A stretch of DNA of 64,000 nucleotides from Thermasporomyces composti (GTDB lineage: Bacteria; Actinomycetota; Actinomycetes; Propionibacteriales; Actinopolymorphaceae), in assembly GCF_003386795.1 (NCBI RefSeq), contig NZ_QTUC01000001.1, positions 248,001 through 312,000 on the forward strand, read 5' to 3'. The translations under genes were made by a program, and so were the position numbers. The notes under the pieces were generated by a model. The model did not search any database and was not told the DNA's origin. It saw nothing but the letters and a program-made list of their open reading frames with translations. Of the stretch, positions 1 through 64,000 are shown piece after piece. Numbering within the stretch: position 1 is the first letter of the stretch; each line of letters starts with the position of its first letter.

Positions 1-819
1 CACCATGACGTCGCCGGTCCCGAGGCTGGCGAGCCGCTGGGCGAGGTCAACCTGTCCCCCGGCGGAGTCGGTCGCCTCCGACTGTCCGCGGATGAGATTC
101 CGCAGCAGCTGCTCCTGCTCCCCCGCCGCCCGCGCCAGCTCGGCCGTCTCGCCACCGATCTCCATACCGCGCCGCTGGACGTAGGCGAGCACTTGCAGGA
201 CGCCGTCGTGGACGGCTCGCGCCAGCCGCTCCCGCTCGGCGGTGCGGGCCGCGAGCTCGGTGGCGCGTGCCCGCTCGGCCGCCGCGGCTCGCACGTGCAG
301 CGAGGTGTAGCCGACGACCGCCGCGGCGAGCAGCAGGAGGAACATGTTGCTCACCGTGGTCGCGGTGATGATGGCGCGGGTGCCGAGGTCCACCGGCACG
401 ATGACGAGTCCGGCGAGCACTCCCCCGACCCAGCCACGGTGGATGGCCCAGGCCAGGACGGGCGCGGTCACCCAGTAGGTCGGGAGGGTGAAGTCGTGTC
501 GGGCCAGCATCTCGTCGCTCAAGACGTACGGCGTCACGAGCAGGGCGCCGACGGCCACGCCCAGGTCGGCGGCGAGGAGGGGCCAACGGCGCCGCCGCGG
601 CGCGTCGTACGCCCAGGTCACGACCAGCGTCCAGACCGCGATGACGGTGAGGACGAACCATCCGACGAGCGGGTCGTCGAAGCGCTGCCAACGGGCCAGG
701 TTGATGGCCAGCGCGTAGGCGAGGAGGATGAACCGAAGGACCGCGAGGCCCTTCCACAGGGATCCGGTGGGGTCACCCCCACCCGTCACCTCAGCCGGCG
801 CGTCGGACACCCGCGTCAC
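1..819 (-). CDS. MacS-family sensor histidine kinase, C-terminus cut by window edge
   Basis: This frame stays open from a GTG near 819 to the left edge, so the kinase (ATPase) end lies outside the window. The visible part begins with several hydrophobic segments (roughly residues 25-175, about four to six membrane spans). A cytoplasmic region follows with the phospho-acceptor H-box, whose core reads RAVHDGVLQVLAYV. That H-box and layout match the actinobacterial MacS family, which normally pairs with a LuxR-type response regulator; such a gene is expected just left of the window. It is downstream of the acyltransferase on the same strand and overlaps its 3' end. The start is uncertain: in-frame GTG codons at 819, 810 and 789 are all possible. 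The ligand is unknown. Confidence 0.85.
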   Translation of the reverse strand, partial: MTRVSDAPAEVTGGGDPTGSLWKGLAVLRFILLAYALAINLARWQRFDDPLVGWFVLTVIAVWTLVVTWAYDAPRRRRWPLLAADLGVAVGALLVTPYVLSDEMLARHDFTLPTYWVTAPVLAWAIHRGWVGGVLAGLVIVPVDLGTRAIITATTVSNMFLLLLAAAVVGYTSLHVRAAAAERARATELAARTAERERLARAVHDGVLQVLAYVQRRGMEIGGETAELARAAGEQEQLLRNLIRGQSEATDSAGGQVDLAQRLASLGTGDVMV

Positions 820-1621
820 TGGCGACGCCCCCCGAGCCAGCGCGGTCCGCGCCGCCGTCCGGCGCCGCGGAAGGCCGAGACGAGTCGCTGCCCTGACCGG
901 CTGCCTGCTTCTTGGCCCGAGCGAGCTCTTCCTTGGCGCGCTGGGCGTACATGTCCACGTACTCCTGACCGGACAGCTCCATCACCTCGTACATGATCTC
1001 GTCGGTGATGGACCGGAGCACGTACCGGTCGTCCTCCATGCCCTCGTACCGGGAGAAGTCGAGCGGCTTACCGATCCGAACACCGGGCCGCATGATCTTC
1101 GGGAGGGCCTTCCCCGGAGGCTGCATCTTGTCGGTGCCGATCATGGCGACCGGCAGGACCGGGGCCCCGGACGCGAGCGCCAGTCGCGCCACACCGGTCT
1201 TGCCCTTGTACAACCGGCCGTCGGGCGATCGGGTGCCCTCGGGGTAGATCCCGAACAGCTCACCCCGCTGCAGCAGGCGAAGACCGGCCTCGAGGGCGAT
1301 CTGGCTGGCCCGTCCGCCGGAACGGTCCATGGGCACCTGACCGACACCGCGGAAGAACAGCGCAGTCAGTCGGCCCTTGATGCCGACGCCGGTGAAGTAC
1401 TCAATCTTGGCCGGGAACGTGATGCGGCGAGGCACCACGAGCGGGAGGAAGATGGAGTCGGAGAAGGACAGGTGGTTGCTCGCAAGGATGGCCGGGCCCT
1501 CCTTGGGAACGTTCTCCAGGCCCTCCACCCAGGGCCGGTAGATCGCCTTGAGCAGCGGCCCCAGGGCGAAGACCTTGAGGAACCAGTAGAGCAAGTCCCA
1601 CCTCCGTCTCCTGTCCGGCAC
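791..1621 (-). CDS. 1-acyl-sn-glycerol-3-phosphate acyltransferase (PlsC family)
   Basis: This enzyme is predicted to transfer an acyl group to lysophosphatidic acid at the membrane, the second acylation in phospholipid synthesis. The catalytic HX4D motif is visible as NHLSFSD, and the substrate-binding EGTRSPDG motif lies about 80 residues later. An amphipathic N-terminus (WDLLYWFLKVFALGPLL) fits membrane association. The C-terminal ~40 residues are low-complexity (Ser/Gly/Ala) and probably disordered. I chose the GTG at 1621 (276 aa) because GGGAG lies at normal spacing upstream; an upstream in-frame start at 1717 would add a 32-residue tail with no obvious homology. It is followed, with overlap, by the sensor kinase gene. 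Confidence 0.88.
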   Translation of the reverse strand: MPDRRRRWDLLYWFLKVFALGPLLKAIYRPWVEGLENVPKEGPAILASNHLSFSDSIFLPLVVPRRITFPAKIEYFTGVGIKGRLTALFFRGVGQVPMDRSGGRASQIALEAGLRLLQRGELFGIYPEGTRSPDGRLYKGKTGVARLALASGAPVLPVAMIGTDKMQPPGKALPKIMRPGVRIGKPLDFSRYEGMEDDRYVLRSITDEIMYEVMELSGQEYVDMYAQRAKEELARAKKQAAGQGSDSSRPSAAPDGGADRAGSGGVASDAGVRRAG

Positions 1622-1798
1622 ATTAGGACGCTCCCGATCCGAGGGCAACGCCGGCACCGCGGTCGGCGCGCGAAAGATCTTCGGGAACACCCCCACGGAC
1701 CGCGCTGGCCCGGTCACGATGGAGGTCGACCGGCCCGGTACCCTCGCTGTCCGTCATCGCGTGATGCGTCATCGCGCGACGTCTGGAGGAGCGTGCCC

Positions 1799-2575
1799 GT
1801 GCGAGTGCAGCCCTTCGCCGAGCCCTTGGACGCCGGCTCCGGCCGAACGGGCGTTCTGCTCTGTCACGGCTTCACGGGCTCCCCTCACTCGATGCGGCCG
1901 TGGGGAACCTACCTTGTCGACCACGGGCTGCGGGTCGTCGTCCCCCGGTTGCCCGGCCACGGCACCACCTGGCAGGACCTCAACCGCACCGGCTGGCAGG
2001 ACTGGTACGTCGCCGTCGAGCGCGCGCTCCTTCGCCTGCGGGACGAGTGCGACCACGTCGTCGTGGGCGGCCAGTCGATGGGTGCGTGTCTCGCACTACG
2101 GCTGGCTCAAACGCACCCCTCGGCGGTGCACGGCCTGATGCTCGTCAACCCGGCTCTGTGGAGTCGCGATCCCCGGCTGCTCGTCCTCCCCGTGCTGCAC
2201 CGCGTCGTTCCGTCGCTCGCGGCGATCGGCCACGACATCCACAAGCCGGGCGTCCACGAGGGCGCCTACGATCGGACGCCGCTGTCGGCTTTGTACTCGC
2301 TGACCCGACTGTGGCGTATCGTCGCCGCTGACCTACCGAAGGTGACCCAGCCGCTTCTGGTTTTCCGCTCGCTGCAGGACCACGTGCTCGACGGCTCCAG
2401 CCTCCGGCTGCTCCGGTCCCGCGTCGGCTCACGCGAGATCGAGGAGCATGCCCTGCCGGACAGCTACCATGTCGCCACCCTCGACTACGACGCCCCGACG
2501 ATCTTCGAGGTGAGCCGCGGCTTCGTCGAGCGCGTGTGCCGAAGGGCGGCCGGGGCCAGAGCTGCCGGGAGGTAG
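1799..2575 (+). CDS. alpha/beta-hydrolase, Est30-like carboxylesterase
   Basis: A serine hydrolase of 258 residues, predicted to cleave carboxyl esters in the cytoplasm. The oxyanion-hole stretch HGFTGSP is near residue 25. The nucleophile elbow is GQSMG, and the acid (LQDHVLD) and histidine (DSYHVATLDYD) of the triad follow in the usual order. Size and spacing fit the small monoacylglycerol lipase/Est30 group. The start is the GTG at 1799, preceded by GGAGGA with an 8-base gap; longer upstream readings of the same frame have no support. It is followed after two bases by the next gene, whose ribosome-binding site lies inside this gene's last codons, so the two are probably co-translated. The natural substrate is unknown. 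Confidence 0.88.
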   Translation: MRVQPFAEPLDAGSGRTGVLLCHGFTGSPHSMRPWGTYLVDHGLRVVVPRLPGHGTTWQDLNRTGWQDWYVAVERALLRLRDECDHVVVGGQSMGACLALRLAQTHPSAVHGLMLVNPALWSRDPRLLVLPVLHRVVPSLAAIGHDIHKPGVHEGAYDRTPLSALYSLTRLWRIVAADLPKVTQPLLVFRSLQDHVLDGSSLRLLRSRVGSREIEEHALPDSYHVATLDYDAPTIFEVSRGFVERVCRRAAGARAAGR

Positions 2576-2577
2576 CG

Positions 2578-3432
2578 ATGCGGGACAACGGGCTGCGCGC
2601 CGCGTCGTACGTCGCGATCGCCGACCTCACCCCCCGGGTGGCCGAGGCGATGCTGGACATCCTCCGAGAGGCTCACGTGGCCGCCTATCTCGAGCCCTGC
2701 CAGCCAGCCGCGCCCTCACTGGAGATTCGGATCCGCCCGGTGCCGTGTGACCGGCTGTTCGTCGACGAGACCGAGCAGGACCGAGCCCGGAGGTTGGTGG
2801 ACGAGCACGCGGCGAGGCTGCGAGAGGAAGCCGAAGCCTCGGGTCTTGCCGAGACGGGTGGCGACGGCGATGGGCGACTCGAGGACGCGGACGTCGGGAG
2901 GTCTGGCCAGCCACCGGCCGGCTCCGACGACACCACCGGCGGCACCCGCATGGCGACCTTCGACGAGGACCGCGCCTTCGCCGAGATCGTCGCCGGCTTC
3001 GATCGGCCCACCGACGACGTGGTGCCCCGGTGGCCGGTCGAGGAGGACGTCGACGACGAGTCCGACTCCCCTCCCGACGCCGGGTTCTCCACCGCGACCA
3101 TCCGACGCGCGCGTGGCATGGAGGACCCTGACGAGGAGGACACCGACGATCTGACCGACCTCGAGGGCATTCGGGAGGCGGTCACACCGGCGGACGACCG
3201 CTACATCCCGCCACCGCCCCCACCGCTTCCCAAGCTCGAGACGGCCACCAAGCTCGCCTGGCTCGCCATGATGGTGGGGCCGGTCTTGCTCGTCCTCTCC
3301 GCGGCCGCCGACGTCTACGTCCCGACCTGGCTCGGCGCGCTCGCGGTGCTCGCCTTCGTGGGCGGCTTCGTGGCGCTGGTCTTGCGGATGAAGGGCGGCC
3401 CGCCGGACAACGAGGACGGCGCCATCGTGTGA
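2578..3432 (+). CDS. conserved hypothetical membrane protein
   Basis: I do not recognise a named function. The 284-residue product has three parts. An N-terminal ~90-residue globular region begins MRDNGLRAASYVAI and looks like a small alpha/beta domain. A long acidic Asp/Glu-rich linker covers roughly residues 90-215. Two C-terminal transmembrane helices (about 225-275) are separated by a short AADVYVP turn. It is therefore probably anchored by its C-terminus with the bulk in the cytoplasm. The ATG at 2578 is used, with GGGAGG overlapping the end of the esterase gene, which implies translational coupling. Confidence 0.75.
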   Translation: MRDNGLRAASYVAIADLTPRVAEAMLDILREAHVAAYLEPCQPAAPSLEIRIRPVPCDRLFVDETEQDRARRLVDEHAARLREEAEASGLAETGGDGDGRLEDADVGRSGQPPAGSDDTTGGTRMATFDEDRAFAEIVAGFDRPTDDVVPRWPVEEDVDDESDSPPDAGFSTATIRRARGMEDPDEEDTDDLTDLEGIREAVTPADDRYIPPPPPPLPKLETATKLAWLAMMVGPVLLVLSAAADVYVPTWLGALAVLAFVGGFVALVLRMKGGPPDNEDGAIV

Positions 3433-3480
3433 GCGGCCACCGTGGTCCGGGCGCGGCGGCGACCGCTGCGGTCATGGGTC

Positions 3481-3506
3481 CCGGCTGGGCATGACTGCCC
3501 AACCGG
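3481..3506. terminator. hairpin between convergent genes
   Basis: CCGG, one mismatch, TGGGCA, loop TGAC, TGCCCA, one mismatch, CCGG. The stem sits between two convergent transcription units (2578-3432 forward, 3530-3814 reverse), where a bidirectional terminator is expected. There is no strong T-tract, which is common in high-GC actinobacteria. Confidence 0.5.
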
Positions 3507-3529
3507 CTGTCTTGGGGAGACCTAGCGGG

Positions 3530-3814
3530 TCACGAGGACGTGGTGAGCTCCTTCTCGCCGTCCCAGGCGATCATCGTCTCGCAGTACTCGTTGGTGGAGT
3601 AGCCGTCCTCGTCGAGCTGGCCGGCGCCCGCGCAGTAGAGCCCGATGTCGTACCTGCCTGAGGCGAGGACGCCGAGCGCCCACATCCGCAGTCGTGACCG
3701 CATCTCCTCCGGCGTTCGACCGTAGGTGTCCACCTCTTCCTGGCGCAGGACCTCCCACGAGACCACCGACGGGCTCGACTTCCTGATCTCCGAGAGCTCG
3801 AAGACGCACTTCAT
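3530..3814 (-). CDS. small hypothetical protein divergent from Scr1-like regulator
   Basis: I do not recognise this 94-residue acidic protein. It starts MKCVFELSEI and contains a central WALGVLASGRYDIGLYCAGAGQLDEDGY stretch broken by charged turns, with no signal peptide or membrane segment. The ATG at 3814 has GGAAGG seven bases upstream; a GTG at 3829 is less convincing. It is transcribed away from the XRE/DUF5753 gene and shares a ~180-base intergenic region with it that contains a perfect 12-base palindrome, so common regulation is plausible. GC content and codon use look like the neighbours. Confidence 0.6.
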   Translation of the reverse strand: MKCVFELSEIRKSSPSVVSWEVLRQEEVDTYGRTPEEMRSRLRMWALGVLASGRYDIGLYCAGAGQLDEDGYSTNEYCETMIAWDGEKELTTSS

Positions 3815-3923
3815 CTGGCGACCTTCCACCTGCCCGGCGTGCCACGCGCCCAGCGCGCTCAGCGTCGTCGCGAGACCGCTCTGGGTCTATGCTGACCGAT
3901 AGTGCGGAATGGGTGAAACATAC

Positions 3924-3935
3924 TGGAAATTTCCA
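3924..3935. promoter_or_regulatory. perfect palindrome TGGAAATTTCCA, candidate operator
   Basis: A 12-base perfect inverted repeat in an AT-rich island of an otherwise GC-rich region, between the divergent small gene (start 3814) and the HTH regulator (start 3995). XRE regulators commonly bind such dyads upstream of themselves, so autoregulation by the adjacent HTH protein is a reasonable inference. A TATGCT box (3888-3893) lies just upstream. Confidence 0.55.
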
Positions 3936-3959
3936 ATTCGCCCTAGACCCTGACACGCC

Positions 3960-3992
3960 CGAACGACGGGAGTCTTCGAACGACGGGAGTCT
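3960..3992 (+). repeat. two 16-base direct repeats next to the HTH start codon
   Basis: CGAACGACGGGAGTCT occurs at 3960-3975 and again at 3977-3992, with one base between copies. The second copy ends two bases before the ATG at 3995 and supplies its GGGAG ribosome-binding site; the first copy carries a duplicate of that site further out. Confidence 0.85.
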
Positions 3993-3994
3993 CG

Positions 3995-4840
3995 ATGGAC
4001 AAGGCCACGCCGGCGCCTCGTCGGGTGACGAGGGTCCAGCTCGGCATCCTGCTGCGGGAGTGGCGCGACCGGGCCGGGCTGTCGTCGAAGGACGCCGCGG
4101 ACCTGTTGGAGTGGCATCCGAGCAAGCTGTCGAAGGTGGAGAAGGGCGCCGCCCGCATCTCGGCCGCCGAGCTGGACCGGCTGCTCGACAAATACGGCGT
4201 GCCACCCGAGGAGGCCGAGCGGATGCGGGCCCTCGGCAGGGAGGCCCGCAAGCGGGGTGTCGCCGGACGGGTCCCCGACTGGGCCCGGACCTACGTCGAA
4301 CTCGAGCAGGGCGCGGACGAGATCAAGCTGTACGACGGGGAGATGGTGCCGGGACTCCTCCAGACCGATGAGTACGCCCGCGCCCTCCTGGCGACCTCGC
4401 TCATCGCGCCGCCAGAGGACGCGCCGGAGCGGGCGGCCGAACGTGTCCAGCGCCAACAACGCCTCACCAGCGACAACCCACCCGACCTCTGGGTCGTGCT
4501 CGGCGAGGCGGCTCTGCACCGCCTGGTCGGTGGGCGCGCTGTCCTACGCCGCCAGCTCGAATGGCTCCTGGAGCTGGCCAACGCGAGGAACGTGTCCTTC
4601 CAGATCCTCCCGTTTAGCGCGGGCGAGCACCCCGCGCTCGGGACGCAGTTCTGTCTCCTCAACTTCACCGAGCCCGCGGCGACATTCGTCTACCTTGAAG
4701 GGCTCACCGACGCCACCTACTTCGACCGCGCGCCCCACACGGAGGTGTACGCACGGGCGTTCCGACGACTCCTCGTGGCCGCGGCGAACGAGCGCGAGTC
4801 GATGCGTATGCTTGGCGACCGCATCGAGGAGCTGTCGTAG
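3995..4840 (+). CDS. XRE-family HTH regulator with DUF5753 (Scr1-like)
   Basis: A DNA-binding protein of 281 residues. The N-terminal helix-turn-helix (about residues 16-70) has the typical core LSSKDAADLLEWHPSKLSKVEKG. The remainder (about 95-275) is the DUF5753 domain with the family-typical phrases GLLQTDEYARALL and ILPFSAGEHPALG. Homologues in Streptomyces (Scr1 and relatives) act with small DUF397 proteins, and one follows here after 19 bases, making a canonical two-gene unit. Such pairs are numerous in filamentous actinomycetes and influence development or secondary metabolism. They have been compared with toxin-antitoxin systems. The promoter region holds a perfect palindrome and a duplicated ribosome-binding site. 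Confidence 0.92.
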   Translation: MDKATPAPRRVTRVQLGILLREWRDRAGLSSKDAADLLEWHPSKLSKVEKGAARISAAELDRLLDKYGVPPEEAERMRALGREARKRGVAGRVPDWARTYVELEQGADEIKLYDGEMVPGLLQTDEYARALLATSLIAPPEDAPERAAERVQRQQRLTSDNPPDLWVVLGEAALHRLVGGRAVLRRQLEWLLELANARNVSFQILPFSAGEHPALGTQFCLLNFTEPAATFVYLEGLTDATYFDRAPHTEVYARAFRRLLVAAANERESMRMLGDRIEELS

Positions 4841-4859
4841 GAAGGACTTGAGGGGCAGG

Positions 4860-5066
4860 ATGCGGACCCCTGGCCTGTCCCGCGTGGTGTGGCGAAAGAG
4901 CAGCTACAGCAGTGGCGCCAACAACTGCGTCGAGGTCGCCGTGGGAAGCCGGTGGGTCGCCATCCGCGACAGCAAGAACCCCCTGGGCTGTGTGCTCGTC
5001 GTCGGTACCGACGCGTTCGCTCAGTTCACCGCCGCCGTCAAGGCGGGCGTCTTCGACCTCGCCTAG
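4860..5066 (+). CDS. DUF397 domain protein, partner of the HTH regulator
   Basis: This 68-residue protein carries the DUF397 signature: W(R)KSSYSSGANNCVEVA near the N-terminus, then a VAIRDSKNP segment and a C-terminal helix (FAQFTAAVKAG). The ATG at 4860 has AGGGGC just upstream. It lies 19 bases after the XRE/DUF5753 gene. In characterised pairs the DUF397 protein binds or modulates its cognate HTH protein. No DNA-binding or enzymatic motif is visible in the small protein itself. Confidence 0.9.
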   Translation: MRTPGLSRVVWRKSSYSSGANNCVEVAVGSRWVAIRDSKNPLGCVLVVGTDAFAQFTAAVKAGVFDLA

Positions 5067-5347
5067 ACGCCGACGACCCGGTACGCCGCGCCGCTCGCGC
5101 CAGCCGTCGGGTGCCGCGCGCCCGTCCCGAGGGTCGGACGTCGACACCGACGTCAGCCGCCACCAAACTCCTCCTGACCCGCGTGGGCTCCTCCTGAACC
5201 GACAGTGGTCACGGCCGGGAGCGGTCAGCCCGGCACGCGGTCGGTCACCGTGCGGGCGATGATCACACCACCTGCCTCACCCAGCACGGCGTCTCCCGCT
5301 CGCCCGGCTACCACGCCTCGCCGTCGCCACCAGGGAAAGGACGTGCC

Positions 5348-8300
5348 ATGGCTCGCACCGCGCGGATCGTGTCCGGCCCCGCCGCCCTTCTCCTCAGCGT
5401 CGGGCTGCTCAGCGCGCCCGAACCGGCGGCGGCCGCGCCCGTCACCTCCCCCGCGGACGCCCCTGGCAGCGCGGTGACCGTCCAGGTCGACCCGTCGTAC
5501 CGCCACCCGGTGTTCGAGGGATGGGGCACCAGCCTGGTCTGGTTCGCCAACATCACCGGCGGCTATCCCGACGAGATCCGGCGCAAGCTCGTCGACATGG
5601 TGTTCGGTGAGGACGGCCTCTGGCTGACCATCGCCCGCTACAACATCGGTGGCGGCAACGCGCCCGACGTCCGTCGCGACTACATGAAGGTCGGCGCGAC
5701 CATGGAGGGCTTCTGGAAGGCCCCCGAAGGGATCACCCACGAGGACATGGACTGGTGGGACCCCGACAACCCCGAGCACTGGAACTGGGACGCCGACGCC
5801 AACCAGCGCTGGTGGGTCGACCAGATCAAGGACAAGGTGACCCACTGGGAGGCGTTCAGCAACTCCCCACCGTGGTTCCAGACGGTCAGCGGGTACGTGT
5901 CCGGCGGCTTCGACCCCAACGCCGACCAGATCCGCGAGGACCGTGTCGACGACTTCGCGACGTACCTGGTCCGCGTGGTCGAGCACCTGGAGGACGCCCA
6001 CGGAATCGAGTTCGACACCGTCGAGCCGCTCAACGAGCCGAACACGCCGTACTGGAGCACGCAATTGGGCCCCGACGGACAACCCACGGGCGGCCGTCAG
6101 GAAGGCGCCCACGCGGGACCTGAGCTGCAGCAGAAGGTCATCCTCGCGCTCCGACGCGCGCTCGATGACGCCACGACCGACGCCGTGGTCTCGGCGATGG
6201 ACGAGACGAACCCGTCCACCTTCGTGCGCAACTGGAACGCCTACACCGACCAGGCCCGCGCCGCCGTCGACCAGCTCAACGTGCACACCTACGGCACCGG
6301 TGGCCGGACGAGCGTGCGTGACATCGCCAAGGCCGCCAACAAGAAGCTGTGGATGAGCGAGGTGGAGGGGAGCTACTACTCCCCGACCGACTACACGAGC
6401 ATGGAGCCCGGCCTCGGGATCGCCGCCCAGATCGTGGGCGATCTCCGTGAGCTGGAGCCGTCGGCCTGGGTGTTCTGGCAGCCGATCGAGGACGCGATCC
6501 CGCAGCAGGAGAGCAACAACAACTGGGGCAGCATCCACATCCCCTTCACCTGCACGGCCGAGGACACCCTCGAGACCTGTCCGATCCGCACGAACACCAA
6601 GTTCCACACCATCCGCAACTTCACCCACTACATCCGGCCGGGCGACCAGGTGGTGAGAGTCGACGACCCCTCCAGCGTCGCGGCGATCCGGCCGGCGGCG
6701 AAGCACGTCACGGTCGTGCACGTCAACAGGGCCACGACGAGCCGCGCGGTCACCCTCGACCTGTCGCTGTTCGCCCAGGTCGCGCCGGGCGCCACCGTGA
6801 CGCCGATCGTCACGAGCGCTGCCGGCCCGCTGGTCGAGGGCGATCCGGTGCCGGTCCGCGAACGCTCCGCCACTCTCGTGGTGCCGGCGAAGTCCGTCAC
6901 CACGTTCGTGGTGGACGGGGTGGCCGGGGTCGCCAAGGATGCCGCGCTGGTCCAGCCCGGCCACCCGTATCGACTGCGGGGTGTCCAGAGCGGCCGCTCG
7001 CTCGCGCCCTCCGACGATGGGCGCGGCGTGGTGATCCGCACCGACGACCCGACCGACACCGCCCAGCTGTGGTGGATCCGCAAGCTCACCAACGGCTACA
7101 GCAACCGCGAGCGCTACGCCCTCGTCAACGTCGCGCAGGGCACCCGCCTGGCGGTCCGAAACGGCGCCGCCGTGCTGGAGAAGGCGGTGGGCACGCCCGA
7201 CCCGGCCGGGCAGTGGATCTTGTCGACCACCGGTGACGGAACCTGGACGTTCGTCAACGTCGCGAGCGGGCTGCTGCTGGACGTCAGCGGTGAGGCCACC
7301 GCCGACGGCTCGCCCGTCTCGGTGTGGACGCCCACCTCGGGCGCCAACCAGCGCTTCGCCGTCGTGGACGAGCACGTCCTCGGCACCGAGCCCGTCGAGG
7401 TCTTCACGGTGCCCGGCCGGCCACCCGTCCTGCCCGACCACGTGACCCCGGTCTACCGCGACGGTGCCCGGGGCGAGCTGCCGGTGCGGTGGGCGCTGCC
7501 GCCCGACGGTCGATGGAACCGGCCCGGCACCGTCCGCGTGCGAGGCACCGCGACCGACCCGCTCGGACGCCTGGTTCGAGCCGAGGCCGTCGTCACCGTG
7601 GACACGATCGTCGCCACCCTGCCCGGCCGGGCCAAGGCCTACGTCGGCGGACGGCCCCAGCTACCCGCCACCGTCGTGGGCGTCGGCGCGCATGGCGGGC
7701 GGCCGGACCTGCCCGTGACGTGGGAGGAGGTCCCCGACGAGGCGTTCGAGCGTCCCGGTGTGGTGACGGTGCCCGGCGTGGCGCGGATCGTCGACGGAAG
7801 CACGGTGCCGGCCACGGCGCGGGTCCAGGTGACCGAGCCGGTCGAGACGAACACCGCGCTCGAGGACGGCGTCGAGGTGGGCGCGACGTTCACCGAGAGC
7901 GGCTACTCACCGGCCGGGTTGCGCAACGGCGACCGCACGGACAAGGCCTGGTCGAACTGGAAACCGTCCGACAAGAACCCCTCCGACACGATCACGTTCA
8001 CCTTGCCCGCGCGACGCGACCTCACCCGCGTGGTGACGTACTTCTACCGGGACGGCACCAACATCAGCTTCCCCGCGAGCCTTCGGGTGCAGGTGCGCGA
8101 CGCCGAGGGCCAGTGGGTCGACGTGAGCGACGAGATCGCGGTGGATCCGGACGCTCAGCCAGCGCCGGTGACGGACGTGCCGGTGTTGGCGGCGACCGAC
8201 GCGGTGCGCGTGGTGATGACGGCTCGGCCGGCCGGTTACATGACCGTGAGTGAGATCGAGCTCTACGCCAAGGCGCCCGGTGTCTCCTCCGACGCCCGGG

Positions 8301-8521
8301 CCGCGTCGATCGAGGTGGACGGCGTGCCGATCCCCGACTTCGACCCGGACACGACGACCTACCAGGTGGCCGGTGACCCTGGCGAGGTCACGGCCACGCC
8401 CGCCGACCCGTACGCGACGGTGGACGCGCGGACGGAGGGGCCGTCGACGGTCGTCGTCACCGTGACGAGCGAGGACCGCACGGCGTCCCGGATCTATCGG
8501 GTGGAGTTCGTGCGCCCGTGA
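5348..8521 (+). CDS. secreted multidomain GH30 glycanase (endo-beta-1,6-galactanase-like)
   Basis: A 1057-residue exported glycoside hydrolase. A signal peptide (about 1-30, ending AAAA) leads into a GH30 (beta/alpha)8 barrel opening with FEGWGTSLVWFANI, a phrase typical of the beta-1,6-galactanase-like subgroup. The acid/base is Glu230 in PLNEPNTPYW and the nucleophile is probably Glu338 in WMSEVEGS. A beta-sandwich follows to about residue 525, then a ricin-type beta-trefoil-like module (about 530-680), two Ig-like domains of the bacterial Big_4 type (about 685-835), an F5/8-type discoidin module (about 840-975) and a C-terminal cadherin-like sandwich. AAAGGA precedes the ATG. It appears to be a single transcription unit. 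Probable role: degradation of plant arabinogalactan side chains; substrate specificity is inferred. Confidence 0.9.
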   Translation: MARTARIVSGPAALLLSVGLLSAPEPAAAAPVTSPADAPGSAVTVQVDPSYRHPVFEGWGTSLVWFANITGGYPDEIRRKLVDMVFGEDGLWLTIARYNIGGGNAPDVRRDYMKVGATMEGFWKAPEGITHEDMDWWDPDNPEHWNWDADANQRWWVDQIKDKVTHWEAFSNSPPWFQTVSGYVSGGFDPNADQIREDRVDDFATYLVRVVEHLEDAHGIEFDTVEPLNEPNTPYWSTQLGPDGQPTGGRQEGAHAGPELQQKVILALRRALDDATTDAVVSAMDETNPSTFVRNWNAYTDQARAAVDQLNVHTYGTGGRTSVRDIAKAANKKLWMSEVEGSYYSPTDYTSMEPGLGIAAQIVGDLRELEPSAWVFWQPIEDAIPQQESNNNWGSIHIPFTCTAEDTLETCPIRTNTKFHTIRNFTHYIRPGDQVVRVDDPSSVAAIRPAAKHVTVVHVNRATTSRAVTLDLSLFAQVAPGATVTPIVTSAAGPLVEGDPVPVRERSATLVVPAKSVTTFVVDGVAGVAKDAALVQPGHPYRLRGVQSGRSLAPSDDGRGVVIRTDDPTDTAQLWWIRKLTNGYSNRERYALVNVAQGTRLAVRNGAAVLEKAVGTPDPAGQWILSTTGDGTWTFVNVASGLLLDVSGEATADGSPVSVWTPTSGANQRFAVVDEHVLGTEPVEVFTVPGRPPVLPDHVTPVYRDGARGELPVRWALPPDGRWNRPGTVRVRGTATDPLGRLVRAEAVVTVDTIVATLPGRAKAYVGGRPQLPATVVGVGAHGGRPDLPVTWEEVPDEAFERPGVVTVPGVARIVDGSTVPATARVQVTEPVETNTALEDGVEVGATFTESGYSPAGLRNGDRTDKAWSNWKPSDKNPSDTITFTLPARRDLTRVVTYFYRDGTNISFPASLRVQVRDAEGQWVDVSDEIAVDPDAQPAPVTDVPVLAATDAVRVVMTARPAGYMTVSEIELYAKAPGVSSDARAASIEVDGVPIPDFDPDTTTYQVAGDPGEVTATPADPYATVDARTEGPSTVVVTVTSEDRTASRIYRVEFVRP

Positions 8522-8579
8522 GACAGCGCCCTTGAGACCACGTCCCTGCGGCCACGGGCACACGAACTCGCCGACGCCC

Positions 8580-9092
8580 TCAGCGAATGAACTGGTCTAC
8601 GAAGTCCGCCCCCAGCCCCACCTTGGCGTAGTGGCGCCGGCACAGCTCGATCTTGGTCCACACGTCCTCGTACCCGATCTGCCGGCCCTCGGCGTCGAGG
8701 TAGATCATCGCTCCGGTCACGTTGAAGAAGGTGATCATCTCCGAGCAGTCCTCGGGCACGGCGAGGGTGTGGATCTCGCCCGGCGGCTCGTAGACGAAGT
8801 GGCCCGCCTCCGCCATCCACGGATGCTCGTAGTAGTGCCACTTTCCCTTGATGACGTAGCCGAAGACCGCGGCTGGGTGGCGGTGCCGCGACACGACGCC
8901 GGAGCGGGTGACCCGCAGAAGGTTGCACCACTGGCCGAGCACGGTGTTGAACATCAACGGGCGGAACCACACGTTCGGCTCCTGCTCCACCCAGATCCGG
9001 TCATCGTCGGGAATGGCCGCGATCGCGATCTCCTGCGGCAGCCCCTGGGACTCCAGCACCCGCCCGAACACGATGTCGGTGGCTTCGGCCAT
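8580..9092 (-). CDS. cupin protein, 2,4'-dihydroxyacetophenone dioxygenase family
   Basis: A 170-residue single-domain cupin. The metal-binding cupin motif is visible as SRHRHPAAVFGYVIKGKW with a later EPPGEIHTL segment, giving the His/His/Glu/His set expected for an Fe or Zn site. Family relatives include 2,4'-dihydroxyacetophenone dioxygenase, a C-C bond-cleaving enzyme, but many members are uncharacterised. It is the last gene of a probable AKR-SDR-cupin operon; the 132-base gap before it contains tandem 16-base repeats that supply its Shine-Dalgarno sequence. In a sugar-metabolism setting a sugar- or ketone-modifying role is possible. The family assignment is firmer than the function. Confidence 0.75.
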   Translation of the reverse strand: MAEATDIVFGRVLESQGLPQEIAIAAIPDDDRIWVEQEPNVWFRPLMFNTVLGQWCNLLRVTRSGVVSRHRHPAAVFGYVIKGKWHYYEHPWMAEAGHFVYEPPGEIHTLAVPEDCSEMITFFNVTGAMIYLDAEGRQIGYEDVWTKIELCRRHYAKVGLGADFVDQFIR

Positions 9093-9099
9093 GACCTCT

Positions 9100-9147
9100 C
9101 CCTTCCGTTGCGCGTCCCTTCCGTTGCGCGTCCCTACCGTTCCGCGT
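9100..9147 (-). repeat. tandem 16-base repeats upstream of the cupin gene
   Basis: On the plus strand the unit CCCTTCCGTTGCGCGT is perfect at 9100-9115 and 9116-9131, followed by a decayed copy (CCCTACCGTTCCGCGT) and a weaker one. Read on the coding strand each unit contains GGAAGGG, so the ribosome-binding site of the cupin gene (start 9092) is present in two or more copies. Confidence 0.85.
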
Positions 9148-9224
9148 GGTCCCTCCGGTCCGCGCGGTCGTCCACGTCCGTCCGTCTGGTGCCGCCTCGC
9201 GCCGCCCAGTCCGACAGGCCAACC

Positions 9225-9968
9225 TCACGCCGCGAGGTATCCGCCGTCGACGGGGACGACAGCTCCGGTGACGAAGCCGGCCGCCGGTGAGGCCAGGAAG
9301 GTCACCACCCGCGCCACGTCGTCGGGTGTCCCCCAGCGACGCATGGGTGTGCGGTCGAGGATGCGACGCTCCGCCTCCGGGTCGGCGCGTACTTCGGCGG
9401 TGAGGTCGGTGCGAATCCAGCCCGGCGCGACCGCGTTGACCCGAATCCCGTCCTCCGCGAACGCCACGGCGAGCGCCTTGGTGAGCTGGACGACACCGCC
9501 CTTGCTCGCGGTGTAGGCGGGGACCAGCGGCCCGCCGAAGTAGCTCCAGACCGACGCCACGTTGACCACGCAGCCACCGGAGGCGGCGAGGAGGCGCCGC
9601 GCGGCGACGCACGCGCGCATCGTTCCGGTGAGGTTGACGTCGAGCACGTGGGCGAAGACCTCGGGCCGGTACTCCTCGCGTCGGCGGATGATGCCCGCGC
9701 TGTTGACCAGCACGTCCAACCGCTCCATCGACTCGACCAGTGCCTCCACCTCGCCCGGCCGAGTGACATCGAGCTCGACGACAGCGCGGGCCGCGACAGG
9801 CAGGGGCGTCCGTGGTGGCAACCCGGCGACGGTGACGTCCGCGCCGAGCCGGCTGAAGTGCTCGGCCACCGCGCCACCGATCCCCCCGGTGCCTCCGACG
9901 ACGAGCACCGCGCGTTCCTTGAACAGGTCTGGGGCGAACGTCGTCGGGGCGGAGGCGTCAGCTGCCAT
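9225..9968 (-). CDS. short-chain dehydrogenase/reductase (SDR)
   Basis: A classical SDR of 247 residues that uses NAD(P)H to oxidise or reduce a sugar or polyol. The nucleotide-binding motif is GGTGGIGG near residue 25. NSAG follows at about residue 88, the catalytic Ser lies in VASVWSYF, and the YTASKGG motif supplies the Tyr and Lys. The C-terminus (VTGAVVPVDGGYLA) is the usual SDR ending. I chose the ATG at 9968 because it gives a normal SDR length and overlaps the upstream AKR gene by 11 bases. The substrate is not determined by sequence; the flanking AKR suggests a deoxy- or acidic sugar. Confidence 0.9.
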   Translation of the reverse strand: MAADASAPTTFAPDLFKERAVLVVGGTGGIGGAVAEHFSRLGADVTVAGLPPRTPLPVAARAVVELDVTRPGEVEALVESMERLDVLVNSAGIIRRREEYRPEVFAHVLDVNLTGTMRACVAARRLLAASGGCVVNVASVWSYFGGPLVPAYTASKGGVVQLTKALAVAFAEDGIRVNAVAPGWIRTDLTAEVRADPEAERRILDRTPMRRWGTPDDVARVVTFLASPAAGFVTGAVVPVDGGYLAA

Positions 9969-10950
9969 CGGCCCCTCCCGTCTCGAGCTCCTCCCACAGC
10001 TCCTCAGGGATCGGCCAGCGCGCCCACTCCAGGATCTGGTCGACCCGCTCGGGAGCCGACACACCGACCACGGTCGAGGCGATGAGCGGCTCGCGCAGGG
10101 AGAACCGCAGCGCGGCCGCTCCGAGCGGAACCCTGTAGGCGGCGCACCGCTCCGCGATCCAGCGAACTCGGCCGAGCAGACCCACGTCCGCGTCGCGGTA
10201 GGCGTAGCGGCGCGCGACGTCGGGCCCCTTGGCGAGAATCCCGCCGCCGAACGGCGCGGCGTTGACCACCGCGACCCCCGCCCGAGCGGCGTGCTCCAGC
10301 AGCACCCGCGCGGACTGGTCGATCAGCGTGTAGCGGTTGTGGGTGAGCACGACGTCGAAGCACCCGGTGTCGACGAACGCGCTCAAGAGCTCGATAGGTC
10401 CTCCGGCCACCCCGAGGTGCGCGGCGATACCTTCCGCCTGGAGCTGGAGCAGCGCCTCGACCGGGCCGCCGGGCGCCATCGCCGCCTCGAAACCGATCAC
10501 CTCCGGGTCGTGCAGGTAGAGCAGCGGGAACGCGGTCAGCCCCAACCGCTCCAGGCTCTGCTCGGCGCTGCGGCGCACCTGCGCGCCCGAGAAGTCTCCG
10601 GTCACCGGGTCGGGATCGACCTTCGTGGCCACGACGAAGCCGCCCGGCAGGCCGCCACGGGCGCGGATGGCGGCGCCGACCCGACGTTCGCTCTCGCCGG
10701 CGCTGTAGCCCGCCGAGGTGTCGAGGAAGTTGATCGGGCTGTCGAGGACGCGACACACGGTCGCGACACCCTGGTCGGCGGCCACGTCGTAGCCGAAGAT
10801 CTCCGGCATCCCGCCGAGCACACCGCAGCCGAGGCAGAGCCGCGTGACGTGCAGGTTGGTCCGGCCGAGACGACGACGTTCCCATGTGGTCCCGGGCTCT
10901 TCCCAGACGTCCGCACCGCCGTCTGGCTCCCGCAGACTCCGCGTCTCCAC
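9958..10950 (-). CDS. aldo/keto reductase, sugar 1-dehydrogenase type
   Basis: A 330-residue NAD(P)-dependent oxidoreductase of the AKR superfamily. The family pattern is visible: GRTNLHVTRLCLG at the start, catalytic Asp and Tyr in FLDTSAGYSAGES, Lys in ATKVD, His in YLHDPE, and the cofactor-binding end (VVGVSAPERVDQ). It resembles the D-threo-aldose/L-fucose and L-galactose dehydrogenase branch. The start is the GTG at 10950, since upstream frame continues without homology; GAGAGGG lies upstream. First gene of a three-gene operon with the SDR and cupin. A paralogue lies at 57748-58728 in an L-fucose-like setting. Confidence 0.88.
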   Translation of the reverse strand: METRSLREPDGGADVWEEPGTTWERRRLGRTNLHVTRLCLGCGVLGGMPEIFGYDVAADQGVATVCRVLDSPINFLDTSAGYSAGESERRVGAAIRARGGLPGGFVVATKVDPDPVTGDFSGAQVRRSAEQSLERLGLTAFPLLYLHDPEVIGFEAAMAPGGPVEALLQLQAEGIAAHLGVAGGPIELLSAFVDTGCFDVVLTHNRYTLIDQSARVLLEHAARAGVAVVNAAPFGGGILAKGPDVARRYAYRDADVGLLGRVRWIAERCAAYRVPLGAAALRFSLREPLIASTVVGVSAPERVDQILEWARWPIPEELWEELETGGADGS

Positions 10951-11053
10951 GCCTCGAGCCCTCTCTCGGATCTGTGCCCGCCGTGGGGCGCGCCAGCGCT
11001 CTCCTTCGCGACGGTAGCTGACCGAGCGCGTTCCGGAACCACCGTCGCGACGG

Positions 11054-11800
11054 TCAATACCGGTCACGGCCCGCGGCGCGGGGTCGCCACCCTCCGAGGT
11101 CACGACCGGGCACCACCAGCTCCGCCAGGACGGGCAGGTGGTCACTCGCGCGAGGCAGCAGCGACCGCAGGTCCGGATCGAGGGGGACGCCGGCTTGGAG
11201 CACCTCCACGTCAGGGTTCGACACGAACACCCCGTCGATCCGCGCGCGAGGCGCGTGCGCCGGGTATGTCGGCCGGGCCGAGTCGTCGGCACAGACGTCG
11301 CGCAGCCCCGCCCTGGCGAGCGCCGCCCAGCTCGGGCCCGTCGGACCCTCGTTGAGGTCGCCGGCGACGAGGAGCGGCAGCCCGGACTCCACCTGAGCCG
11401 CGGCGAGGACCTGCGTCACCTCGCGGGGCCGCTCCCTCGCCGCCAGGCTGAGATGGAGGCCGACGACCCGAAATCGGGTGCCCTCGACGCTCAACGTGGC
11501 CGCGACGATCCCGCGCATCGGAGCGCCCAGCGGCACGGTGATCCGCCGTTCCAGCACCTCGTGCACCCTCACCCGGGCGGTGGTGAAGAGGACGTTCCCG
11601 CCGGCGGTTCGACCACCGGCGACGTAGAAAAGGCCGCACGCGCGCGCCAACGCCGCACAGCGTGGACGCCACCGAGACCGACGCGGCCCCTCCTGGACGA
11701 CGAGCACGTCCGGCTGGCAGCGACGAACGATCGTGGCCACGGCGTCGGGGTCATCGCGAAGGCCGCGTACGTTGTAGCTCAGCAGGCGGACCTTGGGCAC
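11054..11800 (-). CDS. endonuclease/exonuclease/phosphatase (EEP) family protein
   Basis: A 248-residue EEP-fold hydrolase. Diagnostic motifs are LLSYNVRGL at the N-terminus, the metal-binding Glu in VVQEGPR, GLHLSL, the GDLNEGPTG active-site loop, and the terminal SDHLPVLAELV histidine motif. The fold covers DNA/RNA phosphodiesterases and phospholipases; without a signal peptide a cytoplasmic phosphodiesterase is most likely. The GTG at 11800 places the first conserved residues (VPKVRLL) at the start; a GTG at 11833 would add 11 residues and has no good ribosome-binding site. It lies 102 bases downstream of the last inositol-cluster gene on the same strand. Confidence 0.83.
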   Translation of the reverse strand: MPKVRLLSYNVRGLRDDPDAVATIVRRCQPDVLVVQEGPRRSRWRPRCAALARACGLFYVAGGRTAGGNVLFTTARVRVHEVLERRITVPLGAPMRGIVAATLSVEGTRFRVVGLHLSLAARERPREVTQVLAAAQVESGLPLLVAGDLNEGPTGPSWAALARAGLRDVCADDSARPTYPAHAPRARIDGVFVSNPDVEVLQAGVPLDPDLRSLLPRASDHLPVLAELVVPGRDLGGWRPRAAGRDRY

Positions 11801-11902
11801 GGCACCACCGTAATCCTCGGCTCGCCACGCCACGTCCGGGCGACCCGCGGCCTAAGCCCACCCACACACCACGACTGGAACCGGCTCCGTCGAGCGGCTC
11901 GG

Positions 11903-12913
11903 TCAGTCGTGGTAGAGGCTCGGCCGAGGCTCGAGGTGGACCGTGCTGGGCGACCCCGTCTCCAGCGCCCGGATGCCGGCCTCCGCGACAGCCGTCGCGG
12001 CGTACCCGTCCCAAGCCGTCGCGCCACGTTGCTGCCCCACCGCGACACCGGCGACCCAGTCCTGCAGCTCAAGTCGGTAGGCGTCGGCGAAGCGATCCCG
12101 CCAGTCCTGCACGACGGCGGTGGACCGGGATCGCGTCGTCCGGAGCACGACAGCAGCGGGGTCGTCCACGCTGAGCGTGCCGGTCTCGCCTACCAGCTCG
12201 GCGCGAACGTCGTAGCCGTACTGCGCGTTGACGAACACCTCGACGTCGACCAGGACTCCACTCGTGGTCTCCATCACGAGCAGGAGCGGATCGCTGGTCT
12301 CGCCCACGACCCGTCCCGACCGCCGAGGCCGGTGCACGGTGACGCGGGTGATCTCCTCCTCGAACAGCCACCGCGCGACGTCGATCTCGTGGATGGCCGA
12401 CCCGGCGATGAGCGCCGAGCTCGGCAGGTTCGGACGCGCCTCGGCGTTGCGGTGGACGCAGTGAAGCATGAGCGGGGCATCCACCGTGCCTTGGCGCAGG
12501 GCGTCCTTGACGGCGACGTAGCCAGGGTCGTAGCGACGCATGAAGCCGACACTGACCAGTCGCCGCCCCAGGTCGCGCTCCGCGGACACGATCCGCAGGG
12601 ATCCGTCAGACGTCGGTGTCAAGGGCTTCTCGCACAGGACGGGCTTGCCCGCGTCGAGGCAGGCCAGCACGAGCTCCTCGTGCGTGTCGTCGTGCGACGC
12701 GACCACGACCGCGTCGACGTCCTCCGCGGCCACCAGGTCGGTGGGCTTCTCCACGATCCGGATGTCGCCGAGCCCGGCCACCGCCGCCCGGGCTCGCTCC
12801 TGGTCGAGGTCACTGACCGCGACCACCTCAGCGCGCCGGACCGACGTCGCCAGCGTTCGCACGTGGTCCGCTCCCATGACGCCGGTGCCGATCACACCGA
12901 TGCGCACGTCCAT
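11903..12913 (-). CDS. Gfo/Idh/MocA oxidoreductase, inositol 2-dehydrogenase-like
   Basis: A 336-residue NAD-dependent dehydrogenase. The Rossmann motif is GVIGTGVMGADH; the catalytic Lys is in LCEKPLTPT; GSAIHEIDVARW carries the conserved Asp/His pair of inositol dehydrogenases. It is the last gene of the inositol cluster and follows the iolE-like gene by eight bases. The window already has a canonical iolG at the operon head, so this second copy may act on scyllo- or D-chiro-inositol or run the reverse reaction; that is inference. ATG at 12913 with GTGAGG just upstream is preferred over the ATG at 12925 that overlaps the previous stop. Confidence 0.87.
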   Translation of the reverse strand: MDVRIGVIGTGVMGADHVRTLATSVRRAEVVAVSDLDQERARAAVAGLGDIRIVEKPTDLVAAEDVDAVVVASHDDTHEELVLACLDAGKPVLCEKPLTPTSDGSLRIVSAERDLGRRLVSVGFMRRYDPGYVAVKDALRQGTVDAPLMLHCVHRNAEARPNLPSSALIAGSAIHEIDVARWLFEEEITRVTVHRPRRSGRVVGETSDPLLLVMETTSGVLVDVEVFVNAQYGYDVRAELVGETGTLSVDDPAAVVLRTTRSRSTAVVQDWRDRFADAYRLELQDWVAGVAVGQQRGATAWDGYAATAVAEAGIRALETGSPSTVHLEPRPSLYHD

Positions 12914-12921
12914 GCCGGACC

Positions 12922-13830
12922 TCACCCGCTCTCCTGGACGAGGGTCGGAACGACGGTTCGCCGCAGGTAGTCGACGCTCGCGCGCACGTCCACGATCGGG
13001 CCCTCGCCGGAGGCCGGCGGCCCCGTCAGCGTCGTGTCCTGCTCGAGGACGTACCAGCCGGCGAAGCCCGCCTTCTCCAAACCCGCGACGATGCCGGCGA
13101 TGTCAAGATCGCCCTGCCCCAAGGGAGCGAACAGCCCCGAGCGCACCCCCTCGAGGAAGGTCACCGACCCGTCGGCGACCTGGCGTGCGACGTCACGGCG
13201 GACGTCCTTGAGGTGGACGTGGCCGATGCGTTCCGGCGCGGAGTTGACCAGCTCCAGCGGCTCGGTACCCCCGATGGCCAGGTGGCCGGTGTCGAGGCAG
13301 ACGGGGATGTCGCTGGCGTCGAGCAGCCGCAGCACCGCCTCCCGGGTCTCGATCGCGGTGCCGACGTGCGGATGGAGCGTCGAGCGCAGCCCGAGGTCGG
13401 CGGCCAGGGCGGCCAGCCGGCGCAGGTTCGCCGCCAGCACACTCCACTCGTGGTCGTCGAGCCGCACCTTCTGGTCGTAGCCAGCCGGCCCGGCGTCGGC
13501 GGCCAGCACCACGACGTCGGCTCCGGCCTCGGCGAGCGTCCGGATCGCCGCCTCCGGTTCGGAGAGGTCCATGTCCGGCGTGACGTGGAGCGTGACCGGC
13601 AGGAAGCCGCCGACCAGGCGAAGGCCGTGCTTCTCCAGCGTGGCGCGTACCGCCGTGGCGTCGGGGCCGAGGTAGCCGGTCGGCCCGAGCTCGGTGGCGG
13701 TGAGCCCGAGCTGAGCCATCTCCGACAGCACGACCGACGGTGGCAGCTCGTAGCCCCACCCCGGCGCCTCACAGACTCCCCACGAGATCGGCGCGCCGGC
13801 GATCCGACCGGTCAGGGGACCAAGGTCCAT
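12922..13830 (-). CDS. iolE: myo-inosose-2 dehydratase-like TIM-barrel protein
   Basis: A 302-residue sugar phosphate isomerase/epimerase-fold protein, predicted to dehydrate scyllo-inosose to the trihydroxycyclohexane-dione. The family hallmark PISWGVCE is near residue 15. Metal ligands of the AP-endonuclease-2 barrel are visible in TLHPHVGT, CLDTGH and GHVHLKD, ending with a Glu in WYVLEQD. Its start overlaps the stop of the ABC ATPase gene (TGATG), so it is co-translated with the transporter genes. It supplies the second step between IolG and IolD in this regulon. Confidence 0.88.
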   Translation of the reverse strand: MDLGPLTGRIAGAPISWGVCEAPGWGYELPPSVVLSEMAQLGLTATELGPTGYLGPDATAVRATLEKHGLRLVGGFLPVTLHVTPDMDLSEPEAAIRTLAEAGADVVVLAADAGPAGYDQKVRLDDHEWSVLAANLRRLAALAADLGLRSTLHPHVGTAIETREAVLRLLDASDIPVCLDTGHLAIGGTEPLELVNSAPERIGHVHLKDVRRDVARQVADGSVTFLEGVRSGLFAPLGQGDLDIAGIVAGLEKAGFAGWYVLEQDTTLTGPPASGEGPIVDVRASVDYLRRTVVPTLVQESG

Positions 13831-14774
13831 CACGTCTCGTCTCCTCGCTGTGACGTTGTGGTCGGCTGAGCCGCCGCGGACCCGGCGCCCGACGCCTCGA
13901 GCGTCTCCGCCGCCACGTCTTCGTCCACGATCCCGCGCTGGGCGAGCTCGTGGCTGAGCGCCTCGAGCTCGGCGCCGCCGGCCATCTCCCGCGTCAGCTC
14001 CGCCAGAGACATCTCCTGCCGGCTCCGGTTGGCGACCATCGTGCCGCGCTTGAGCAGGACGAAACGGTCGCCGACGAGGTAGGCGTGGTGCGGGTTGTGC
14101 GTGATGAAGACGACGGCGAGCCCTTCGTCCCGGGCGGCCGCGATGTACTTGAGCACCGTTCCGGACTGCTTGACACCGAGCGCGGCCGTCGGCTCGTCCA
14201 GGATGAGGACGCGAGCGCCGAAGTAGATCGCCCGGGCGATCGCGACGGATTGCCGCTCACCACCCGACAGGGTGCCGATCGGCTGGTCGACGTCACGCAG
14301 GTTGATGCCCATCCGGGCCAGCTCGGCCTTGGTGGTTCGGCGCATGAAGCCGACGTCGAGCCGCCGAAACGGCCCGAAGCCCTTGGTGACCTCAGCGCCG
14401 AGGAAGAAGTTCCGCCACACGGGCATGAGCGGAACCACCGCGAGGTCCTGGTAGACCGTCGCGATGCCGGCGTCCAACGCTTGTCGCGGGCTGGCGAACC
14501 GGGTGGGCTTGCCGTCGACGCGCAGCTCTCCGTGGGTGTGCGGGTGCGCACCGGAGAGGATCTTGATGAGCGTGGACTTGCCGGCGCCGTTGTCACCGAG
14601 GACGCAGGTCACCTCACCGGCCCTGATCGTGGCCGTCACTTCCTTCAGCGCCTCGATGCTGCCGTAGGACTTGCCGATCCGGTCGACCTCCAGGATCGGC
14701 GTACCGGGCTTCGGACGCGACAGCGGCGTCCGCGCGCCGGCCTTCGCTCCGCCCGTGGACGTCGTCGCGGTCAT
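13830..14774 (-). CDS. sugar ABC transporter ATP-binding protein
   Basis: A single ATPase domain of 314 residues in the ribose/inositol-type importer family. Walker A is GDNGAGKS, the signature is [14 protein letters not shown], Walker B is [12 protein letters not shown] and the switch His is in FITHNPHH. The protein has one nucleotide-binding domain rather than the fused pair of RbsA, so it probably functions as a homodimer. A ~25-residue flexible N-terminus and ~45-residue acidic tail flank the domain. ATG at 14774 overlaps the permease stop by four bases. It energises the uptake system formed with the next two genes, most likely for myo-inositol. Confidence 0.93.
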
Positions 14775-15817
14775 CGTCGGCTCACCTCCGCGCGTCGTCG
14801 GACATAGGTGTTGACCAGCACCGCGCCGAGGAGCATGACCCCGAGGAACGCCTTGAGCCAGTTGTTGTCCCACTGGGCGAAGACGATGCCTTGGTAGGTC
14901 ATGCCGTAGATGAGCGCGCCGAGCGCGGCGCCGATCGCGGAGCCGTAGCCGCCGGTGAGCAGGCAGCCACCCACCACCGCGCAGATGATGTAGATGAACT
15001 CCTGCCCCACACCGGTGGAGGCCTGCACGGTCGAGGTGCGGAACAGCTGCAGCATCCCGGCCAGCCACCCGGCACCCGCCGTCACCATGAACAGCCCCAC
15101 CTTGGTGCGCATGACCGGCACGCCGACGTGGCGCGCGCTGGTCGCCGCGCCGCCGACCGCGAAGATCCAGTTGCCGGCGCGAGTCCGCAGCAGCACCCAG
15201 GTGGCCAGGGCCGTGAGCGCGATCCACCAGACGATCGAGATCTGGAACTGGGCGCCGAAGAGCGCGAACGTCGAGCCGAAGAGCCACTTGACGTCGAAGA
15301 ATCCCGGCACCTTGTCCAGTCCTTGGACCGACACCTGGCCGATGATCGCCTTGGTGAGCGCGAGGTTCAGCCCTTGCAGGATGAAGAACGTCCCGAGGGT
15401 GACGATGAAGCTCGGCAGCCCGGTTCGCATCACCATCAGACCGTTGCCCAGCCCGACGGCGAGCGCGAACACCAAGGCCAGCACGACCGCCAACCAGATG
15501 TTGACGCCGTAGTGGGTCGTCAGGATGCCCACGAGCAGGCCGGTCGAGCCGACGACGGTCCCAGCGGAGAGATCGAACTCCCCGCCGATCATCAGCAGCG
15601 CGACCGCGACGGACATGATGCCGAACAGAGCCGCGGAGTCCAGCCAGGTGGCGACACCGCCAGCGGTGCTGAACGATGCCGTCGTGGTCGCGAAGAACGC
15701 GTAGACGAGGACCGCGGCGACCGCCGCCCCGACCTCGGGGCGGCGGAGCACCCGCGTCACCAGACCGACCGTGGTGAGCGTGTCGTCAGTCGTGGTCTGC
15801 ACTGCCTGCGTGGCCAT
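14771..15817 (-). CDS. sugar ABC transporter permease (RbsC-type)
   Basis: A 348-residue integral membrane protein with about eight to ten hydrophobic helices. It contains the family-typical [15 protein letters not shown] motif near residue 100 and the coupling-loop-like [12 protein letters not shown] segment in the second half. This pattern marks the BPD_transp_2 permeases used for ribose, xylose and inositol. Three bases separate it from the binding-protein gene upstream and its stop overlaps the ATPase start. It forms the transmembrane pore, presumably as a homodimer, for inositol uptake. Confidence 0.93.
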
Positions 15818-15820
15818 GAC

Positions 15821-16831
15821 TCACCGAGTCCCGCGTGCGGCGAACTGCTTGACCTGCTCGGCGTTCTCCTTGGTGACGAAGCCCGGTCCGGAGTAGACGG
15901 GCTGGCCACCACCGACGTCGTTGCCGTTGCGGATCTTCAGCGCGATGAACTGCACCGGCAAGTAGCCCTGCAGGTACGGCTGCTGGTCGACCGCGAAGAG
16001 CAGGTCTCCGGCGAGAATCGCGTCGCAGATGTCGGCGGAGACGTCGAACGTGGCCAGCGTCACGTCCCGCCCGGCCTCCTGCTTGGCCTGGATGGCGGCC
16101 TTGGCCACGACGGGGTTCAGCGTGATCACACCGTCGACGCTCTGGTCGGCCATCAGCTTGCTCTTGATCGTGTTCTGCGCGTCGGCGGCGTTGCTCACGT
16201 CGACCTGCAGGTTCTCGACCGTGCCGCCAAAGGTCTTGCGCACACCGTCGCAACGGGCCTCCAAGCCCACGTTGCCGGCCTCGTGCACGACGCAGAGCAC
16301 CTTCGTCAACCCGGCCTCGGCGAGCCTCTCCCCCGCCGCCTCACCGGCCAGGCTCTCACTCTGGCCAACGTGCGTGATGGCGCCGAACTCCTTGGACCGC
16401 TCGAGACCGGAGTTGATCGTGATGACCGGGATACCGGCGGACACCGCCTTCTCCACGCTGTCACGGACGCCGTCCGGGTTCGCCATCGACACGACGAGAC
16501 CGTCGACGCCCTGGGCGACCGCGTTGTCGATGAGCTGGCTCTGCTGAGCGGGGTCGCCGTCACCGCTGTAGGTCACCTTCACGCCGAGGTCCTTCCCGGC
16601 TTGGTCGGCGCCGGTCTTGACGATGTCCCAGAAGGCGTCACCCGGCTTGCCGTGGGTGACCACAGCGATCGTGATGTCGCTGGAGGCGTCGCCGTTCTGG
16701 TCGGCGGCCCGGTTGGTGTTCTCGTTCGTGGTGTCCGTGCCCGACGCCTGGTCCGGCGCGGCGTTGGAACATCCGGCGAGCGTGAGCAGCGCCGTTACGG
16801 CGAGCACGCCCACTCCCTTGAGGATCTTCAT
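15821..16831 (-). CDS. sugar-binding lipoprotein of ABC transporter
   Basis: A 336-residue periplasmic-binding-protein-like lipoprotein (Peripla_BP_4 type). It starts with a lipoprotein signal peptide with lipobox LAGC (lipidated Cys at about 21), then an Asn/Asp/Thr-rich tether. The mature ligand-binding domain begins DITIAVVTHG and includes GVDGLVVSMANPDG and TINSGLE, typical of the ribose/inositol-binding fold. GGGGGAG precedes the ATG with good spacing. It is outside the membrane and delivers substrate to the adjacent permease. A 108-base gap precedes it, the only sizeable gap within the regulon, so an internal promoter is possible. Confidence 0.92.
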   Translation of the reverse strand: MKILKGVGVLAVTALLTLAGCSNAAPDQASGTDTTNENTNRAADQNGDASSDITIAVVTHGKPGDAFWDIVKTGADQAGKDLGVKVTYSGDGDPAQQSQLIDNAVAQGVDGLVVSMANPDGVRDSVEKAVSAGIPVITINSGLERSKEFGAITHVGQSESLAGEAAGERLAEAGLTKVLCVVHEAGNVGLEARCDGVRKTFGGTVENLQVDVSNAADAQNTIKSKLMADQSVDGVITLNPVVAKAAIQAKQEAGRDVTLATFDVSADICDAILAGDLLFAVDQQPYLQGYLPVQFIALKIRNGNDVGGGQPVYSGPGFVTKENAEQVKQFAARGTR

Positions 16832-16939
16832 TGACTGCTCCCCCTTTCGGAGGTCTGCGCGCGATGCTGGATAGGTCTGGGCTGACAGATGGGTGGTGTG
16901 GGGTGGTCGCGCGACACCCCCGTGGCGGACCGCCCGACC

Positions 16940-18445
16940 TCAACCAGAGCTTGGGAAGTGGAAGCTGGCGGAGCCCTCACCTCCGACTTCGACGTGGGGC
17001 CACCGCGCGGTCACCACCTTGGCCCTGGTGTAGAAGCTCACTCCCTCCGGGCCATGGATGTGCCGGTCGCCGAACAGAGAGGCTTTCCATCCACCGAAGC
17101 TGTAGAAGGCCATGGGTACCGGAATCGGCACGTTGATGCCGATCATTCCGACACTCACGCGGCGCTGGAACTCCCGCGCGGCCCCGCCGTCGTTGGTGAA
17201 CAGCGCGGTGCCGTTGCCGAAGGGGTTGGCGTTGACGAGCTCGATCGCCTCGTCGAGGTTCTTGACCCGGACGACGACGAGGACGGGGCCGAAGATCTCG
17301 TCCTGGTAGACCTTCATGGCGGGTGTGACGTGGTCGACCAGGCACGGGCCGGCGAAGAAGCCCCCCTCGTGACCAGGCACCCGCAGACCGCGGCCGTCGA
17401 CCACGACCGTCGCGCCATCGCGCTCCGCGGCGTCGACGTACGACACCACGCGGTCCCGTGCCTGCTGGGTCACGAGCGGCCCCATCTCGGCACCGGCGTC
17501 GTCTCCCGGCCCGACTTTCACGGCGCGAGCGCGCTCCGCGAGCTTCTCGACGAGCGGGTCCGCGCTCCGCCCCACGGCCACGACCGCGGAGATCGCCATG
17601 CACCGTTGGCCGGTCGAGCCGTAGGCCGCGGCCGTGATGTGGTCGGCGGCGTAGTCGAGGTCGGCGTCCGGAAGCACGACCGCGTGGTTCTTCGCGCCTC
17701 CGAGGGCCTGCACGCGCTTGCCCGCCTTCGCCGCCCGCTCGTGCACGTAGGACGCGATCGGCGTGGAGCCCACGAACGACACCGCCGCGACCTCGGGGTG
17801 GTCGAGCAGCGCGTCGACGGCCTCCTTGTCACCGTGGACCACGTTGAAGACGCCGTCCGGGAGACCCGCTTGCTGCCACAGCTCCGCGACCAGCCGCGAG
17901 GGGGAGGGATCACGCTCCGACGGCTTCAGCACGAACGTGTTGCCGCAGGCGATCGCGATGGGGTGCATCCACATGGGCACCATGACCGGGAAGTTGAACG
18001 GCGTGATCCCGGCGACAACGCCGAGCGGCTGGCGGAAGGCCCAGCTGTCGACACCGGTCGACACCTGCTCGGAGAACTCTCCTTTGAGCAGCTGCGGGAT
18101 CCCACACGCGAACTCGACGACCTCCAAACCGCGCAGCACCTCGCCACGAGCGTCGGAGAGGACCTTGCCGTGCTCGGCGGTCACCAACCGGGCGAGGTCG
18201 TCGACGTGCTTGTTGACCAGCTCCCGGAAGGCGAAGAGGATCTTGGCGCGCTTGCTGACGGAGACGTCGCACCATGTCTCGAACGCCTTCGCCGCGGCCT
18301 TGACCGCAAGGTCGACGTCCGCGGCGGTCCCCAGGACGACCTCCGCTTGCTGCTCGCCTGTCGCGGGGTTCCACACCGGACCGCGGCGCGTCGACGATCC
18401 GGGAGTCGACGCTCCGGCGATCCAGTGCTCGATCGTGCGTGGCAT
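16940..18445 (-). CDS. iolA: CoA-acylating methylmalonate-semialdehyde dehydrogenase
   Basis: A 501-residue aldehyde dehydrogenase that converts malonate semialdehyde to acetyl-CoA (and methylmalonate semialdehyde to propionyl-CoA) with NAD and CoA. The active-site Cys is Cys282 in [11 protein letters not shown], and [12 protein letters not shown] and [10 protein letters not shown] are typical of the MmsA/IolA branch. It lies between iolD and the transporter genes, giving the final step of inositol catabolism. Fifteen bases separate it from iolD upstream. Length is normal for the family. It could also serve valine degradation, but the genomic context argues for inositol. Confidence 0.95.
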
Positions 18446-18460
18446 GGCGGACCTCTCCCC

Positions 18461-20344
18461 TTACAGGTAGTGCCGTTGGGTTGGCTTGTGGGCGTCGTAC
18501 TCCTCACGGGCGCGGCGGGTCGACTCCAAGCTGGAAACCTCCGCCACCGGCACGTCCCACCAGGCTTCTGACGACGGTGCGCCGGCGAGTGGATCGGTCT
18601 CGATGTGGACGAGAGTCGTCCGGGTGGCTTCCTTCGCCTTGACCAACGCCGAGCGCAGCTCGTCGATCGTGCTCACCCGGATGACGTCGGCGCCGAGGCT
18701 GGCGGCGTTGGCAGCGAGGTCGACCGGCAGGATGTCCCCGTCCAGGCCACCGGTGTTGGGGTCGCGGTAGCGGTAGCGGGTGCCGAAGCGCTCGGTGCCG
18801 ACCGTCTCCGACAGCGATCCGATCGAGGCGAAGCCGTGGTTTTGCACCAGGACGATCGTCAGCTTCACGCCCTCCTGGACGGCGGTGACGATCTCCTGCG
18901 CGAGCATGAGGTAGGACCCGTCGCCGACGAGGACGATGACCTCGCGATCGGGTGCCGCCATCTTCACGCCCAGGCCGGCGGCGATCTCGTAGCCCATGCA
19001 GGAGTAGCCGTACTCCACGTGGTACTGCTTGGGGTCGCGGGCGCGGAACAGCTTGTGCAGCTCGCCCGGCATGCTGCCGGCGGCGTTGATGACGACCGCT
19101 CGGTCACCCGCGGCCTCGTTGACCACGCCCAGGACCTGGGTCTGGGCGGGCAGACCGTTCTCTCGAGGCGCGGGGTCGTACGCCTGGTCGACCACGCGCT
19201 GCCAGTTGTCGGCCAGCTCGCGCGCCCGCTGGCGGTAGGCCGGATCGACCTGCCACCCCACCAGTCGCTGGCTCAAGGCCTCCAAGCCGGCCCGGGCGTC
19301 GGCCACCACGCTCACACCCGCGTGCTTCGCCGCGTCGAAGGCGGCGATGTTGAGGTTGACGAACCGCACGTCGGGGTTGGCGAACAGCGAGCGGGACGCC
19401 GTGGTGAAGTCGCTGTAGCGGGTACCGATGCCGAGCACGACGTCGGCTTCGCGCGCCAACGCGTTGGCCGCGGCCGTCCCGGTCGCGCCGATCGCGCCCA
19501 CGCTCGCGGGGTGGTCCCACGGCAAGGAGCCCTTGCCGGCTTGCGTCTCCGCGACGGGGATGCCCGTGGCCTCGACGAACGCGCGGAGCTGTTCGGTGGC
19601 TCCCGAGTAGATCACACCGCCGCCCGCCACGATGAGAGGGCGACGCGCGGAGCGGAGCAGCTCGACGGCCCGCTCCAGCGCGGCCGGCTCGGGCACCGGC
19701 CGGGGGATGTGCCAGACCCTGCGAGCGAAGAACTCCTCCGGCCAGTCGTAGGCCTCGGCCTGGACGTCCTGCGGCAGCGCGATGGTGACCGCCCCGGTCT
19801 CGGCGGGGTCGGTGAGCACCCGCATCGCCGCGAGCGCCGAGGGGATGAGCTGCTCGGGCCGGTTGATCCGGTCCCAGTACCGTGACACCGGACGCAGGCA
19901 GTCGTTGACAGAGATGTCGTACGACCGCGGGTCCTCCAGCTCCTGCAGCACCGGGTTGGCGACGCGGGTGGCGAAGATGTCACCTGGGAGGAGCAGGACC
20001 GGGAGCCGGTTGATGGTGGCGAGGGCGGCTCCCGTCACCATGTTGGTCGCGCCCGGCCCGATGGACGTCGTGCACGCGAGTGTCTGCAAACGGTCGCGCA
20101 TCCGAGCGAATCCGACGGCCGTGTGCACCATCGCCTGCTCGTTGCGCGACGGGTAGTACGGCATCTCCGTGGGATCACGGCGGGCCGACTCCAGCAGCGC
20201 CTGACCCAGGCCTGCGACGTTGCCGTGACCGAAGATCCCGAAGCAACCGGGGATGAGACGCTGCTCCACACCGTCGCGCTCGGTCCACTGGTTCGCCAGG
20301 AACGTCACGAGCGCCTGACCGACTGTAAGGCGACGGGTCGTCAT
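18461..20344 (-). CDS. iolD: 3D-(3,5/4)-trihydroxycyclohexane-1,2-dione hydrolase
   Basis: A 627-residue thiamine-diphosphate enzyme that opens the ring dione to 5-deoxy-D-glucuronate. The TPP-binding motif is visible as VGDGSYLM followed by a conserved Asn (VQNHGFASIG). The N-terminal PYR domain carries the conserved region around GHGNVAGLGQAL, and the central domain has GGGVIYSGA. Length is typical for IolD. The start overlaps the iolB stop by four bases (ATGA). It provides the committing carbon-carbon cleavage of the pathway. Confidence 0.96.
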   Translation of the reverse strand: MTTRRLTVGQALVTFLANQWTERDGVEQRLIPGCFGIFGHGNVAGLGQALLESARRDPTEMPYYPSRNEQAMVHTAVGFARMRDRLQTLACTTSIGPGATNMVTGAALATINRLPVLLLPGDIFATRVANPVLQELEDPRSYDISVNDCLRPVSRYWDRINRPEQLIPSALAAMRVLTDPAETGAVTIALPQDVQAEAYDWPEEFFARRVWHIPRPVPEPAALERAVELLRSARRPLIVAGGGVIYSGATEQLRAFVEATGIPVAETQAGKGSLPWDHPASVGAIGATGTAAANALAREADVVLGIGTRYSDFTTASRSLFANPDVRFVNLNIAAFDAAKHAGVSVVADARAGLEALSQRLVGWQVDPAYRQRARELADNWQRVVDQAYDPAPRENGLPAQTQVLGVVNEAAGDRAVVINAAGSMPGELHKLFRARDPKQYHVEYGYSCMGYEIAAGLGVKMAAPDREVIVLVGDGSYLMLAQEIVTAVQEGVKLTIVLVQNHGFASIGSLSETVGTERFGTRYRYRDPNTGGLDGDILPVDLAANAASLGADVIRVSTIDELRSALVKAKEATRTTLVHIETDPLAGAPSSEAWWDVPVAEVSSLESTRRAREEYDAHKPTQRHYL

Positions 20345-21216
20345 CGTGAGCCTCCCGAGGTCATCGGCAGTCGGGGATCGACCGGCTGGTCGTTCCAGGT
20401 CTGGCGGATCCAGCCATGCGCGGGGTCGTCACGGATGAGCCACGCCCGATCCGGGCCGGGCCCCGCCATCACGTTCAGGTAGTAGAGGTCGTAGCCGGGG
20501 ACGGCCATCGACGGCCCGTGCCACCCGTGCGGGATCGTGACCACGTCGCCGGTCCGGACCTCGGCGAGCACGTCGATCGGTCGCTCCGGGGTCCCATAGA
20601 CCCGCTGGTAGGCAACGCCTGGGCCGGCCGGGCCGTCCGCCACCTCGAAGTAGTAGACCTCTTCCAGGGGGCACTCCTGTCCGGGATGGTCCTCGTCGTG
20701 CTTGTGCGGCGGATAAGAGGACCAGTTGCCGCCGGGAGTGAGCACCTCCACCGCGATGAGCTTGTCGGCCTCGAAGGCATCGGCGGCGCAGAAGTTGTGC
20801 ACCTCTCGGCTGCACACTCCGGCACCGCGCAGCTCCACCGGCACCTTGTCGGCCGGACCGTAGCGAGCAGACAATCGCCGCTCACACCGGGCGGACGGGA
20901 ACGCCACGCGGGCGGCGCGCGGTGCGCGGACGGTGACCTCCGCGTCGCGCGGGACGTAGGCGAAGTCACTGACGCCGGCGAACACGTGAGGCCGCCCGGC
21001 GAGCTCGAACCGCTCGCCATCGCACTCCACGATCACCCCCTCGCCGGCGAGCGGCAGGACGACCATCTCCTCCTCGCCGGTCGCGAAGGTGTGTGACTGG
21101 CCGGGCGCAAGGTCGAGCACCCGCAGGCCGCTGTAGGTCCAGCCGGCCCGCTCTGGCGTCAGCAGCAGGCTCCACGGACCCTCGGCGAGCTCTCCAGCAC
21201 GCAGGTGATGGCTCAC
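20341..21216 (-). CDS. iolB: 5-deoxy-glucuronate isomerase
   Basis: A 291-residue bicupin isomerase converting 5-deoxy-D-glucuronate to 2-deoxy-5-keto-D-gluconate. The metal-binding stretch YPPHKHDEDHPGQECPLEEVYYFE is split over the second cupin. The C-terminal HGWHGPSMAVPGYDLYYLNVMAGP segment is diagnostic of IolB. It overlaps the gene upstream and the iolD start downstream by four bases each, so all are translationally coupled. Length is as expected (about 270-300). Confidence 0.96.
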   Translation of the reverse strand: MSHHLRAGELAEGPWSLLLTPERAGWTYSGLRVLDLAPGQSHTFATGEEEMVVLPLAGEGVIVECDGERFELAGRPHVFAGVSDFAYVPRDAEVTVRAPRAARVAFPSARCERRLSARYGPADKVPVELRGAGVCSREVHNFCAADAFEADKLIAVEVLTPGGNWSSYPPHKHDEDHPGQECPLEEVYYFEVADGPAGPGVAYQRVYGTPERPIDVLAEVRTGDVVTIPHGWHGPSMAVPGYDLYYLNVMAGPGPDRAWLIRDDPAHGWIRQTWNDQPVDPRLPMTSGGSR

Positions 21217-22118
21217 TGTTCGTCCTCCACAGGTAGCAGGCTCACCGCGGTGTCGACGGCCGCGGCCACGTCGTCGTCAGGCGGGTAGAGCAGGGACCGG
21301 CCCACCACGAGCCCGCGGACGGTGGGGAGCGCGAGCGCCTTGGCCCACGCGGCGTACGTCTCGGTGGGGTTGGCGCTCACCTCGCCGCCGAGCAGGAGAA
21401 TGGGCAGGGTGGTCGCGGCGGCGACGCGTTCCATCTCCTCCACCACGGGGAGCTTCAGCCACGTGTAGGCGCTCGTGGTACCGAGCCCGGAGGCGACCAC
21501 GGCGGAGCGGATGACGGCGTCCGTGGCCAGGTCATTGCGAAGCACGCCGTCGACCCTGCGTGCCATGAACGGCTCGACCATGGCGATGAGGCCCCGGCTG
21601 GCGAGCTCGCTGACCGCCTGCCCGCACCCTTCCAACGTGTCGGCCGACGCAGGGTCGGACAGGTCGATGCGCAACAAGACCTTGCCGCCGTCCAGCCCAG
21701 CCCGCGCGATGCTCTCCGCGTCGTAGGCGGTGAACCGATCGTCGATCTCGAACGTCGCGGTCGGCAAGCCGCCGCGGTTCATCGACCCGAAGACGACCTT
21801 GTCGTCGAGCGCACCGAGCAGCAGGAGGTCTTCGACGATGTCGGGGGTGGCGAGGACACCGTCGACCCCGGGTCGCCGCAGCGCCACGAGCAGTCGGCCG
21901 AGCAGGTCGGCCCGGTCGGCCATGGCCAGCGGTCGGTCACCGGCCCGGAGGGCGCCCCGGGCTGGGTGGTCGGCGGCGATGATCAGCAGGCGCCCGGACG
22001 GACCGATCAACGGCCGCCGACGTCGCCGGGCGGCGTACGCGCGGGCGATCTCGCCCGGGTCACGGAACCGCCGGGTGGTGAGGGAACGGACGTCCACGAC
22101 CGGGGGCCGCTCACTCAT
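21213..22118 (-). CDS. Cgl0159-family (beta/alpha)8 protein, candidate DKGP aldolase
   Basis: A 301-residue TIM-barrel protein. It resembles class I aldolases of the DhnA/LsrF type: IIAADHPARGAL near residue 47, a central KVLLRIDL strand, a Lys222 in YTWLKLPVV placed where the Schiff-base lysine of such aldolases sits, and a C-terminal GGEVS and VVGRSLL phosphate-site-like loop. It sits exactly between iolC and iolB, where cleavage of 2-deoxy-5-keto-gluconate 6-phosphate is needed, and no class II IolJ gene is present in the window. I infer it performs that step. The ATG at 22118 overlaps iolC by eight bases. Confidence 0.82.
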   Translation of the reverse strand: MSERPPVVDVRSLTTRRFRDPGEIARAYAARRRRRPLIGPSGRLLIIAADHPARGALRAGDRPLAMADRADLLGRLLVALRRPGVDGVLATPDIVEDLLLLGALDDKVVFGSMNRGGLPTATFEIDDRFTAYDAESIARAGLDGGKVLLRIDLSDPASADTLEGCGQAVSELASRGLIAMVEPFMARRVDGVLRNDLATDAVIRSAVVASGLGTTSAYTWLKLPVVEEMERVAAATTLPILLLGGEVSANPTETYAAWAKALALPTVRGLVVGRSLLYPPDDDVAAAVDTAVSLLPVEDEQ

Positions 22119-23055
22119 CGGCCACCTCCGCGAGCAGCCGCTCGACGTCCTCCTCACCGGGCATGGCGTCGGCGCAGGCGAGTCGAGCCGCGACGTAGGC
22201 GCCCGCGGCGTTGGCGAACCGCATGATGCGCTCGAGGTCCCAACCGGCCAGCAGGCCGTGACAGAGCGCCCCACCGAACGCGTCGCCCGCGCCGAGGCCG
22301 TTGACGACCTCGACTCGCACTGGCGGGACGACGACTTTCTCGGTCTTGGTGCGAGCCAGGACGCCGGCTGGGCCTTGCTTCACCACGGCCAGCTCGACGC
22401 CTCTGTCAAGGAGCGCCTGCGCGGCCTTGTCGGGGTCGCGAGTACCCACCGCGACCTCGCACTCGTCGAGGTTCCCGACCGCCACCGTGACGTGCTCGAG
22501 CGCCTGCTGGATGACCGGGCGGGCGTCCTCGTGCCGCCAGAACATGGGGCGGTAGTCGAGGTCGAGCACGGTGTGCTGACGGTGCTCGCGCGCCCGCAGC
22601 GCCGCGAGCGTGCTCGACCGGCTGGGCTCCTCCGACAGGCCGGTACCGGTGACCCAGAAGATCCCCGCCGAGACGATGGCGTCCATGTCCAGCTCGGACT
22701 CGTAGATCTCCAAGTCCGGCGCCTTGGGGTAGCGGTAGAAGTAGATCGGGAAGTTGTCGGGAGGGAAGATCTCGCAGAAGACCACCGGCGTCGGCAGGCC
22801 CTCGACCGGGGTGACGTACCGGTCGTCGACGCCGAACTCGCGCAGCGCCCGGTGGATGTAGTCGGCGAAGGGGTCGGCGCCGGTGCGGGTGATCACCGCC
22901 GAGCGGTGGCCGTACCGGGCCGCGGCGACGGCGACGTTGGTCGCGCTGCCGCCCAAGAACTTGGAGAACGAACGGACCTCGGACAGCGGGACGCCGATGT
23001 CGTTGGGGTAGATGTCGACGCCCACCCGTCCCATCGTCACCAGGTCGTAGCTCAC
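22111..23055 (-). CDS. iolC: 5-dehydro-2-deoxygluconokinase
   Basis: A PfkB/ribokinase-family sugar kinase of 314 residues that phosphorylates 2-deoxy-5-keto-D-gluconate with ATP. Family signatures are FLGGSATNVAVAAARYG (PfkB motif 1) and the catalytic VNGLGAGDAFGGAL (anion hole and base Asp). The N-terminal MGRVGVDIYPND phrase is characteristic of IolC. It overlaps the iolG stop by four bases and the aldolase candidate by eight. Size is normal. Confidence 0.96.
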   Translation of the reverse strand: MSYDLVTMGRVGVDIYPNDIGVPLSEVRSFSKFLGGSATNVAVAAARYGHRSAVITRTGADPFADYIHRALREFGVDDRYVTPVEGLPTPVVFCEIFPPDNFPIYFYRYPKAPDLEIYESELDMDAIVSAGIFWVTGTGLSEEPSRSSTLAALRAREHRQHTVLDLDYRPMFWRHEDARPVIQQALEHVTVAVGNLDECEVAVGTRDPDKAAQALLDRGVELAVVKQGPAGVLARTKTEKVVVPPVRVEVVNGLGAGDAFGGALCHGLLAGWDLERIMRFANAAGAYVAARLACADAMPGEEDVERLLAEVADE

Positions 23056-24050
23056 CCACTCACCTCATCGATCCGCACCGTTCGGTTCTCGCGGCGCGCC
23101 CGCTCACACGCCTCGGCGACGTAGAGCGCGGCCAGCGCGTCCTCGCCCGAGCACGGCGACTCGCTTCGTCCCGCGATCACGTCGACGAACGCGCGCAGCT
23201 CCGCGACGTAGGCGCTGTGGAAGCGCTCGGCGAAGTTGGCGTAGGCCCGTTGGGTTGGCCACCGCGCGCCGGGCTCGGCCGACGCCAGCGGGACGCGCTC
23301 GTCCAGCCCGACGACCACGGTCCGGCGGGAACCGTGCAGCTCCAGGCGGACGTCGTAGCCCGCGCCGTTGTAGCGGGAGGCCGCCAGGGAGACCAACGTC
23401 CCGTCGTCGAGGGTCAACAACGCGTGTCCGGTGTCGACGTCGTCCGCGGCGGCGAAGAAGTCGGCGCCCTTGTTGGCGCCCGTGGCACGCACCTCGACGA
23501 CCTCACGACCGGTCAGCCACCGGATCGCGTCGATGTCGTGGATGCTGCAGTCGCGGAAGATCCCACCCGAGGTCGGCAGGTACTCAGGCGCCGGTGGGGC
23601 CGGGTCGAGGGTGCACGCCCACACCGAGTGCAGGGTGCCGAGCTCACCCGCCACCAACGCCGCGCGGGCGGCCTGGTAGCCGGGGTCGAACCGACGCTGG
23701 AAGCCCATCTGGAGTGGGATTCCCGCCGCCTTCACCCGAGCGAGCACCTCGCGGGTCCCCGGCACGTCGGCCGCCAGCGGCTTCTCGCAGAAGACGGGGA
23801 CGCCTGCCTCCGCCGCCCGAAGGACCAGCTCGGCGTGGGCGGAGGTGGCCGCTGCCACGACGACGCCGTCCAGCGCCATCGCGAACAGCTCCTCCACGGA
23901 CGCGTGCCCCACCCCCAGCTTCTCGGCGGCCTCGCGAGCTCGAGACGTCGACGCGTCGGCGAGGACCAGGGCCTCGACCTCCGGGATGTCCCGCAGCGTC
24001 TCGGCGTGCAACGTGCCGATGCGCCCGACGCCGATGAGCCCGACACGCAT
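23052..24050 (-). CDS. iolG: inositol 2-dehydrogenase, first gene of the iol operon
   Basis: A 332-residue Gfo/Idh/MocA dehydrogenase that oxidises myo-inositol to scyllo-inosose with NAD. The nucleotide site is GLIGVGRIGTLHAE, the catalytic Lys lies in FCEKPLAADV, and the substrate Asp/His are in DCSIHDIDAIRWLTG, a strong IolG signature. A long promoter/operator region separates it from the divergent GntR gene. As the head of a ~12 kb chain of overlapping genes it is expected to be the first message translated on inositol induction. Confidence 0.94.
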   Translation of the reverse strand: MRVGLIGVGRIGTLHAETLRDIPEVEALVLADASTSRAREAAEKLGVGHASVEELFAMALDGVVVAAATSAHAELVLRAAEAGVPVFCEKPLAADVPGTREVLARVKAAGIPLQMGFQRRFDPGYQAARAALVAGELGTLHSVWACTLDPAPPAPEYLPTSGGIFRDCSIHDIDAIRWLTGREVVEVRATGANKGADFFAAADDVDTGHALLTLDDGTLVSLAASRYNGAGYDVRLELHGSRRTVVVGLDERVPLASAEPGARWPTQRAYANFAERFHSAYVAELRAFVDVIAGRSESPCSGEDALAALYVAEACERARRENRTVRIDEVSG

Positions 24051-24124
24051 GTGCTTTCCTCCTCCGACCGTGAATCCGCCCTCCCCGGCGACCGCTCGCG
24101 GACACCGTCGGCGGCTTGTCGGAG

Positions 24125-24168
24125 AGTTTTCACGGCCCTTTCTGACGTGTCAATAGTTTGTTAAGACA
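24125..24168 (-). promoter_or_regulatory. iol operon promoter with IolR-like operator
   Basis: Reading the minus strand, TTGACA (24153-24148) is followed by a 17-base spacer and AAAACT (24130-24125): a good -35 and a fair -10 for iolG. Immediately upstream of the -35, TGTCTTAACA (24168-24159) fits KGWCHTRACA, the consensus I recall for the GntR-type IolR of Corynebacterium glutamicum. A short dyad AAGA-CA-TCTT overlaps it (24163-24172). The adjacent GntR gene is the likely binder. Confidence 0.72.
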
Positions 24169-24311
24169 TCTTCAAGTACGATCCTCACTCCATGGAGGTC
24201 AGCACTGAGCCAGCCGAGGCCCCGCGCCCCGCGCGACACGACACGGCGTCGGGCACCGCGCGGCGCGAGCCGCCGCGGTCAGGCCCGAGGCGCGAGAAGG
24301 AGGTACGGGGT

Positions 24312-25049
24312 GTGGCTGACCTCGCTGTCACAGTCGACCGCAGCAGCCCCGTCCCTCTGTACTTCCAGGTCGCCCAGCAGATCGAGCGGTCGATTCTCGA
24401 CGGCACCCTGCCCGCGGGCACCCGGCTCCCCAACGAGGTCGACCTCGCTGACCAGCTTTCGTTGTCACGGCCGACGATGCGGCAGGCGATTCGCTACCTC
24501 GTCGACAAGGGCTTGCTCGTCCGCAAGCGCGGCGTGGGCACGCAGGTGGTGCAGTCGCAGGTGCGGCGGTCACTGGAGCTGTCGAGCCTGTACGACGACC
24601 TCGCCCGCACCGGCCAGCGACCGACCACGAGCGTGCGGGAGCTCCGGGTCGTCGAGGCCCCGGAGGAGGCCGCCGCCGCTCTCGGGGTCCCAGTCGGCAC
24701 GGAGGTGCTGCTCATCCGTCGGCTTCGCTGCGCGCAGGGCGAGCCGCTCGCGCTCATGACGAACTACCTGCCACGGGACCTGGTCGACATCAGCGCCGCC
24801 GACTTGGAGAGGGCGGGACTGTACGAGATCTTGCGCGCGTCCGGCATCTCGCTCCGCGTGGCCCGGCAGACCATCGGGGCGCGCTCGGCGACCTCGGCGG
24901 AAGCTCGGGACCTCCACGAGCCGCGCGGGGCCGCTCTCCTCACGATGACGCGGACCGCGTACGACGACGAAGGGCGGGCCGTCGAGTACGGCACCCACGT
25001 CTACCGCGCGACCCGCTACTCCTTCGAGCTCACCCTCATCAACCGCTGA
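24312..25049 (+). CDS. GntR/HutC-family transcriptional regulator, likely inositol repressor
   Basis: A 245-residue regulator: an N-terminal winged helix (about 8-75, with the recognition phrase LSLSRPTMRQAIRYLVDKGLL) and a C-terminal UTRA ligand-binding domain (about 95-240) ending YGTHVYRATRYSFEL. AAGGAGG at 24297-24303 sits eight bases before the GTG at 24312, which decides the start; the frame extends 40 residues upstream to an ATG at 24192 but that part is low-complexity. It is divergent from the iol operon. By position it is the inositol-responsive repressor; the UTRA ligand would be an inositol-derived intermediate. The family is certain, the regulon inferred. Confidence 0.88.
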   Translation: MADLAVTVDRSSPVPLYFQVAQQIERSILDGTLPAGTRLPNEVDLADQLSLSRPTMRQAIRYLVDKGLLVRKRGVGTQVVQSQVRRSLELSSLYDDLARTGQRPTTSVRELRVVEAPEEAAAALGVPVGTEVLLIRRLRCAQGEPLALMTNYLPRDLVDISAADLERAGLYEILRASGISLRVARQTIGARSATSAEARDLHEPRGAALLTMTRTAYDDEGRAVEYGTHVYRATRYSFELTLINR

Positions 25050-25086
25050 CCCGGCCGGCGCCGTGCGGGCACGCAGCGTCCGACGC

Positions 25087-26133
25087 TCAGAGTTCGGCCA
25101 GCTGGTCGACCCTGGCCCGCAAGCGCTCCGACGCCCGCTTCCGACGTCGCCGACGCCGGAACAACCGCAGGTTCTCCCGGGCTAGGTCAGCCGCGCCCAC
25201 CAGACCCGCCTCGTTGCCCAAGGCGGCCCGCAGGATCCGGGCCTCGGGCCGGAAGCCGCGCCCGGTCAAGGTGCGTCGGAACGCCTCCCGCGCCGGCTTC
25301 AGCAGCAGCTCACCCGCGTCGGAGACACCGCCGCCCACGACGAAGGTGCCCGGGTCCAACGCGGCCGCGATGTTGGCCAGGCCGACGCCGAGCCAACGAC
25401 CGACCTCCTCCAGCAGCTCGACCGCGAGGCGGTCGCCGTCCTTGGCGGCCTCGGTGACGGCGGGGCCGGTGATCCGCCCGGGATCACCGCCGACCCGGTC
25501 GAGGAGGTTCTGGGCCACGGGCGACCCGGACGCTGCCAGCTCACGCGCCTCCCGCACCAGCGCGTTCCCACTGGCGTACTGCTCCCAACAGCCGCGGTTG
25601 CCGCACTCGCAGCGGTGGCCGCCGGGCACGATCGTCATGTGCCCGAACTCCCCCGCCACGCCGTACTTCCCCCGCAGCATGACGCCGTCGATGATGACGG
25701 CACCGCCGATGCCCGTGCCGAGGGTCACACAGACCAGGTGGTCCTCGCCCTGACCGGCGCCGAACCGCCACTCCGCCCACGCGGCGGCGTTCGCGTCGTT
25801 CTCGATGACGACCGGCAGCCGAACCCGGCGGCGGACCGCGTCCCGTAGCGGCTCGTGCCGCCACGCCAAGTGCGGGGAGAACAAGACGGAGGTGCCCGTC
25901 ACGTCGATCCAGCCGGCGGCTCCGATGCCGACCGCGGTCACCTCGTGGCGGCTGCGGAGCTCGGCGACGACATCCGCGATGGTGTCCTCGGTCGCCTGCG
26001 GGCTCGTCGACGGAGTGTCCCGCCGCAGCCGCTCGAGCACATTGCCGTCCGGGTCGACGACGCCCGCGGCGACCTTCGTCCCGCCGATGTCGACGCCGAT
26101 CGTGAGCGCCTGGATGAACGCCATCACCGCCAC
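25087..26133 (-). CDS. ROK-family sugar kinase (glucokinase-like), copy 2
   Basis: A 348-residue ROK kinase that phosphorylates a hexose with ATP. Visible motifs are the phosphate-binding GVDIGGTKVAAG, the catalytic ENDANAAAWAE (base Asp), GTGIGGAVI, and the zinc-binding CECGNRGCWEQYASG. A basic Arg/Lys-rich patch (FRRRRRRKRASERL) extends the C-terminus beyond the usual ROK end. Its start overlaps the upstream paralogue by ten bases, so the two are a tandem duplicate in one operon. Either could be the glucose kinase; substrates may differ. Confidence 0.9.
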   Translation of the reverse strand: MAVMAFIQALTIGVDIGGTKVAAGVVDPDGNVLERLRRDTPSTSPQATEDTIADVVAELRSRHEVTAVGIGAAGWIDVTGTSVLFSPHLAWRHEPLRDAVRRRVRLPVVIENDANAAAWAEWRFGAGQGEDHLVCVTLGTGIGGAVIIDGVMLRGKYGVAGEFGHMTIVPGGHRCECGNRGCWEQYASGNALVREARELAASGSPVAQNLLDRVGGDPGRITGPAVTEAAKDGDRLAVELLEEVGRWLGVGLANIAAALDPGTFVVGGGVSDAGELLLKPAREAFRRTLTGRGFRPEARILRAALGNEAGLVGAADLARENLRLFRRRRRRKRASERLRARVDQLAEL

Positions 26134-27185
26134 CGTGCCAAGTCGGCCGCTCCGATGATGCCGGCCTCGTTACCAAAGGACGCTTGCTGGATGCGCAGCA
26201 CCGGCCGGTGACCGCGAGCGGTGAGGGTGCGCTCCAACGCCGCCCGCGCCGGCTCCAGCAGCAGGTCACCAGCCTCGGAGACGCCCCCGCCGATCACCAC
26301 GACCGCCGGATCGAGGAGCGCCGCGAGGGACGCGATGCCCTCGCCCAGCCAGCGACCGACCTCCTCCAGGAGCTCCTGGGCGGCCCGGTCGCCCTCCTTG
26401 GCGGCCTGCGTGACCATTCGTCCCTTCACGTTCGCGGGATCACCGCCGGCCAGCTCGAGGAGCCGGCTGGCCCGCGTCGGGCTCGACTGCGCCAACGCGC
26501 GCGCCTCACGTTCCAGCGCGGTGCCGCTGGCGTACTGCTCCCAGCAGCCCCGGTTGCCGCAGCCGCACGGGTACCCCCCGGGGACGACGCGCATGTGGCC
26601 GACCTCTCCGCCCACGCCGAACGCGCCACGGTAGAGCTCGCCACGCAGCACCAGCCCGCCTCCGAGCCCGGTGCCGACCGTGAGCAGCACCATGTCGGTG
26701 ACGTTCCGACCGCCACCGAACCGGAACTCCGCCCAGGCGGCGGCGTTCGCGTCGTTCTCGATGATCGTCGGCAGCCCGATGCGCTCCTCGACCACACGCT
26801 TGAGCGGCTCGTCCCGCCAGACGAGGTTGGGCGAGAAGAGCACGGTCGTCCGGTCGGCGTCGACCAGGCCCGCCGCACCGATCCCCACTGCACGCACGTC
26901 GTGTCTGGACCGCAGGTCCGCTACGACGTCGGCGATCGCCGCGGCGATCTCCTCCGGACTCGTCGCGGGCGTCTCCCGGCGTGCCTCGTCGAGGATGGCC
27001 CCCGACTCGTCCACCACGCCAGCGGCGATCTTGGTCCCTCCGACGTCGACCCCGATCGCCAGGGACGATCGGGTGGACCCGCTACCAGACCGCGCGCCTG
27101 GTCGCGCCCGCTCCTGTTCCACCTCGCCCGACTCAACCACGACGCCTACTTCCTCGTCCGCCTCGACGGCCTTCCTCCAAGCCAA
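26124..27185 (-). CDS. ROK-family sugar kinase (glucokinase-like), copy 1
   Basis: A 353-residue ROK kinase with GVDVGGTKIAAG, ENDANAAAWAE, GTGLGGGLV and the zinc motif CGCGNRGCWEQYASG. It is clearly paralogous to the downstream gene across its whole length. The N-terminal ~40 residues are acidic and Ser/Gly-rich with no conservation, so the true start may be an internal codon nearer the first motif. It follows the SRPBCC gene by 121 bases on the same strand; SRPBCC-ROK neighbourhoods recur in actinobacteria, where this kinase is the main glucokinase. Confidence 0.9.
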   Translation of the reverse strand: MAWRKAVEADEEVGVVVESGEVEQERARPGARSGSGSTRSSLAIGVDVGGTKIAAGVVDESGAILDEARRETPATSPEEIAAAIADVVADLRSRHDVRAVGIGAAGLVDADRTTVLFSPNLVWRDEPLKRVVEERIGLPTIIENDANAAAWAEFRFGGGRNVTDMVLLTVGTGLGGGLVLRGELYRGAFGVGGEVGHMRVVPGGYPCGCGNRGCWEQYASGTALEREARALAQSSPTRASRLLELAGGDPANVKGRMVTQAAKEGDRAAQELLEEVGRWLGEGIASLAALLDPAVVVIGGGVSEAGDLLLEPARAALERTLTARGHRPVLRIQQASFGNEAGIIGAADLARWR

Positions 27186-27306
27186 CTCGTGGGGCCGTCG
27201 GGTGACTCCTCGGTTGGAGAGGCGACGGCTCCCGGCCGCTGCCCGAGCGGGAGACTACCGCGCTGTCCGACGTGCGGGTCGAGCCGCCGCGGCGACGCCG
27301 ACCGGC

Positions 27307-27741
27307 TCAGCCCTCGACCTTCTTCTTCAGCTCCTTCAACGCGGTGTCGATGATCACCTTCTCGGCTTTGCGCTTGATCAACCCGAGCATCGGGAATGTC
27401 ACGTCGACCGCGAGCCGATAGGTCACCTCGGTCTTGCCCCGACCTCTGTCCCGCAGCGTGTAGGAGCCGTCCAGGCGCTTGACGACCTTCCCCTCGACCA
27501 ACGACCAGCGCACCTCGCGGTTGCCGTCCCAGGTGTAGGCGAGGGTGTACTCGTCCTTGATCGCGCCAGCGTTCAAGACGAAGTGCACCTCCTTGGCGCG
27601 ACCGTCGGGATAGGTGGAGAGCACCTCCACCTCTTTCACCGCCGCCGCCCACGACGGATATGCCTCGAAGTCGGCGATGACCGACATGATCGTCGCCGGA
27701 TCGGCCTCGATCGTGACGCTGGAGCTCGTCTGCTCTGTCAC
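27307..27741 (-). CDS. SRPBCC (START-like) family protein
   Basis: A 144-residue helix-grip protein. The pattern begins TEQTSSSVTIEADPATIMSVIADFEAYPSW, followed by the long antiparallel sheet and a C-terminal amphipathic helix (KAEKVIIDTALKELKKKVEG) that lines the ligand pocket. Members bind hydrophobic ligands; this actinobacterial subset is uncharacterised but often precedes a ROK glucokinase as here. The GTG at 27741 puts the conserved VTEQT at the start. No enzymatic residues are recognisable. Confidence 0.82.
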   Translation of the reverse strand: MTEQTSSSVTIEADPATIMSVIADFEAYPSWAAAVKEVEVLSTYPDGRAKEVHFVLNAGAIKDEYTLAYTWDGNREVRWSLVEGKVVKRLDGSYTLRDRGRGKTEVTYRLAVDVTFPMLGLIKRKAEKVIIDTALKELKKKVEG

Positions 27742-27921
27742 CTGGGCTGTGCCCCTTCCACCGCTGCGTGCCCGCGCGCTGTGTATCCGCGGACGCACCT
27801 ACCGTCGGGTCCCACAACCTACCCGAGGGCGGACCGCTCACGCGGTACCTCCAACATCGCACGGCTGGACGAGCGCCGTGAACGCGGGGTCACCAGCTGA
27901 CGACGTCGTGTCCGCGAGCGG

Positions 27922-28905
27922 TCAGGCGTGGTGCGCGGCGTAGTGAGCAGCCAGCAGGTCCTCCCCCCAGTCGCGGCGCAGGTCACGCCACACCGTGTGG
28001 ACGTGATTGGCGCCGTTCTGGGTGTTGTCGTACTCCAGCAGGAAGGTCGGGCCCGTCACGGCGTAGTAGTGGCCCTCGCCGGGCGTCGTCGAGCCAGCCC
28101 AGCAGAACGCCACCTCCGTCAAACCCGCGTCGACGGCGTCGCGCCACGCGGTTTCGGCGGCCTCCGGGGCCACTCGACCCATGTAGTAGCGCACCAGCGT
28201 GGTCAGGAGTCGCCGCTGCGGCTCCGTCATGTCGGCGTACGTCAGACCTCGCGGAACGACGCTCGGATCGGCGACCGGGTCGCGACGGGTGAGGATGTCG
28301 TCCGGCGCCTCGGGCGAGACGATCGCGACGGTGCGGCGGTCGGGGTCCAACGCCTCGAGCAGCGCTCGGCCAAGGTCCTCGGCGTCCGGCAACGTGCGCA
28401 GGCCAGCGTGCGGTCCGCTCGGCACCCGTGCTGGATTCGCGCCGAAGAACTGCGGGGTCGCGGCGATCCGGTCGCCCACGACCGTCACGTGGGTGGCGAG
28501 GTGGTGACCATTGACGCGCCAGGCCCACGGCTGGTCGCCGCCGGGATCACCGAGGATACGCACCCAGTAGTAGTGAGGGTGGCGTTGTCGCCACATCGCC
28601 CGACCGGCCCCTCGCTCCAGCTCGCGCAGGACGGCCTCGAGAGCCATGACCGCGCGAGCCTCCCGCGAGCCATGCGCGCTCAAGCCCGTGTCGAGCAGCA
28701 CCATCGCCAGTTCGCGTTGCCGCTCGGTCATGTCGGCGAGCGCCAGACCGGGCCGCGGTCCGGGCAGGTAGGTCCACTCGCGGTGGTCGGGGGTGTCAAA
28801 GGGAGCGGTAGCCGCCCGCCGCTGGTCCGGATCCAACGACGCCAAGAACGCCACCGCGGCGGCCGCCATCCGACTCGCCCGCCCCGCCTGCTGCGACCCC
28901 TCCAT
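27922..28905 (-). CDS. DUF3500 family protein
   Basis: A 327-residue protein of the DUF3500 family. Typical elements are FLASLDPDQRRAATAPF near the start, MTERQRELAMVLLDTGLS, HYYWVRILGDPG, HHLATHVTVVGD, and the ending TFLLEYDNTQNGANHVHTVWRDLRRDWGEDLL. No signal peptide or membrane span is evident here, and the biochemical role of the family is not known to me. Conserved His, Asn and Asp residues in the last 60 residues look like a metal or active site. It is divergent from the udgX remnant. Confidence 0.87.
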   Translation of the reverse strand: MEGSQQAGRASRMAAAAVAFLASLDPDQRRAATAPFDTPDHREWTYLPGPRPGLALADMTERQRELAMVLLDTGLSAHGSREARAVMALEAVLRELERGAGRAMWRQRHPHYYWVRILGDPGGDQPWAWRVNGHHLATHVTVVGDRIAATPQFFGANPARVPSGPHAGLRTLPDAEDLGRALLEALDPDRRTVAIVSPEAPDDILTRRDPVADPSVVPRGLTYADMTEPQRRLLTTLVRYYMGRVAPEAAETAWRDAVDAGLTEVAFCWAGSTTPGEGHYYAVTGPTFLLEYDNTQNGANHVHTVWRDLRRDWGEDLLAAHYAAHHA

Positions 28906-29007
28906 GTGTCGACCTCCGCCACCACTCGACCGTCACGACCCACCATGAACCGGCAGATCACCACCGTGCAGAGCCCCGCCAGCCTAACCGCGCGTGGACG
29001 GAGTGAC

Positions 29008-29235
29008 GTGAGCTCCACGAGTCCGCCGTCCCGCATCGGCCGCCTGTTGTCGCGCCCGCGATGGGAGACGGCGGTGGCGTCACGGTCGTGTCAGGGCTGC
29101 GACCTGTACAAGGCGGCGACGCGGACCGTCTTCGGCGACGGGGACCCCGACGCCCGCGCCGTTGTGCCCGGCGAGCAACCAGGCGATCGGAGGACCGCCA
29201 GGGACAGCCGTTCGTCGGCCCCGCTGGCGGGCTTT
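29008..29235 (+). pseudogene. udgX-type uracil-DNA glycosylase, frameshifted and truncated
   Basis: The first ~76 codons of a family-4-like UdgX gene survive. From a GTG at 29008 the frame gives the iron-sulfur segment CQGCDLYKAATRTVFG and the uracil-site segment PGEQPGD (29167-29187). At about 29188 one base is missing; the next frame continues EDRQGQPFVGPAGG (29190-29231), exactly the expected remainder of motif A. Homology then stops, a few bases before the 3' end of the opposing MoaD-like gene. The rest of the ~200-residue enzyme, including the His-containing catalytic region, is absent from the window. The gene is dead by both frameshift and deletion. Confidence 0.85.
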
Positions 29236-29247
29236 CGTCGCGGCCGG

Positions 29248-29532
29248 TCACCCACCCGCGACCGAGGGGACGATGTGCACCTCGACGCCGTCGCGCAACG
29301 CGGTCCGCAGGCCGTCCTGGTGCCGTGACTCCGTGCCGTCGACGTAGACGTTGACGTAGCGCCGAAGCGCACCCTTCTCGTCGCGCAGCCGGCGTTCGAG
29401 CCGCGGGTAGTGAGCGGCGAGCTCGGCCATCAGCCCACCGAGAGTGGGATCCCCGGTGAGCTCGACCACCAGACGGGCGGCCCCACCGCAGTCGGCCCGG
29501 AGGACGGACGGCACGACGACGTGCACCCTCAT
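29248..29532 (-). CDS. MoaD/ThiS-family ubiquitin-like sulfur-carrier protein
   Basis: A 94-residue beta-grasp protein ending in Gly-Gly (VPSVAGG), the hallmark of sulfur carriers activated by E1-like enzymes. Other family features are the initial VVVPSVLR strand, LGGLMAELAAHYP helix, RRYVNVYVDG strand and LRDGVEVHIVPSVAGG end. Its ATG overlaps the stop of the beta-propeller gene by four bases, so the two are coupled. No MoaE, MoeB or ThiG gene is nearby, so a molybdopterin or thiamine role is not indicated; it may modify or serve the partner protein. Confidence 0.85.
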   Translation of the reverse strand: MRVHVVVPSVLRADCGGAARLVVELTGDPTLGGLMAELAAHYPRLERRLRDEKGALRRYVNVYVDGTESRHQDGLRTALRDGVEVHIVPSVAGG

Positions 29533-30617
29533 GCCACGACCGCCGCTCGGACACACAGCACATCTGGTAGGTGGGCGGCCACGAGCCGCCACGTCTCGCC
29601 CTCGTCGGCGCTGGCGTAGACCTCTCCGCTCCGGGCACCGAAGTAGACGCCAGCGGGCTCGGCGTCGTCACACGTCATGGCGTCGCGAAGCACGCTGGCG
29701 TAGAACCCATCGGTGGGCAGCCCTGCGCCCAACGGAATCCAGCTCCCGCCGGCGTCGTCACTGCGGAACACCCGACACCGATAGTCGGGTGGGAACCGGC
29801 GAGCGTCGGCGGCCAGCGGGAAGGTGTAGACGACGCCGGACTTGCGCGGGTGGGTGACGATCGGGAACCCGAAATCGCTGGGCAGTCCGTCGGCGATCGA
29901 CGACCAGGTGAGGCCGCCGTCGTCAGATCGGTCCACCCCATGGTGGTTCTGGAGAAAGAGCCGCTCCGGATGCACCGGGTCGCGCGCCACCTTGTGGACG
30001 CACTGCCCGAACTCCGGGTACTCGTTGTCAGGCAGGAAGTACGCCCGGATACCGGTGTTGCTCGCCTTCCAGCTCTTGCCCCCGTCGGTGGTGCGGTAGA
30101 CCCCACCGGATGACATCGCAACCAGAACTTGGTCCTGGTCATCGGGGTGCGGGAGCACGGTGTGGATCGCCTTGCCACCGTACCCGGGGTACCAGTGAGG
30201 GCGATGGGGATGGTCCCAGAGCCCGCGGACGAGCTCGAAGGAGCGACCACCGTCCTCGGACCGGAACAGCGCGGACGGCTCCACCCCTGCGTAGACGAGG
30301 TCGGGCTGCTCGGCCGGACCTGGCGCGATCTGCCACACCCGCTCCAGGGTGGCGTCGGTGTCGGCGGGGAACGCGATCGGCGCGACCTCCGACTCCTGCC
30401 ACGTCTCCCCGAGATCGTCGCTGATGGTGACGCTCGGACCGAAGTGCGAACTGGCGGCACCGACGAGGAGACGTGGCGGCTGTCGTCGAGTGTCGATGGC
30501 GACGGCGTAGACGGCGTTCATCGGCACGTGCGGGCCGCTGAGCTCCCAGCGTTCCCGGTCGTCGGATCGGGCGAGGAAGAGCCCCTTGGCTGTGCCGATC
30601 GCGAGGAGGACTGTCAT
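29529..30617 (-). CDS. BNR/sortilin-like beta-propeller protein
   Basis: A 362-residue beta-propeller built from repeated BNR-type Asp-box blades: SDDLGETW, SEDGGRSF, TTDGGKSW, SDDGGLTW, SDDAGGSW and SADEGETW are all visible, about one per 55 residues. It starts MTVLLAIGTAKGLFLARSDD without a signal peptide, so it is cytoplasmic. Annotation pipelines call such proteins exo-alpha-sialidase or glycosyl hydrolase, but the sialidase Arg triad is not apparent. The start has GGGAGC upstream. It is coupled to the MoaD-like gene; function unknown. Confidence 0.82.
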   Translation of the reverse strand: MTVLLAIGTAKGLFLARSDDRERWELSGPHVPMNAVYAVAIDTRRQPPRLLVGAASSHFGPSVTISDDLGETWQESEVAPIAFPADTDATLERVWQIAPGPAEQPDLVYAGVEPSALFRSEDGGRSFELVRGLWDHPHRPHWYPGYGGKAIHTVLPHPDDQDQVLVAMSSGGVYRTTDGGKSWKASNTGIRAYFLPDNEYPEFGQCVHKVARDPVHPERLFLQNHHGVDRSDDGGLTWSSIADGLPSDFGFPIVTHPRKSGVVYTFPLAADARRFPPDYRCRVFRSDDAGGSWIPLGAGLPTDGFYASVLRDAMTCDDAEPAGVYFGARSGEVYASADEGETWRLVAAHLPDVLCVRAAVVA

Positions 30618-30762
30618 CGGTCTGCTCCCTTGGGCGCGTTGCTCGGTGCGTCCAGCGCAGTCGCCGAGACGTCCGCGCCGGTGCGTGCCGTGAAGTATGC
30701 GCCTCAGGACCGACAGTCGGCCACCGCGCGCATGACCGAGCGGGTGGGGTTAACGAGTGGGG

Positions 30763-32313
30763 TCAAGGGGACGAGTCCAGGCGTCGCGCGGCGGTGTCGA
30801 AGAAGGCCGTGAGTCTGGCGCGAATCGTGTCGGTGTCGACCGAGGCGCCGACCGCGGCGTAACGCTCGGCGACCTCGGGAACCTCGCAGAGGGCACGCGC
30901 CGCGGCGACGACATCCCACGCGGCGATCCCGCGCACCTCTCGTCCCGACACCTCTCGGTAGGCGCGAAGGAACTCGTGGGACGCCTCCTCGCCGAGAACG
31001 GCGGCAAGGTCCGCTCGGCAGGTCGCCACATCCACCTCGACCGGACCGGGACCGGCGGCACCCCAGTCGACGACTCCGGTGACCCTGGCCTCCCCGTCGA
31101 TGCCCTCGGGAACGAGCATGGTGGCTTCGTCGACAAGGACGTTGGCGGACTGGAAGTCACCGTGACAAAAGCCGAGGTCTCGCGCTGGCCAACCCGACGC
31201 GGCTACGACGCGCAGCCGGCGCAGCGCCTCGTCGGCCGTGGTCGCGCGGGCCGCGTCGAGGTACGCCCCCGGCCACTGGTCCGGCCACGCGGCGAGAAAC
31301 CGTCGGGACGGAGCCCCCGCGTCCGACACGGCCGAGTCGCCACGCTCTGGGTCTCGGTCCGGCTGGTCCTCGCGGGCACCGTGGCCGACGTCGGTCCCAT
31401 GAACGGCGGCCAGCGTCGTCGCCAGCGCCTTGAGCCATCCCGTCCGGTCGCCTGCGTGGCGGACCAGCATCCCGGTGAGGACGACACCGGGGAGCGCCGT
31501 CATGACCACCGCGGGCGTCCCGAACCACCGACCCTCCAGGTCGAGCAGGACGGGCTCGGGCGTCGGAACGGCACACCGCCGAGCGAGCAGGAGCCCTTCC
31601 CACTCCGAGCCGGCCGTGTGGTCGTCGGCGAGGTAGCGCTTGAGGACGACGTTCTGCGCGGTCCCGGTCGCCTGGCGCACCGTGAGCCGGTGGACGGCGC
31701 TGGCCAGTCCTCCCGGCAGCGCGACGACTCCGGCGGGCTCGACGCACCCGCCCCGGCCGTCTGCCCCGGAACGACCGTTCGGCGGACCCATCGACGTGCC
31801 CCGCCCGCGAGGTCCGCTGCCGAGCTCGGACGTCACCGGCGCGTCGGGCGCCGCGGTCGTCACGTCCCTCAGCAAAGCCGCCAGACCGAGTCGAGACGGT
31901 TCGGTCCGGCGGTGGAGAGCACGCCTGGTGCGAGCATCGACCTCTCCCGGCCGCCCGGCCGCCCGGCCGGCCTCCAACTCGTCCTTGATCGCGAACACCG
32001 CCGCCTTCAACGAGCGGGTGAAGCGGTGCCGCAGCCTGGTCAGCCGCCGGGACGACATCGGACGCACGGGGTCGGCCCGGAGGAAGACGTGGACGAGCGT
32101 GCCGTCGCGGTAGGGCTCGAGCCACAGCTCAGCGGTGCCGACCACGGAACCGGTGACGTACCACCGTCGACCTTCGACGCCGCGGTCGTGGTAGACGGTC
32201 AAGGTCACGGTCGGCCAGCACGAGCGCCAGAACGCTGGATCACGCAGTCTGGCCGCGACCCTGCTCGGTGGGGCGACGACGAAGGAGTCGTCCGCGACGT
32301 CCACCTGGGGCAC
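30763..32313 (-). CDS. fusion of SRPBCC domain with aminoglycoside-phosphotransferase-like kinase
   Basis: A 516-residue two-domain protein. Residues 1-125 form an SRPBCC helix-grip domain (DDSFVVAPPSRVAARLRDPAFW to SLKAAVFAIKDELEAG), of a type normally encoded as a ~150-residue protein. A low-complexity linker follows (about 125-190). The rest is an APH/ChoK-fold kinase: HGDFQSANVLVDE carries the catalytic Asp and Asn, VVDWGAAGPGPVEVDVA the metal-binding Asp. Both kinase motifs are intact, so activity is likely, but the substrate is unknown. GTG at 32313 has a strong GGAGGTGA. I see no internal stop or frameshift that would indicate an assembly error joining two genes. Confidence 0.83.
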   Translation of the reverse strand: MPQVDVADDSFVVAPPSRVAARLRDPAFWRSCWPTVTLTVYHDRGVEGRRWYVTGSVVGTAELWLEPYRDGTLVHVFLRADPVRPMSSRRLTRLRHRFTRSLKAAVFAIKDELEAGRAAGRPGEVDARTRRALHRRTEPSRLGLAALLRDVTTAAPDAPVTSELGSGPRGRGTSMGPPNGRSGADGRGGCVEPAGVVALPGGLASAVHRLTVRQATGTAQNVVLKRYLADDHTAGSEWEGLLLARRCAVPTPEPVLLDLEGRWFGTPAVVMTALPGVVLTGMLVRHAGDRTGWLKALATTLAAVHGTDVGHGAREDQPDRDPERGDSAVSDAGAPSRRFLAAWPDQWPGAYLDAARATTADEALRRLRVVAASGWPARDLGFCHGDFQSANVLVDEATMLVPEGIDGEARVTGVVDWGAAGPGPVEVDVATCRADLAAVLGEEASHEFLRAYREVSGREVRGIAAWDVVAAARALCEVPEVAERYAAVGASVDTDTIRARLTAFFDTAARRLDSSP

Positions 32314-32467
32314 TGCTCACCTCCACCGACCGCCACCCCGGCACCCTGACCCGGCCCTCCGACCCGGGCGCTGAGACTCCGGACGCCTCGGGCACCAGCG
32401 ACCGGGATAGATTCAACCGCGCCCGGAGCTCCGGGAGTGGGAGCGCACCTCGGCGGATGGAGGAGCG

Positions 32468-34333
32468 ATGAGGACCGGCCTGCGTGTGGTGCTCGCCGGG
32501 ATCCAGCTCTCCCTCGTGATGACCTTCCTGCCCCGGTGGACCGCCGCGCACGGTCTGGTGCTGGAACGGCTCCCCAACGTCGTCCTGCTCGCCACGCTGC
32601 TGGGCCTGGCCGTCGGACTGCTCCACGCGAAAGGTGCGGACTTCCGACCGACGTCGCCTCAAGGTCGCGGAGCGTCGGCGCTCCAGCGCGCCCACCGTCG
32701 AGCCCGCGACTTCCTCGCCCGCAGGCCCCTCGTGGCGGGTGCGCTGACCTTCTCCGTGCTCACCGGCGTCGCCGCGGTGCCCCGGCTACCGGTCAGGGCC
32801 GGCGTCCCCTTGGTGGCCGTCCTCGCCGCGGTGCTCGGCGCGATCTACGGCCTGCACACCGCCGCGGCCCTCCGACGCGCCCACCTGGCTGGCTGGACGC
32901 CCGCGGGCACGCTCGCGCTGGGCGTCGTGGGCGGTCTCCTCGGTGTCAGCGTGGACGCCGGCCTGTCCGCTGCGGCCGTCCCACCCCTGGGCTGGGTGCT
33001 TCTCCTGGCGGTGGCCGCGGTGCTCGCGCATCCCTCGTACGACGTCCCGGTCGGATTCGTCGTCTGGTGGTCCGTGACCCTGACCGTCGTCGGGGTGATC
33101 ACCATGGCCGACGACACGACCTGGACCCCGTACGGTGCGACCCGCAGCCGCGATGACCCCGCAGGAACCTCGTGGACGGTCAACGGCGTCCCCGGACCAC
33201 CGATCCGGGACGCCCGCGAGCTCGCTCGGACCGATCCGGCCACCCCGGCGACCCTGCGCGCCACAGACGGCGGACGCGTGCTCGTCCTGGGGGCGGGACC
33301 GGGCAACGAGGTGGCGTTGGCGCTCGCCCGAGGCGCCAGCCAGGTCGACGCGGTGGAGGCCGATGAATCCCTCCTGATTCTCGGTCGGCGTCGCCACCCC
33401 AACCAGCCCTACGTCGACTCGCGGGTGACGACACACGTCCGCGACCCCCGCGCCTTCCTGGACCAGACCACGGCCCGCTACGACCTCGTCGTCGTCACGA
33501 CGCGGATCGCTCGGGCGAGCCTGCCCCCGACGGGCACTCCCGGCTCGTCCTACACGCTCACCACCCAGGCGCTGGCCAAGGTCCGGGACCGGCTGTCCCC
33601 CTCCGGTGTGCTGACTCTCCGCTACGACAGCCAGGAGGAGGGACTGGTCCGGAGACTCACGGCCACCTTGGGCCAGGTCTTCGACGAGCGCCCGTGCCTG
33701 CACCGAGTGGGTTCCGAGCTCGCCCTCACCGTCGCGATGACGGCCGACGCCTGCCCCGCCGGCAGTCCGGCGACCGCCGACGGTTCACCGCCCGTGACCG
33801 ATGACCGGCCGGCGCTGAGCCGGCACGGGTCACCGTGGTCGGCGCTGACCGTGGGAGCGCTGTCAGGACTGGTGCTCGTGGGCCTCGTGGCCGGCCTCCG
33901 CGGCGCCCGTCCGCTCCGCAGCAGGCGAGCCCTCCGACACGCTGCTCGGGTCTCTGCGGGCGCCACCGGGTGGCTGCTGGGCAGCGTCGCCGTCACGCTC
34001 GCGTGTCGTCGGTTCGGGACCACCTGGCCGGTGTGGTCCGTGACACTCGTCGTCCTCCTCGCCGGACTGAGCCTTCTCGTCACCGCGGGCGCCGTCACGG
34101 CGGCACGGCGAGGGCGCCCGACGACGCGCGACGAGCCCGTCACCGGTCTGGGCATGGGCACACTCGGTGCGCTGCTCGGTGCCTGCCTTGCCTACGGCGT
34201 GCCCGTGCTCGGCACCCGCTTCGTTGTCACGACCGTCGGTGTCCTGGTCCTCCTCGCCGGCGGCGCTGCCCTGCGTGGCCACCGGACCGCGACCTCGAAC
34301 CAGCCGGGAGCGACGCGTCAGCTCGTCGGGTAA
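32468..34333 (+). CDS. membrane-bound spermidine-synthase-like protein
   Basis: A 621-residue membrane protein with a Rossmann domain between hydrophobic regions. The N-terminal ~210 residues contain six or so predicted helices. Residues about 270-430 carry a spermidine-synthase/methyltransferase-like nucleotide fold: VLVLGAGPGNEVALALARG, then VDAVEADESLLILGRRRHP and YDLVVVTT. The C-terminal ~170 residues contain four or five more helices. After YDLVVV the usual catalytic Asp motif of true aminopropyltransferases is missing (TTRIARAS instead), so polyamine synthesis is doubtful; a methyltransferase or regulatory role is possible. It ends 16 bases into the convergent glycosyltransferase gene. 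Confidence 0.78.
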   Translation: MRTGLRVVLAGIQLSLVMTFLPRWTAAHGLVLERLPNVVLLATLLGLAVGLLHAKGADFRPTSPQGRGASALQRAHRRARDFLARRPLVAGALTFSVLTGVAAVPRLPVRAGVPLVAVLAAVLGAIYGLHTAAALRRAHLAGWTPAGTLALGVVGGLLGVSVDAGLSAAAVPPLGWVLLLAVAAVLAHPSYDVPVGFVVWWSVTLTVVGVITMADDTTWTPYGATRSRDDPAGTSWTVNGVPGPPIRDARELARTDPATPATLRATDGGRVLVLGAGPGNEVALALARGASQVDAVEADESLLILGRRRHPNQPYVDSRVTTHVRDPRAFLDQTTARYDLVVVTTRIARASLPPTGTPGSSYTLTTQALAKVRDRLSPSGVLTLRYDSQEEGLVRRLTATLGQVFDERPCLHRVGSELALTVAMTADACPAGSPATADGSPPVTDDRPALSRHGSPWSALTVGALSGLVLVGLVAGLRGARPLRSRRALRHAARVSAGATGWLLGSVAVTLACRRFGTTWPVWSVTLVVLLAGLSLLVTAGAVTAARRGRPTTRDEPVTGLGMGTLGALLGACLAYGVPVLGTRFVVTTVGVLVLLAGGAALRGHRTATSNQPGATRQLVG

Positions 34334-35457
34334 CCCAGGAGCTCCCTCAGCCGCGCCACCGAGGAGTCCCATGTCCAGCACTCACGGACCCAGGCCCGGC
34401 CGGCGGCGCCCATGGCGCGGGCGTGCTCGCGGTCGGTGAGCAGCCGGGTGATCTTGGCGGCGACGGCGACCGGGTTGTACGGGTCCACGACGTATCCCGT
34501 CTTCCCGTGCTGGACGGCGTCCGGCGCACCACCAGAGTCACCGACCACGACGGGCAGCCCGGACGCCTGCGCCTCGAGGAACACGATGCCCAGCGCCTCC
34601 GGCTCCAGCCCGCCGAGACGTGTACGGCAGGGCATCGCGAAGACGTCACCGGCGTCGAAGTACGGCGGGATCTCACTCCACGGGACCGCTCCCGCGAACA
34701 TCACGTGCGACCGCATCCCCTCGGCGTCCACCAGGCGCTCCAGCGCCGAGCGGTGCGGACCATCGCCGACGATCAGCAGCAGCGCGTCGGGTACCTGACG
34801 CACGACGTGCGGCCACGACCGGATCAGGACGTCCTGGCCCTTGCGCTCGGTGAGGCGAGCCACGCAGACCACCACCGGCCTCTCCGGCGCGATCCCCAGA
34901 CGCTTCCGGACGATCTCCCCGCCGCTGCCTGGGCGGAAGGTGTTGACGTCGACTCCGGGCGTCAAGCGCACCATGCGCGCGGCGTCCTCCGGCGCCAGCG
35001 CGCGAGCGATGATCGAGCGGGTGTACTCGCCCAAGTACGTGAGCGTGTCGGTGGCCCGACCGATCCGACGGAGGGCCCGCCTGGCGCCGGGGACGCGCGC
35101 CCACCACGTCTCGTGGCCGTGCGTCAACGCGACGATGCGTTCGGCACCGGAACGGCGCAGCGAGTCGGCGAGCAAGCCCAGCGGCGCGGCCGCGCCAAAC
35201 AGGACCCGGTCGCAGCCTTCGGACCGCAGCACCTCGCTGGTCCGCCGAGCCACCATCGGGGTCGGGAGGAGAGTGCCCGCGGGGTCGCGGACGACCGGGA
35301 ACGGCAACGTGGCGTCGAAGGCCCGGTCACCTGGCATCGAGGCGGTGTAGACCACGACCTCGGACGCGGGCATGCGCTCGCACAGGGCGAGAACGAACGC
35401 CTCGATACCGCCCTGACGGGTCGGGAAGTCGTTGGTGACGACGAGGGTGCGGCCCAC
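34318..35457 (-). CDS. glycosyltransferase family 4, PimB-like mannosyltransferase
   Basis: A 379-residue GT-B enzyme. The N-terminus RTLVVTNDFPTRQGGIEAF and the GHETWW motif closely resemble PimB' of mycobacteria, which adds the second mannose to phosphatidylinositol mannoside from GDP-mannose on the cytoplasmic face. The donor-binding EALGIVFLEAQASGLPVVVGDSGG motif is intact. I favour the GTG at 35457, which puts the first strand at the start as in PimB'; an ATG at 35484 would add nine residues. It lies between the spermidine-synthase-like gene and an M48 peptidase. Mannolipid synthesis is the best call; other GT4 acceptors cannot be excluded. Confidence 0.85.
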   Translation of the reverse strand: MGRTLVVTNDFPTRQGGIEAFVLALCERMPASEVVVYTASMPGDRAFDATLPFPVVRDPAGTLLPTPMVARRTSEVLRSEGCDRVLFGAAAPLGLLADSLRRSGAERIVALTHGHETWWARVPGARRALRRIGRATDTLTYLGEYTRSIIARALAPEDAARMVRLTPGVDVNTFRPGSGGEIVRKRLGIAPERPVVVCVARLTERKGQDVLIRSWPHVVRQVPDALLLIVGDGPHRSALERLVDAEGMRSHVMFAGAVPWSEIPPYFDAGDVFAMPCRTRLGGLEPEALGIVFLEAQASGLPVVVGDSGGAPDAVQHGKTGYVVDPYNPVAVAAKITRLLTDREHARAMGAAGRAWVRECWTWDSSVARLRELLGYPTS

Positions 35458-35512
35458 GACGACTGAGCCTAGCCGGGCGATCATCGCCTGCCCGGTCGGC
35501 GCGCCCGCCGCC

Positions 35513-36814
35513 TCACTGTCCGGCGAGCGCGGGAATCTGCGGCTCGCCGCGGTGCGCGACCCACCACCGGACCACGCCGAGTCGATGCGGCGGGGCCGGG
35601 TGCGTGGCGAACCACCCGAACAGCACGGGTGACGGTTCCAGGTCACTGCGGTTCGTGACGGCCAGCCACCGGTGCACGCGCGCGTAGCCGGCGGGATCGC
35701 GGGTGAGGTCCAGAGCGTGGACATCCGCCCGCGCCTCCACCCGGCGGGACACCAGGTTGTGGATCGGCGCCGCCACGAGCGCGCCGACAGCCACGAGGGC
35801 GAGCACGAGCGCCACCGCGCGCGGGTCAGCGGCCGAGCGCACCCGGGCTCGACGGGTGAGCCACCGACTGTCGAGCAGATACCCGAGCACGACCACACCG
35901 GCCACCGCGGCGAGTGCGCCGAGCGCGGTCCCGCGCGCGACGTCGTGTCGGCGAGCATGGCCGAGCTCATGAGCGACGATCAACCGGATCTGCTCCGGCG
36001 TCGCCTGCTCGAGCAACGTGTCGTACAGCACCAGCCGCCAGGTCGGGCCGACACCGGACACGTAGGCGTTGACCCTGGTGGTCCGCCGCGACGCGTCCGC
36101 GACGAGCACCTCGGTGAGTTGGATTCCATCCCGTTCGGCGAGCTCGAGGAGAGACGACCGCAAGCCGCCGGGAGGCAACGGGGTGAACCGGTACTGAAGC
36201 GGCTCGACGACGACCGGATAGACGGCCGAGCCGACCGCCACGGCCAGACCAGCGAGGACGGCGGCGGGCACGCACCACCACCGCGGGAACCGTCGAGCCA
36301 GGCCCACGAGCGTGAGCAGGAGAGCGACCACGACCGCGCAGACGAGCGCGAACCCGGCGGCGAGGTCGCGGGCCCACGCCCCCCAGCCATGGGTCGACGC
36401 GTCCACGTGTCGCCGCGCCAGCTCCAACCAGACATCGAAGGGAAGGACCGCCAGCCGGACCACGACCAGCAGAGCGAGGGAGCCCAGTGCCACGCGCACC
36501 CACCACACCCGAACGCCGCGGGTGACGACGGCGCACAGCCGGCTGCCCCAGCCAGTGAGGCCGAGGAGCGCGAGGAGCACCGTCGACGCGACGGTTGTGA
36601 GGTAGGCCGGCGGCTGGATGAGGCGCTGGAGCCGCCTGCTGGCCTCGATCTCCGCAGGGGTGAAGTCCGCGGTCAGCGGAAGCCGCGGCACGGTCACCGC
36701 CGTGCCATCGTCGGACAGCCGCCACGGGGTGAGGAGGACGAGCGCCACACCGACGGTGAGCACCATGCCCATGGCCAGGCACGCGTGTGCCCGACGTCTC
36801 CCCCGTTGGTCCAC
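35513..36814 (-). CDS. M48-family membrane zinc metallopeptidase
   Basis: A 433-residue integral-membrane protease related to Ste24/HtpX. The zinc motif is HELGH in LIVAHELGHARRHD, and the third ligand Glu is in RRVEARADVHALDL. Five or six hydrophobic helices surround the catalytic region, with the first at residues 13-30 and another near 95. Ste24-type landmarks include NAYVSGVGPTWRLVLYDTLL. GTG at 36814 has GAGGGGGAG upstream. It probably clears or processes membrane proteins under stress. Same strand as the putative zinc peptidase just upstream. Confidence 0.9.
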   Translation of the reverse strand: MDQRGRRRAHACLAMGMVLTVGVALVLLTPWRLSDDGTAVTVPRLPLTADFTPAEIEASRRLQRLIQPPAYLTTVASTVLLALLGLTGWGSRLCAVVTRGVRVWWVRVALGSLALLVVVRLAVLPFDVWLELARRHVDASTHGWGAWARDLAAGFALVCAVVVALLLTLVGLARRFPRWWCVPAAVLAGLAVAVGSAVYPVVVEPLQYRFTPLPPGGLRSSLLELAERDGIQLTEVLVADASRRTTRVNAYVSGVGPTWRLVLYDTLLEQATPEQIRLIVAHELGHARRHDVARGTALGALAAVAGVVVLGYLLDSRWLTRRARVRSAADPRAVALVLALVAVGALVAAPIHNLVSRRVEARADVHALDLTRDPAGYARVHRWLAVTNRSDLEPSPVLFGWFATHPAPPHRLGVVRWWVAHRGEPQIPALAGQ

Positions 36815-36850
36815 CGCGCTCCCCCTCGCGGTTGGCGGCCTCTGGGAGGG

Positions 36851-38254
36851 TTATCCCCCGACGCTGACGTCCCGCACCCAGTCGCGCCAGGCCTCGACGA
36901 AGTCCTCCGGCGTGATACCCAAGACCTCGCGATAGGCCCGGCGCTCCTCCCTCTCCGTCGACGCGGAGTCCATCGCGCGGTAGAAGTCGACCAACGCCGC
37001 CTCGCCCCAACGCGAGGCGATGAACCGACAGGCGGTCCACGCCGCCTCGTAGGCCTCGTCGAGGTCCTCGGCCTGAGGGTCGAACTCCTCCTTCTGCGGA
37101 AGGTCACGCGGCGGTCCGGAGCGCCGGACCTTCGCCAGGAACTCTTGGGCGATCACGTCGGTCGACAAGCCCGAGTCGTGGAATCCCACGTAGTCGGCGA
37201 AGCCCTCGGACAGCCAGAGCGGCATGGCGCTCACCGTGGCACCGGCGGCAACGTGCGTGGTCTCGTGGGTGAGGACGACCAGACGTCCCAGCGAGCCGAT
37301 CTTGTCGAAGGTATCGGGATTGAGGACGATGTGGGACGCCTCCGTGGGGTTCGCCCGCTCCACGGAGGTGGTGACGGCCGCCACCGCGCCCTGGGTCTCG
37401 GCGTCGACGCCGACCACCCGTTCCATCTGCTGCTGGGTCGCAGGAACGAGGACGACCACGTGCTGTGCCCAGTCCTGGCCCCAGATCTTGCTGACCCTTT
37501 CGACAGACCGATCGGCGGTCCGGGCGATGCGCTCCAAGCGGCTGCGCGGCGCCACACCGATGAGCAGGCTGTGGGTACCGCGCACGACAGTGACCTCGTC
37601 CTCCCACCACAGAGCGGTCGGGCCTGTCGGCTCCTGCCCCTCCCGGTCGGCGGCGACGTAGGTGACACCGTCGCGTTCGACGAACACCATGCGCAGCGTC
37701 GTGCGCCACGGTGCCGGGTCACCCTCGAGCTTGTAGGTGACGTCCACCTCCGCGACCCACGCGGTCGGTCCGAGGACGGCACGGCGGTCCGGGGTCAGCC
37801 CCACGGTATCCTCGACCGGCGCACCGAAGCGGTACTCCGTCACGCCCATTCGCACCAGGTTGTCGTAGGTGCGGGCGGCGCGCGCGGCGAAGTCCTTGGC
37901 GTGCGGATCGACCGTGCGAAGGTAGGCGGCGCGGTTCCGCTCGGTGAGTGCCCGAGCCTGGCGCGCGAGCAGAGCACGAGCGGCGTCGAAGCGTTCAGCG
38001 GCGGCTGGCACCGGGCCCGCGCGCTCGTCGCCACTGCCCCGCCGGCTCGGCGATCCCCCCTGCGTCGCCTGGTGGACTGACACCGCGGAGGGGAGCGCAC
38101 GTCCGTCGGTTACCGCCTTCACGGTGCCCGCGACACCGACGACGAACAGCAGGCCGCAGGCGACCAGAAGGACGAGACGTCGGGGCGATCGGTCCGCCAA
38201 TGCCGGACGCCGGACTCGGCGGTGAGAGCCCGGCGTCCTCGCGCGGTCAGTCAC
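36851..38254 (-). CDS. membrane-anchored gluzincin-like metalloprotease
   Basis: A 467-residue protein with an N-terminal membrane anchor (VLLVACGLLFVVGVAGTV, about 28-45), an extracytoplasmic NTF2/DUF4440-like region (about 85-210) and a C-terminal gluzincin domain. The zinc site reads LVVLTHETTHVAAG (HExxH) followed 20 residues on by LSEGFADYVG supplying the third Glu ligand. This matches the peptidase_MA-like group of actinobacterial surface proteins. GTG at 38254. Substrate unknown. It is next to the M48 protease on the same strand, 37 bases apart, so the pair is probably an operon. Confidence 0.83.
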   Translation of the reverse strand: MTDRARTPGSHRRVRRPALADRSPRRLVLLVACGLLFVVGVAGTVKAVTDGRALPSAVSVHQATQGGSPSRRGSGDERAGPVPAAAERFDAARALLARQARALTERNRAAYLRTVDPHAKDFAARAARTYDNLVRMGVTEYRFGAPVEDTVGLTPDRRAVLGPTAWVAEVDVTYKLEGDPAPWRTTLRMVFVERDGVTYVAADREGQEPTGPTALWWEDEVTVVRGTHSLLIGVAPRSRLERIARTADRSVERVSKIWGQDWAQHVVVLVPATQQQMERVVGVDAETQGAVAAVTTSVERANPTEASHIVLNPDTFDKIGSLGRLVVLTHETTHVAAGATVSAMPLWLSEGFADYVGFHDSGLSTDVIAQEFLAKVRRSGPPRDLPQKEEFDPQAEDLDEAYEAAWTACRFIASRWGEAALVDFYRAMDSASTEREERRAYREVLGITPEDFVEAWRDWVRDVSVGG

Positions 38255-38352
38255 GCTGGCATCGTAGGGGCGGCCGGCCCCGGCTGGCGGCTACGTCGTG
38301 TCTTACGGTCTCGACCCGTCGCGTCCCGCCACCCCTCGCGGCGGCGCGACGA

Positions 38353-39378
38353 TCAGCCCGGGCGACCCGCCCCCGCGTAGGGCATATACCGCATGGGGAT
38401 GTACTCGACGACCTTCCCCGGGCGAGGCGCGTGGATGATCATGCCGTCGCCGGCGTAGATCCCGACGTGGTGCAGGTCGCTGTAGAAGAACACCAGGTCG
38501 CCAGGCCGAAGCTCCGACTGCGAGATCTTGCGTGAGACGGCGTACTGCTGGCGCGAGGAGTGCGGGAGGGACACCCCGGCCTGACGCCAGGCCATCATTG
38601 TCAGACCCGAGCAGTCCCACGCGTCCGGGCCGGCGGCGCCGAACACGTACGGCTCACCGAGCTGGGCACGGGCGAAGTTGAGCGCGATCGCTCCGCGACC
38701 GCTCCCTGGCGGGGGCGGTGGAAGCCGGTCGCCTCCTCCCCGGGACGAACGGTCACGCGCGCGCTCCCGTTCTTCCTGCTCCCGAAGTCGCCGCCGCTCC
38801 TCTTCGGTCAGCCGTTCGAGGAGCGCCTTCGCCTTGGCCGCCTTGCTCCGCGCCACCTTCATGCGCTTCTCGGCGGCCTCGCTCGCCCGGCGGTAGCGCT
38901 CCAGTTCCGCCTCGCGCATCGCCTTCTGCTCCGCGAGGCGCTTCTGCTCGGCCTGTAGCCGGCGCAAGAGGTCACCCTGTTGCCCGGCGAACGCCTTGGC
39001 CGAGGTCATCTGGGCCAAGAACTCGTCAGGATCGTCGGCGACGAGCAACCGCACCGTGGGATCCAGACCGCCGGAGCGATACTCGGCTGCGGCGTACTGG
39101 CCGATGGCCCCCCGAAGCTCAGCCAGTCTGGTTTCCTGCCGCTCGACGTCGGCGTCGAGGGTTTTCACACGCCGCTTGATGACGGCCATCTGGTCTTCGA
39201 GCTCGTTGGCTCGTTCGGCCATCAACTCGGCCTGATGGTAAAGACGGTCGACCTGCTTGCGAACCTCGTCGATGCTCGGGGTGGGATCGGCGTGACTTGA
39301 GCCGGGAAGACCAACGGCCACCGCCAGCGTGGCGGACCCCAGCGCGAGCAGAGCACGTCGCTTGCGACGGTTCGACAC
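38353..39378 (-). CDS. secreted NlpC/P60 peptidoglycan endopeptidase (RipA/CwlO-like)
   Basis: A 341-residue exported cell-wall hydrolase. A signal peptide (about 1-30, ending SSHA) is followed by a long coiled coil (about 35-205) that holds the enzyme inactive in RipA/CwlO-type proteins, a Pro-rich hinge, and a C40 peptidase domain (about 230-341). The catalytic Cys is in WDCSGLTMMAW, with the two His residues in HHVGIYAG and IIHAPRPG. It cleaves stem peptides during growth and division. Its 5' leader contains a c-di-AMP riboswitch and a clear promoter, tying its expression to the second messenger that tracks osmotic and wall state. Confidence 0.94.
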   Translation of the reverse strand: MSNRRKRRALLALGSATLAVAVGLPGSSHADPTPSIDEVRKQVDRLYHQAELMAERANELEDQMAVIKRRVKTLDADVERQETRLAELRGAIGQYAAAEYRSGGLDPTVRLLVADDPDEFLAQMTSAKAFAGQQGDLLRRLQAEQKRLAEQKAMREAELERYRRASEAAEKRMKVARSKAAKAKALLERLTEEERRRLREQEERERARDRSSRGGGDRLPPPPPGSGRGAIALNFARAQLGEPYVFGAAGPDAWDCSGLTMMAWRQAGVSLPHSSRQQYAVSRKISQSELRPGDLVFFYSDLHHVGIYAGDGMIIHAPRPGKVVEYIPMRYMPYAGAGRPG

Positions 39379-39394
39379 GGGCAGCTTCGCCCCT

Positions 39395-39567
39395 TCCTTC
39401 CAACAACGCCTACCGGGTGAGCTGACGGGTTCGGGCCGGAAGTCGCCCTACGAGAACGCCGGCTCCTGGTGGGCCGCCGACCCTCCCGATTCACCCCCGG
39501 GATGTGTTGCTGGGTCCCCGGCTCCTTGCCGGGCGTTGTGACCCGACAAGGATTAGGCGTGGCGTCC
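39395..39567 (-). ncRNA. ydaO/yuaA-type c-di-AMP riboswitch
   Basis: In the leader of the NlpC/P60 gene the minus strand shows the ordered conserved blocks of the ydaO aptamer: CCTAATCC, GGGGACCCA, GGGGGTGAATC, AGGGCGACTTCC, and CCGAACCCGTCAGCTCACCC then GGTAGGC near the end. These elements appear in the family's order and spacing over ~170 bases. Actinobacterial ydaO riboswitches commonly sit upstream of NlpC/P60 and resuscitation-factor genes and turn them off when c-di-AMP is high. The downstream expression-platform stem is not resolved by eye. Confidence 0.93.
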
Positions 39568-39616
39568 GCCCGCCGACCGGGTGGCCGACTAGCACAAGAC
39601 GGACACCTGGGGCGGG

Positions 39617-39645
39617 ACTTTAGTGACCATCTCGTAATCTTTCAA
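39617..39645 (-). promoter_or_regulatory. promoter for riboswitch-controlled NlpC/P60 transcript
   Basis: On the minus strand TTGAAA (39645-39640), a 17-base spacer and TAAAGT (39622-39617) form a good vegetative-type promoter. The predicted start near 39610 is about 43 bases upstream of the first conserved riboswitch block, leaving room for the outer P1 stem. Confidence 0.6.
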
Positions 39646-39686
39646 ATCCCCCAGCCGGGTGTTCCCCGGCCGCTGATTACCGCGAG

Positions 39687-41012
39687 CTACCGCGCGAGAA
39701 GGCGGACGAGTTCCGAGGCCGGTCTCGGACGGGCCCCGAAACGGCGAACTCCCTCGGCGACCTCACGGTCGCTCGAGACCACCACCACCGGCCGTCCAGG
39801 CGGCTCCGCCGCGGCGATCTGCCGAATCACCTCGTCGGCGCTCACCCCCGCTGGGCTGAATCGGACGCGAACGCCTCTCGGCACCGAGAGCTGGGGTGGC
39901 GTCGTCACCTGTGCGCCGTCGAAGACACAGGTGACCTCCGCGCCGGTCTGCGCCACCACACCTCCCAGCGCGGTCACCAGCCGACTGCGCTGCGTCTCCA
40001 ACGGCAGGGTCGGCCAGGCCGTCTTCGTCACGTTGTAGCCGTCCACGACGAGATGGACCTGTGGCAGCCCGAGCAGAAGCTCCAAAGACACGGCGTCCTC
40101 GGGCCTGGATACCGCCGGACCGGGGGCAGGCTCGGTCGCCTCCACGATGTCGGCTGGCCGCGACCGCACCGGCGGCAGCGCCAACTCACGGCGCAGCCCC
40201 TGTGCCGCATCCACCAGTGTGTCGAGCAGGAGCCGCAACCGGGCGCTCGCGACGTCACGACTCTCCCGCACTGCCCGGCGCGCCGACTCCAGCGCCATCT
40301 CGGCGTCAGCGAGCCGCGCCCGCAGCCGCCGAACCTCCGCCTCAGCGCGCGCGACGTCGGCGGCGGCCTTCTCCTGCACCTCCTCGAGGAGTCGAGCGTG
40401 CTGGGCGGCCGTTTCCTCTGCGCTGCGGGCTCGGTCTCGCGCCTGCCGGACAGTGCGGCGGAGCGTGGCGTTCTCCTCCTTCACCGCGGCGAGCTCCGCC
40501 TTGAGTCGCTCGCGTTCGTGGCGAGCGGCCTCCCGGACCGCCGCCAGCTGCTCACGGAGACGCGCGACAGTCTCCGCCTCCCGGTCACTGGCCTGCGCGG
40601 CGCTCTCCCGCTCGAGCTGCTCGAGGACGTCCTCAGCCACCGCGGTCCACCCCGGCGGCCGCAACAGATAGGCCGCCGCCACCACGTCGAACGGGTCCGC
40701 AGCCGCCGGTCGGCGTCCTTCCCGGATCGCCTCGGCGAGATCGGGCATGCCGCGTCGGAGCCGATCCGCCACACGGTGACGGAAGTTCGGGTCCCGATCC
40801 ACGGCGACCGCGATCGGCGTCGCAGCCAGCCGGACCCGGCGCGCTGGAGCAAACCTCGCGAATGGACGCAGCCCAGCCGGAAGCTCCGCCACCTCGAGCT
40901 CGTCGATCGCGCCCGAGGCGAGAGCCACGATCCGTTGCCGAACCTGGTCCGGCAACGGCCGGGAGAGGACGTCTTCGCCCGTCTCCTCCGATCCGGCTGC
41001 TTCGCTGCTCAC
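39687..41012 (-). CDS. NYN-domain (YacP-like) putative RNase
   Basis: A 441-residue protein with an N-terminal ~110-residue region of helices, a long coiled coil (about 120-265), and a C-terminal PIN-like NYN domain (about 310-441). Metal-binding acidic residues of NYN nucleases are visible in LVVDGYNVTKTAWP, CVFDGAQV, SADEVIRQI and VVSSDREVAEGV. Relatives include YacP/Rae1, which cleaves mRNA on the ribosome; a similar role is inferred. It is divergent from the methyltransferase gene. Start at 41012 gives an acidic N-terminus MSSEAAGSEETG typical of actinobacterial homologues. Confidence 0.88.
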   Translation of the reverse strand: MSSEAAGSEETGEDVLSRPLPDQVRQRIVALASGAIDELEVAELPAGLRPFARFAPARRVRLAATPIAVAVDRDPNFRHRVADRLRRGMPDLAEAIREGRRPAAADPFDVVAAAYLLRPPGWTAVAEDVLEQLERESAAQASDREAETVARLREQLAAVREAARHERERLKAELAAVKEENATLRRTVRQARDRARSAEETAAQHARLLEEVQEKAAADVARAEAEVRRLRARLADAEMALESARRAVRESRDVASARLRLLLDTLVDAAQGLRRELALPPVRSRPADIVEATEPAPGPAVSRPEDAVSLELLLGLPQVHLVVDGYNVTKTAWPTLPLETQRSRLVTALGGVVAQTGAEVTCVFDGAQVTTPPQLSVPRGVRVRFSPAGVSADEVIRQIAAAEPPGRPVVVVSSDREVAEGVRRFGARPRPASELVRLLAR

Positions 41013-41158
41013 CTTTCGAGCGTAATTGGACGCCCGCCACGCCCATGCCGCGCCTCAATCCCGCGATGAAGGAGAAGACAAAACGTCACCGGATGAGAAT
41101 GCGCCGTGACACATCGCGACATGACGCCCAGGCGCGACCAGAAACCCCGATCTCTGGC

Positions 41159-41164
41159 TACCCT
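41159..41164 (+). promoter_or_regulatory. candidate -10 box for leaderless methyltransferase mRNA
   Basis: TACCCT lies seven bases before the GTG at 41172, so transcription would begin at or next to the start codon. No Shine-Dalgarno sequence is present, as expected for a leaderless message, which is common in actinobacteria. No clear -35 box is visible. Confidence 0.4.
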
Positions 41165-41171
41165 TCCGCGC

Positions 41172-41933
41172 GTGAGCACCAAGAACCGCGCGAAGCTGCT
41201 CTACCAGGTCCAGTACGCCGCCCGAAACCCGGGCAAGATTCCGGGCTACCTGCGGCGACTCAGCCGCGACCTCATCCTTCGCGCCCGGTACCGCGATCAC
41301 GTGAGCTACTACCGCGCGGTCATGAAGTCGGACGCCGCGAAAAGCCCTGAGGCCGCCGTCGGCAGCAAGTCCCACGAGCGTTGGCTCGCCCTCGGCCAGA
41401 TGCAGTTCGACTACCTCATCGAGCACGGCCTCAAGCCCGGCGACCGCATGCTGGAGATCGGCTGCGGGAACCTCCGAGCCGGCCGGTTGTTCATCGACTA
41501 CCTCGAACCGGGCCACTACTACGGGATCGACATCTCCCCCGACATTCTCCTGGCAGCGCAGGAGACCATCGTTCGGTACGGGCTGCAGGACAAGATGCCG
41601 TACCTCACGCCGGTCAGCGACCTGCGCTTCTCGTTCCTGCCCGACCACTACTTCACCGTCGTCCACGCGCACAGCGTCTTCTCTCACTCGCCGATCGAGG
41701 TCATCGACGAGTGCCTGGCACACGTCGGACGAGTGATGGCTCCCGACGGCTTCTTCGACTTCACCTTCGACCGCACCGAGGGCGAGGAGCACCACGTGCT
41801 GCGCGAGGACTTCTACTACCGGACCGAGACCCTCATCGCCCTCGCCGAGCGTCACGGGTTGCGGGCGCGCTTCATGGAGGACTGGGAGAAGCGTCCGCAC
41901 GGCCAGTCCAAGATCCGCGTCACGCACCGCTAG
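41172..41933 (+). CDS. class I SAM-dependent methyltransferase
   Basis: A 253-residue methyltransferase. The N-terminal ~60 residues are basic (KNRAKLLYQVQYAARNP), then a class I Rossmann domain with the SAM-binding motif MLEIGCGNLRAGR, the acidic end of beta-2 in YYGIDISPD, and VVHAHSVFSH with FDFTFDRTEG. The acceptor cannot be read from sequence; the basic N-terminus could bind membrane or nucleic acid. The GTG at 41172 lacks a Shine-Dalgarno sequence but sits just after a -10-like box. It is transcribed away from the NYN gene. Confidence 0.82.
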   Translation: MSTKNRAKLLYQVQYAARNPGKIPGYLRRLSRDLILRARYRDHVSYYRAVMKSDAAKSPEAAVGSKSHERWLALGQMQFDYLIEHGLKPGDRMLEIGCGNLRAGRLFIDYLEPGHYYGIDISPDILLAAQETIVRYGLQDKMPYLTPVSDLRFSFLPDHYFTVVHAHSVFSHSPIEVIDECLAHVGRVMAPDGFFDFTFDRTEGEEHHVLREDFYYRTETLIALAERHGLRARFMEDWEKRPHGQSKIRVTHR

Positions 41934-42017
41934 CCAGCCGACCGCGACCCGCGTCGGCGTCCGAGCACGAGCGCGTCCTGCGTCGCGGTGTCGGTGGACA
42001 CTCGTAACGTCCCGCCC

Positions 42018-43811
42018 ATGACCGTCGAGGCGACGTTCGCGTCCCCACGTAGCGGCGGCCCACCCGTCGGTGTTCAGACCAGCTTCGACGAGCTCGGCAC
42101 CCCGCTGCGCGAGGTCACCTTCTGTGTGGTCGACCTCGAGACCACCGGCGGCAACCCCGACAGCGCGGGTATCACCGAGATCGGAGCGGTCAAGGTCCGA
42201 GGAGGCGAGGTCCTCGGCGAGTTCCAGACGCTCGTCAACCCGGGCGCCGCGATCCCGCCGTTCATCGCGGTCCTCACCGGCATCACCGACGCGATGGTCG
42301 CGAGCGCACCCACGGTGAACGAGGTCCTTCCCACGTTCTTGGAGTTCGCGCGTGGGTGTGTGCTCGTGGCCCACAATGCTCCCTTCGACGTGGGTTTCCT
42401 GCGCGCCGCCGCCGACGCCGCCGGCTACCGTTGGCCGTCGTTCAACGTCATCGACACCGCCCGACTCGCCCGCCGGGTGCTCACCAGGGACGACGCCCCC
42501 AACTGCAAGCTCGCCACGCTCGCCGCCTACTTCAAGTCGCCGACCACCCCGACACACCGAGCCCTCGCCGACGCACGCGCGACCGTCGACGTGCTCCACG
42601 GCCTGCTGGAGCGCCTCGGATCACTCGGCGTCCACACGTTGGAGGAGCTGTCGACGTTCAGCTCCCGGGTCTCCCCCGCCCAGCGTCGCAAGCGCCACCT
42701 GGCCGACAAGCTCCCCCACGCACCCGGCATCTACCTGTTCACCGACGACCGCGGACGGGTCCTCTACGTCGGGAAGTCCAAGGACCTGCGCACGCGAGTG
42801 CGGAGCTACTTCACCGCGTCCGAGACCAGGTCCCGGATGGGCGAGATGCTCAACCTCGCCGCCGACGTCATCGGTATCGAGTGCGCCACGCCCCTCGAAG
42901 CCGAGGTTCGGGAGCTGCGGCTCATCGCGGCGCACAAGCCTCGTTACAACCGGCGATCTCGTTTTCCTGAGCGGGCGAGCTGGCTGAAGGTCACCGTCGA
43001 GCCCTTTCCTCGACTGTCCCTCGTTCGCGACGTGAAAGCCGACGGGGCCACCTACTTGGGTCCCTTCGGCTCCCGCCGAGTCGCCGAGCAAGCGATCGCA
43101 GCCCTCCACGAGGCGTTCCCTATTCGCCAATGCACCCAACGGCTGTCCCGCTCTCCAGGACGTGGTTCCGCGTGCGTCCTCGCGGAGATGGGCCGGTGCG
43201 TCGCGCCGTGTGTCGGCACCGTCGATGTCGCGGCGTACGCCGTGCATGTCGAGGCGGTGCGCCGCGCCATCACCACCGATCCCAGCCCTGTCATCGAGGC
43301 GATCACCCGTCGGATCCGGGTCTTGGCGGAGCAACAGCGCTACGAGGAGGCCATCGTGCACCGCGACCGGATGGCGGCCTTCGTGCGTTCGGCCGCGCGC
43401 ACACAACGGCTGGCCGCTCTCGCTCGCTGTCCGGAGGTGGTGGCCGCACGACGTCTGCCCGACGGGGGATGGGAGGCGCACGTCATTCGGTACGGCCGGC
43501 TCGCCGGCGCCGGCGTGGTGCCTCCCGGGTCACCGGCACGCGCCGGCATCGCGGTCATCACCGCTTCCGCGGAGACCGTCGAACCGCCACCACCCCCTCG
43601 ACCGGCCGCCACGGCTGAGGAAACCGAACGGATCCTCGCCTGGTTGGAGCAACCCGGCGTCCGTCTTGTGGAGCTGTCCGGCGAGTGGAGCTGTCCGGTC
43701 GCCGGAGCGGAGAGCCGGATCGCGTGGCTGGACACCGCCTACGACTGGCGTGAGGGGCACGTGGACGACTCGCGGGGACTGCGTCCCGGCCAGTCGCCGC
43801 TCCGCCCGTGA
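42018..43811 (+). CDS. DEDD exonuclease fused to UvrC-like GIY-YIG nuclease
   Basis: A 597-residue DNA repair protein with two nuclease modules. Residues about 30-195 form a DnaQ-like DEDD exonuclease: VVDLETTGG, VAHNAPFDVGFL and HRALADARATVD give the four acidic residues and His. Residues about 235-320 are a GIY-YIG domain (PGIYLFTDDRGRVLYVGKS, then RVRSYF). A Cys-containing stretch (GSACVLAEMGRCVAPC) and a UVR-like helix pair (EQQRYEEAIVHRDRMAAFV) follow as in UvrC, but the C-terminal RNase H-like nuclease of UvrC is absent, so the GIY-YIG half resembles Cho. The ATG at 42018 follows TAACGT by eight bases (possible leaderless start). Confidence 0.92.
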   Translation: MTVEATFASPRSGGPPVGVQTSFDELGTPLREVTFCVVDLETTGGNPDSAGITEIGAVKVRGGEVLGEFQTLVNPGAAIPPFIAVLTGITDAMVASAPTVNEVLPTFLEFARGCVLVAHNAPFDVGFLRAAADAAGYRWPSFNVIDTARLARRVLTRDDAPNCKLATLAAYFKSPTTPTHRALADARATVDVLHGLLERLGSLGVHTLEELSTFSSRVSPAQRRKRHLADKLPHAPGIYLFTDDRGRVLYVGKSKDLRTRVRSYFTASETRSRMGEMLNLAADVIGIECATPLEAEVRELRLIAAHKPRYNRRSRFPERASWLKVTVEPFPRLSLVRDVKADGATYLGPFGSRRVAEQAIAALHEAFPIRQCTQRLSRSPGRGSACVLAEMGRCVAPCVGTVDVAAYAVHVEAVRRAITTDPSPVIEAITRRIRVLAEQQRYEEAIVHRDRMAAFVRSAARTQRLAALARCPEVVAARRLPDGGWEAHVIRYGRLAGAGVVPPGSPARAGIAVITASAETVEPPPPPRPAATAEETERILAWLEQPGVRLVELSGEWSCPVAGAESRIAWLDTAYDWREGHVDDSRGLRPGQSPLRP

Positions 43812-43913
43812 CCCTGCCCACCCGCGTCTTGTCCGGCGCGGCGGCCAGGTGCGGACGGCCGGCCGGGATGTGGTACTCGTTGCGGAGGCAACTCAACGGG
43901 TCAAGGAGGCACA

Positions 43914-44198
43914 GTGATCACGGCGATCGTGTTCGTGCAAGCAGACGTGGCACGCATCCCCGAGGTGGCCCAGCAGATCGCCGAACTCGACGGTGTGAGC
44001 GAGGTCTACTCCGTGACCGGAGACATCGACCTCATCGCCATGGTGCGCGTGCGCGAGCACGAGGAGATCGCCACCGTGGTCGCCGACCGCCTCAACAAGG
44101 TCCCGGGTGTCCTGGCCACCGAGACCCACATCGCGTTCCGCGCCTACTCCCGGCATGACCTGGAGGCCGCTTTCAGCCTCGGCCTGGACGAGTCCTGA
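43914..44198 (+). CDS. Lrp/AsnC-type ligand-binding (RAM) domain protein
   Basis: A 94-residue stand-alone RAM domain without the usual helix-turn-helix. It begins MITAIVFVQADVARIPEVAQQIAELDGVSEVYSVTGDIDLIAMVRV, the typical alpha/beta sandwich of Lrp-family amino-acid sensors, and ends LATETHIAFRAYSRHDLEAAF. AAGGAGG lies five bases before the GTG at 43914. Such small proteins form oligomers, may bind amino acids, and may modulate full-length Lrp proteins. It lies 102 bases after the DEDD/GIY-YIG gene. Confidence 0.9.
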   Translation: MITAIVFVQADVARIPEVAQQIAELDGVSEVYSVTGDIDLIAMVRVREHEEIATVVADRLNKVPGVLATETHIAFRAYSRHDLEAAFSLGLDES

Positions 44199-44250
44199 GG
44201 GGACGACGTCGAGCTGACCTCCACCTGATCAACACCGGCACACCACGCAC

Positions 44251-44256
44251 TAGCCT
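44251..44256 (+). promoter_or_regulatory. candidate -10 box for leaderless DUF2510 mRNA
   Basis: TAGCCT ends six bases before the ATG at 44263, and no ribosome-binding site lies between, so a leaderless transcript starting at the ATG is likely. A convincing -35 box is not visible. Confidence 0.45.
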
Positions 44257-44262
44257 GAGCGC

Positions 44263-45468
44263 ATGCAGGACCAGGCGCCCGGCTGGTACAGCGATCCGTT
44301 CGGGCTACCGGAGACGTATCGCTGGTGGGACGGCCAGCAGTGGACGCGGTTCGTCACCACGGACTCGTCCGCACCACCGCCGGTCAAGGATGAGGAGAGG
44401 CAGAGCGGCACAGCGTCGCAGGCAGGTCCACCCGCGCCCGGAAACGCGGGGCCTCCGGCTCCGCCGCCGTCCACGGTCCCGCCCTCCCGGGGCCCGGCTG
44501 GGCCGCCAGGCCCGGGTGGGCCACCTCCGACGCCGCCGCACCCGCCGCCCGGTCCTGGCCCTCACCCGCCCATGTGGCCGGGTTCGGCGCAGCCCATGCC
44601 GCCTGGCGCACAGCCACCGCCGCCCGGTGCGCCCGGCCCGGGGTACCTGCCACCCCTTCTCCCACCGAGCGTCCCACCCGCTGGCGGCCTTCCGCCACGA
44701 GCGGAGGGGCTAAGCACGGAGGCACGCGTCACCTCCCCCACCGCTCGTCTCGCCGTGATCATCGGCGGCGTCGCGGCCTTCGTCCTGCTCGGAGTCGTCG
44801 GTTACGTCGCGGCCAGCTCCGGCGACGACGAGGACACCACGAGCGCGTCCGAGCCCGCTCCGGCAGCCAGCACGCGGGCGCCGGCGTCCCCGGAACCGAC
44901 CACCAGCCCTTCGTCGCGTCCTGAGCCGGCCCCGAGCACGACGCCCGCAGAGCCCACGAGGCCGGACGACCTCCAGGCGGGACCGCACCTGATGTACAGC
45001 CTGTTGTCGTCGCCCTGGCGGCTCGACCCAGCGGCGACCAACGCGTTGAACGCCGTCGTCGCCCAGACAACGGTGACCGAGCCCAACTACCGGGACGGGC
45101 ACGACTGGCTCGCGCTCGCCGCGGTCGGCCCGGCCAGCCCAGAGTTGTACGACCGGAACGACCTCGCCGCGAGCGCGCAGGAGATCGCGACGTGGTTCGC
45201 CGACAACAACTTCGTGGGCGCGGAGATCACCAGCGAGACGAGGTCCCGCACTCCCTTCGAGGTCGACGGCAGGAAGGCCTACCTGCTCGAGCAGCACTTG
45301 AGCTACCACATCGAGGGCCTGCGATCGACCGGCGAGACCGTGTACGTCGCGGTCGTGGACCTCGGCAACGGGCAGGGCGGCATGTTCATCGGATCCGTGC
45401 CCGACACGCACCCGCAGCTGGTCAAGGACGTGCAGGACGCGATCGAGTCACTCCACGTCATCGAGTGA
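44263..45468 (+). CDS. DUF2510 membrane protein with Pro-rich linker
   Basis: A 401-residue protein. It opens with the DUF2510 motif GWYSDPFGLPETYRWWDGQQWT (split as APGWYSDP and WWDGQQWT), a short actinobacterial domain. A Pro/Gly-rich disordered stretch (about 45-145) is followed by one transmembrane helix (LAVIIGGVAAFVLLGVVGYVAA, about 165-187), an Ala/Pro/Ser/Thr linker and a C-terminal extracytoplasmic domain (about 240-401). The DUF2510 part is therefore cytoplasmic and the last domain outside. Function unknown. Confidence 0.85.
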   Translation: MQDQAPGWYSDPFGLPETYRWWDGQQWTRFVTTDSSAPPPVKDEERQSGTASQAGPPAPGNAGPPAPPPSTVPPSRGPAGPPGPGGPPPTPPHPPPGPGPHPPMWPGSAQPMPPGAQPPPPGAPGPGYLPPLLPPSVPPAGGLPPRAEGLSTEARVTSPTARLAVIIGGVAAFVLLGVVGYVAASSGDDEDTTSASEPAPAASTRAPASPEPTTSPSSRPEPAPSTTPAEPTRPDDLQAGPHLMYSLLSSPWRLDPAATNALNAVVAQTTVTEPNYRDGHDWLALAAVGPASPELYDRNDLAASAQEIATWFADNNFVGAEITSETRSRTPFEVDGRKAYLLEQHLSYHIEGLRSTGETVYVAVVDLGNGQGGMFIGSVPDTHPQLVKDVQDAIESLHVIE

Positions 45469-45483
45469 GGCCAAGTCGGGCGA

Positions 45484-45509
45484 CGCGGGGCACCCGCGGT
45501 CGCCCCGCG
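45484..45509. terminator. hairpin between convergent DUF2510 and trpD genes
   Basis: CGCGGGGC (45484-45491) pairs with GCCCCGCG (45502-45509) over a ten-base loop. It lies in the 68-base space between two convergent genes and so is a reasonable bidirectional terminator. No T-tract is present. Confidence 0.5.
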
Positions 45510-45536
45510 ACGACGCGACACCCCCTGCCCGAGGCG

Positions 45537-46577
45537 CTACCTCGTGGCAGCGGCGAGCCAACGCTCGAGGACCGCGGCTGCCTGGCCCTCGTCCAGCGAC
45601 TGGCGAGCCCGCTCGTACGCGGCGGCCAGACGCTCGGACAAGGAGGCGTCCGAGGGCTCGAAGACCGCCAGGGCGGCGGCGGCGTTGAGCAGCACCGCGT
45701 CCCGGACGGGCCCGGACTCGCCTGCCAGGAGGCGCCGACAAACCTCCACGTTGTGAGAAACGTCACCACCTCGGAGTTCCTCGGGGGTCGCACGCGGAAT
45801 CCCGAGGTCGGCCGGGTCGAAGCGCTCCTCGGTGATCGTGCCGTCCCGCACCACCCAGATGCTCGACGTCGTGGTGGTGGTGAGCTCGTCGAGGCCGTCA
45901 TCACCCCGGAACACCAGGGCGTCGACGCCACGCGCCGCGAAGACACCGGCCACCAGCGCGGCCAGCTTCCGGTCCGCCACACCGACCGCCTGCGCCTGGG
46001 GACGCGCCGGGTTACACATCGGCCCGAGGACGTTGAACGTGGTCGGGACACCGAGCTCACGCCGTGGCTGGGCTGCGTGACGCATCGCTGGGTGGAAGCG
46101 GGGCGCGAAGCAGAACGTGATACCCGTCTCACTCGCGATCTCGGCCACCCGGCTCGGCTCGAGATCGAGAGGCACGCCCAGGGCCTCGATCAGGTCGGCC
46201 GCACCGCAGCGTGACGACGCGGCCCGGTTGCCATGCTTGACGACCTGAGCGCCCGCGCCGGCCGCCACCAACGCCGCCATCGTCGAGATGTTGACCGTGT
46301 GGGCTCCGTCACCGCCCGTGCCCACGATGTCGACGGAGCGGCCTGGGACGTCGATCGTCGTGGCGTGCGCGTACATCGCCTCGACGAAACCCTCGACTTC
46401 CTGGACCGTCTCGCCCTTCATCCGCAAGGCGATCATGAAGCCGGCCACCTGCGCCGGCGTGGCGTCGCCCGACAGAATCTGACCCATCGCCCAGGACGCC
46501 TGCTCGCTCGTCAAGTCCGCACCCTTGAGCAGGTGGTTCAGCACGGACGGCCACGTCAAGGCCGGCTGGTCTGCCAT
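45537..46577 (-). CDS. trpD: anthranilate phosphoribosyltransferase
   Basis: A 346-residue enzyme that transfers phosphoribose from PRPP to anthranilate in tryptophan synthesis. The PRPP-binding motif is [36 protein letters not shown] follows, and the second metal site is [11 protein letters not shown], all intact. The ATG at 46577 has GGAGG nine bases upstream; the frame continues upstream without homology. It is separate from other trp genes, as often in actinobacteria, and lies downstream of a pseudo-receiver gene on the same strand. Confidence 0.95.
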
Positions 46578-46645
46578 CTCGGCCTCCAGGACAGCGACGG
46601 GGGCGACAGGAGAGAGATAAGAGAGATCGACGTAACGGAACGAGC

Positions 46646-47080
46646 TCAGCGCACTGCCGGCACCTGCTGCGAGAGTCGCCGCCGGGCCAGCTCGACCACC
46701 GCCTTGCAGACCGCGCGGGCGTCGAGCGGGTAGGGCACCGCGGCGTCCGCCCGGGACCACGTCGCCAGCCAGGCGTCCTGAACACGGCCTGTCAGAACGA
46801 GGATCGGCGGGCACTGGTAGATCTCGTCCTTCAGCTGCCGAGCCAGCCCCATCCCGCCAGCCGGCACCGCTTCGCCGTCGAGGACCGCCACGTCGATGCC
46901 GCCGGCGTCCATGGTCTTGAGCACGGCGTGATGCGTGGCGCACTCGACGAACTCCACTGGTGGCAGGTCGGTCTCAGGCCGCCTGCCTACCGCGAACTTC
47001 ACCTTCTCCCGGGTGGTGCGGTCGTCGGAGTAGACCAGCACCCGCAGCTTCCGGGGGGACGCGGTGGCTTCAGTGCTCAT
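46646..47080 (-). CDS. response-regulator receiver-like protein
   Basis: A 144-residue stand-alone CheY-like domain. The fold is visible from [16 protein letters not shown] through [10 protein letters not shown] (possible phospho-acceptor Asp) to [12 protein letters not shown], but the conserved acidic pair after beta-1 is SDD and the switch Lys region is altered ([10 protein letters not shown]), so it may not be phosphorylated in the usual way. No output domain is present. It lies 68 bases upstream of trpD on the same strand and is divergent from ctaE; this neighbourhood recurs in actinobacteria. Regulatory role inferred. Confidence 0.75.
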
Positions 47081-47308
47081 CAGGTGACCTCGCGTGCCGG
47101 ACTAGGCGGTGTGGCCGGGCGGTGTACTTCGTCCCACCCGTCAACGGCAGGTGACGGGCAGGCATTGGACACGATGCTACCGATGGGCCACCCGCACCCA
47201 ACCGCCGGACCATGCCGTTCCGGTCCCACCCTGGCCCGACTCGTCGGCACAACCGCCATACGCGCCGCAACGGGGGTCCCACCCCATCGGCCACCCTCTG
47301 TCGACATA

Positions 47309-47959
47309 ATGGCCAGCGTGGCGACAGCAGCAGCAGTAGAGCCGGTGGCACGCTTCCACGGCCACCCGAATCGCCCCTCGATGGTCAGCGTGGGGACGAT
47401 CGTGTGGCTGGCAAGCGAACTCATGTTCTTCGCCGCTCTCTTCGCGGCGTACTTCACCATCCGGGCGGTGTCCCCGGAGCTATGGGCCCAGGAGACGGCG
47501 AAGCTCAATATCCCCTTCGCCGCCTTCAACACGACCGTGCTGGTGCTGTCGTCGGTGACGTGCCAGATGGGCGTGTTCGCCGCTGAGCGCGGCCAGGTCG
47601 GTCGGCAAGGCGGCCTGCTCAACGTGGCCCGTTGGGGACTGCGCGAGTGGTTCGTCCTCACCTACGTCATGGGCGCGTTCTTCATCGGCGGCCAGGCGTA
47701 TGAGTATGCCGCGCTGATCTCCGAGGGCGTCACCTTGTCGTCATCGGCGTACGGCTCGGTGTTCTACCTCACGACCGGCTTCCACGGTCTCCACGTGACC
47801 GGCGGGCTCATCGCGTTCCTGCTGGTCCTCGGTCGTACGTTCGTGGCCCGACGGTTCACTCACGAGCAGGCCATCAGCGCGATCGTTGTGTCCTACTACT
47901 GGCACTTCGTCGACGTGGTCTGGATCGGGCTTTTCGCAAGTATCTACCTCATTCAGTAG
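47309..47959 (+). CDS. ctaE: cytochrome c oxidase subunit III
   Basis: A 216-residue integral membrane protein with five predicted helices, as in actinobacterial CtaE. Landmarks are [21 protein letters not shown] in the first helix, [20 protein letters not shown] and [21 protein letters not shown] at the end. It belongs to the aa3 oxidase and is located, as usual in actinobacteria, at the head of the qcrCAB genes rather than with ctaD. The ATG at 47309 gives the normal length. The 228-base divergent region upstream should contain the respiratory promoter; I see no clear boxes. Confidence 0.96.
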
Positions 47960-47975
47960 GACGGAGCGCTCCGAC

Positions 47976-48860
47976 GTGATCTTCGGGGTTCGGGGTCGTC
48001 CCCGGCGCAACAAGGACAGAGAGCGGGCGCAGGGTCGGTTGAGCCGAGTGCTGTCCGCCCACCGGCGGCACCGCTTCGCCGGTGGAGCGGTGCTGCTCGT
48101 CACCCTCGTGGGCTTCGGTGGCGTCTACGCGCTTGCCTCGCCGCCGTCCCAGGCGTCCGAGAAGGCCGCGCAGTCGACGCAGATCGAGGAAGGCCGCAAG
48201 CTCTTCGCGGTGAGCTGCTCCTCCTGCCACGGGCTCGACGCCCAGGGCACCGAGCGCGGTCCCAGCCTCATCGGTGTCGGCGCGGCTGCCGTCGACTTCC
48301 AGGTAGGCACCGGTCGGATGCCGGCGCAGAACCCGGCGGTGCAGGTGCCGAGGAAGCCGCCGGCGTTCGACGAGGAGGAGACCGCTGCGCTCGCCGCCTA
48401 CGTCGCCTCCCTCGGGCCTGGCCCCGCGGTGCCATCCCGCGAGGACTACGACCCGGAGGGACTGACGGACGCGGAGATCGCCGAGGGCGGTGAGCTGTTC
48501 CGCACCAACTGCGCGAGCTGCCACAACGTCGTCGGCAAGGGCGGCGCCCTCACCTGGGGCCGCTACGCCCCCAACATCCAAGGCGTGAGCCCCAAGCACG
48601 TCTACGAGGCGATGCTGACCGGCCCGCAGAACATGCCGGTCTTCGCCGACTCGGTCCTCACCCCTGAGGACAAGCGCAAGGTGATCGGCTACCTGGATGC
48701 CGTGCAGTCCCAGCCCAAGCAGGGTGGCTTCACCCTCGGCAGCATGGGTCCGGTCACCGAGGGTCTCGCCGCTTGGCTGGGCGGCATCGGCGTCCTCGTC
48801 CTCATCGCCATCTGGATTGCCGCGAAGACCGCCAAAGGAAAGGGAGCGCAGGCGAGATGA
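47976..48860 (+). CDS. qcrC: dihaem cytochrome c of the bcc complex
   Basis: A 294-residue membrane-anchored cytochrome with two CxxCH haem sites, CSSCH at about 81-85 and CASCH at about residue 182. The sequence has an N-terminal signal anchor (GGAVLLVTLVGFGGVYALA) and a C-terminal transmembrane helix (AAWLGGIGVLVLIAIWIAA). It carries electrons from the Rieske protein directly to the aa3 oxidase, replacing soluble cytochrome c in actinobacteria. The GTG at 47976 is used; a later start nearer the helix is possible. Its stop overlaps the qcrA start (ATGA). Confidence 0.95.
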   Translation: MIFGVRGRPRRNKDRERAQGRLSRVLSAHRRHRFAGGAVLLVTLVGFGGVYALASPPSQASEKAAQSTQIEEGRKLFAVSCSSCHGLDAQGTERGPSLIGVGAAAVDFQVGTGRMPAQNPAVQVPRKPPAFDEEETAALAAYVASLGPGPAVPSREDYDPEGLTDAEIAEGGELFRTNCASCHNVVGKGGALTWGRYAPNIQGVSPKHVYEAMLTGPQNMPVFADSVLTPEDKRKVIGYLDAVQSQPKQGGFTLGSMGPVTEGLAAWLGGIGVLVLIAIWIAAKTAKGKGAQAR

Positions 48861-49879
48861 GCAGCGAGTCCGGCCCCCACGGTGAGGTGGCCACCGCCAC
48901 CGGCGCCGGCGACCCGATCCCGGACCCTGGGATCCCTCCGCACGAGCCCCGGCTGACCGACATCGACGAGCGCGCCGCCAGGCGAGCCGAACGTCAGGTC
49001 GCGACCTTCTTCGGGCTCGCGGCGCTCCTCCTGGTCGCTTTCGTCGTGCTCTACGTGGTCGTGCCGAAGAACGCGACGTTCCTCGGCTTCGGCGCCTCCC
49101 ACATGGGCTTGGGGCTGACGCTCGGCCTGGCGCTCTTGTTCATCGGTGTCGGCGCCGTCCAGTGGGCGCGCAAGCTCATGGACGACCACGAGATCGTCGA
49201 GGAGCGTCACCCCTCCAGCTCGACCGAGGAGGATCGCCAGGAGACGATCGCGATCGTGCGGCAGGGCGCCCAGGAGAGCGGGATCGGTCGGCGCACCCTC
49301 ATTCGCCGCACGCTCATCGCCGCGCTCGCCACGCTCGGCCTCCCAGTCGTGATCCTGCTTCGCGACCTGGGCCCGCTCCCGGGGAGCAGGCCGGCCCACA
49401 CCGTCTGGCGGCGCGGAGTCCGGATCGTCAACGACGTCACGTTCAAGCCGCTTCGCCCGGAAGACATCTCCATGGGCATGCTCGTCAACGCCGTTCCGGA
49501 GAACATCCAAGAGCTTCCGGAAGGGCGCGAGCGGAACGCGGCCCGCGCCAAGGCGGCGGTGATCTTGGTCCGCATGCGCGAGGACGACATCCGCGCCCTG
49601 CCAAACCGCCGCAACTGGGGCGTCGACGGCATCCTGTGCTACTCGAAGATCTGCACGCACGTGGGATGCCCGGTCAACCTGTACGAGCAGCTGACACGCC
49701 AAGTGTTCTGCCCGTGCCACCAGTCGACGTTCGATCTCTCCGATAACGGGCGCGTCGTGTTCGGTCCTGCGGCCCGGTCACTCCCCCAGCTGCCCATCAT
49801 GGTTGACTCGGAGGGGTACCTCGTGGCCCAGAGCGACTTCACTGAGCCCGTCGGTCCTAGCTATTGGGAGCGCGGATGA
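48857..49879 (+). CDS. qcrA: Rieske iron-sulfur subunit of the bcc complex
   Basis: A 340-residue Rieske protein of the long actinobacterial type with three predicted N-terminal helices (about 48-70, 78-100 and 150-170). The 2Fe-2S ligands are in CTHVGC and CPCHQS near the C-terminus. It is anchored in the membrane with the cluster domain outside, and oxidises menaquinol with QcrB. Stop-start overlaps of four bases with qcrC and qcrB indicate tight coupling. An Arg-rich segment (RRTLIRRT) precedes the third helix and may act as a Tat signal. Confidence 0.96.
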   Translation: MSSESGPHGEVATATGAGDPIPDPGIPPHEPRLTDIDERAARRAERQVATFFGLAALLLVAFVVLYVVVPKNATFLGFGASHMGLGLTLGLALLFIGVGAVQWARKLMDDHEIVEERHPSSSTEEDRQETIAIVRQGAQESGIGRRTLIRRTLIAALATLGLPVVILLRDLGPLPGSRPAHTVWRRGVRIVNDVTFKPLRPEDISMGMLVNAVPENIQELPEGRERNAARAKAAVILVRMREDDIRALPNRRNWGVDGILCYSKICTHVGCPVNLYEQLTRQVFCPCHQSTFDLSDNGRVVFGPAARSLPQLPIMVDSEGYLVAQSDFTEPVGPSYWERG

Positions 49880-51558
49880 GTAGCGCCACACCAAAGGCGG
49901 TCACCCAGCCCTTGGAGTTCCTCGACGAACGACTGGGGTTGGCCAAGGCGCTCAAGAAGACTCTCCGGAAGGTCTTCCCTGACCACTGGTCGTTCCTTCT
50001 GGGTGAGATCGCCCTCTACAGCTTCATCATCCTCCTGCTGTCCGGCACATTCCTGACCTTGTGGTTCAAGCCGAGCATGCAGGAGGTGGTCTACGACGGC
50101 AGCTACGGTCCGCTGCGCGGCGTCCACATGTCCGAGGCGTTCGCCTCGACCTTGAACATCTCGTTCGACGTCCGTGGCGGGCTGCTCATGCGGCAGATCC
50201 ACCACTGGTCGGCGATGCTCTTCGTCGGCGCGATGATGGTGCACATGCTCCGGGTGTTCTTCACCGGAGCGTTCCGCAAGCCGCGTGAGATCAACTGGCT
50301 GATCGGTGTCGTCCTGCTCAACCTCGGCCTCGTCGAGGGCTTCACGGGCTACTCCCTCCCCGACGACCTGCTCTCGGGTACCGGCCTGCGGTTCGTGGAG
50401 GGTCTGATCCGGTCGATCCCGGTGGTCGGCACCTACCTGTCGTTCTTCGTGTTCGGCGGTGAGTTCCCCGGCGACTCGATCATCCCGCGGCTGTACGGCA
50501 TCCACATCCTGCTGATCCCCGGGCTGATCCTGGCGCTGATCGCCGCGCACATCGGGCTCGTCGTCTACCACAAGCACACGCAGTACCCGGGGCCGGGACG
50601 GACCAACAACAACGTGGTCGGCTACCCGCTCCTGCCGGTGTACATGGCCAAGGCCGGTGGCTTCTTCTTCATCGTCTTCGGCGTCACCGCTCTCATGGGC
50701 GCGCTGTTCCAGATCAACCCGGTCTGGGCGTACGGGCCCTACAACCCCACGATGGTCGGCGCGGGCACCCAGCCCGACTGGTACATGGGTTGGGTCGAGG
50801 GCGGTCTCCGGATCATGCCGAACTGGGAGACTCGGCTGTTCGGCTACACCGTCAGCTGGAACATCTTCCTCCCCGGCGTCGGTCTCCTCGGACTGCTCGC
50901 CGTCGTCCTCGCGCTCTACCCGTTCATCGAGCGGTGGGTGACCGGAGACACCCGCGAGCACCACGTGCTCGACCGGCCGCGGAACCAGCCGACCCGGACC
51001 GCGTTCGGCGTCGCCGGCATCACCTTCTACGGCCTGCTGTGGATCGGCGGCGGGAACGACATCATCGCGATCACGTTCAACCTGGCGATCAACGACGTGA
51101 CCAACTTCCTGCGGGTCGCGGTGATCGTCGGGCCGATCATCGCCTTCCTGGTCACCAAGCGGATCTGCATCGGCCTCCAGCGCCGTGACCGGGAGTCGCT
51201 CCTCCACGGGATGGAGAGCGGTGTCATCACCCGCCTGCCTCATGGTGAGTACGTCGAGATCCACACACCGCTGCCGAAGGAGGAGGCCTACGTCCTCGCC
51301 TCGCACGAGCGGCAGACCCCGATCGAGATCGGTGAGGGTGTCGACGCCAACGGGGTCGAGATCCCCAAGCGGCGGAGCCTCAAGCTGCGAGCTCTGGCCT
51401 CGCGCTTCTACTTCGGTGACGTGGTGCAGAAGCCGACCAAGGGTGAGCTCGAGGCCGCGCACGCGCACGGCCGTGGTCACGGAGCGATCCACCACGACGG
51501 GGCTGACCGCACCAAGGAGGTCGGGGCTGGCACGCAGCAGCGTCAGTCCGACAGCTGA
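49876..51558 (+). CDS. qcrB: cytochrome b subunit of the bcc complex
   Basis: A 560-residue cytochrome b with eight or nine membrane helices. The haem-ligating His pairs lie in MRQIHHWSAMLFVGAMMVHMLR and HILLIPGLILALIAAHIGLVVYHKH; the quinol-site PDWYMGWVEGG replaces the classical PEWY motif, as in other actinobacteria. A cytoplasmic C-terminal tail of ~120 residues (from about 440) is typical of QcrB of this phylum. Start is the ATG at 49876 overlapping qcrA. A strong hairpin follows the stop. Confidence 0.96.
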   Translation: MSSATPKAVTQPLEFLDERLGLAKALKKTLRKVFPDHWSFLLGEIALYSFIILLLSGTFLTLWFKPSMQEVVYDGSYGPLRGVHMSEAFASTLNISFDVRGGLLMRQIHHWSAMLFVGAMMVHMLRVFFTGAFRKPREINWLIGVVLLNLGLVEGFTGYSLPDDLLSGTGLRFVEGLIRSIPVVGTYLSFFVFGGEFPGDSIIPRLYGIHILLIPGLILALIAAHIGLVVYHKHTQYPGPGRTNNNVVGYPLLPVYMAKAGGFFFIVFGVTALMGALFQINPVWAYGPYNPTMVGAGTQPDWYMGWVEGGLRIMPNWETRLFGYTVSWNIFLPGVGLLGLLAVVLALYPFIERWVTGDTREHHVLDRPRNQPTRTAFGVAGITFYGLLWIGGGNDIIAITFNLAINDVTNFLRVAVIVGPIIAFLVTKRICIGLQRRDRESLLHGMESGVITRLPHGEYVEIHTPLPKEEAYVLASHERQTPIEIGEGVDANGVEIPKRRSLKLRALASRFYFGDVVQKPTKGELEAAHAHGRGHGAIHHDGADRTKEVGAGTQQRQSDS

Positions 51559-51580
51559 CACGCTGCCGAGAGACGGCCAA

Positions 51581-51620
51581 GACGCCCGCCACCCACACGA
51601 GGACCTGGGTGGCGGGCGTC
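51581..51620 (+). terminator. strong terminator after qcrB
   Basis: GACGCCCGCCACCCA (51581-51595) pairs perfectly, 15 bases, with TGGGTGGCGGGCGTC (51606-51620) over a ten-base loop, 22 bases after the qcrB stop. There is only a weak pyrimidine run after it. Its stability makes it the clear end of the ctaE-qcrCAB operon. Confidence 0.85.
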
Positions 51621-52068
51621 ACCGCTTTCTGGGACAGCGGCCAACGCGAGGACCTCGCGAGATGACACGGAACTCGGTTCCGAGGTCAAGGCCGCACGGG
51701 AAGAGCCGCAGGCCTGGTGTGGCCGGGAAGGAGAATGCCACGGGCCTGGCGTTTCTTCGCCCCGTCCCTCCGATACCTGCCGAGGGAGTGGTGAACGCTG
51801 CCCTCATCGCTCCACCGTGAGGACCCGCGAACAGGCCATGCCCTCCCGACGTTCACGAGGATGGTTCGGCTGAACCATGGCACGGTCTTCACGGATCGCC
51901 GCGGGTCGGCACCACCCCTGTGGGGCGGTCACTCGCTTCGACCGCGCCCGTTCCGGAGGATATGGCCATGGAGGTCACCACTGGACGGTGACGAGGCCCA
52001 TGGACGAAGAGGAAGCGGCGCACCCAACAGAGCGTGGCGACCGTCTCCAGACTTCTGGGAAGACGACG
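51621..52068. other. intergenic region with no convincing gene
   Basis: About 450 bases between the qcrB terminator and the terminator of the L,D-transpeptidase gene. I see no reading frame with protein-like composition. It contains a perfect dyad, ATGGTTC-GGCT-GAACCAT (51861-51878), which could be an operator or small hairpin, and a 19-codon frame starting at 51735 (MPRAWRFFAPSLRYL...) with a purine run too close to its ATG. Confidence 0.5.
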
Positions 52069-52110
52069 GAGGGCTGGCCCCTCCCCTCGCGGGAGATCGA
52101 GCCAGCCCTC
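52069..52110 (-). terminator. terminator of the L,D-transpeptidase gene
   Basis: GAGGGCTGGC (52069-52078) pairs with GCCAGCCCTC (52101-52110), with an inner CTCCC/GGGAG stem. It lies 24 bases beyond the stop of the minus-strand gene at 52134. Confidence 0.65.
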
Positions 52111-52133
52111 GGGCACGGCGTGTCGCGATGGAG

Positions 52134-53351
52134 TCAGACCAGTGCGCTGCCGGCCGTCCACTCCTCCCAGGAGAAGTTCCAGTCGCCGTAGCCGTTGTTG
52201 GGCTCCATCGGGTTGCCGTCAGGGCTGTGGACTTCCACGGGGTCGCCCACGTGCGAGTTCTTCCACAGCCACTCGGAGTTCTCGGTGTTCATGCCGATGC
52301 AACCGTGGCTGACGTTCGCCCTGCCGTGTGACCCCACCGACCACCAAGCCGTGTGGATGAACTCCCCGCTCCAGGTGAGGCGGAGCGCCCACCGCGAGTG
52401 CAGTCGGTAGCTCTCCGGGGCCCCGATCTGCTCGTTGGTGAAGATGACGTTCTCCCTCTTCTCGAGAACGACCTTGACGCCGTCGCGGGTACGCCAACCC
52501 GCCTTGCCACCTGTCACCGGGATCGTTCGCGCCAGCTTGCCGTCGATGTAGACGTAGGCGTGGTGCTTGGCGAGGTCGACCTTGGTCACCACCGAGTTGG
52601 TGATACTGAAGTTTCGAACCTTGTCCTCGAGCCCCCACGCACCGGCACCCGAGGCGACACCGCGCAGGTTCGCTCGCACCGTGACCTTGGTGTGCGCCGG
52701 CCAGTAGGTCTTCGGCCGGAAGCGCACTTCCTCGTCGCTGAACCAGTGCCAAGCGCCCACGATCGGCTTCGACGTCTCGACCAGAAGCCGGCGCTCGACG
52801 GCGGCCTTGTTCTTGACCGGCTCCGAGAACTTCACCGAGATCGGCATGCCCACACCGACCGCGCTGCCTTCCGTGGGGGTGATCTCGGCCTCGAGCACTT
52901 TCCTGGGCTTGAGCGTGCTGAACGTCTTGTCGACCTTGGTCGGGTAGCCCTCTGCGTTGAGCGCCGTCGCCTGGACGCGATAGACCGTGTCTGGCGCCAA
53001 GGGCTGCGTCGAGGTCCACGTGGTGGCGCCCTTGCTCAAGGCGCCGTCGAGCCGCGTGCCGTCCGCTTGGGTGACCCGCACCTCGGTGAGCTTGCCGCCC
53101 GCAGCGGTCACCTTGACCGTGCTGTCCAGGCGTACGTTGGTGGTGTTGTCAGCCGGTTCGACCGTGACACGCGCCGGCGGCACGTTGTCAGCCACGGGTA
53201 CGGCCGCCGCCTCGTTCTTCTTGGCATTGATGTTGGCCTCACGCGGCACGCCCTCTCTCGACTGGCAGCCGGCCACCAGCACGGCGGACAGCATGACAGC
53301 GAGAAGACCGACGGCACGCGCAATTGGAACCCGTCGCCCCCGTTGTCCCAT
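52134..53351 (-). CDS. L,D-transpeptidase lipoprotein (Ig-like, YkuD domain)
   Basis: A 405-residue lipoprotein that makes 3-3 peptidoglycan crosslinks. The signal peptide ends in lipobox VAGC (about residue 29), then two Ig-like domains (about 60-145 and 150-250), and a YkuD catalytic domain with the Cys/His motif SHGRANVSHGCIGM, preceded by HTAWW. The Ig-Ig-YkuD layout matches Ldt of mycobacteria. The ATG at 53351 is preferred. It is between the two halves of the respiratory cluster, and downstream of ctaF on the same strand with a 151-base gap that contains a hairpin and a possible sigma-E-type promoter. Confidence 0.93.
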   Translation of the reverse strand: MGQRGRRVPIARAVGLLAVMLSAVLVAGCQSREGVPREANINAKKNEAAAVPVADNVPPARVTVEPADNTTNVRLDSTVKVTAAGGKLTEVRVTQADGTRLDGALSKGATTWTSTQPLAPDTVYRVQATALNAEGYPTKVDKTFSTLKPRKVLEAEITPTEGSAVGVGMPISVKFSEPVKNKAAVERRLLVETSKPIVGAWHWFSDEEVRFRPKTYWPAHTKVTVRANLRGVASGAGAWGLEDKVRNFSITNSVVTKVDLAKHHAYVYIDGKLARTIPVTGGKAGWRTRDGVKVVLEKRENVIFTNEQIGAPESYRLHSRWALRLTWSGEFIHTAWWSVGSHGRANVSHGCIGMNTENSEWLWKNSHVGDPVEVHSPDGNPMEPNNGYGDWNFSWEEWTAGSALV

Positions 53352-53374
53352 GTCGGCTCCCCATCCCAAATCGC

Positions 53375-53394
53375 CGGTTCTGAGCGCAGAACCG
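53375..53394 (-). other. hairpin in the leader of the L,D-transpeptidase gene
   Basis: CGGTTCTG and CAGAACCG form a perfect eight-base stem over AGCG, 23 bases upstream of the ldt start. It may end the ctaCDF message, or act in the ldt 5' leader; the sequence does not decide between these. Confidence 0.5.
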
Positions 53395-53425
53395 CCAATT
53401 CCCCACAGAGTACGTCCTTAGAGAA

Positions 53426-53452
53426 AGACGCGCTCGACCCCTGGGAAGTTGC
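53426..53452 (-). promoter_or_regulatory. possible ECF (sigma-E-like) promoter of the L,D-transpeptidase gene
   Basis: On the minus strand GCAAC (53452-53448), then 19 bases to CGTCT (53430-53426, 17-base gap after the following TT). The pair resembles the GGAAC/CGTCT pattern of envelope-stress ECF sigma factors. The transcript would start ~70 bases upstream of the ATG. Weak by itself, but the gene type fits. Confidence 0.3.
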
Positions 53453-53502
53453 TTGCCGATCTGTGCAACAAAACAGTACCGAAGAGCGACGCCGCCCGAA
53501 GC

Positions 53503-53898
53503 TCAGTGGGCGTGCACACCTCGGTAGTACTCGAAGACGAGACCCAGAACGGACACGGTGCCAACACCGACAGCGATGAGGAAAAGCCACCAACCGAACA
53601 CGACCCCGAGGACGGCGAGCGCCAGGGACAGACCGCAGTAGAGCGGCCACCAGCTGTGCGGGCTGAAGAAGCCCAGTTCGCCCGCCCCTTCCTCGATGTC
53701 GGCGTCCTTCCGGTCCTCAGGGCGCGGACCCACCCTCCGGGCGGTGATCAGGGTGTAGAAGCCGATGAGACCCGCCAACAACGTGCTCATCAGCAGCGCC
53801 GCGGTACCTGTCGGGTCATGCGACAGGAACCAGTACACAGGGGTGACCATCGCGAAGAACGCGGTCAAGCACAAGAAGATGAAACCTTCGATCTTCAC
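53503..53898 (-). CDS. ctaF: cytochrome c oxidase subunit IV (actinobacterial type)
   Basis: A 131-residue membrane protein with four predicted helices, e.g. [22 protein letters not shown] and [28 protein letters not shown], separated by a charged loop. This is the actinobacteria-specific fourth subunit of the aa3 oxidase. Its start overlaps the ctaD stop by four bases, so it is translated with it. Length and topology match CtaF. Confidence 0.93.
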
Positions 53899-55664
53899 GA
53901 CTGCCCCTCCTGCTGCGTGCTGATCTGCTCGACGTGGTCTCGCCGGCCCGCCGTCTCCGGCGCGTCCGGGCCTCCCGCGCCGACGGAGGCGAGCTCCGCC
54001 ATCACCACCTCAGGGTGCCGCAGGTCGAACGCCGGGCTCTCGGAGCGGATCCGCGGGATCGAGGTGAAGTTGTGCCGGGGTGGCGGGCAGGAGGTGGCCC
54101 ACTCCAGGGACCGGCCCCAACCCCACGGGTCGTCCACCTGCACCTTCGGGCTCCTGCGCGTCCGGAGGACGTTGACGAGGAACGGCAGGGTCGACATCCC
54201 CAGCAGGAACGCACCCACGGTCGAGACCATGTTGAGCACCGTCCAGCCGTCCTCGACGAGGTAGTCGGCATAGCGGCGGGGCATCCCCTCCGCGCCGAGG
54301 ATGTGCTGGACGAAGAACGTGGTGTGGAAGCCCACGAACAGCGTCCAGAAGTGGATCTTGCCGAGGCGCTCGTCGAGCATCCGCCCGGTCATCTTCGGCC
54401 ACCAGAAGTAAAAGCCCGCGAACATCGCGAACACCACCGTGCCGAAGACCGTGTAGTGGAAGTGCGCCACGACGAAGTAGGTGTCGCTGACGTGGAAGTC
54501 CAGCGGCGGCGACGCCAGGATCACACCGGTGAGGCCGCCGAAGAGGAACGTGACCAAGAAGCCGATCGTCCACAGCATCGGGGTCTGGAAGCTCAACGAC
54601 CCCTGCCACATCGTCCCGATCCAGTTGAAGAACTTGATGCCCGTGGGCACCGCGATCAGGAACGTCATGAACGAGAAGAACGGCAGGTTGACGGCCCCGG
54701 TCACGAACATGTGGTGCGCCCACACGGCCATCGACAGCGCCGCGATGCCCAACGTGGCGAGGACCATGCCGACGTAGCCGAAGAGCGGCTTGCGGCTGAA
54801 GACCGGCACGATCTCGCTGATGATGCCGAAGAACGGCAGCGCGATGATGTAGACCTCGGGGTGGCCGAAGAACCAGAACAGGTGCTGCCATAGCAGCGCT
54901 CCGCCGTGGGCGGCGTCGAACACGTGGCCGCCGAGCCGGCGGTCGAACTCCAGCATGAGCAGCGCGCCGGCCAGCATGGGGAAGACGAGCAGCACCAGGA
55001 TGCTGGTCACCAGGACGTTCCAGGTGAAGATCGGCATCCGGAACATCGTCATGCCCGGCGCCCGCATGCAGAAGATCGTCGTAACGAAGTTGACGCTCCC
55101 GAGGATCGTCCCCAGACCACCCAGGTAGAGGCCCATGATCCACAGGTCCCCGCCAACACCAGGCGACCGCACGGCGTCGGCGAGCGGGACGTAGGCGGTC
55201 CAGCCGAACGACGGGGCGCCGCCGGGGACGATGAAGGAGGAGAAGGCGATCAGTCCGCCGAACAAGAACAGCCAGTAGCTGAACATGTTGAGGCGCGGGA
55301 ACGCCACGTCCGGCGACCCGATCTGCAGCGGCATGATGACGTTCGCGAAGCCGACGAACAGCGGTGTCGCGAACAGGAACAGCATGATCGTGCCGTGCAT
55401 GGTGAAGAGCTGGTTGAACACCTCTTCACCGGTGCCGGACTTGAAGATCTGCATGCCCGGGACCGCGAGCTCGGCCCGCATGAACAGGGCCATCAGGCCG
55501 GCGACGAGGAAGAAGGCGAAGGACGTGATCAGGTAGAGGTACCCGATCTTCTTGTGGTCCGTGGTGGTGAGCCAGTCGACCACCACGCTGCCGATCCGGC
55601 GCTCTCGTCGTGGCGACTCGAGCGCGATCTGGGTCTGCGTTGGCCGATCACCGAGAATGGTCAC
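53895..55664 (-). CDS. ctaD: cytochrome c oxidase subunit I
   Basis: A 589-residue oxidase subunit with 12 membrane helices. It carries the haem and copper ligands: [12 protein letters not shown] (haem a His), [11 protein letters not shown] (CuB His cross-linked to Tyr), AHHMFVTG (CuB His pair) and [11 protein letters not shown] (haem a3 and a His). The GTG at 55664 overlaps the ctaC stop. It contains the site of oxygen reduction and the proton channels. Length is as expected. Confidence 0.97.
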
Positions 55665-56548
55665 TTCGCCGCTCCCTGAGCTTCGGACACCAGGCCATGC
55701 TGCGTCGTGGCCCGTGCGCCGCCAACAGCCTCACCCGTCTGTCCGCGGGCTCGCAGCTCACGCAAGTGCTCGGCGAACTCCTCCCGACTCACGACGTGGA
55801 CGTTGAAGAGCATCCTCGCGTGGTAGCTGCCACACAGCTCGGCGCACTTGCCCGCGAACACACCCTCCTTGGTCGGGGTGAGCTCGAAGTAGTTCTCATG
55901 CCCCGGGATGACGTCCATCTTGAACAGGAACGCGGGGATGAAGAACGAGTGGATGACGTCAGGCGACTCCAGCTGGAACCCGACCTTCTCCCCGACCGGC
56001 AGGTACAGGGTCGGGAGACGGTCAGGCGTCCCGGACTCCCAGACCGCCCCGGCCTCCGGCGCCGCACGGCCAGGCCGGTCGAGGTAGTTGAAGGTCCAGC
56101 TCCACTGCTGACCCACGACCCGGATGACATTCGCGGGCGGGTCGTTGCGGTCGACCTTCAGGATGGCGTTCTGGTCACGAACGGTGAAGTAGAACAGCAC
56201 GCCGATGATGACGAACGGCACCACCGAGTAGAGGATCTCGATCGGCAGGTGGTAGCGCGTCTGCGGCGGGATCTTGTCATCGCGACGGCGGTAGGCGATG
56301 ACGGACCAGATGATGAGTCCCCACACCAGCAGGCCGACGCACGCGGCGGCGATCCACGCGCCCTGCCATAGGTTCAGGACGTGGGTCGCCCGGTCGCTGG
56401 CCGGAGCCGGCAAACCGAGGCGCGACCAATTCCCGCCGCCCTGGCCCGCGCAACCGCTCAGCGAGACCAGTGCCACACCGGCGAGTGACGCCACGCTCGC
56501 CCACCGCCGGGCGCGGCGCGGCATCCGATCGTCAGGGTTCGACCTCAC
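55661..56548 (-). CDS. ctaC: cytochrome c oxidase subunit II
   Basis: A 295-residue lipoprotein subunit with a CuA centre. The signal peptide ends with lipobox LSGC (about residue 33); two helices follow (about 65-95 and 110-130), then the cupredoxin domain. CuA ligands are seen in [12 protein letters not shown], and the electron-entry aromatic motif is [11 protein letters not shown] chose the GTG at 56548, preceded by an AAGGAG run; an upstream TTG at 56584 is less likely. It receives electrons from QcrC in the supercomplex. First gene of ctaC-ctaD-ctaF. Confidence 0.95.
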
Positions 56549-56927
56549 CGGACGCCTTTCTCCTTGGGATCCGTCCGTCGCCAACGGCCCTGGGGCCCCG
56601 GCGTACGGCGTGGAACGTCTCTGTCGGGACAGACCCTACTCGGCGGCTCGTGAGCGGTGGTGACGTACCCCGTGTCGGCCGGGTCACACCACCGTGAGCG
56701 GATGGTAGGTGACCGGGTCACGGCACGGAACCCATGCCCTCGTCGCGACGTCCCACCCTCGAGTCCACCCATGAGGCCCGGCCCACGCCCCGGGGATGTC
56801 CGTGACTCCCGGCCGTCAGTGGCCCTCGCGACCCGACGATCGGCGAGGTCGGACGCTGCTCTCACCACAGCACCTGTCCCGATCCCAGCACCAGGGCGGG
56901 AGCCACCATGGGGAAGTGAGGTGTCCG
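56549..56927. other. divergent intergenic region between ctaC and a lipoprotein gene
   Basis: About 380 bases with no convincing gene. It should contain the ctaCDF promoter. The only notable element is a dyad, GTGACC-G-GGTCAC (56709-56721), with partly similar GGTGAC/GGTCAC half sites about 50 bases away (56669-56690); these may be operator half sites. Confidence 0.45.
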
Positions 56928-57515
56928 GTGGCCAACCGCTCGTCGACCTCCCTCGGCGTTCGCGCGCTGACCCTCGTGGCGATCCTGGCCGCGATACTCT
57001 CCGCGTGCGGAGATGAGCGGAGTGTGAGTACGGCAGCCCGGCGGGGGAGTCAGGCCCGGACGCCGACGCCGCAGGCCACGACACCGTCGCGTCCCGCGAC
57101 CCCACCTTCCCCACCTGCCACGTCACCGACTCGAACACCGGACACGGAAGCTCGAACGCCGGGCACGGAACCCCCGCGGACCCCACCGCGCTCGCGCGCG
57201 ACACCGCCCGACGCCACAGGTGAGCTGCTCCGAATCTCCGCGGCGGAGTCGACCGGGGATGGACGGAGCCTCCAGCTGACCTACACCCTGCCCACTCCCT
57301 GCTCGCCCGGCCTGCGCGAGGCACACGTCACCGAGCGTCCCGACGAGGTCGTCGTCACGCTGTACCGACGCTCGCCTCGCCCCGGGGACGAGGGTGTGTT
57401 CTGCTCCCAGGTCCTCACCGAGAAGTCCGTCACGGTGAGGCTCGAGCGGCCGCTCGGCGACCGCACGTTGGTCGACGGCTCCTCGGGGAGCCAGGTCCCG
57501 GTAGCGCGGCGCTGA
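56928..57515 (+). CDS. secreted lipoprotein of unknown function
   Basis: A 195-residue lipoprotein: signal peptide with lipobox LSAC (Cys at about 24), then a Thr/Pro/Arg-rich linker with TPT and TPS repeats (about 35-100), and a C-terminal ~90-residue domain with two Cys (CSPG and FCSQ) that could pair. I do not recognise the domain; it may be a small beta-sandwich. The GTG at 56928 has GAGG upstream. It stands alone between the divergent ctaC operon and the aldo-keto reductase gene. Confidence 0.75.
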   Translation: MANRSSTSLGVRALTLVAILAAILSACGDERSVSTAARRGSQARTPTPQATTPSRPATPPSPPATSPTRTPDTEARTPGTEPPRTPPRSRATPPDATGELLRISAAESTGDGRSLQLTYTLPTPCSPGLREAHVTERPDEVVVTLYRRSPRPGDEGVFCSQVLTEKSVTVRLERPLGDRTLVDGSSGSQVPVARR

Positions 57516-57747
57516 GCCGCGGGTCACCCACGCCGACCCATCCGGCGGGGGCGGTGGCCTCACCAGCTCGGGACAGACCGGCGTCCGCACGCGGACGTCG
57601 ATCTAGAACGACACCTTTCCGGCATTACACTCCCCTGGCAGCTCGCCACGTGACAGGACGTCCTGGTCGGACAGCGGGACGCGGGGCGGGCCGACGAGCC
57701 GACAGGTGCGCGCCAACCTGGTGCGCCCGCGAGTGGAGCGAGGGCAC

Positions 57748-58728
57748 ATGGGCAAGCAGGCCACCGAACGGCGCACCTTGGGCCGCAGCGGCGTCGAGGT
57801 CACCTGCCTGAGCCTGGGGACCGCGCCGCTCGGCGGACTCTTCCGACACGTCGAGGACGACACGGCCATCGCGGTCGTGAAGGCGGCGCTCGACGCGGGG
57901 CTCAACTACATCGACACCGCACCGCTGTACGGCCACGGCGTCGCCGAGCGGCGGGTCGGGGCCGCGCTAGCCGCGGCAGGCGTCGAGCGTTCGTCGTACG
58001 TGCTGTCCACGAAGGTGGGCCGGCTCATCGTCGACAATCCCGCCGGCGACTCGGACGGCTACGCCGACGCGCCGCCGTCCGAAGCGATCTTCGACTTCAC
58101 CCCTGACGGGATCCGACGGTCGTTGGAGGAGAGCCTGGAGCGCCTCGGGCTCAGCGCGGTGGATGTGGTCTACATCCACGACCCCGATGACTACGAGGAG
58201 CAAGCGCTCAAGGTCGCCTACCCCGTGCTCCACGAGCTGCGCGAGCAAGGGGTGGTCAAAGCGATCGGCACGGGCATGAACCAGTCCCGGATCCCCACTC
58301 GTTTCGTGCGCGAGACCGACATCGATGTCGTCCTCCTCGCCGGTCGCTACACCCTGCTCGACCAGACCGGCGCGGCGGACCTGCTGCCCGCCTGCCTGGA
58401 GCGAGGTACCTCGATCGTCATCGGCGGCGTCTACAACTCGGGTCTGCTCGCCGACCCGCGTCCGGGCGCGACGTTCAACTACGCTCCCGCCCCACCCGAG
58501 CTCATCGCCCGGGCGCAGGAGCTGGAGCGCGTCTGCCAGGCCCACGACGTGCCGCTCAAGGCGGCCGCGATCCAGTTCCCCCTCGCCCACCCGGCGGTGG
58601 CGACCGTGCTGACCGGCGCCCGCGACGTCAGGGAGCTGACCGAGAACCTCGCGATGATGGAGTACGACATCCCCGACGCGCTGTGGGACGACCTGGCAGA
58701 GGTGGGGGTGCACCGCTATGGCCGCTGA
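57748..58728 (+). CDS. aldo/keto reductase, L-fucose dehydrogenase-like
   Basis: A 326-residue NAD(P)-dependent AKR. Visible are RTLGRSGVEVTCLSLGTAPLGG, the catalytic Asp and Tyr in YIDTAPLYGHGVAE, Lys in STKVGR, and His in YIHDPDD. The closest branch is D-threo-aldose 1-dehydrogenase/L-fucose dehydrogenase, oxidising the sugar to its 1,5-lactone. The ATG at 57748 has GAGG upstream and is favoured over a start 14 codons earlier. It overlaps the next gene by 11 bases, and that gene encodes a lactonase-type amidohydrolase, which fits the predicted product. Confidence 0.88.
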   Translation: MGKQATERRTLGRSGVEVTCLSLGTAPLGGLFRHVEDDTAIAVVKAALDAGLNYIDTAPLYGHGVAERRVGAALAAAGVERSSYVLSTKVGRLIVDNPAGDSDGYADAPPSEAIFDFTPDGIRRSLEESLERLGLSAVDVVYIHDPDDYEEQALKVAYPVLHELREQGVVKAIGTGMNQSRIPTRFVRETDIDVVLLAGRYTLLDQTGAADLLPACLERGTSIVIGGVYNSGLLADPRPGATFNYAPAPPELIARAQELERVCQAHDVPLKAAAIQFPLAHPAVATVLTGARDVRELTENLAMMEYDIPDALWDDLAEVGVHRYGR

Positions 58729-59662
58729 GGAGGGCCGCCCCGCCCCGGCACAGCCATCCAACACCTCCTCGGCTGAGGAACCGGACGCCACACCACCGAG
58801 CTCAGCTCGGGGCGACGCCGGGCGGGTCGACGCCCACCATCACGTGTGGGACCTGTCCGTGCGGCCGGAACCCTGGATCACCGGGGACGCCATGGCGCCG
58901 ATCGCCCGCACCTTCACCGTGGACGACCTCGCGCCGCACGCCGCCGCGGCTGGCGTGACCACCACCGTGCTCGTCCAGACGGTGAGCGAGATCGACCAGA
59001 CTCGCGACTTCCTGGCCTTGGCGGCGAGCTCCGATCTGGTGGGCGCGGTCACCGGATGGGTGGACCTCACCTCGCCCTCCGTGGCCGACGACCTCGCCGC
59101 GCTGCGGGACGCTCCAGGCGGTGAATACCTCCGGGCGATCCGCCACGGGGTGCAGAGCGAGCCCGACCCGGCGTGGTTGTGCCGGCCCGACGTCCGACGC
59201 GGTCTTCGGGCGGTCGCCAACGCGGGTCTTCGGTACGAGCTGCTGACCTACCCCGTCCAGCTGCCAGCGGTCTTGTCCACGGTCGCCGACCTGCCGGAGC
59301 TGTCGTTCGTCCTCGACCACTGCTCCAAACCCGCGATCGCCGCCGGCCAGATGCATCCGTGGGCCGACCAGATCCGCGAGCTGGCCCGCCTGCCGAACGT
59401 CACCTGCAAGCTGTCCGGTCTGGTCACCGAGGCGGACTGGGCGACGTGGGACGTCGCCACGTTACGCCCGTACGTCGAGGTGGTGCTCGAAGCGTTCGGG
59501 CCCGAGCGAGTGATGTTCGGCTCCGACTGGCCGGTGTGCCTGCTCGCCTCGTCCTACGCGGACTGGGTCGCGGCGGCGGAGGAGCTGACCGCCCACCTGT
59601 CCGAAGCCGAGCGGGCCGCGATCTTCGGTGGCACCGCTCGACGCTTCTACGACCTCGCCTGA
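58718..59662 (+). CDS. amidohydrolase family 2, L-fuconolactonase-like
   Basis: A 314-residue TIM-barrel hydrolase. Metal-binding HHH is in VDAHHHVWDLS, a later His lies in VLDHCSKPAI, and the catalytic Asp/Trp are in MFGSDWPVCLL. This pattern is that of the COG3618 lactonase group (L-fuconolactonase, 4-sulfomuconolactonase). The first ~35 residues are a low-complexity extension. It is translationally coupled to the upstream AKR, so the pair probably converts a sugar (L-fucose or similar) to its acid. Confidence 0.88.
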   Translation: MAAEEGRPAPAQPSNTSSAEEPDATPPSSARGDAGRVDAHHHVWDLSVRPEPWITGDAMAPIARTFTVDDLAPHAAAAGVTTTVLVQTVSEIDQTRDFLALAASSDLVGAVTGWVDLTSPSVADDLAALRDAPGGEYLRAIRHGVQSEPDPAWLCRPDVRRGLRAVANAGLRYELLTYPVQLPAVLSTVADLPELSFVLDHCSKPAIAAGQMHPWADQIRELARLPNVTCKLSGLVTEADWATWDVATLRPYVEVVLEAFGPERVMFGSDWPVCLLASSYADWVAAAEELTAHLSEAERAAIFGGTARRFYDLA

Positions 59663-59771
59663 CCTCGCCGGCTCTCGCCCGTCGTCCCAGCGCGACGAGC
59701 GCCGAGGCAAGTCGTCCGCGAGGTGCTGACCCAGGCCACGTCTTCGACCACGGCGGTGCTAGAAACCGGCC

Positions 59772-61238
59772 ATGAGTTTGCGCATCGGCATCGCCGGCAT
59801 GTCCACCGAGTCCAGCACCTTCGCGCCCCACCGGACGACGCTCGACGACTTCCGCGTCGCGCGCGGTGCGGAGCTCGCAGACCGTTACCCGTTCCTCCGG
59901 GACTGGCGTCTGCCAGGACGGACGGACGTGGAGTTCGTCCCCCTCCTGCAGGCGTCGGCGCTCCCGGGCGGACAGGTGCTGCCCGAGGTCTACGACACGC
60001 TGGAGGCGGAGATCCTCGACCTGATTCGCGCCGCCGTCGCCGAGCGACCCTTCGATGGGTTCTACTTCGACATCCACGGCGCGATGGCGGTCGAGGGCCG
60101 GCGTGACGCCGAGGCCCGCCTAGCCCGACGCATCCGGGAGCTCGTCGGTCCCCGCTGTCTGATCTCGGCCTCGATGGACCTGCACGGACAGGTCTCGCGT
60201 GACCTCGTGGAGACAGTCGACCTCCTCACCGCGTACCGGACGGCGCCCCACATCGACTACCTCGAGACCCGCGAGCGGGCTGTTCGCACTCTCGTCCGCT
60301 GCCTCACCGAGGGCATCCGACCGGTGCGCGCGTGGGTGCGGGTGCCCGTGCTGCTGCCTGGGGAGAAGACGAGCACGCGGGTCGAACCGGCGCGGTCGAT
60401 CTACGCCACCCTCCCGGAGATCGAGCGTCAGCCGGGCGTCCTCGACGCGTCGTTGTGGGTCGGGTACGCCTGGGCGGACGAGCCGCGGTCCGCGGCCACC
60501 GTCGTGGTCTCCGGCACCGATCGGCAGGCCGTCACCGCGCACGCCGAGCGACTCGCCCGTGCGTGGTGGGATGCCCGGCACCAGTTCGAGTTCTGCGCGC
60601 CCGCCGGTCCCGCGGACTGGTGCGTCGCTCAGGCGCTCGCCTCCGACCAGCGCCCCTTCTTCATCAGCGACTCCGGCGACAACCCGACCGGTGGTGGCTC
60701 GAACGACGTGGCCTGGTTCCTCGGCCACTTGCTCGCCACGCCGCAGCTGGCCTCCGGCGAGCGGACGGCGATCTGGGCCAGCTGTGTCGCTCCCGACGCG
60801 GTCCGCGCCTGCGTGCAGGCCGGTGTCGGCGGATCGGTGCGTGTCGAGGTCGGCGGCTGCTTCGGCGGGGGTGACCCGGTCACCGTCTCCGGCACGGTGA
60901 CCCACGTCGAGCACGCCGACCCTGTCGGCGGTGACATCGCCGTCGTGCGCTCCGGGGGCGTCCACGCCGTCCTCACCAGCCGCCGGAAGCCGTTCCACTA
61001 CGTCGCGGACCTGGAAAAGCTCGGACTTGACCCCGCGCAACACGACATCACAGCCGTGAAGATCGGCTATCTCCAGCCCGACCTCTACCAGGCCGCCAAG
61101 GGCTGGGTCCTCGCGTTGACTCCTGGCGGTGTCGACCAGGACCTGAACCGGCTCGAGTATCGGCACGTGCTGCGCCCCATCCATCCGCTCGACCCCGAGA
61201 TGGCCGAGCCCGACCTGTCCGCGGTGCTCTTCGGCTAA
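59772..61238 (+). CDS. M81-family metallopeptidase (MlrC-like)
   Basis: A 488-residue enzyme of the M81 family, named after microcystinase MlrC. The family is recognisable from GIAGMSTESSTFAPHRTTLDDF at the start, FDIHGAMAVEG (metal-binding Asp/His), RTAPHIDYLETRERAVR, and SDSGDNPTGGGSNDVAWFL in the second domain. Most members in soil actinobacteria have unknown substrates and lie near sugar or amino-acid ABC genes, as here. It lies 109 bases after the lactonase gene and 235 bases before an ABC operon on the same strand. Confidence 0.88.
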   Translation: MSLRIGIAGMSTESSTFAPHRTTLDDFRVARGAELADRYPFLRDWRLPGRTDVEFVPLLQASALPGGQVLPEVYDTLEAEILDLIRAAVAERPFDGFYFDIHGAMAVEGRRDAEARLARRIRELVGPRCLISASMDLHGQVSRDLVETVDLLTAYRTAPHIDYLETRERAVRTLVRCLTEGIRPVRAWVRVPVLLPGEKTSTRVEPARSIYATLPEIERQPGVLDASLWVGYAWADEPRSAATVVVSGTDRQAVTAHAERLARAWWDARHQFEFCAPAGPADWCVAQALASDQRPFFISDSGDNPTGGGSNDVAWFLGHLLATPQLASGERTAIWASCVAPDAVRACVQAGVGGSVRVEVGGCFGGGDPVTVSGTVTHVEHADPVGGDIAVVRSGGVHAVLTSRRKPFHYVADLEKLGLDPAQHDITAVKIGYLQPDLYQAAKGWVLALTPGGVDQDLNRLEYRHVLRPIHPLDPEMAEPDLSAVLFG

Positions 61239-61240
61239 CC

Positions 61241-61287
61241 GCATCCACGACCGGGGCATGATCGCGTCCAGCTCGGGGCGTGGATGC
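61241..61287 (+). terminator. long-loop hairpin after the M81 gene
   Basis: GCATCCACG (61241-61249) pairs perfectly with CGTGGATGC (61279-61287), two bases after the stop at 61238. The 29-base loop is long, so termination strength is uncertain. Confidence 0.45.
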
Positions 61288-61312
61288 TGCGCCGACAGTG
61301 ATCGTCACTTAG

Positions 61313-61338
61313 GGTGGTACCTCCCGTCTGGTACCGCC
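61313..61338 (+). promoter_or_regulatory. dyad GGTGGTACC/GGTACCGCC upstream of the ABC operon
   Basis: GGTGGTACC (61313-61321) and GGTACCGCC (61330-61338) form an imperfect inverted repeat directly after a TAGGGT box (61310-61315). A third GGTACC lies at 61392-61397. The position next to a possible -10 box suggests an operator for the transporter operon. Confidence 0.4.
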
Positions 61339-61473
61339 CATGCACGGACCGTCGACGTACGGCCGTCGAGTCACAAGGCGTGGCCATCCGCGGTACCAGC
61401 GACCGCGAGAACCGAGGACCGACGAGACCGAGGATCGGGGCGCGGCAACCTCGCCCGCCCCTGAGGGAGCGGC

Positions 61474-62220
61474 ATGGTCGGACTGAGGCTGGAAAGCCTC
61501 CGCGTCGCTGGGGTGTGCCCGGAGCTGACCCTCGACGTGCCCGTCGGCGTGATCCGCGCAGCGGTCGTCAGCGACCAGGCCGCCGTCCACGCGCTCGCCA
61601 ACGCCGTCGTCGGCCTGGACCGCACTCAATCAGCCGGTCGAGTCCTCGTCGATGGCGTGGACGTCTGGCAGCAGCACGTCGACCACCGCAGACGTCGGCG
61701 GCACCGCACGGGTCGGCACTGCCCGGTCCGGCTGGTGCCAGCGGCTGGGGGCCTTGTGCCGGGAATCACCGTCGCCGAGAACATGTGGCGGCTCCGATGC
61801 CCGACCGCCCGGGTGTCGAAGGCGTTGGGAACGGTGATGACCCAGGAGGTCGCCGCCACGCTCGACATGGCGGACCTGCTCGACCGTCGTCCCGAGCACC
61901 TCAGCGCCAACGAGCGCCGACTCGCCGGCCTGGCGCTGGCCCTGTGCTGGGAGCCGATCGCCATCGTCATCGAGGACACACCCGACCACCCGACCTGGCA
62001 CGCGGTTCTGGAAGAGCCCCGGCGCCGTCGGGTGCCCTCGGCCGAGCTGACGTCGTCCAAGGCCGAAGCGGTGCTCGCCAACGTCGCGGTGCTCGTCATC
62101 ACGACCGATGCCGCCAGGGTGTGGCAGCTGGACCACGATCCGGTGTGGCTCGAACCAAACCTGGTAACGGTCGGACGCTCGGCGGCGACGTCCTCCACCG
62201 GGAGGGCCGACGATGCGTAG
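61474..62220 (+). CDS. degenerate ABC-ATPase-like protein without Walker A
   Basis: A 248-residue protein that follows the ABC-ATPase layout but lacks catalytic motifs. The N-terminal strand LTLDVPVGVIRAAVV is followed not by GxxGxGKS but by SDQAAVHA, then VVGLDRTQSAGRVLVDGVDVW as in true ATPases. The signature is LSANERRLAGLALAL instead of LSGGQ, and the Walker B position reads IVIEDTPDHP without the Asp-Glu pair. ATP hydrolysis is thus improbable. The stop overlaps the binding-protein gene by eight bases, so it belongs to a transporter operon. No frameshift is seen that would restore the motifs. Role unknown: perhaps a structural or regulatory subunit. Confidence 0.75.
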   Translation: MVGLRLESLRVAGVCPELTLDVPVGVIRAAVVSDQAAVHALANAVVGLDRTQSAGRVLVDGVDVWQQHVDHRRRRRHRTGRHCPVRLVPAAGGLVPGITVAENMWRLRCPTARVSKALGTVMTQEVAATLDMADLLDRRPEHLSANERRLAGLALALCWEPIAIVIEDTPDHPTWHAVLEEPRRRRVPSAELTSSKAEAVLANVAVLVITTDAARVWQLDHDPVWLEPNLVTVGRSAATSSTGRADDA

Positions 62221-63649
62221 CGTGCCTCGAGGCCAGTCGGGCGCTGGACGGCTTCGCCGGCGGGCGGTCTTAGCCGGGCTCCTGTCGGTCAGCGTGCCTC
62301 TCCCCGCGTGCTCGGCGGCCGGCGCACTGCTCGCCGATCGGCCGACCGTGCGGGTCGCGGTGACGTGGAGCGCCGCCGAGCTGTCGTTGTTCCGTCGGGT
62401 GATCGACGACCTGCGTCGCCTCCCCGGGGAGATGGCCTATGACGTCGACATCCTCCCCTACGGCGACGACATCTCGGCGGCCCTGGCGACCCGCGGCGCC
62501 GGCCGGCCAGACGTCGTCCTGCTGCCCCGGCCGGGCCTCGTCGCCGAGCACCTCGACGCTCTGGCACCGTTGCCCGCTGAGAGCTGGCCAGCGCCCGACA
62601 CCTACCCACCGGTGTGGCGGTCGCTGCTCTTCCATCGACATCCCCAGACCGGGGAGCAAGTCCCCTATGGCCTGCCGTTCAAGGTCGCCCACAAGTCCTT
62701 GGTGTGGTATCGGCCGTGCCAGTTCGAGCGTCTCGGTCTGCAACCCCCGCAGACCTGGTCGGACTGGCTCGCCCTCAACACCGAGCTGAGCCGGCAGGGG
62801 ATCCCCGCGTTGGCACTCGGTGGCGGGGACGGCTGGATGCTCACCGACTTCTTCGAGAACGTTCTCCTCGGACACTCCCCCTGCACCTACGACGCGCTCA
62901 GCGGGCCAGCGCCACGCCCGTGGCACGTGCCCGCCGTCCGAGAGGCGTTCCGTTCACTCGGTCAGATGTGGAGCACGCCCGGCGTGGTGGCGGGAGGGGT
63001 ACGTCGGGCGCTCGTCCAGCAGTTCTCGGACGCGGTGCTGGAGGTCTTCCGCTACCACCGCGCCGCGATGGTCGTGGCGCCCGACTTCGCCTGGCCGATC
63101 ATCGAGAGGTTCGGCATCGACCCCGACGGCTGTGACAACCCGGTCGGCACCTTCGCGTTCCCTCCCCCGCGCCGAGGCCAACCGCCGCTCGTCGCCGGAG
63201 GCGACGTCGTGGTGCTGACTCGACCAGCCCGGCCCGAGGCGCGGGACCTCCTCACCCGACTGGTCGACTCGCGAGCGGTCACGAGCTGGATCAGGGCCGG
63301 CGGCTTCGTCTCCCCCGACCTCACCGTGCCCGAGCGGCTGTACCCACCGGACATGCGTCCGGTCGTCCGCCAGCTTGTCAACGAACCGTTCCGCTTCGAC
63401 CTCTCCGACCAGATCGGGGCCGTCGGCGGCCAGGAGGGCCTCTGGCGGGTTCTCCAGCAGTTCCTGACGCGGGTGGGCGACCGGGATACGGCCGCAGTCG
63501 ACGTCGCCGCCGACGAGGCTGTCGCGCAGCTCCTCGCTCTGGAGGACGCCACCGTCGGTCGCGACGTGTCGTCGACGTGGGCGAGGCTGCGCGCCAGCTC
63601 CGCCGAACAGGTCGACCTGTGCGAACCAGGAGCCGGCGATGGCGGTTGA
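62213..63649 (+). CDS. extracellular solute-binding lipoprotein of sugar ABC transporter
   Basis: A 478-residue binding protein (SBP_bac_1 type). The N-terminus has a twin Arg region (RLRRRAVLAGLL) and lipobox LPAC (about residue 33), so it could be a Tat-exported lipoprotein. The mature part begins TVRVAVTWSAAELSLFRRV and includes YGLPFKVAHKSLVWYRPCQFERLGLQPPQTWSDWLAL, split over the typical hinge pattern. Such proteins bind oligosaccharides. It overlaps the pseudo-ATPase gene and the permease gene by 8 and 11 bases. Confidence 0.87.
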   Translation: MRSVPRGQSGAGRLRRRAVLAGLLSVSVPLPACSAAGALLADRPTVRVAVTWSAAELSLFRRVIDDLRRLPGEMAYDVDILPYGDDISAALATRGAGRPDVVLLPRPGLVAEHLDALAPLPAESWPAPDTYPPVWRSLLFHRHPQTGEQVPYGLPFKVAHKSLVWYRPCQFERLGLQPPQTWSDWLALNTELSRQGIPALALGGGDGWMLTDFFENVLLGHSPCTYDALSGPAPRPWHVPAVREAFRSLGQMWSTPGVVAGGVRRALVQQFSDAVLEVFRYHRAAMVVAPDFAWPIIERFGIDPDGCDNPVGTFAFPPPRRGQPPLVAGGDVVVLTRPARPEARDLLTRLVDSRAVTSWIRAGGFVSPDLTVPERLYPPDMRPVVRQLVNEPFRFDLSDQIGAVGGQEGLWRVLQQFLTRVGDRDTAAVDVAADEAVAQLLALEDATVGRDVSSTWARLRASSAEQVDLCEPGAGDGG

Positions 63650-64000
63650 GAGCCACCGCGGCCTGCGCCTGGAAGTCACCAGTCGTCCGATGAGCGGACG
63701 GCTGGTACCCGGACGGCCGCCCCGCAAGATCGGCCGGTACCTGCTCGGTCTTCCGGCCGCGACCCTGGTCCTCCTGCTGGTCACACCCATGCTGCGAACG
63801 CTCGTGTGGGCGTTCCGGGAGGATGGGTCGTGGACGCTGCGCCACCTCGTCGGCGTCCTGGCCGACGGCGCGACCCAGCGCGCGTTGCTGCACACCCTCG
63901 CCTGGGTCGGCATCGCCGCCGGCTTGGTCGTCGTCTCCTTCTTGCTGGCGTTGGCCAGCCTGCGCTTCGAGCGCTGGGGCACCGCGTTCATGGGCGTGCT
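63639..64000 (+). CDS. sugar ABC transporter permease, cut by window edge
   Basis: An open frame from the ATG at 63639 to the window edge (120 codons visible). After a ~30-residue basic N-terminus it has a first helix (GRYLLGLPAATLVLLLVTPMLR) and a second (TLAWVGIAAGLVVVSFLLALASL) with the MalF-type GSWTLRHLVGVL loop. It is the first permease of the operon; a second and the true ATPase, if any, would lie beyond the edge. Confidence 0.82.
   Translation, partial: MAVESHRGLRLEVTSRPMSGRLVPGRPPRKIGRYLLGLPAATLVLLLVTPMLRTLVWAFREDGSWTLRHLVGVLADGATQRALLHTLAWVGIAAGLVVVSFLLALASLRFERWGTAFMGV

Follow-up and report, generated by a model that had tools for sequence, protein, structure and literature searches.

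The window (the whole stretch of 64,000 nucleotides analysed here, from whose first letter all positions are counted) carries, between a DUF3500 gene and a MoaD-like gene, what is almost certainly a pseudogene, left over from a udgX gene that was inherited with the chromosome and is now reduced to a stump. The stretch is homologous to UdgX, is syntenic with an intact gene in a relative, carries three lesions and has no other copy in the genome; we infer that it is without function. The case is an ordinary, well documented gene loss.

Identification of the remnant

Traces of udgX coding sequence cover ~150 bases (roughly 29077-29228) and comprise a CxxC segment, motif A and a PFVGPAG segment, in two frames. 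The first part (29077..29187, + strand) runs from ASRSCQGCDLY to GEQPGD, contains the CxxC pair and motif A, and matches the UdgX model TIGR03914 with E=1e-10; here SCQGCDLYKAATRTVFGDGDPDARAVVPGEQPGD is the translation in + strand frame 1, with CQGCDLY from 29089, GEQPG at 29170-29184 and GEQPGD at 29170-29187. The reading continues in another frame as EDRQGQPFVGPAG (29190..29228, + strand), which matches TIGR03914 with E=0.0026 and the UdgX of Actinopolymorpha alba at 92% over 13 residues (tblastn). In hmmscan, TIGR03914 scored 41.6 bits versus 29.8 for the family 4 model and 25.7 for the archaeal type 4 model, and Pfam models gave no match to either remnant frame. The score lies below the cut-off for full-length UdgX (189.95), as expected because only a stump is left. 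When the A. alba protein was compared with positions 28906-29247 by tblastn, it scored 69.3 bits against at most 26.9 bits in 1000 dinucleotide shuffles, a similarity far beyond chance. Thus, the family models and tblastn both name UdgX, as the preliminary description had done in calling the stretch a decayed UdgX remnant.

The readable part is well preserved: the same residue as in A. alba UdgX is encoded by 38 of 46 codons (83%) between 29089 and 29228, and 21 of the 25 near-invariant columns in the aligned stretch are kept, with the four losses at its two ends. Motif A has the Q of GEQPG that defines it in UdgX (PMC10359453), where family 4 has A or G. The remainder of the protein is missing. 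A single open frame across the whole UdgX domain (about 200-230 residues) is absent, and two frames with about 46 codons stand in its place; the regions of the R-loop KRRIH, with its nucleophilic histidine, and of motif B, HPS(S/A)(L/V)(L/V)R, are deleted.

The preliminary description had the remnant begin at 29008, which is too early: positions 29008 to about 29070 are without recognisable udgX coding sequence, and such a start takes in intergenic DNA, because a conserved block within it (29028-29042, discussed below) goes with the DUF3500 side.

Intact udgX in family relatives

The host genome is a single contig of 4,372,514 bases (97.6% complete) and the only representative of its genus (G000) in our genome collection. 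The nearest named relative found was A. alba (Actinopolymorphaceae, Propionibacteriales), where an intact udgX for about 225 residues is located at about 6409-7086 on the minus strand of locus L025 (record NZ_KB892707.1). The order in A. alba is BNR-repeat protein gene, MoaD-like gene, udgX on the opposite strand and DUF3500 gene, the same as in the window except that udgX is whole. In total, six of the seven family relatives have a udgX that passes the cut-off, and in all six DUF3500 is adjacent, so that the suggested check in sister species came out in favour of the preliminary description; in five of them (G001, G002, G003, G006 and G007) the intact udgX adjoins DUF3500 divergently, and no BNR or MoaD-like matches were seen near udgX in the stretches read. 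The seventh relative, G004, has DUF3500 and no trace of udgX (5.3 kb read; tblastn E up to 1).

A search for a second udgX, also proposed beforehand, found none anywhere in the one-contig host genome down to E 10, the remnant being the only match. Likewise, no match to the lost 3' part, the R-loop or motif B was found elsewhere in this genome (E up to 10). A split gene or a relocated 3' half was considered as well and rejected, as the single match at E up to 10 was the stump itself. With an intact syntenic orthologue, disabling lesions here and no other copy, the stretch has the properties of a unitary pseudogene.

Three lesions in the remnant

Pairwise alignment with A. alba revealed three lesions: a 5' deletion, a one-base loss and a 3' deletion. 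The junction of the 5' deletion lies within 29043..29076, as located by coordinates and an alignment of eight upstream regions. The conserved block and the first cysteine codon lie 46 bases apart in the window and 183 in A. alba. The ~137 bases missing here took with them the start codon and the greater part of the 28 codons for the N-terminus. The one-base frame break is located directly after motif A, at 29188..29189 (+ strand), with the switch of frame falling after 29187 and before 29190. In each of the 22 intact UdgX rows, a single residue separates the D of GEQPGD/GETPGD from the next ED. The junction of the 3' deletion lies within 29229..29247, as placed by pairwise alignment and coordinates: GPAG is 19 bases away from the MoaD-like stop codon in the window and about 466 bases away in A. 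alba, which corresponds to ~447 bases lost. The preliminary description had reported CxxC and UdgX segments in two frames, with motif A in two halves, and a one-base loss at about 29188. The segments, the two frames and the position of the frame change stand; motif A, however, is unsplit and whole in one frame, and the lesions number three, not one.

In the host lineage, udgX was broken by a 5' deletion, by a one-base loss after motif A and by a deletion that removed the distal two thirds of the gene as far as the 3' end of the converging MoaD-like gene. Both deletions would be bounded by neighbours still in use, namely the upstream region of DUF3500 and the MoaD-like gene. A sequencing or assembly error within an intact udgX is extremely improbable as an explanation of the whole stretch. 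Taken alone, the frame break, which concerns one base in G+C-rich DNA, might be such an error. The deletions hardly could be: the readable part lacks ~137 bases on one side and ~447 on the other, the lost sequence was not found anywhere else in the genome, and both flanks carry whole genes in the A. alba order.

UdgX excises uracil and then stays covalently bound through the R-loop histidine. Because this histidine and motif B are lost, no product of the remnant would be able to work as UdgX, and covalent binding to uracil-DNA is not expected from a sequence that lacks the R-loop. Residues that matter by mutation are in the parts lost here: N91, K94 and H178 (PMC10776899), and H109 and R184 (PMC10359453). 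UdgX is reported to be a 4Fe-4S protein (PMC10359453), and the CxxC pair is all that the remnant has of the possible cluster ligands. These facts also bear on whether a short peptide with a function of its own, such as an iron-sulfur or DNA-binding mini-protein, is now made from the stretch. The retained near-invariant CxxC and motif A residues speak for such reuse, but the two parts share no frame, the start codon region is deleted, the cluster ligands are reduced to the one pair, a proline without precedent stands directly before motif A (absent from 22 of 22 intact copies), and no second genome has a short form. Reuse of this kind is therefore scarcely credible.

Flanking genes and the conserved intergenic block

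The DUF3500 gene (27922..28905, - strand; PF12006, E=1.4e-86) is the divergent neighbour of udgX, and its product shares 64-71% identity with those of the seven family relatives. On the other side, the MoaD/ThiS-like (SAMP1-like) gene (29248..29592, - strand; NF041918, 60.4 bits; PF02597), whose product has a C-terminal GG, lies tail to tail with the remnant, its stop codon at 29248-29250 on the other strand; the true start codon may lie inside this interval. The BNR-repeat protein gene (29529..30617, - strand) is a syntenic anchor with 77% identity to A. alba. The arrangement at 29248-30617, a MoaD-like/SAMP1-like protein with a terminal GG after a BNR-repeat protein, can be noted in its own right, as can a match to this MoaD-like protein in 28 of the 70 loci examined, from many actinomycetes. 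Beyond DUF3500, two ROK-type kinase-like genes with similar sequences lie in tandem on the minus strand (25087-27185); judged by eye from the translations, they are probably a tandem duplication.

Genome searches and an upstream alignment identified a conserved block of 15 bases (29028..29042) between DUF3500 and udgX. It occurs once per genome and always at this locus in five of the eight genomes searched, and G004, which is without udgX, retains it with one mismatch; thus, the block belongs to the DUF3500 side. One could then suppose that the stretch is still readable mainly through overlap with upstream DNA that DUF3500 needs, and not because the loss is recent. The persistence of the block in G004 speaks for such a need. 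However, the readable part of udgX (29077-29228) lies outside the block, and G004 has the block yet no udgX trace, so we regard this explanation as unlikely and retain the inherited, decaying gene as the preferred one.

Age of the loss

The preliminary description held the loss to be recent. On the one hand, the remnant is as close to A. alba UdgX (83%) as A. alba UdgX is to the intact copies of G002, G003, G006 and G007 (79-83% over aligned codons; 53% for G001), and the differences from A. alba fall at codon positions 1, 2 and 3 in the numbers 4, 5 and 23, which argues that selection acted on the gene during most of the period after the split from A. alba. On the other hand, the novel proline and the two large deletions have already happened, and window-only changes are in excess at the first two codon positions: with G007 as the outgroup, 6 changes at positions 1 and 2 and 9 at position 3 are specific to the window, against 2 and 10 specific to A. 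alba (Fisher p=0.24 for 6:9 against 2:10). For the first two positions, other outgroups gave 6 versus 2 (G002 and G003) and 5 versus 3 (G006), and with G001 the excess was reversed (window 2, A. alba 6). A recent loss would fit these patterns but is only partly supported, 46 codons being too few for dating.

Loss of udgX across the order and the remaining uracil-DNA glycosylases

The distribution of UdgX is described as sporadic (PMC10776899), and its physiological role as largely unknown (PMC10359453). The UdgX cut-off was passed by 78 of the 293 genomes of the order. We detected broken udgX genes in at least six other genomes, at least four of them with parts missing and at least two with one frame break. 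Like the window, the former (G016, G027, G208 and G221) have recognisable UdgX pieces with parts missing; they lost different parts, thus the losses are not one shared event. The latter (L114 in G093 and L116 in G122) have all their parts, with a single frame break in each that could be sequencing error as well as early decay. The udgX genes of G040 and G006 were intact on inspection, and that of G068, which meets a contig end, was left out of the count of broken genes. GLAPA is the motif A of family 5 (PMC10359453), and two further candidates for remnants that scored below the cut-off (G194 and G257) were rejected as family-5-type genes with this motif.

The host genome retains intact Ung (family 1; NF003588, 398 bits), Mug (NF007570, 180.6 bits) and a third uracil-DNA glycosylase, which matches family-4 models weakly, carries GLAPA and is of the family-5 type; therefore, uracil repair need not depend on udgX here. 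A limited literature search combining UdgX with pseudogene gave a sole match, by its title an unrelated Francisella enzyme. The stump and the intact syntenic orthologue show that at least part of the patchiness of UdgX is loss of an inherited gene, and this loss is seen here in a cell that retains three other uracil-DNA glycosylases.

A putative damage-response box upstream of DUF3500

The consensus of LexA-independent damage promoters is given as tTGTCRgtg-8 nt-TannnT (PMC5656591). In all six genomes of the A. alba genus, a similar box (tTGTCRgtg-N8-TannnT) was found 64-71 bases upstream of the matched DUF3500 start, with 1, 1, 1, 2, 3 and 3 mismatches. At these loci (L018, L019, L020, L107, L110 and L025) the putative box of DUF3500 points away from udgX. 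No box within 3 mismatches was found upstream of DUF3500 in the window (28906-29050) or at the loci of G001, G008, G016 and G027; across seven loci (70,482 positions), 27 matches were counted at 3 mismatches.

Over whole genomes, 4 core boxes were counted in the host genome versus 38-71 in each of the seven family relatives (G001, 38; G002, 50; G003, 62; G004, 61; G005, 71; G006, 47; G007, 53), with 0-2 occurrences of reversed control boxes. Counts in other families of the order were 8 (G008), 21 (G012), 40 (G016) and 8 (G040). G005 and G007 each hold numerous copies of an identical box with an identical spacer, as though a repeat family had spread it. One of the four exact copies in the host genome (TGTCGGTG-N8-TAACGT, 41989-42010) directly precedes a DEDD-exonuclease/UvrC-like gene (about 42018-43811), a place where a damage-response promoter would be expected; it is likely such a promoter, of the PafBC type and near the start codon.

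The DUF3500 boxes in relatives, the genome-wide counts and the box of the UvrC-like gene together provide a lead: the loss of udgX could conceivably, though doubtfully, belong to a broader retreat from the RecA-independent response to DNA damage of the PafBC type. DUF3500 and udgX would then have formed a damage-related unit in which the former lost its box and the latter was broken. The repeat-like copies in the relatives, the low counts in G008 and G040 and the 27 matches at 3 mismatches call for caution with this reading. DUF3500 may be a member of a DNA-damage regulon, and its putative damage promoter is a clue to when the relatives might need the DUF3500-udgX pair.

Comparison with known UdgX proteins

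A close counterpart is the udgX of A. alba, whose neighbours match those of the remnant in kind, order and orientation and which is identical to it in 38 of the 46 readable residues; it differs in encoding a complete protein (about 225 residues), whereas the remnant has about 46 codons in two frames. The intact UdgX of G007 matches structures of M. smegmatis-type UdgX at E about 1e-70. With UdgX as defined by TIGR03914 and by solved structures such as PDB 6ail, 6ajo and 6iod, the remnant shares CxxCDLY, GEQPGD and ED..G.PFVGPAG, but it lacks the N-terminus, motif 3 (N91, K94), the R-loop H109, motif B and an unbroken frame.

Follow-up and report, generated by a model that had tools for sequence, protein, structure and literature searches.

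What can a sugar-importer operon do when the only ATPase that it encodes has lost its catalytic motifs? ABC importers are pumps that require at least one working ATP site, and the question is raised by a gene at 61474..62220 on the forward strand of the window (the whole 64,000-nucleotide stretch of Thermasporomyces composti DNA analysed here, from a host genome of 4.37 Mb in one contig). The boundaries of this open reading frame are exact, its GC3 is 0.87, and its 248-amino-acid product had been described in an earlier note, made from the sequence alone, as an ABC-ATPase-like protein. A single-sequence Pfam search gave 21 bits for PF00005, below the cut-off of 25, so automatic annotation likely misses the protein or labels it an ordinary ATPase. 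By hhalign, a 20-member profile of the protein matched the MsiK encoded in the same genome (97.6%; E 3e-12), with the former P-loop aligned without gaps; MsiK is also the closest NBD by sequence within the host genome. Profile matches in the PDB were to MalK-type and other NBDs (E down to 6e-14). Structure prediction of the protein alone, which the earlier note had proposed, gave a confident ABC NBD fold (AlphaFold2; pLDDT 83.6, pTM 0.81), for which the best Foldseek matches in the PDB were the ABC ATPases OppD, MlaF, and MalK (E about 1e-11 to 1e-10). As judged by profile and predicted fold, the protein is clearly an ABC NBD homologue, as first proposed; we refer to it as the dead NBD.

The catalytic sites of the dead NBD were read in an alignment of 20 orthologues from two families, with the register taken from hhalign to MsiK (all coordinates on the forward strand). 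The former P-loop, SDQAAVHA, occupies residues 33 to 40 (61570..61593) and places Val38 at the Lys position; Walker A (GxxGxGKS/T) was absent from all 20 aligned orthologues. At the former ABC signature (residues 143 to 147; 61900..61914), the window protein reads LSANE instead of LSGGQ, and the orthologues are variable: position 2 is S or T in 19 of 20, and positions 3 to 5 are not conserved. The Walker B site reads IED (residues 166 to 168). These three motif sites are thus as originally claimed. Neither the ordered Walker B pair DE nor the H-switch His was found in any of the 20 orthologues, all of which carry ED at the former acidic pair (residues 167 and 168; 61972..61977) and TT at residues 210 and 211 (62101..62106), where Thr211 replaces the His. 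The further claim that the D-loop region had been kept was wrong, since SALD is replaced by PTW (residues 173 to 175; 61990..61998), again in 20 of 20. Codons at these invariant altered sites vary synonymously, the single-codon Trp excepted.

Compared to CUT1 ATPases of the MsiK/MalK/UgpC/SugC type, the dead NBD therefore has a homologous fold and the same order of elements but lacks the Walker A, signature, Walker B, D-loop, and H-switch residues as well as the C-terminal regulatory domain, and it carries the Walker B acids in reversed order. It keeps a groove block formed by the Q-loop and coupling-helix region (residues 85 to 106; 61726..61791, placed by alignment and block constraint), in which the Q is replaced and the residues around GGL-P-hlT--N match LYPHLSVAEN of MalK. 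Charge is also reversed relative to these ATPases at the site of MalK Arg47: opposite the corresponding Arg of MsiK, 18 of 20 orthologues have an acidic residue (Asp or Glu) and two have Asn, namely the window protein (Asn43, codon 61600..61602, placed by alignment and the hhalign register) and that of Actinopolymorpha alba.

Loss of every catalytic motif is what a pseudogene or decaying allele without function might show, and the earlier note had named two results that would point to decay: orthologues with intact Walker motifs and a dN/dS near 1. We found neither. No orthologue had intact Walker motifs, and the degenerate sites were conserved. In close pairs, dN/dS of the dead NBD (NG86) ranged from 0.08 to 0.40 (0.08 to 0.18 in the closest Kribbella pairs and 0.26 to 0.40 in close Actinopolymorpha pairs), values similar to those of the binding protein encoded next to it. 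Because the altered motifs are invariant in the 20 orthologues and dN/dS is far below 1, the altered sites are under purifying selection, and the loss is not the accident of one strain. Constraint was distributed unevenly along the protein. The groove block was the most constrained (pN/pS of 0.09 in both groups), and the former P-loop stretch was relaxed in Kribbella (pN/pS of 0.55). A tight groove with a relaxed P-loop is the pattern that would be expected if nucleotide binding were gone and docking kept. Decay could claim the faster P-loop stretch in Kribbella and the split fourth gene of the window genome described below; set against an open reading frame intact in 32 of 32 genomes, invariant altered motifs, and dN/dS well below 1, it is very improbable. 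Decay is refuted for the family, while recent decay within the window strain alone is possible. The proposal that a catalytically dead homologue has been retained in the operon is thus strongly supported.

The dead NBD gene comes first in a cassette of four genes and is a constant member of it; the other three encode a binding lipoprotein, a fused double permease, and a membrane-anchored TPR protein. Coupling by overlapping ends to a binding protein and a permease had been noted before and is confirmed, with an 8-nucleotide overlap between the first and second genes and an 11-nucleotide overlap between the second and third. The description of the permease needs amending, however, since it is a fused double permease that exceeds the window. 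The lipoprotein gene lies at 62213..63649 on the forward strand (478 amino acids, from its open reading frame and Pfam), and its product is a MalE-like binding protein (SBP_bac_1, 35.9 bits, above the cut-off). The permease gene (592 amino acids, forward strand) starts at 63639, runs to the end of the window at 64000, and continues to 65417. The remainder was followed in locus L034 (genome positions 308001 to 325000, for which window position equals L034 position plus 60000). The fourth gene lies at L034:5420-8351 (65420 to 68351 in window numbering, beyond the window), and its product combines a TM hairpin, an NTPase-like region, and TPR repeats. The gene is one open frame in the Actinopolymorpha relatives; in the window genome it lies in two frames, with an apparent single-base frameshift near L034:6195. 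The Actinopolymorphaceae versions (loci L035 to L040) carry an AAA/STAND-like NTPase region with the P-loop Lys changed to Ser or Thr (GPPGSGSS, GEPGTGTS), and the region is absent from the Kribbella versions. Judging from these motifs, the Actinopolymorphaceae TPR protein is a putative second dead NTPase of the cassette. A PADLOC search returned no defence match.

Distribution across genomes ties the dead NBD to the fused permease. Among 98 related genomes, in which the fused permease was called at E <= 1e-60, the same 32 had both genes (7 of the same family and 25 Kribbella-like), and the other 66 had neither, one weak NBD match aside. That match (6.5e-16, in G062, which has no fused permease) is probably to an ordinary NBD. 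Each of the 21 named genomes of Actinopolymorpha and Kribbella that an independent scan brought up has all four cassette genes. Outside the order, the full cassette occurs in G391, where the NBD is without the motifs and retains E-D. Two other genomes outside the order, G198 and G426 (loci L158 and L157), encode the binding protein, the fused permease, and the TPR protein with no adjoining dead NBD, and a profile search for a dead NBD elsewhere in these two genomes gave weak matches, no stronger than other NBDs give. The permease tree unites the fused family in one clade and nests G198 and G426 on the Actinopolymorphaceae side (87/79). Absence through loss is likelier than late gain, a conclusion that we draw cautiously because G391, G198, and G426 are long branches; the two cassettes were possibly transferred and then reduced. 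Since G198 and G426 keep the remaining three genes, the dead NBD is not always needed.

The permease itself departs from ordinary importers where an NBD would dock. For comparison, 30 ordinary permease domains were chosen from the host genome, and the EAA position was read by alignment without presupposing an acidic residue. An acidic residue (Glu or Asp) fills this position in 28 of the 30 domains and a basic one in none, and the DG is present in 30 of 30. In half 1 of the fused permease, all 23 members carry Arg instead of the EAA-loop Glu, and Arg also stands at this site in G198 and G426; in half 2, the Glu is lost and the loop is shortened or collapsed. The Asp of the motif is also replaced in the fused family (by His, Gln, or Glu), and neither half carries the EAA loop (EAA--DG) of a CUT1 importer. 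In the BPD_transp_1 test, half 1 was borderline (26.1 to 30.6 bits for a cut-off of 26.4); half 2 was matched, weakly, by GlcU-type models alone, and the fused-family profile matches split permeases. A structural model of the permease (A. alba copy, 21 rows) was too poor to use (pLDDT 51, pTM 0.46), and the C-terminal tails of second permeases were set aside as a diagnostic, being too variable among ordinary permeases.

In the maltose transporter, MalK Arg47 contacts the EAA Glu, a contact for which our literature search brought no confirmation. If it holds, the docking charge pair appears to be reversed in the cassette, with permease Glu changed to Arg and NBD Arg changed to Asp or Glu. Such a reversal, if real, argues for direct docking of the dead NBD on permease half 1. 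The Asn of the window protein counts against it in the window copy.

Where the dead NBD came from is suggested by the nearest canonical systems, in which the permeases are split and the EAA loops intact. One of them, at locus L181, is an operon of ATPase, binding protein, permease, and permease on the same strand and in cassette-like order, and the ATPase in its first position is intact, MalK-like, and 48% identical to MsiK. A similar ATPase lies near the canonical system of L183 on the opposite strand, and canonical operons in Streptomyces-like genomes have no ATPase beside them. The likeliest ancestor of the dead NBD is a dedicated MalK-like ATPase that served a CUT1-type importer. An intact MsiK is encoded elsewhere in the host genome, and the cassette itself has no intact NBD. 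TAP, TM287/288, and TmrAB likewise have degenerate NBD motifs that are kept by selection, but each of those complexes contains a partner NBD and retains one consensus site, whereas the cassette encodes no partner and its NBD has lost both Walker A and the signature. One ATPase is commonly shared among CUT1 importers (PMC7658222). DasABC-MsiK and AraNPQ-MsmX are, like the cassette, encoded by operons of binding protein and permease genes with no working dedicated ATPase, and this is also the arrangement of the closest canonical relatives from Streptomyces-like genomes. The ATPase-sharing importers, however, keep canonical EAA loops and have no dead NBD, whereas the cassette permease is fused and altered in both loops.

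The earlier note had offered the dead homologue as a structural or regulatory subunit or as an adaptor for the shared ATPase. The former is the best reading. An adaptor is possible but less likely, because both halves have lost EAA-loop features that other sugar-type permeases of the genome retain and there is no conserved signature to complete an MsiK ATP site. Our leading explanation, in which we place about even confidence, is that the dead NBD is a conserved pseudo-NBD bound to a permease that has adapted along with it, within a complex that derives from an importer, is probably uncoupled from ATP, and may work as a sensor or scaffold and not as a pump. Under this explanation, the dead NBD would dock on the coupling helix of permease half 1, a placement that we favour because no part of the dead NBD is more conserved than the docking block and because the charges of the docking pair appear to have been swapped. 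With less certainty, the complex may no longer be ATP driven, and ligand on the lipoprotein may change the assembly of permease and pseudo-NBD; the conserved former ATP face (ED, PTW, and TT) and the TPR protein would relay that change inside the cell, and the role would perhaps be that of a sensor or scaffold. Fold and homology, the invariant altered sites, the low dN/dS, co-inheritance, the altered EAA loops, the mostly acidic residue at the Arg47 site, the L181 ATPase, and the degenerate NTPase of the TPR protein all support this explanation. Against it stand G198 and G426 without a dead NBD, the intact MsiK, the two-frame fourth gene, and the finding that an Ala substitution at the EAA Glu has a mild effect on known importers, in which the motif Asp matters more (PMC5730181). 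A bolder version, in which the whole family gave up ATP, lipoprotein, permease, pseudo-ATPase, and TPR protein together form a sensor or scaffold, docking was rebuilt by charge reversal, and the dead ATP face was turned into a new interface, is conceivable, but we lean against it.

Two alternatives would instead keep the complex working as an importer powered by the intact MsiK. An MsiK homodimer might drive the permease in the ordinary way, leaving the dead NBD as a separate regulator (a competitor for MsiK docking or a signalling partner). The G198 and G426 cassettes, which do without the dead NBD, and the strong constraint on the rest of the permease (dN/dS of about 0.04 to 0.14 in close pairs) would suit such an arrangement. 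Yet both EAA loops are unlike those of 30 of 30 ordinary permease domains, in G198 and G426 as well, and across the two main families permease and dead NBD are inherited together in 32 of 32 genomes; we regard this alternative as unlikely. It also seems improbable that MsiK and the dead NBD sit together on the two permease halves with MsiK alone hydrolyzing ATP, as in heterodimers with a degenerate site. That ATPases are commonly shared in CUT1 importers (PMC7658222) and that signature position 2 is so widely kept would favour such an asymmetric importer, but with no Walker A and with signature positions 3 to 5 unconserved, neither site of the mixed dimer would be of consensus type, and the half-2 EAA loop has collapsed.

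Degenerate NBDs in heterodimeric ABC proteins and the shared ATPases of CUT1 importers (PMC7658222) are already known. For an importer family in which the sole dedicated NBD is dead and the coupling loops have changed with it, we found no description in a non-exhaustive search of the open-licence literature, which is weak evidence of novelty. If our explanation is true, the cassette would show the conversion of a pump to a non-pump, with the sole dedicated motor dead, the permease changed alongside, and the whole kept vertically, and it would be a natural system that separates docking from ATP use.

The neighbouring genes, which differ between the two families, offered no hint of the ligand. 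Genes for an aldo-keto reductase, an amidohydrolase, and an M81 (MlrC) protein lie just upstream (window 57706 to 61238). These neighbours are kept in Actinopolymorphaceae; in Kribbella they are not, and the cassette there precedes a radA-like gene. Downstream, a gene for a CehA/McbA-family metallohydrolase (L034:8303-9829) is conserved in Actinopolymorphaceae.
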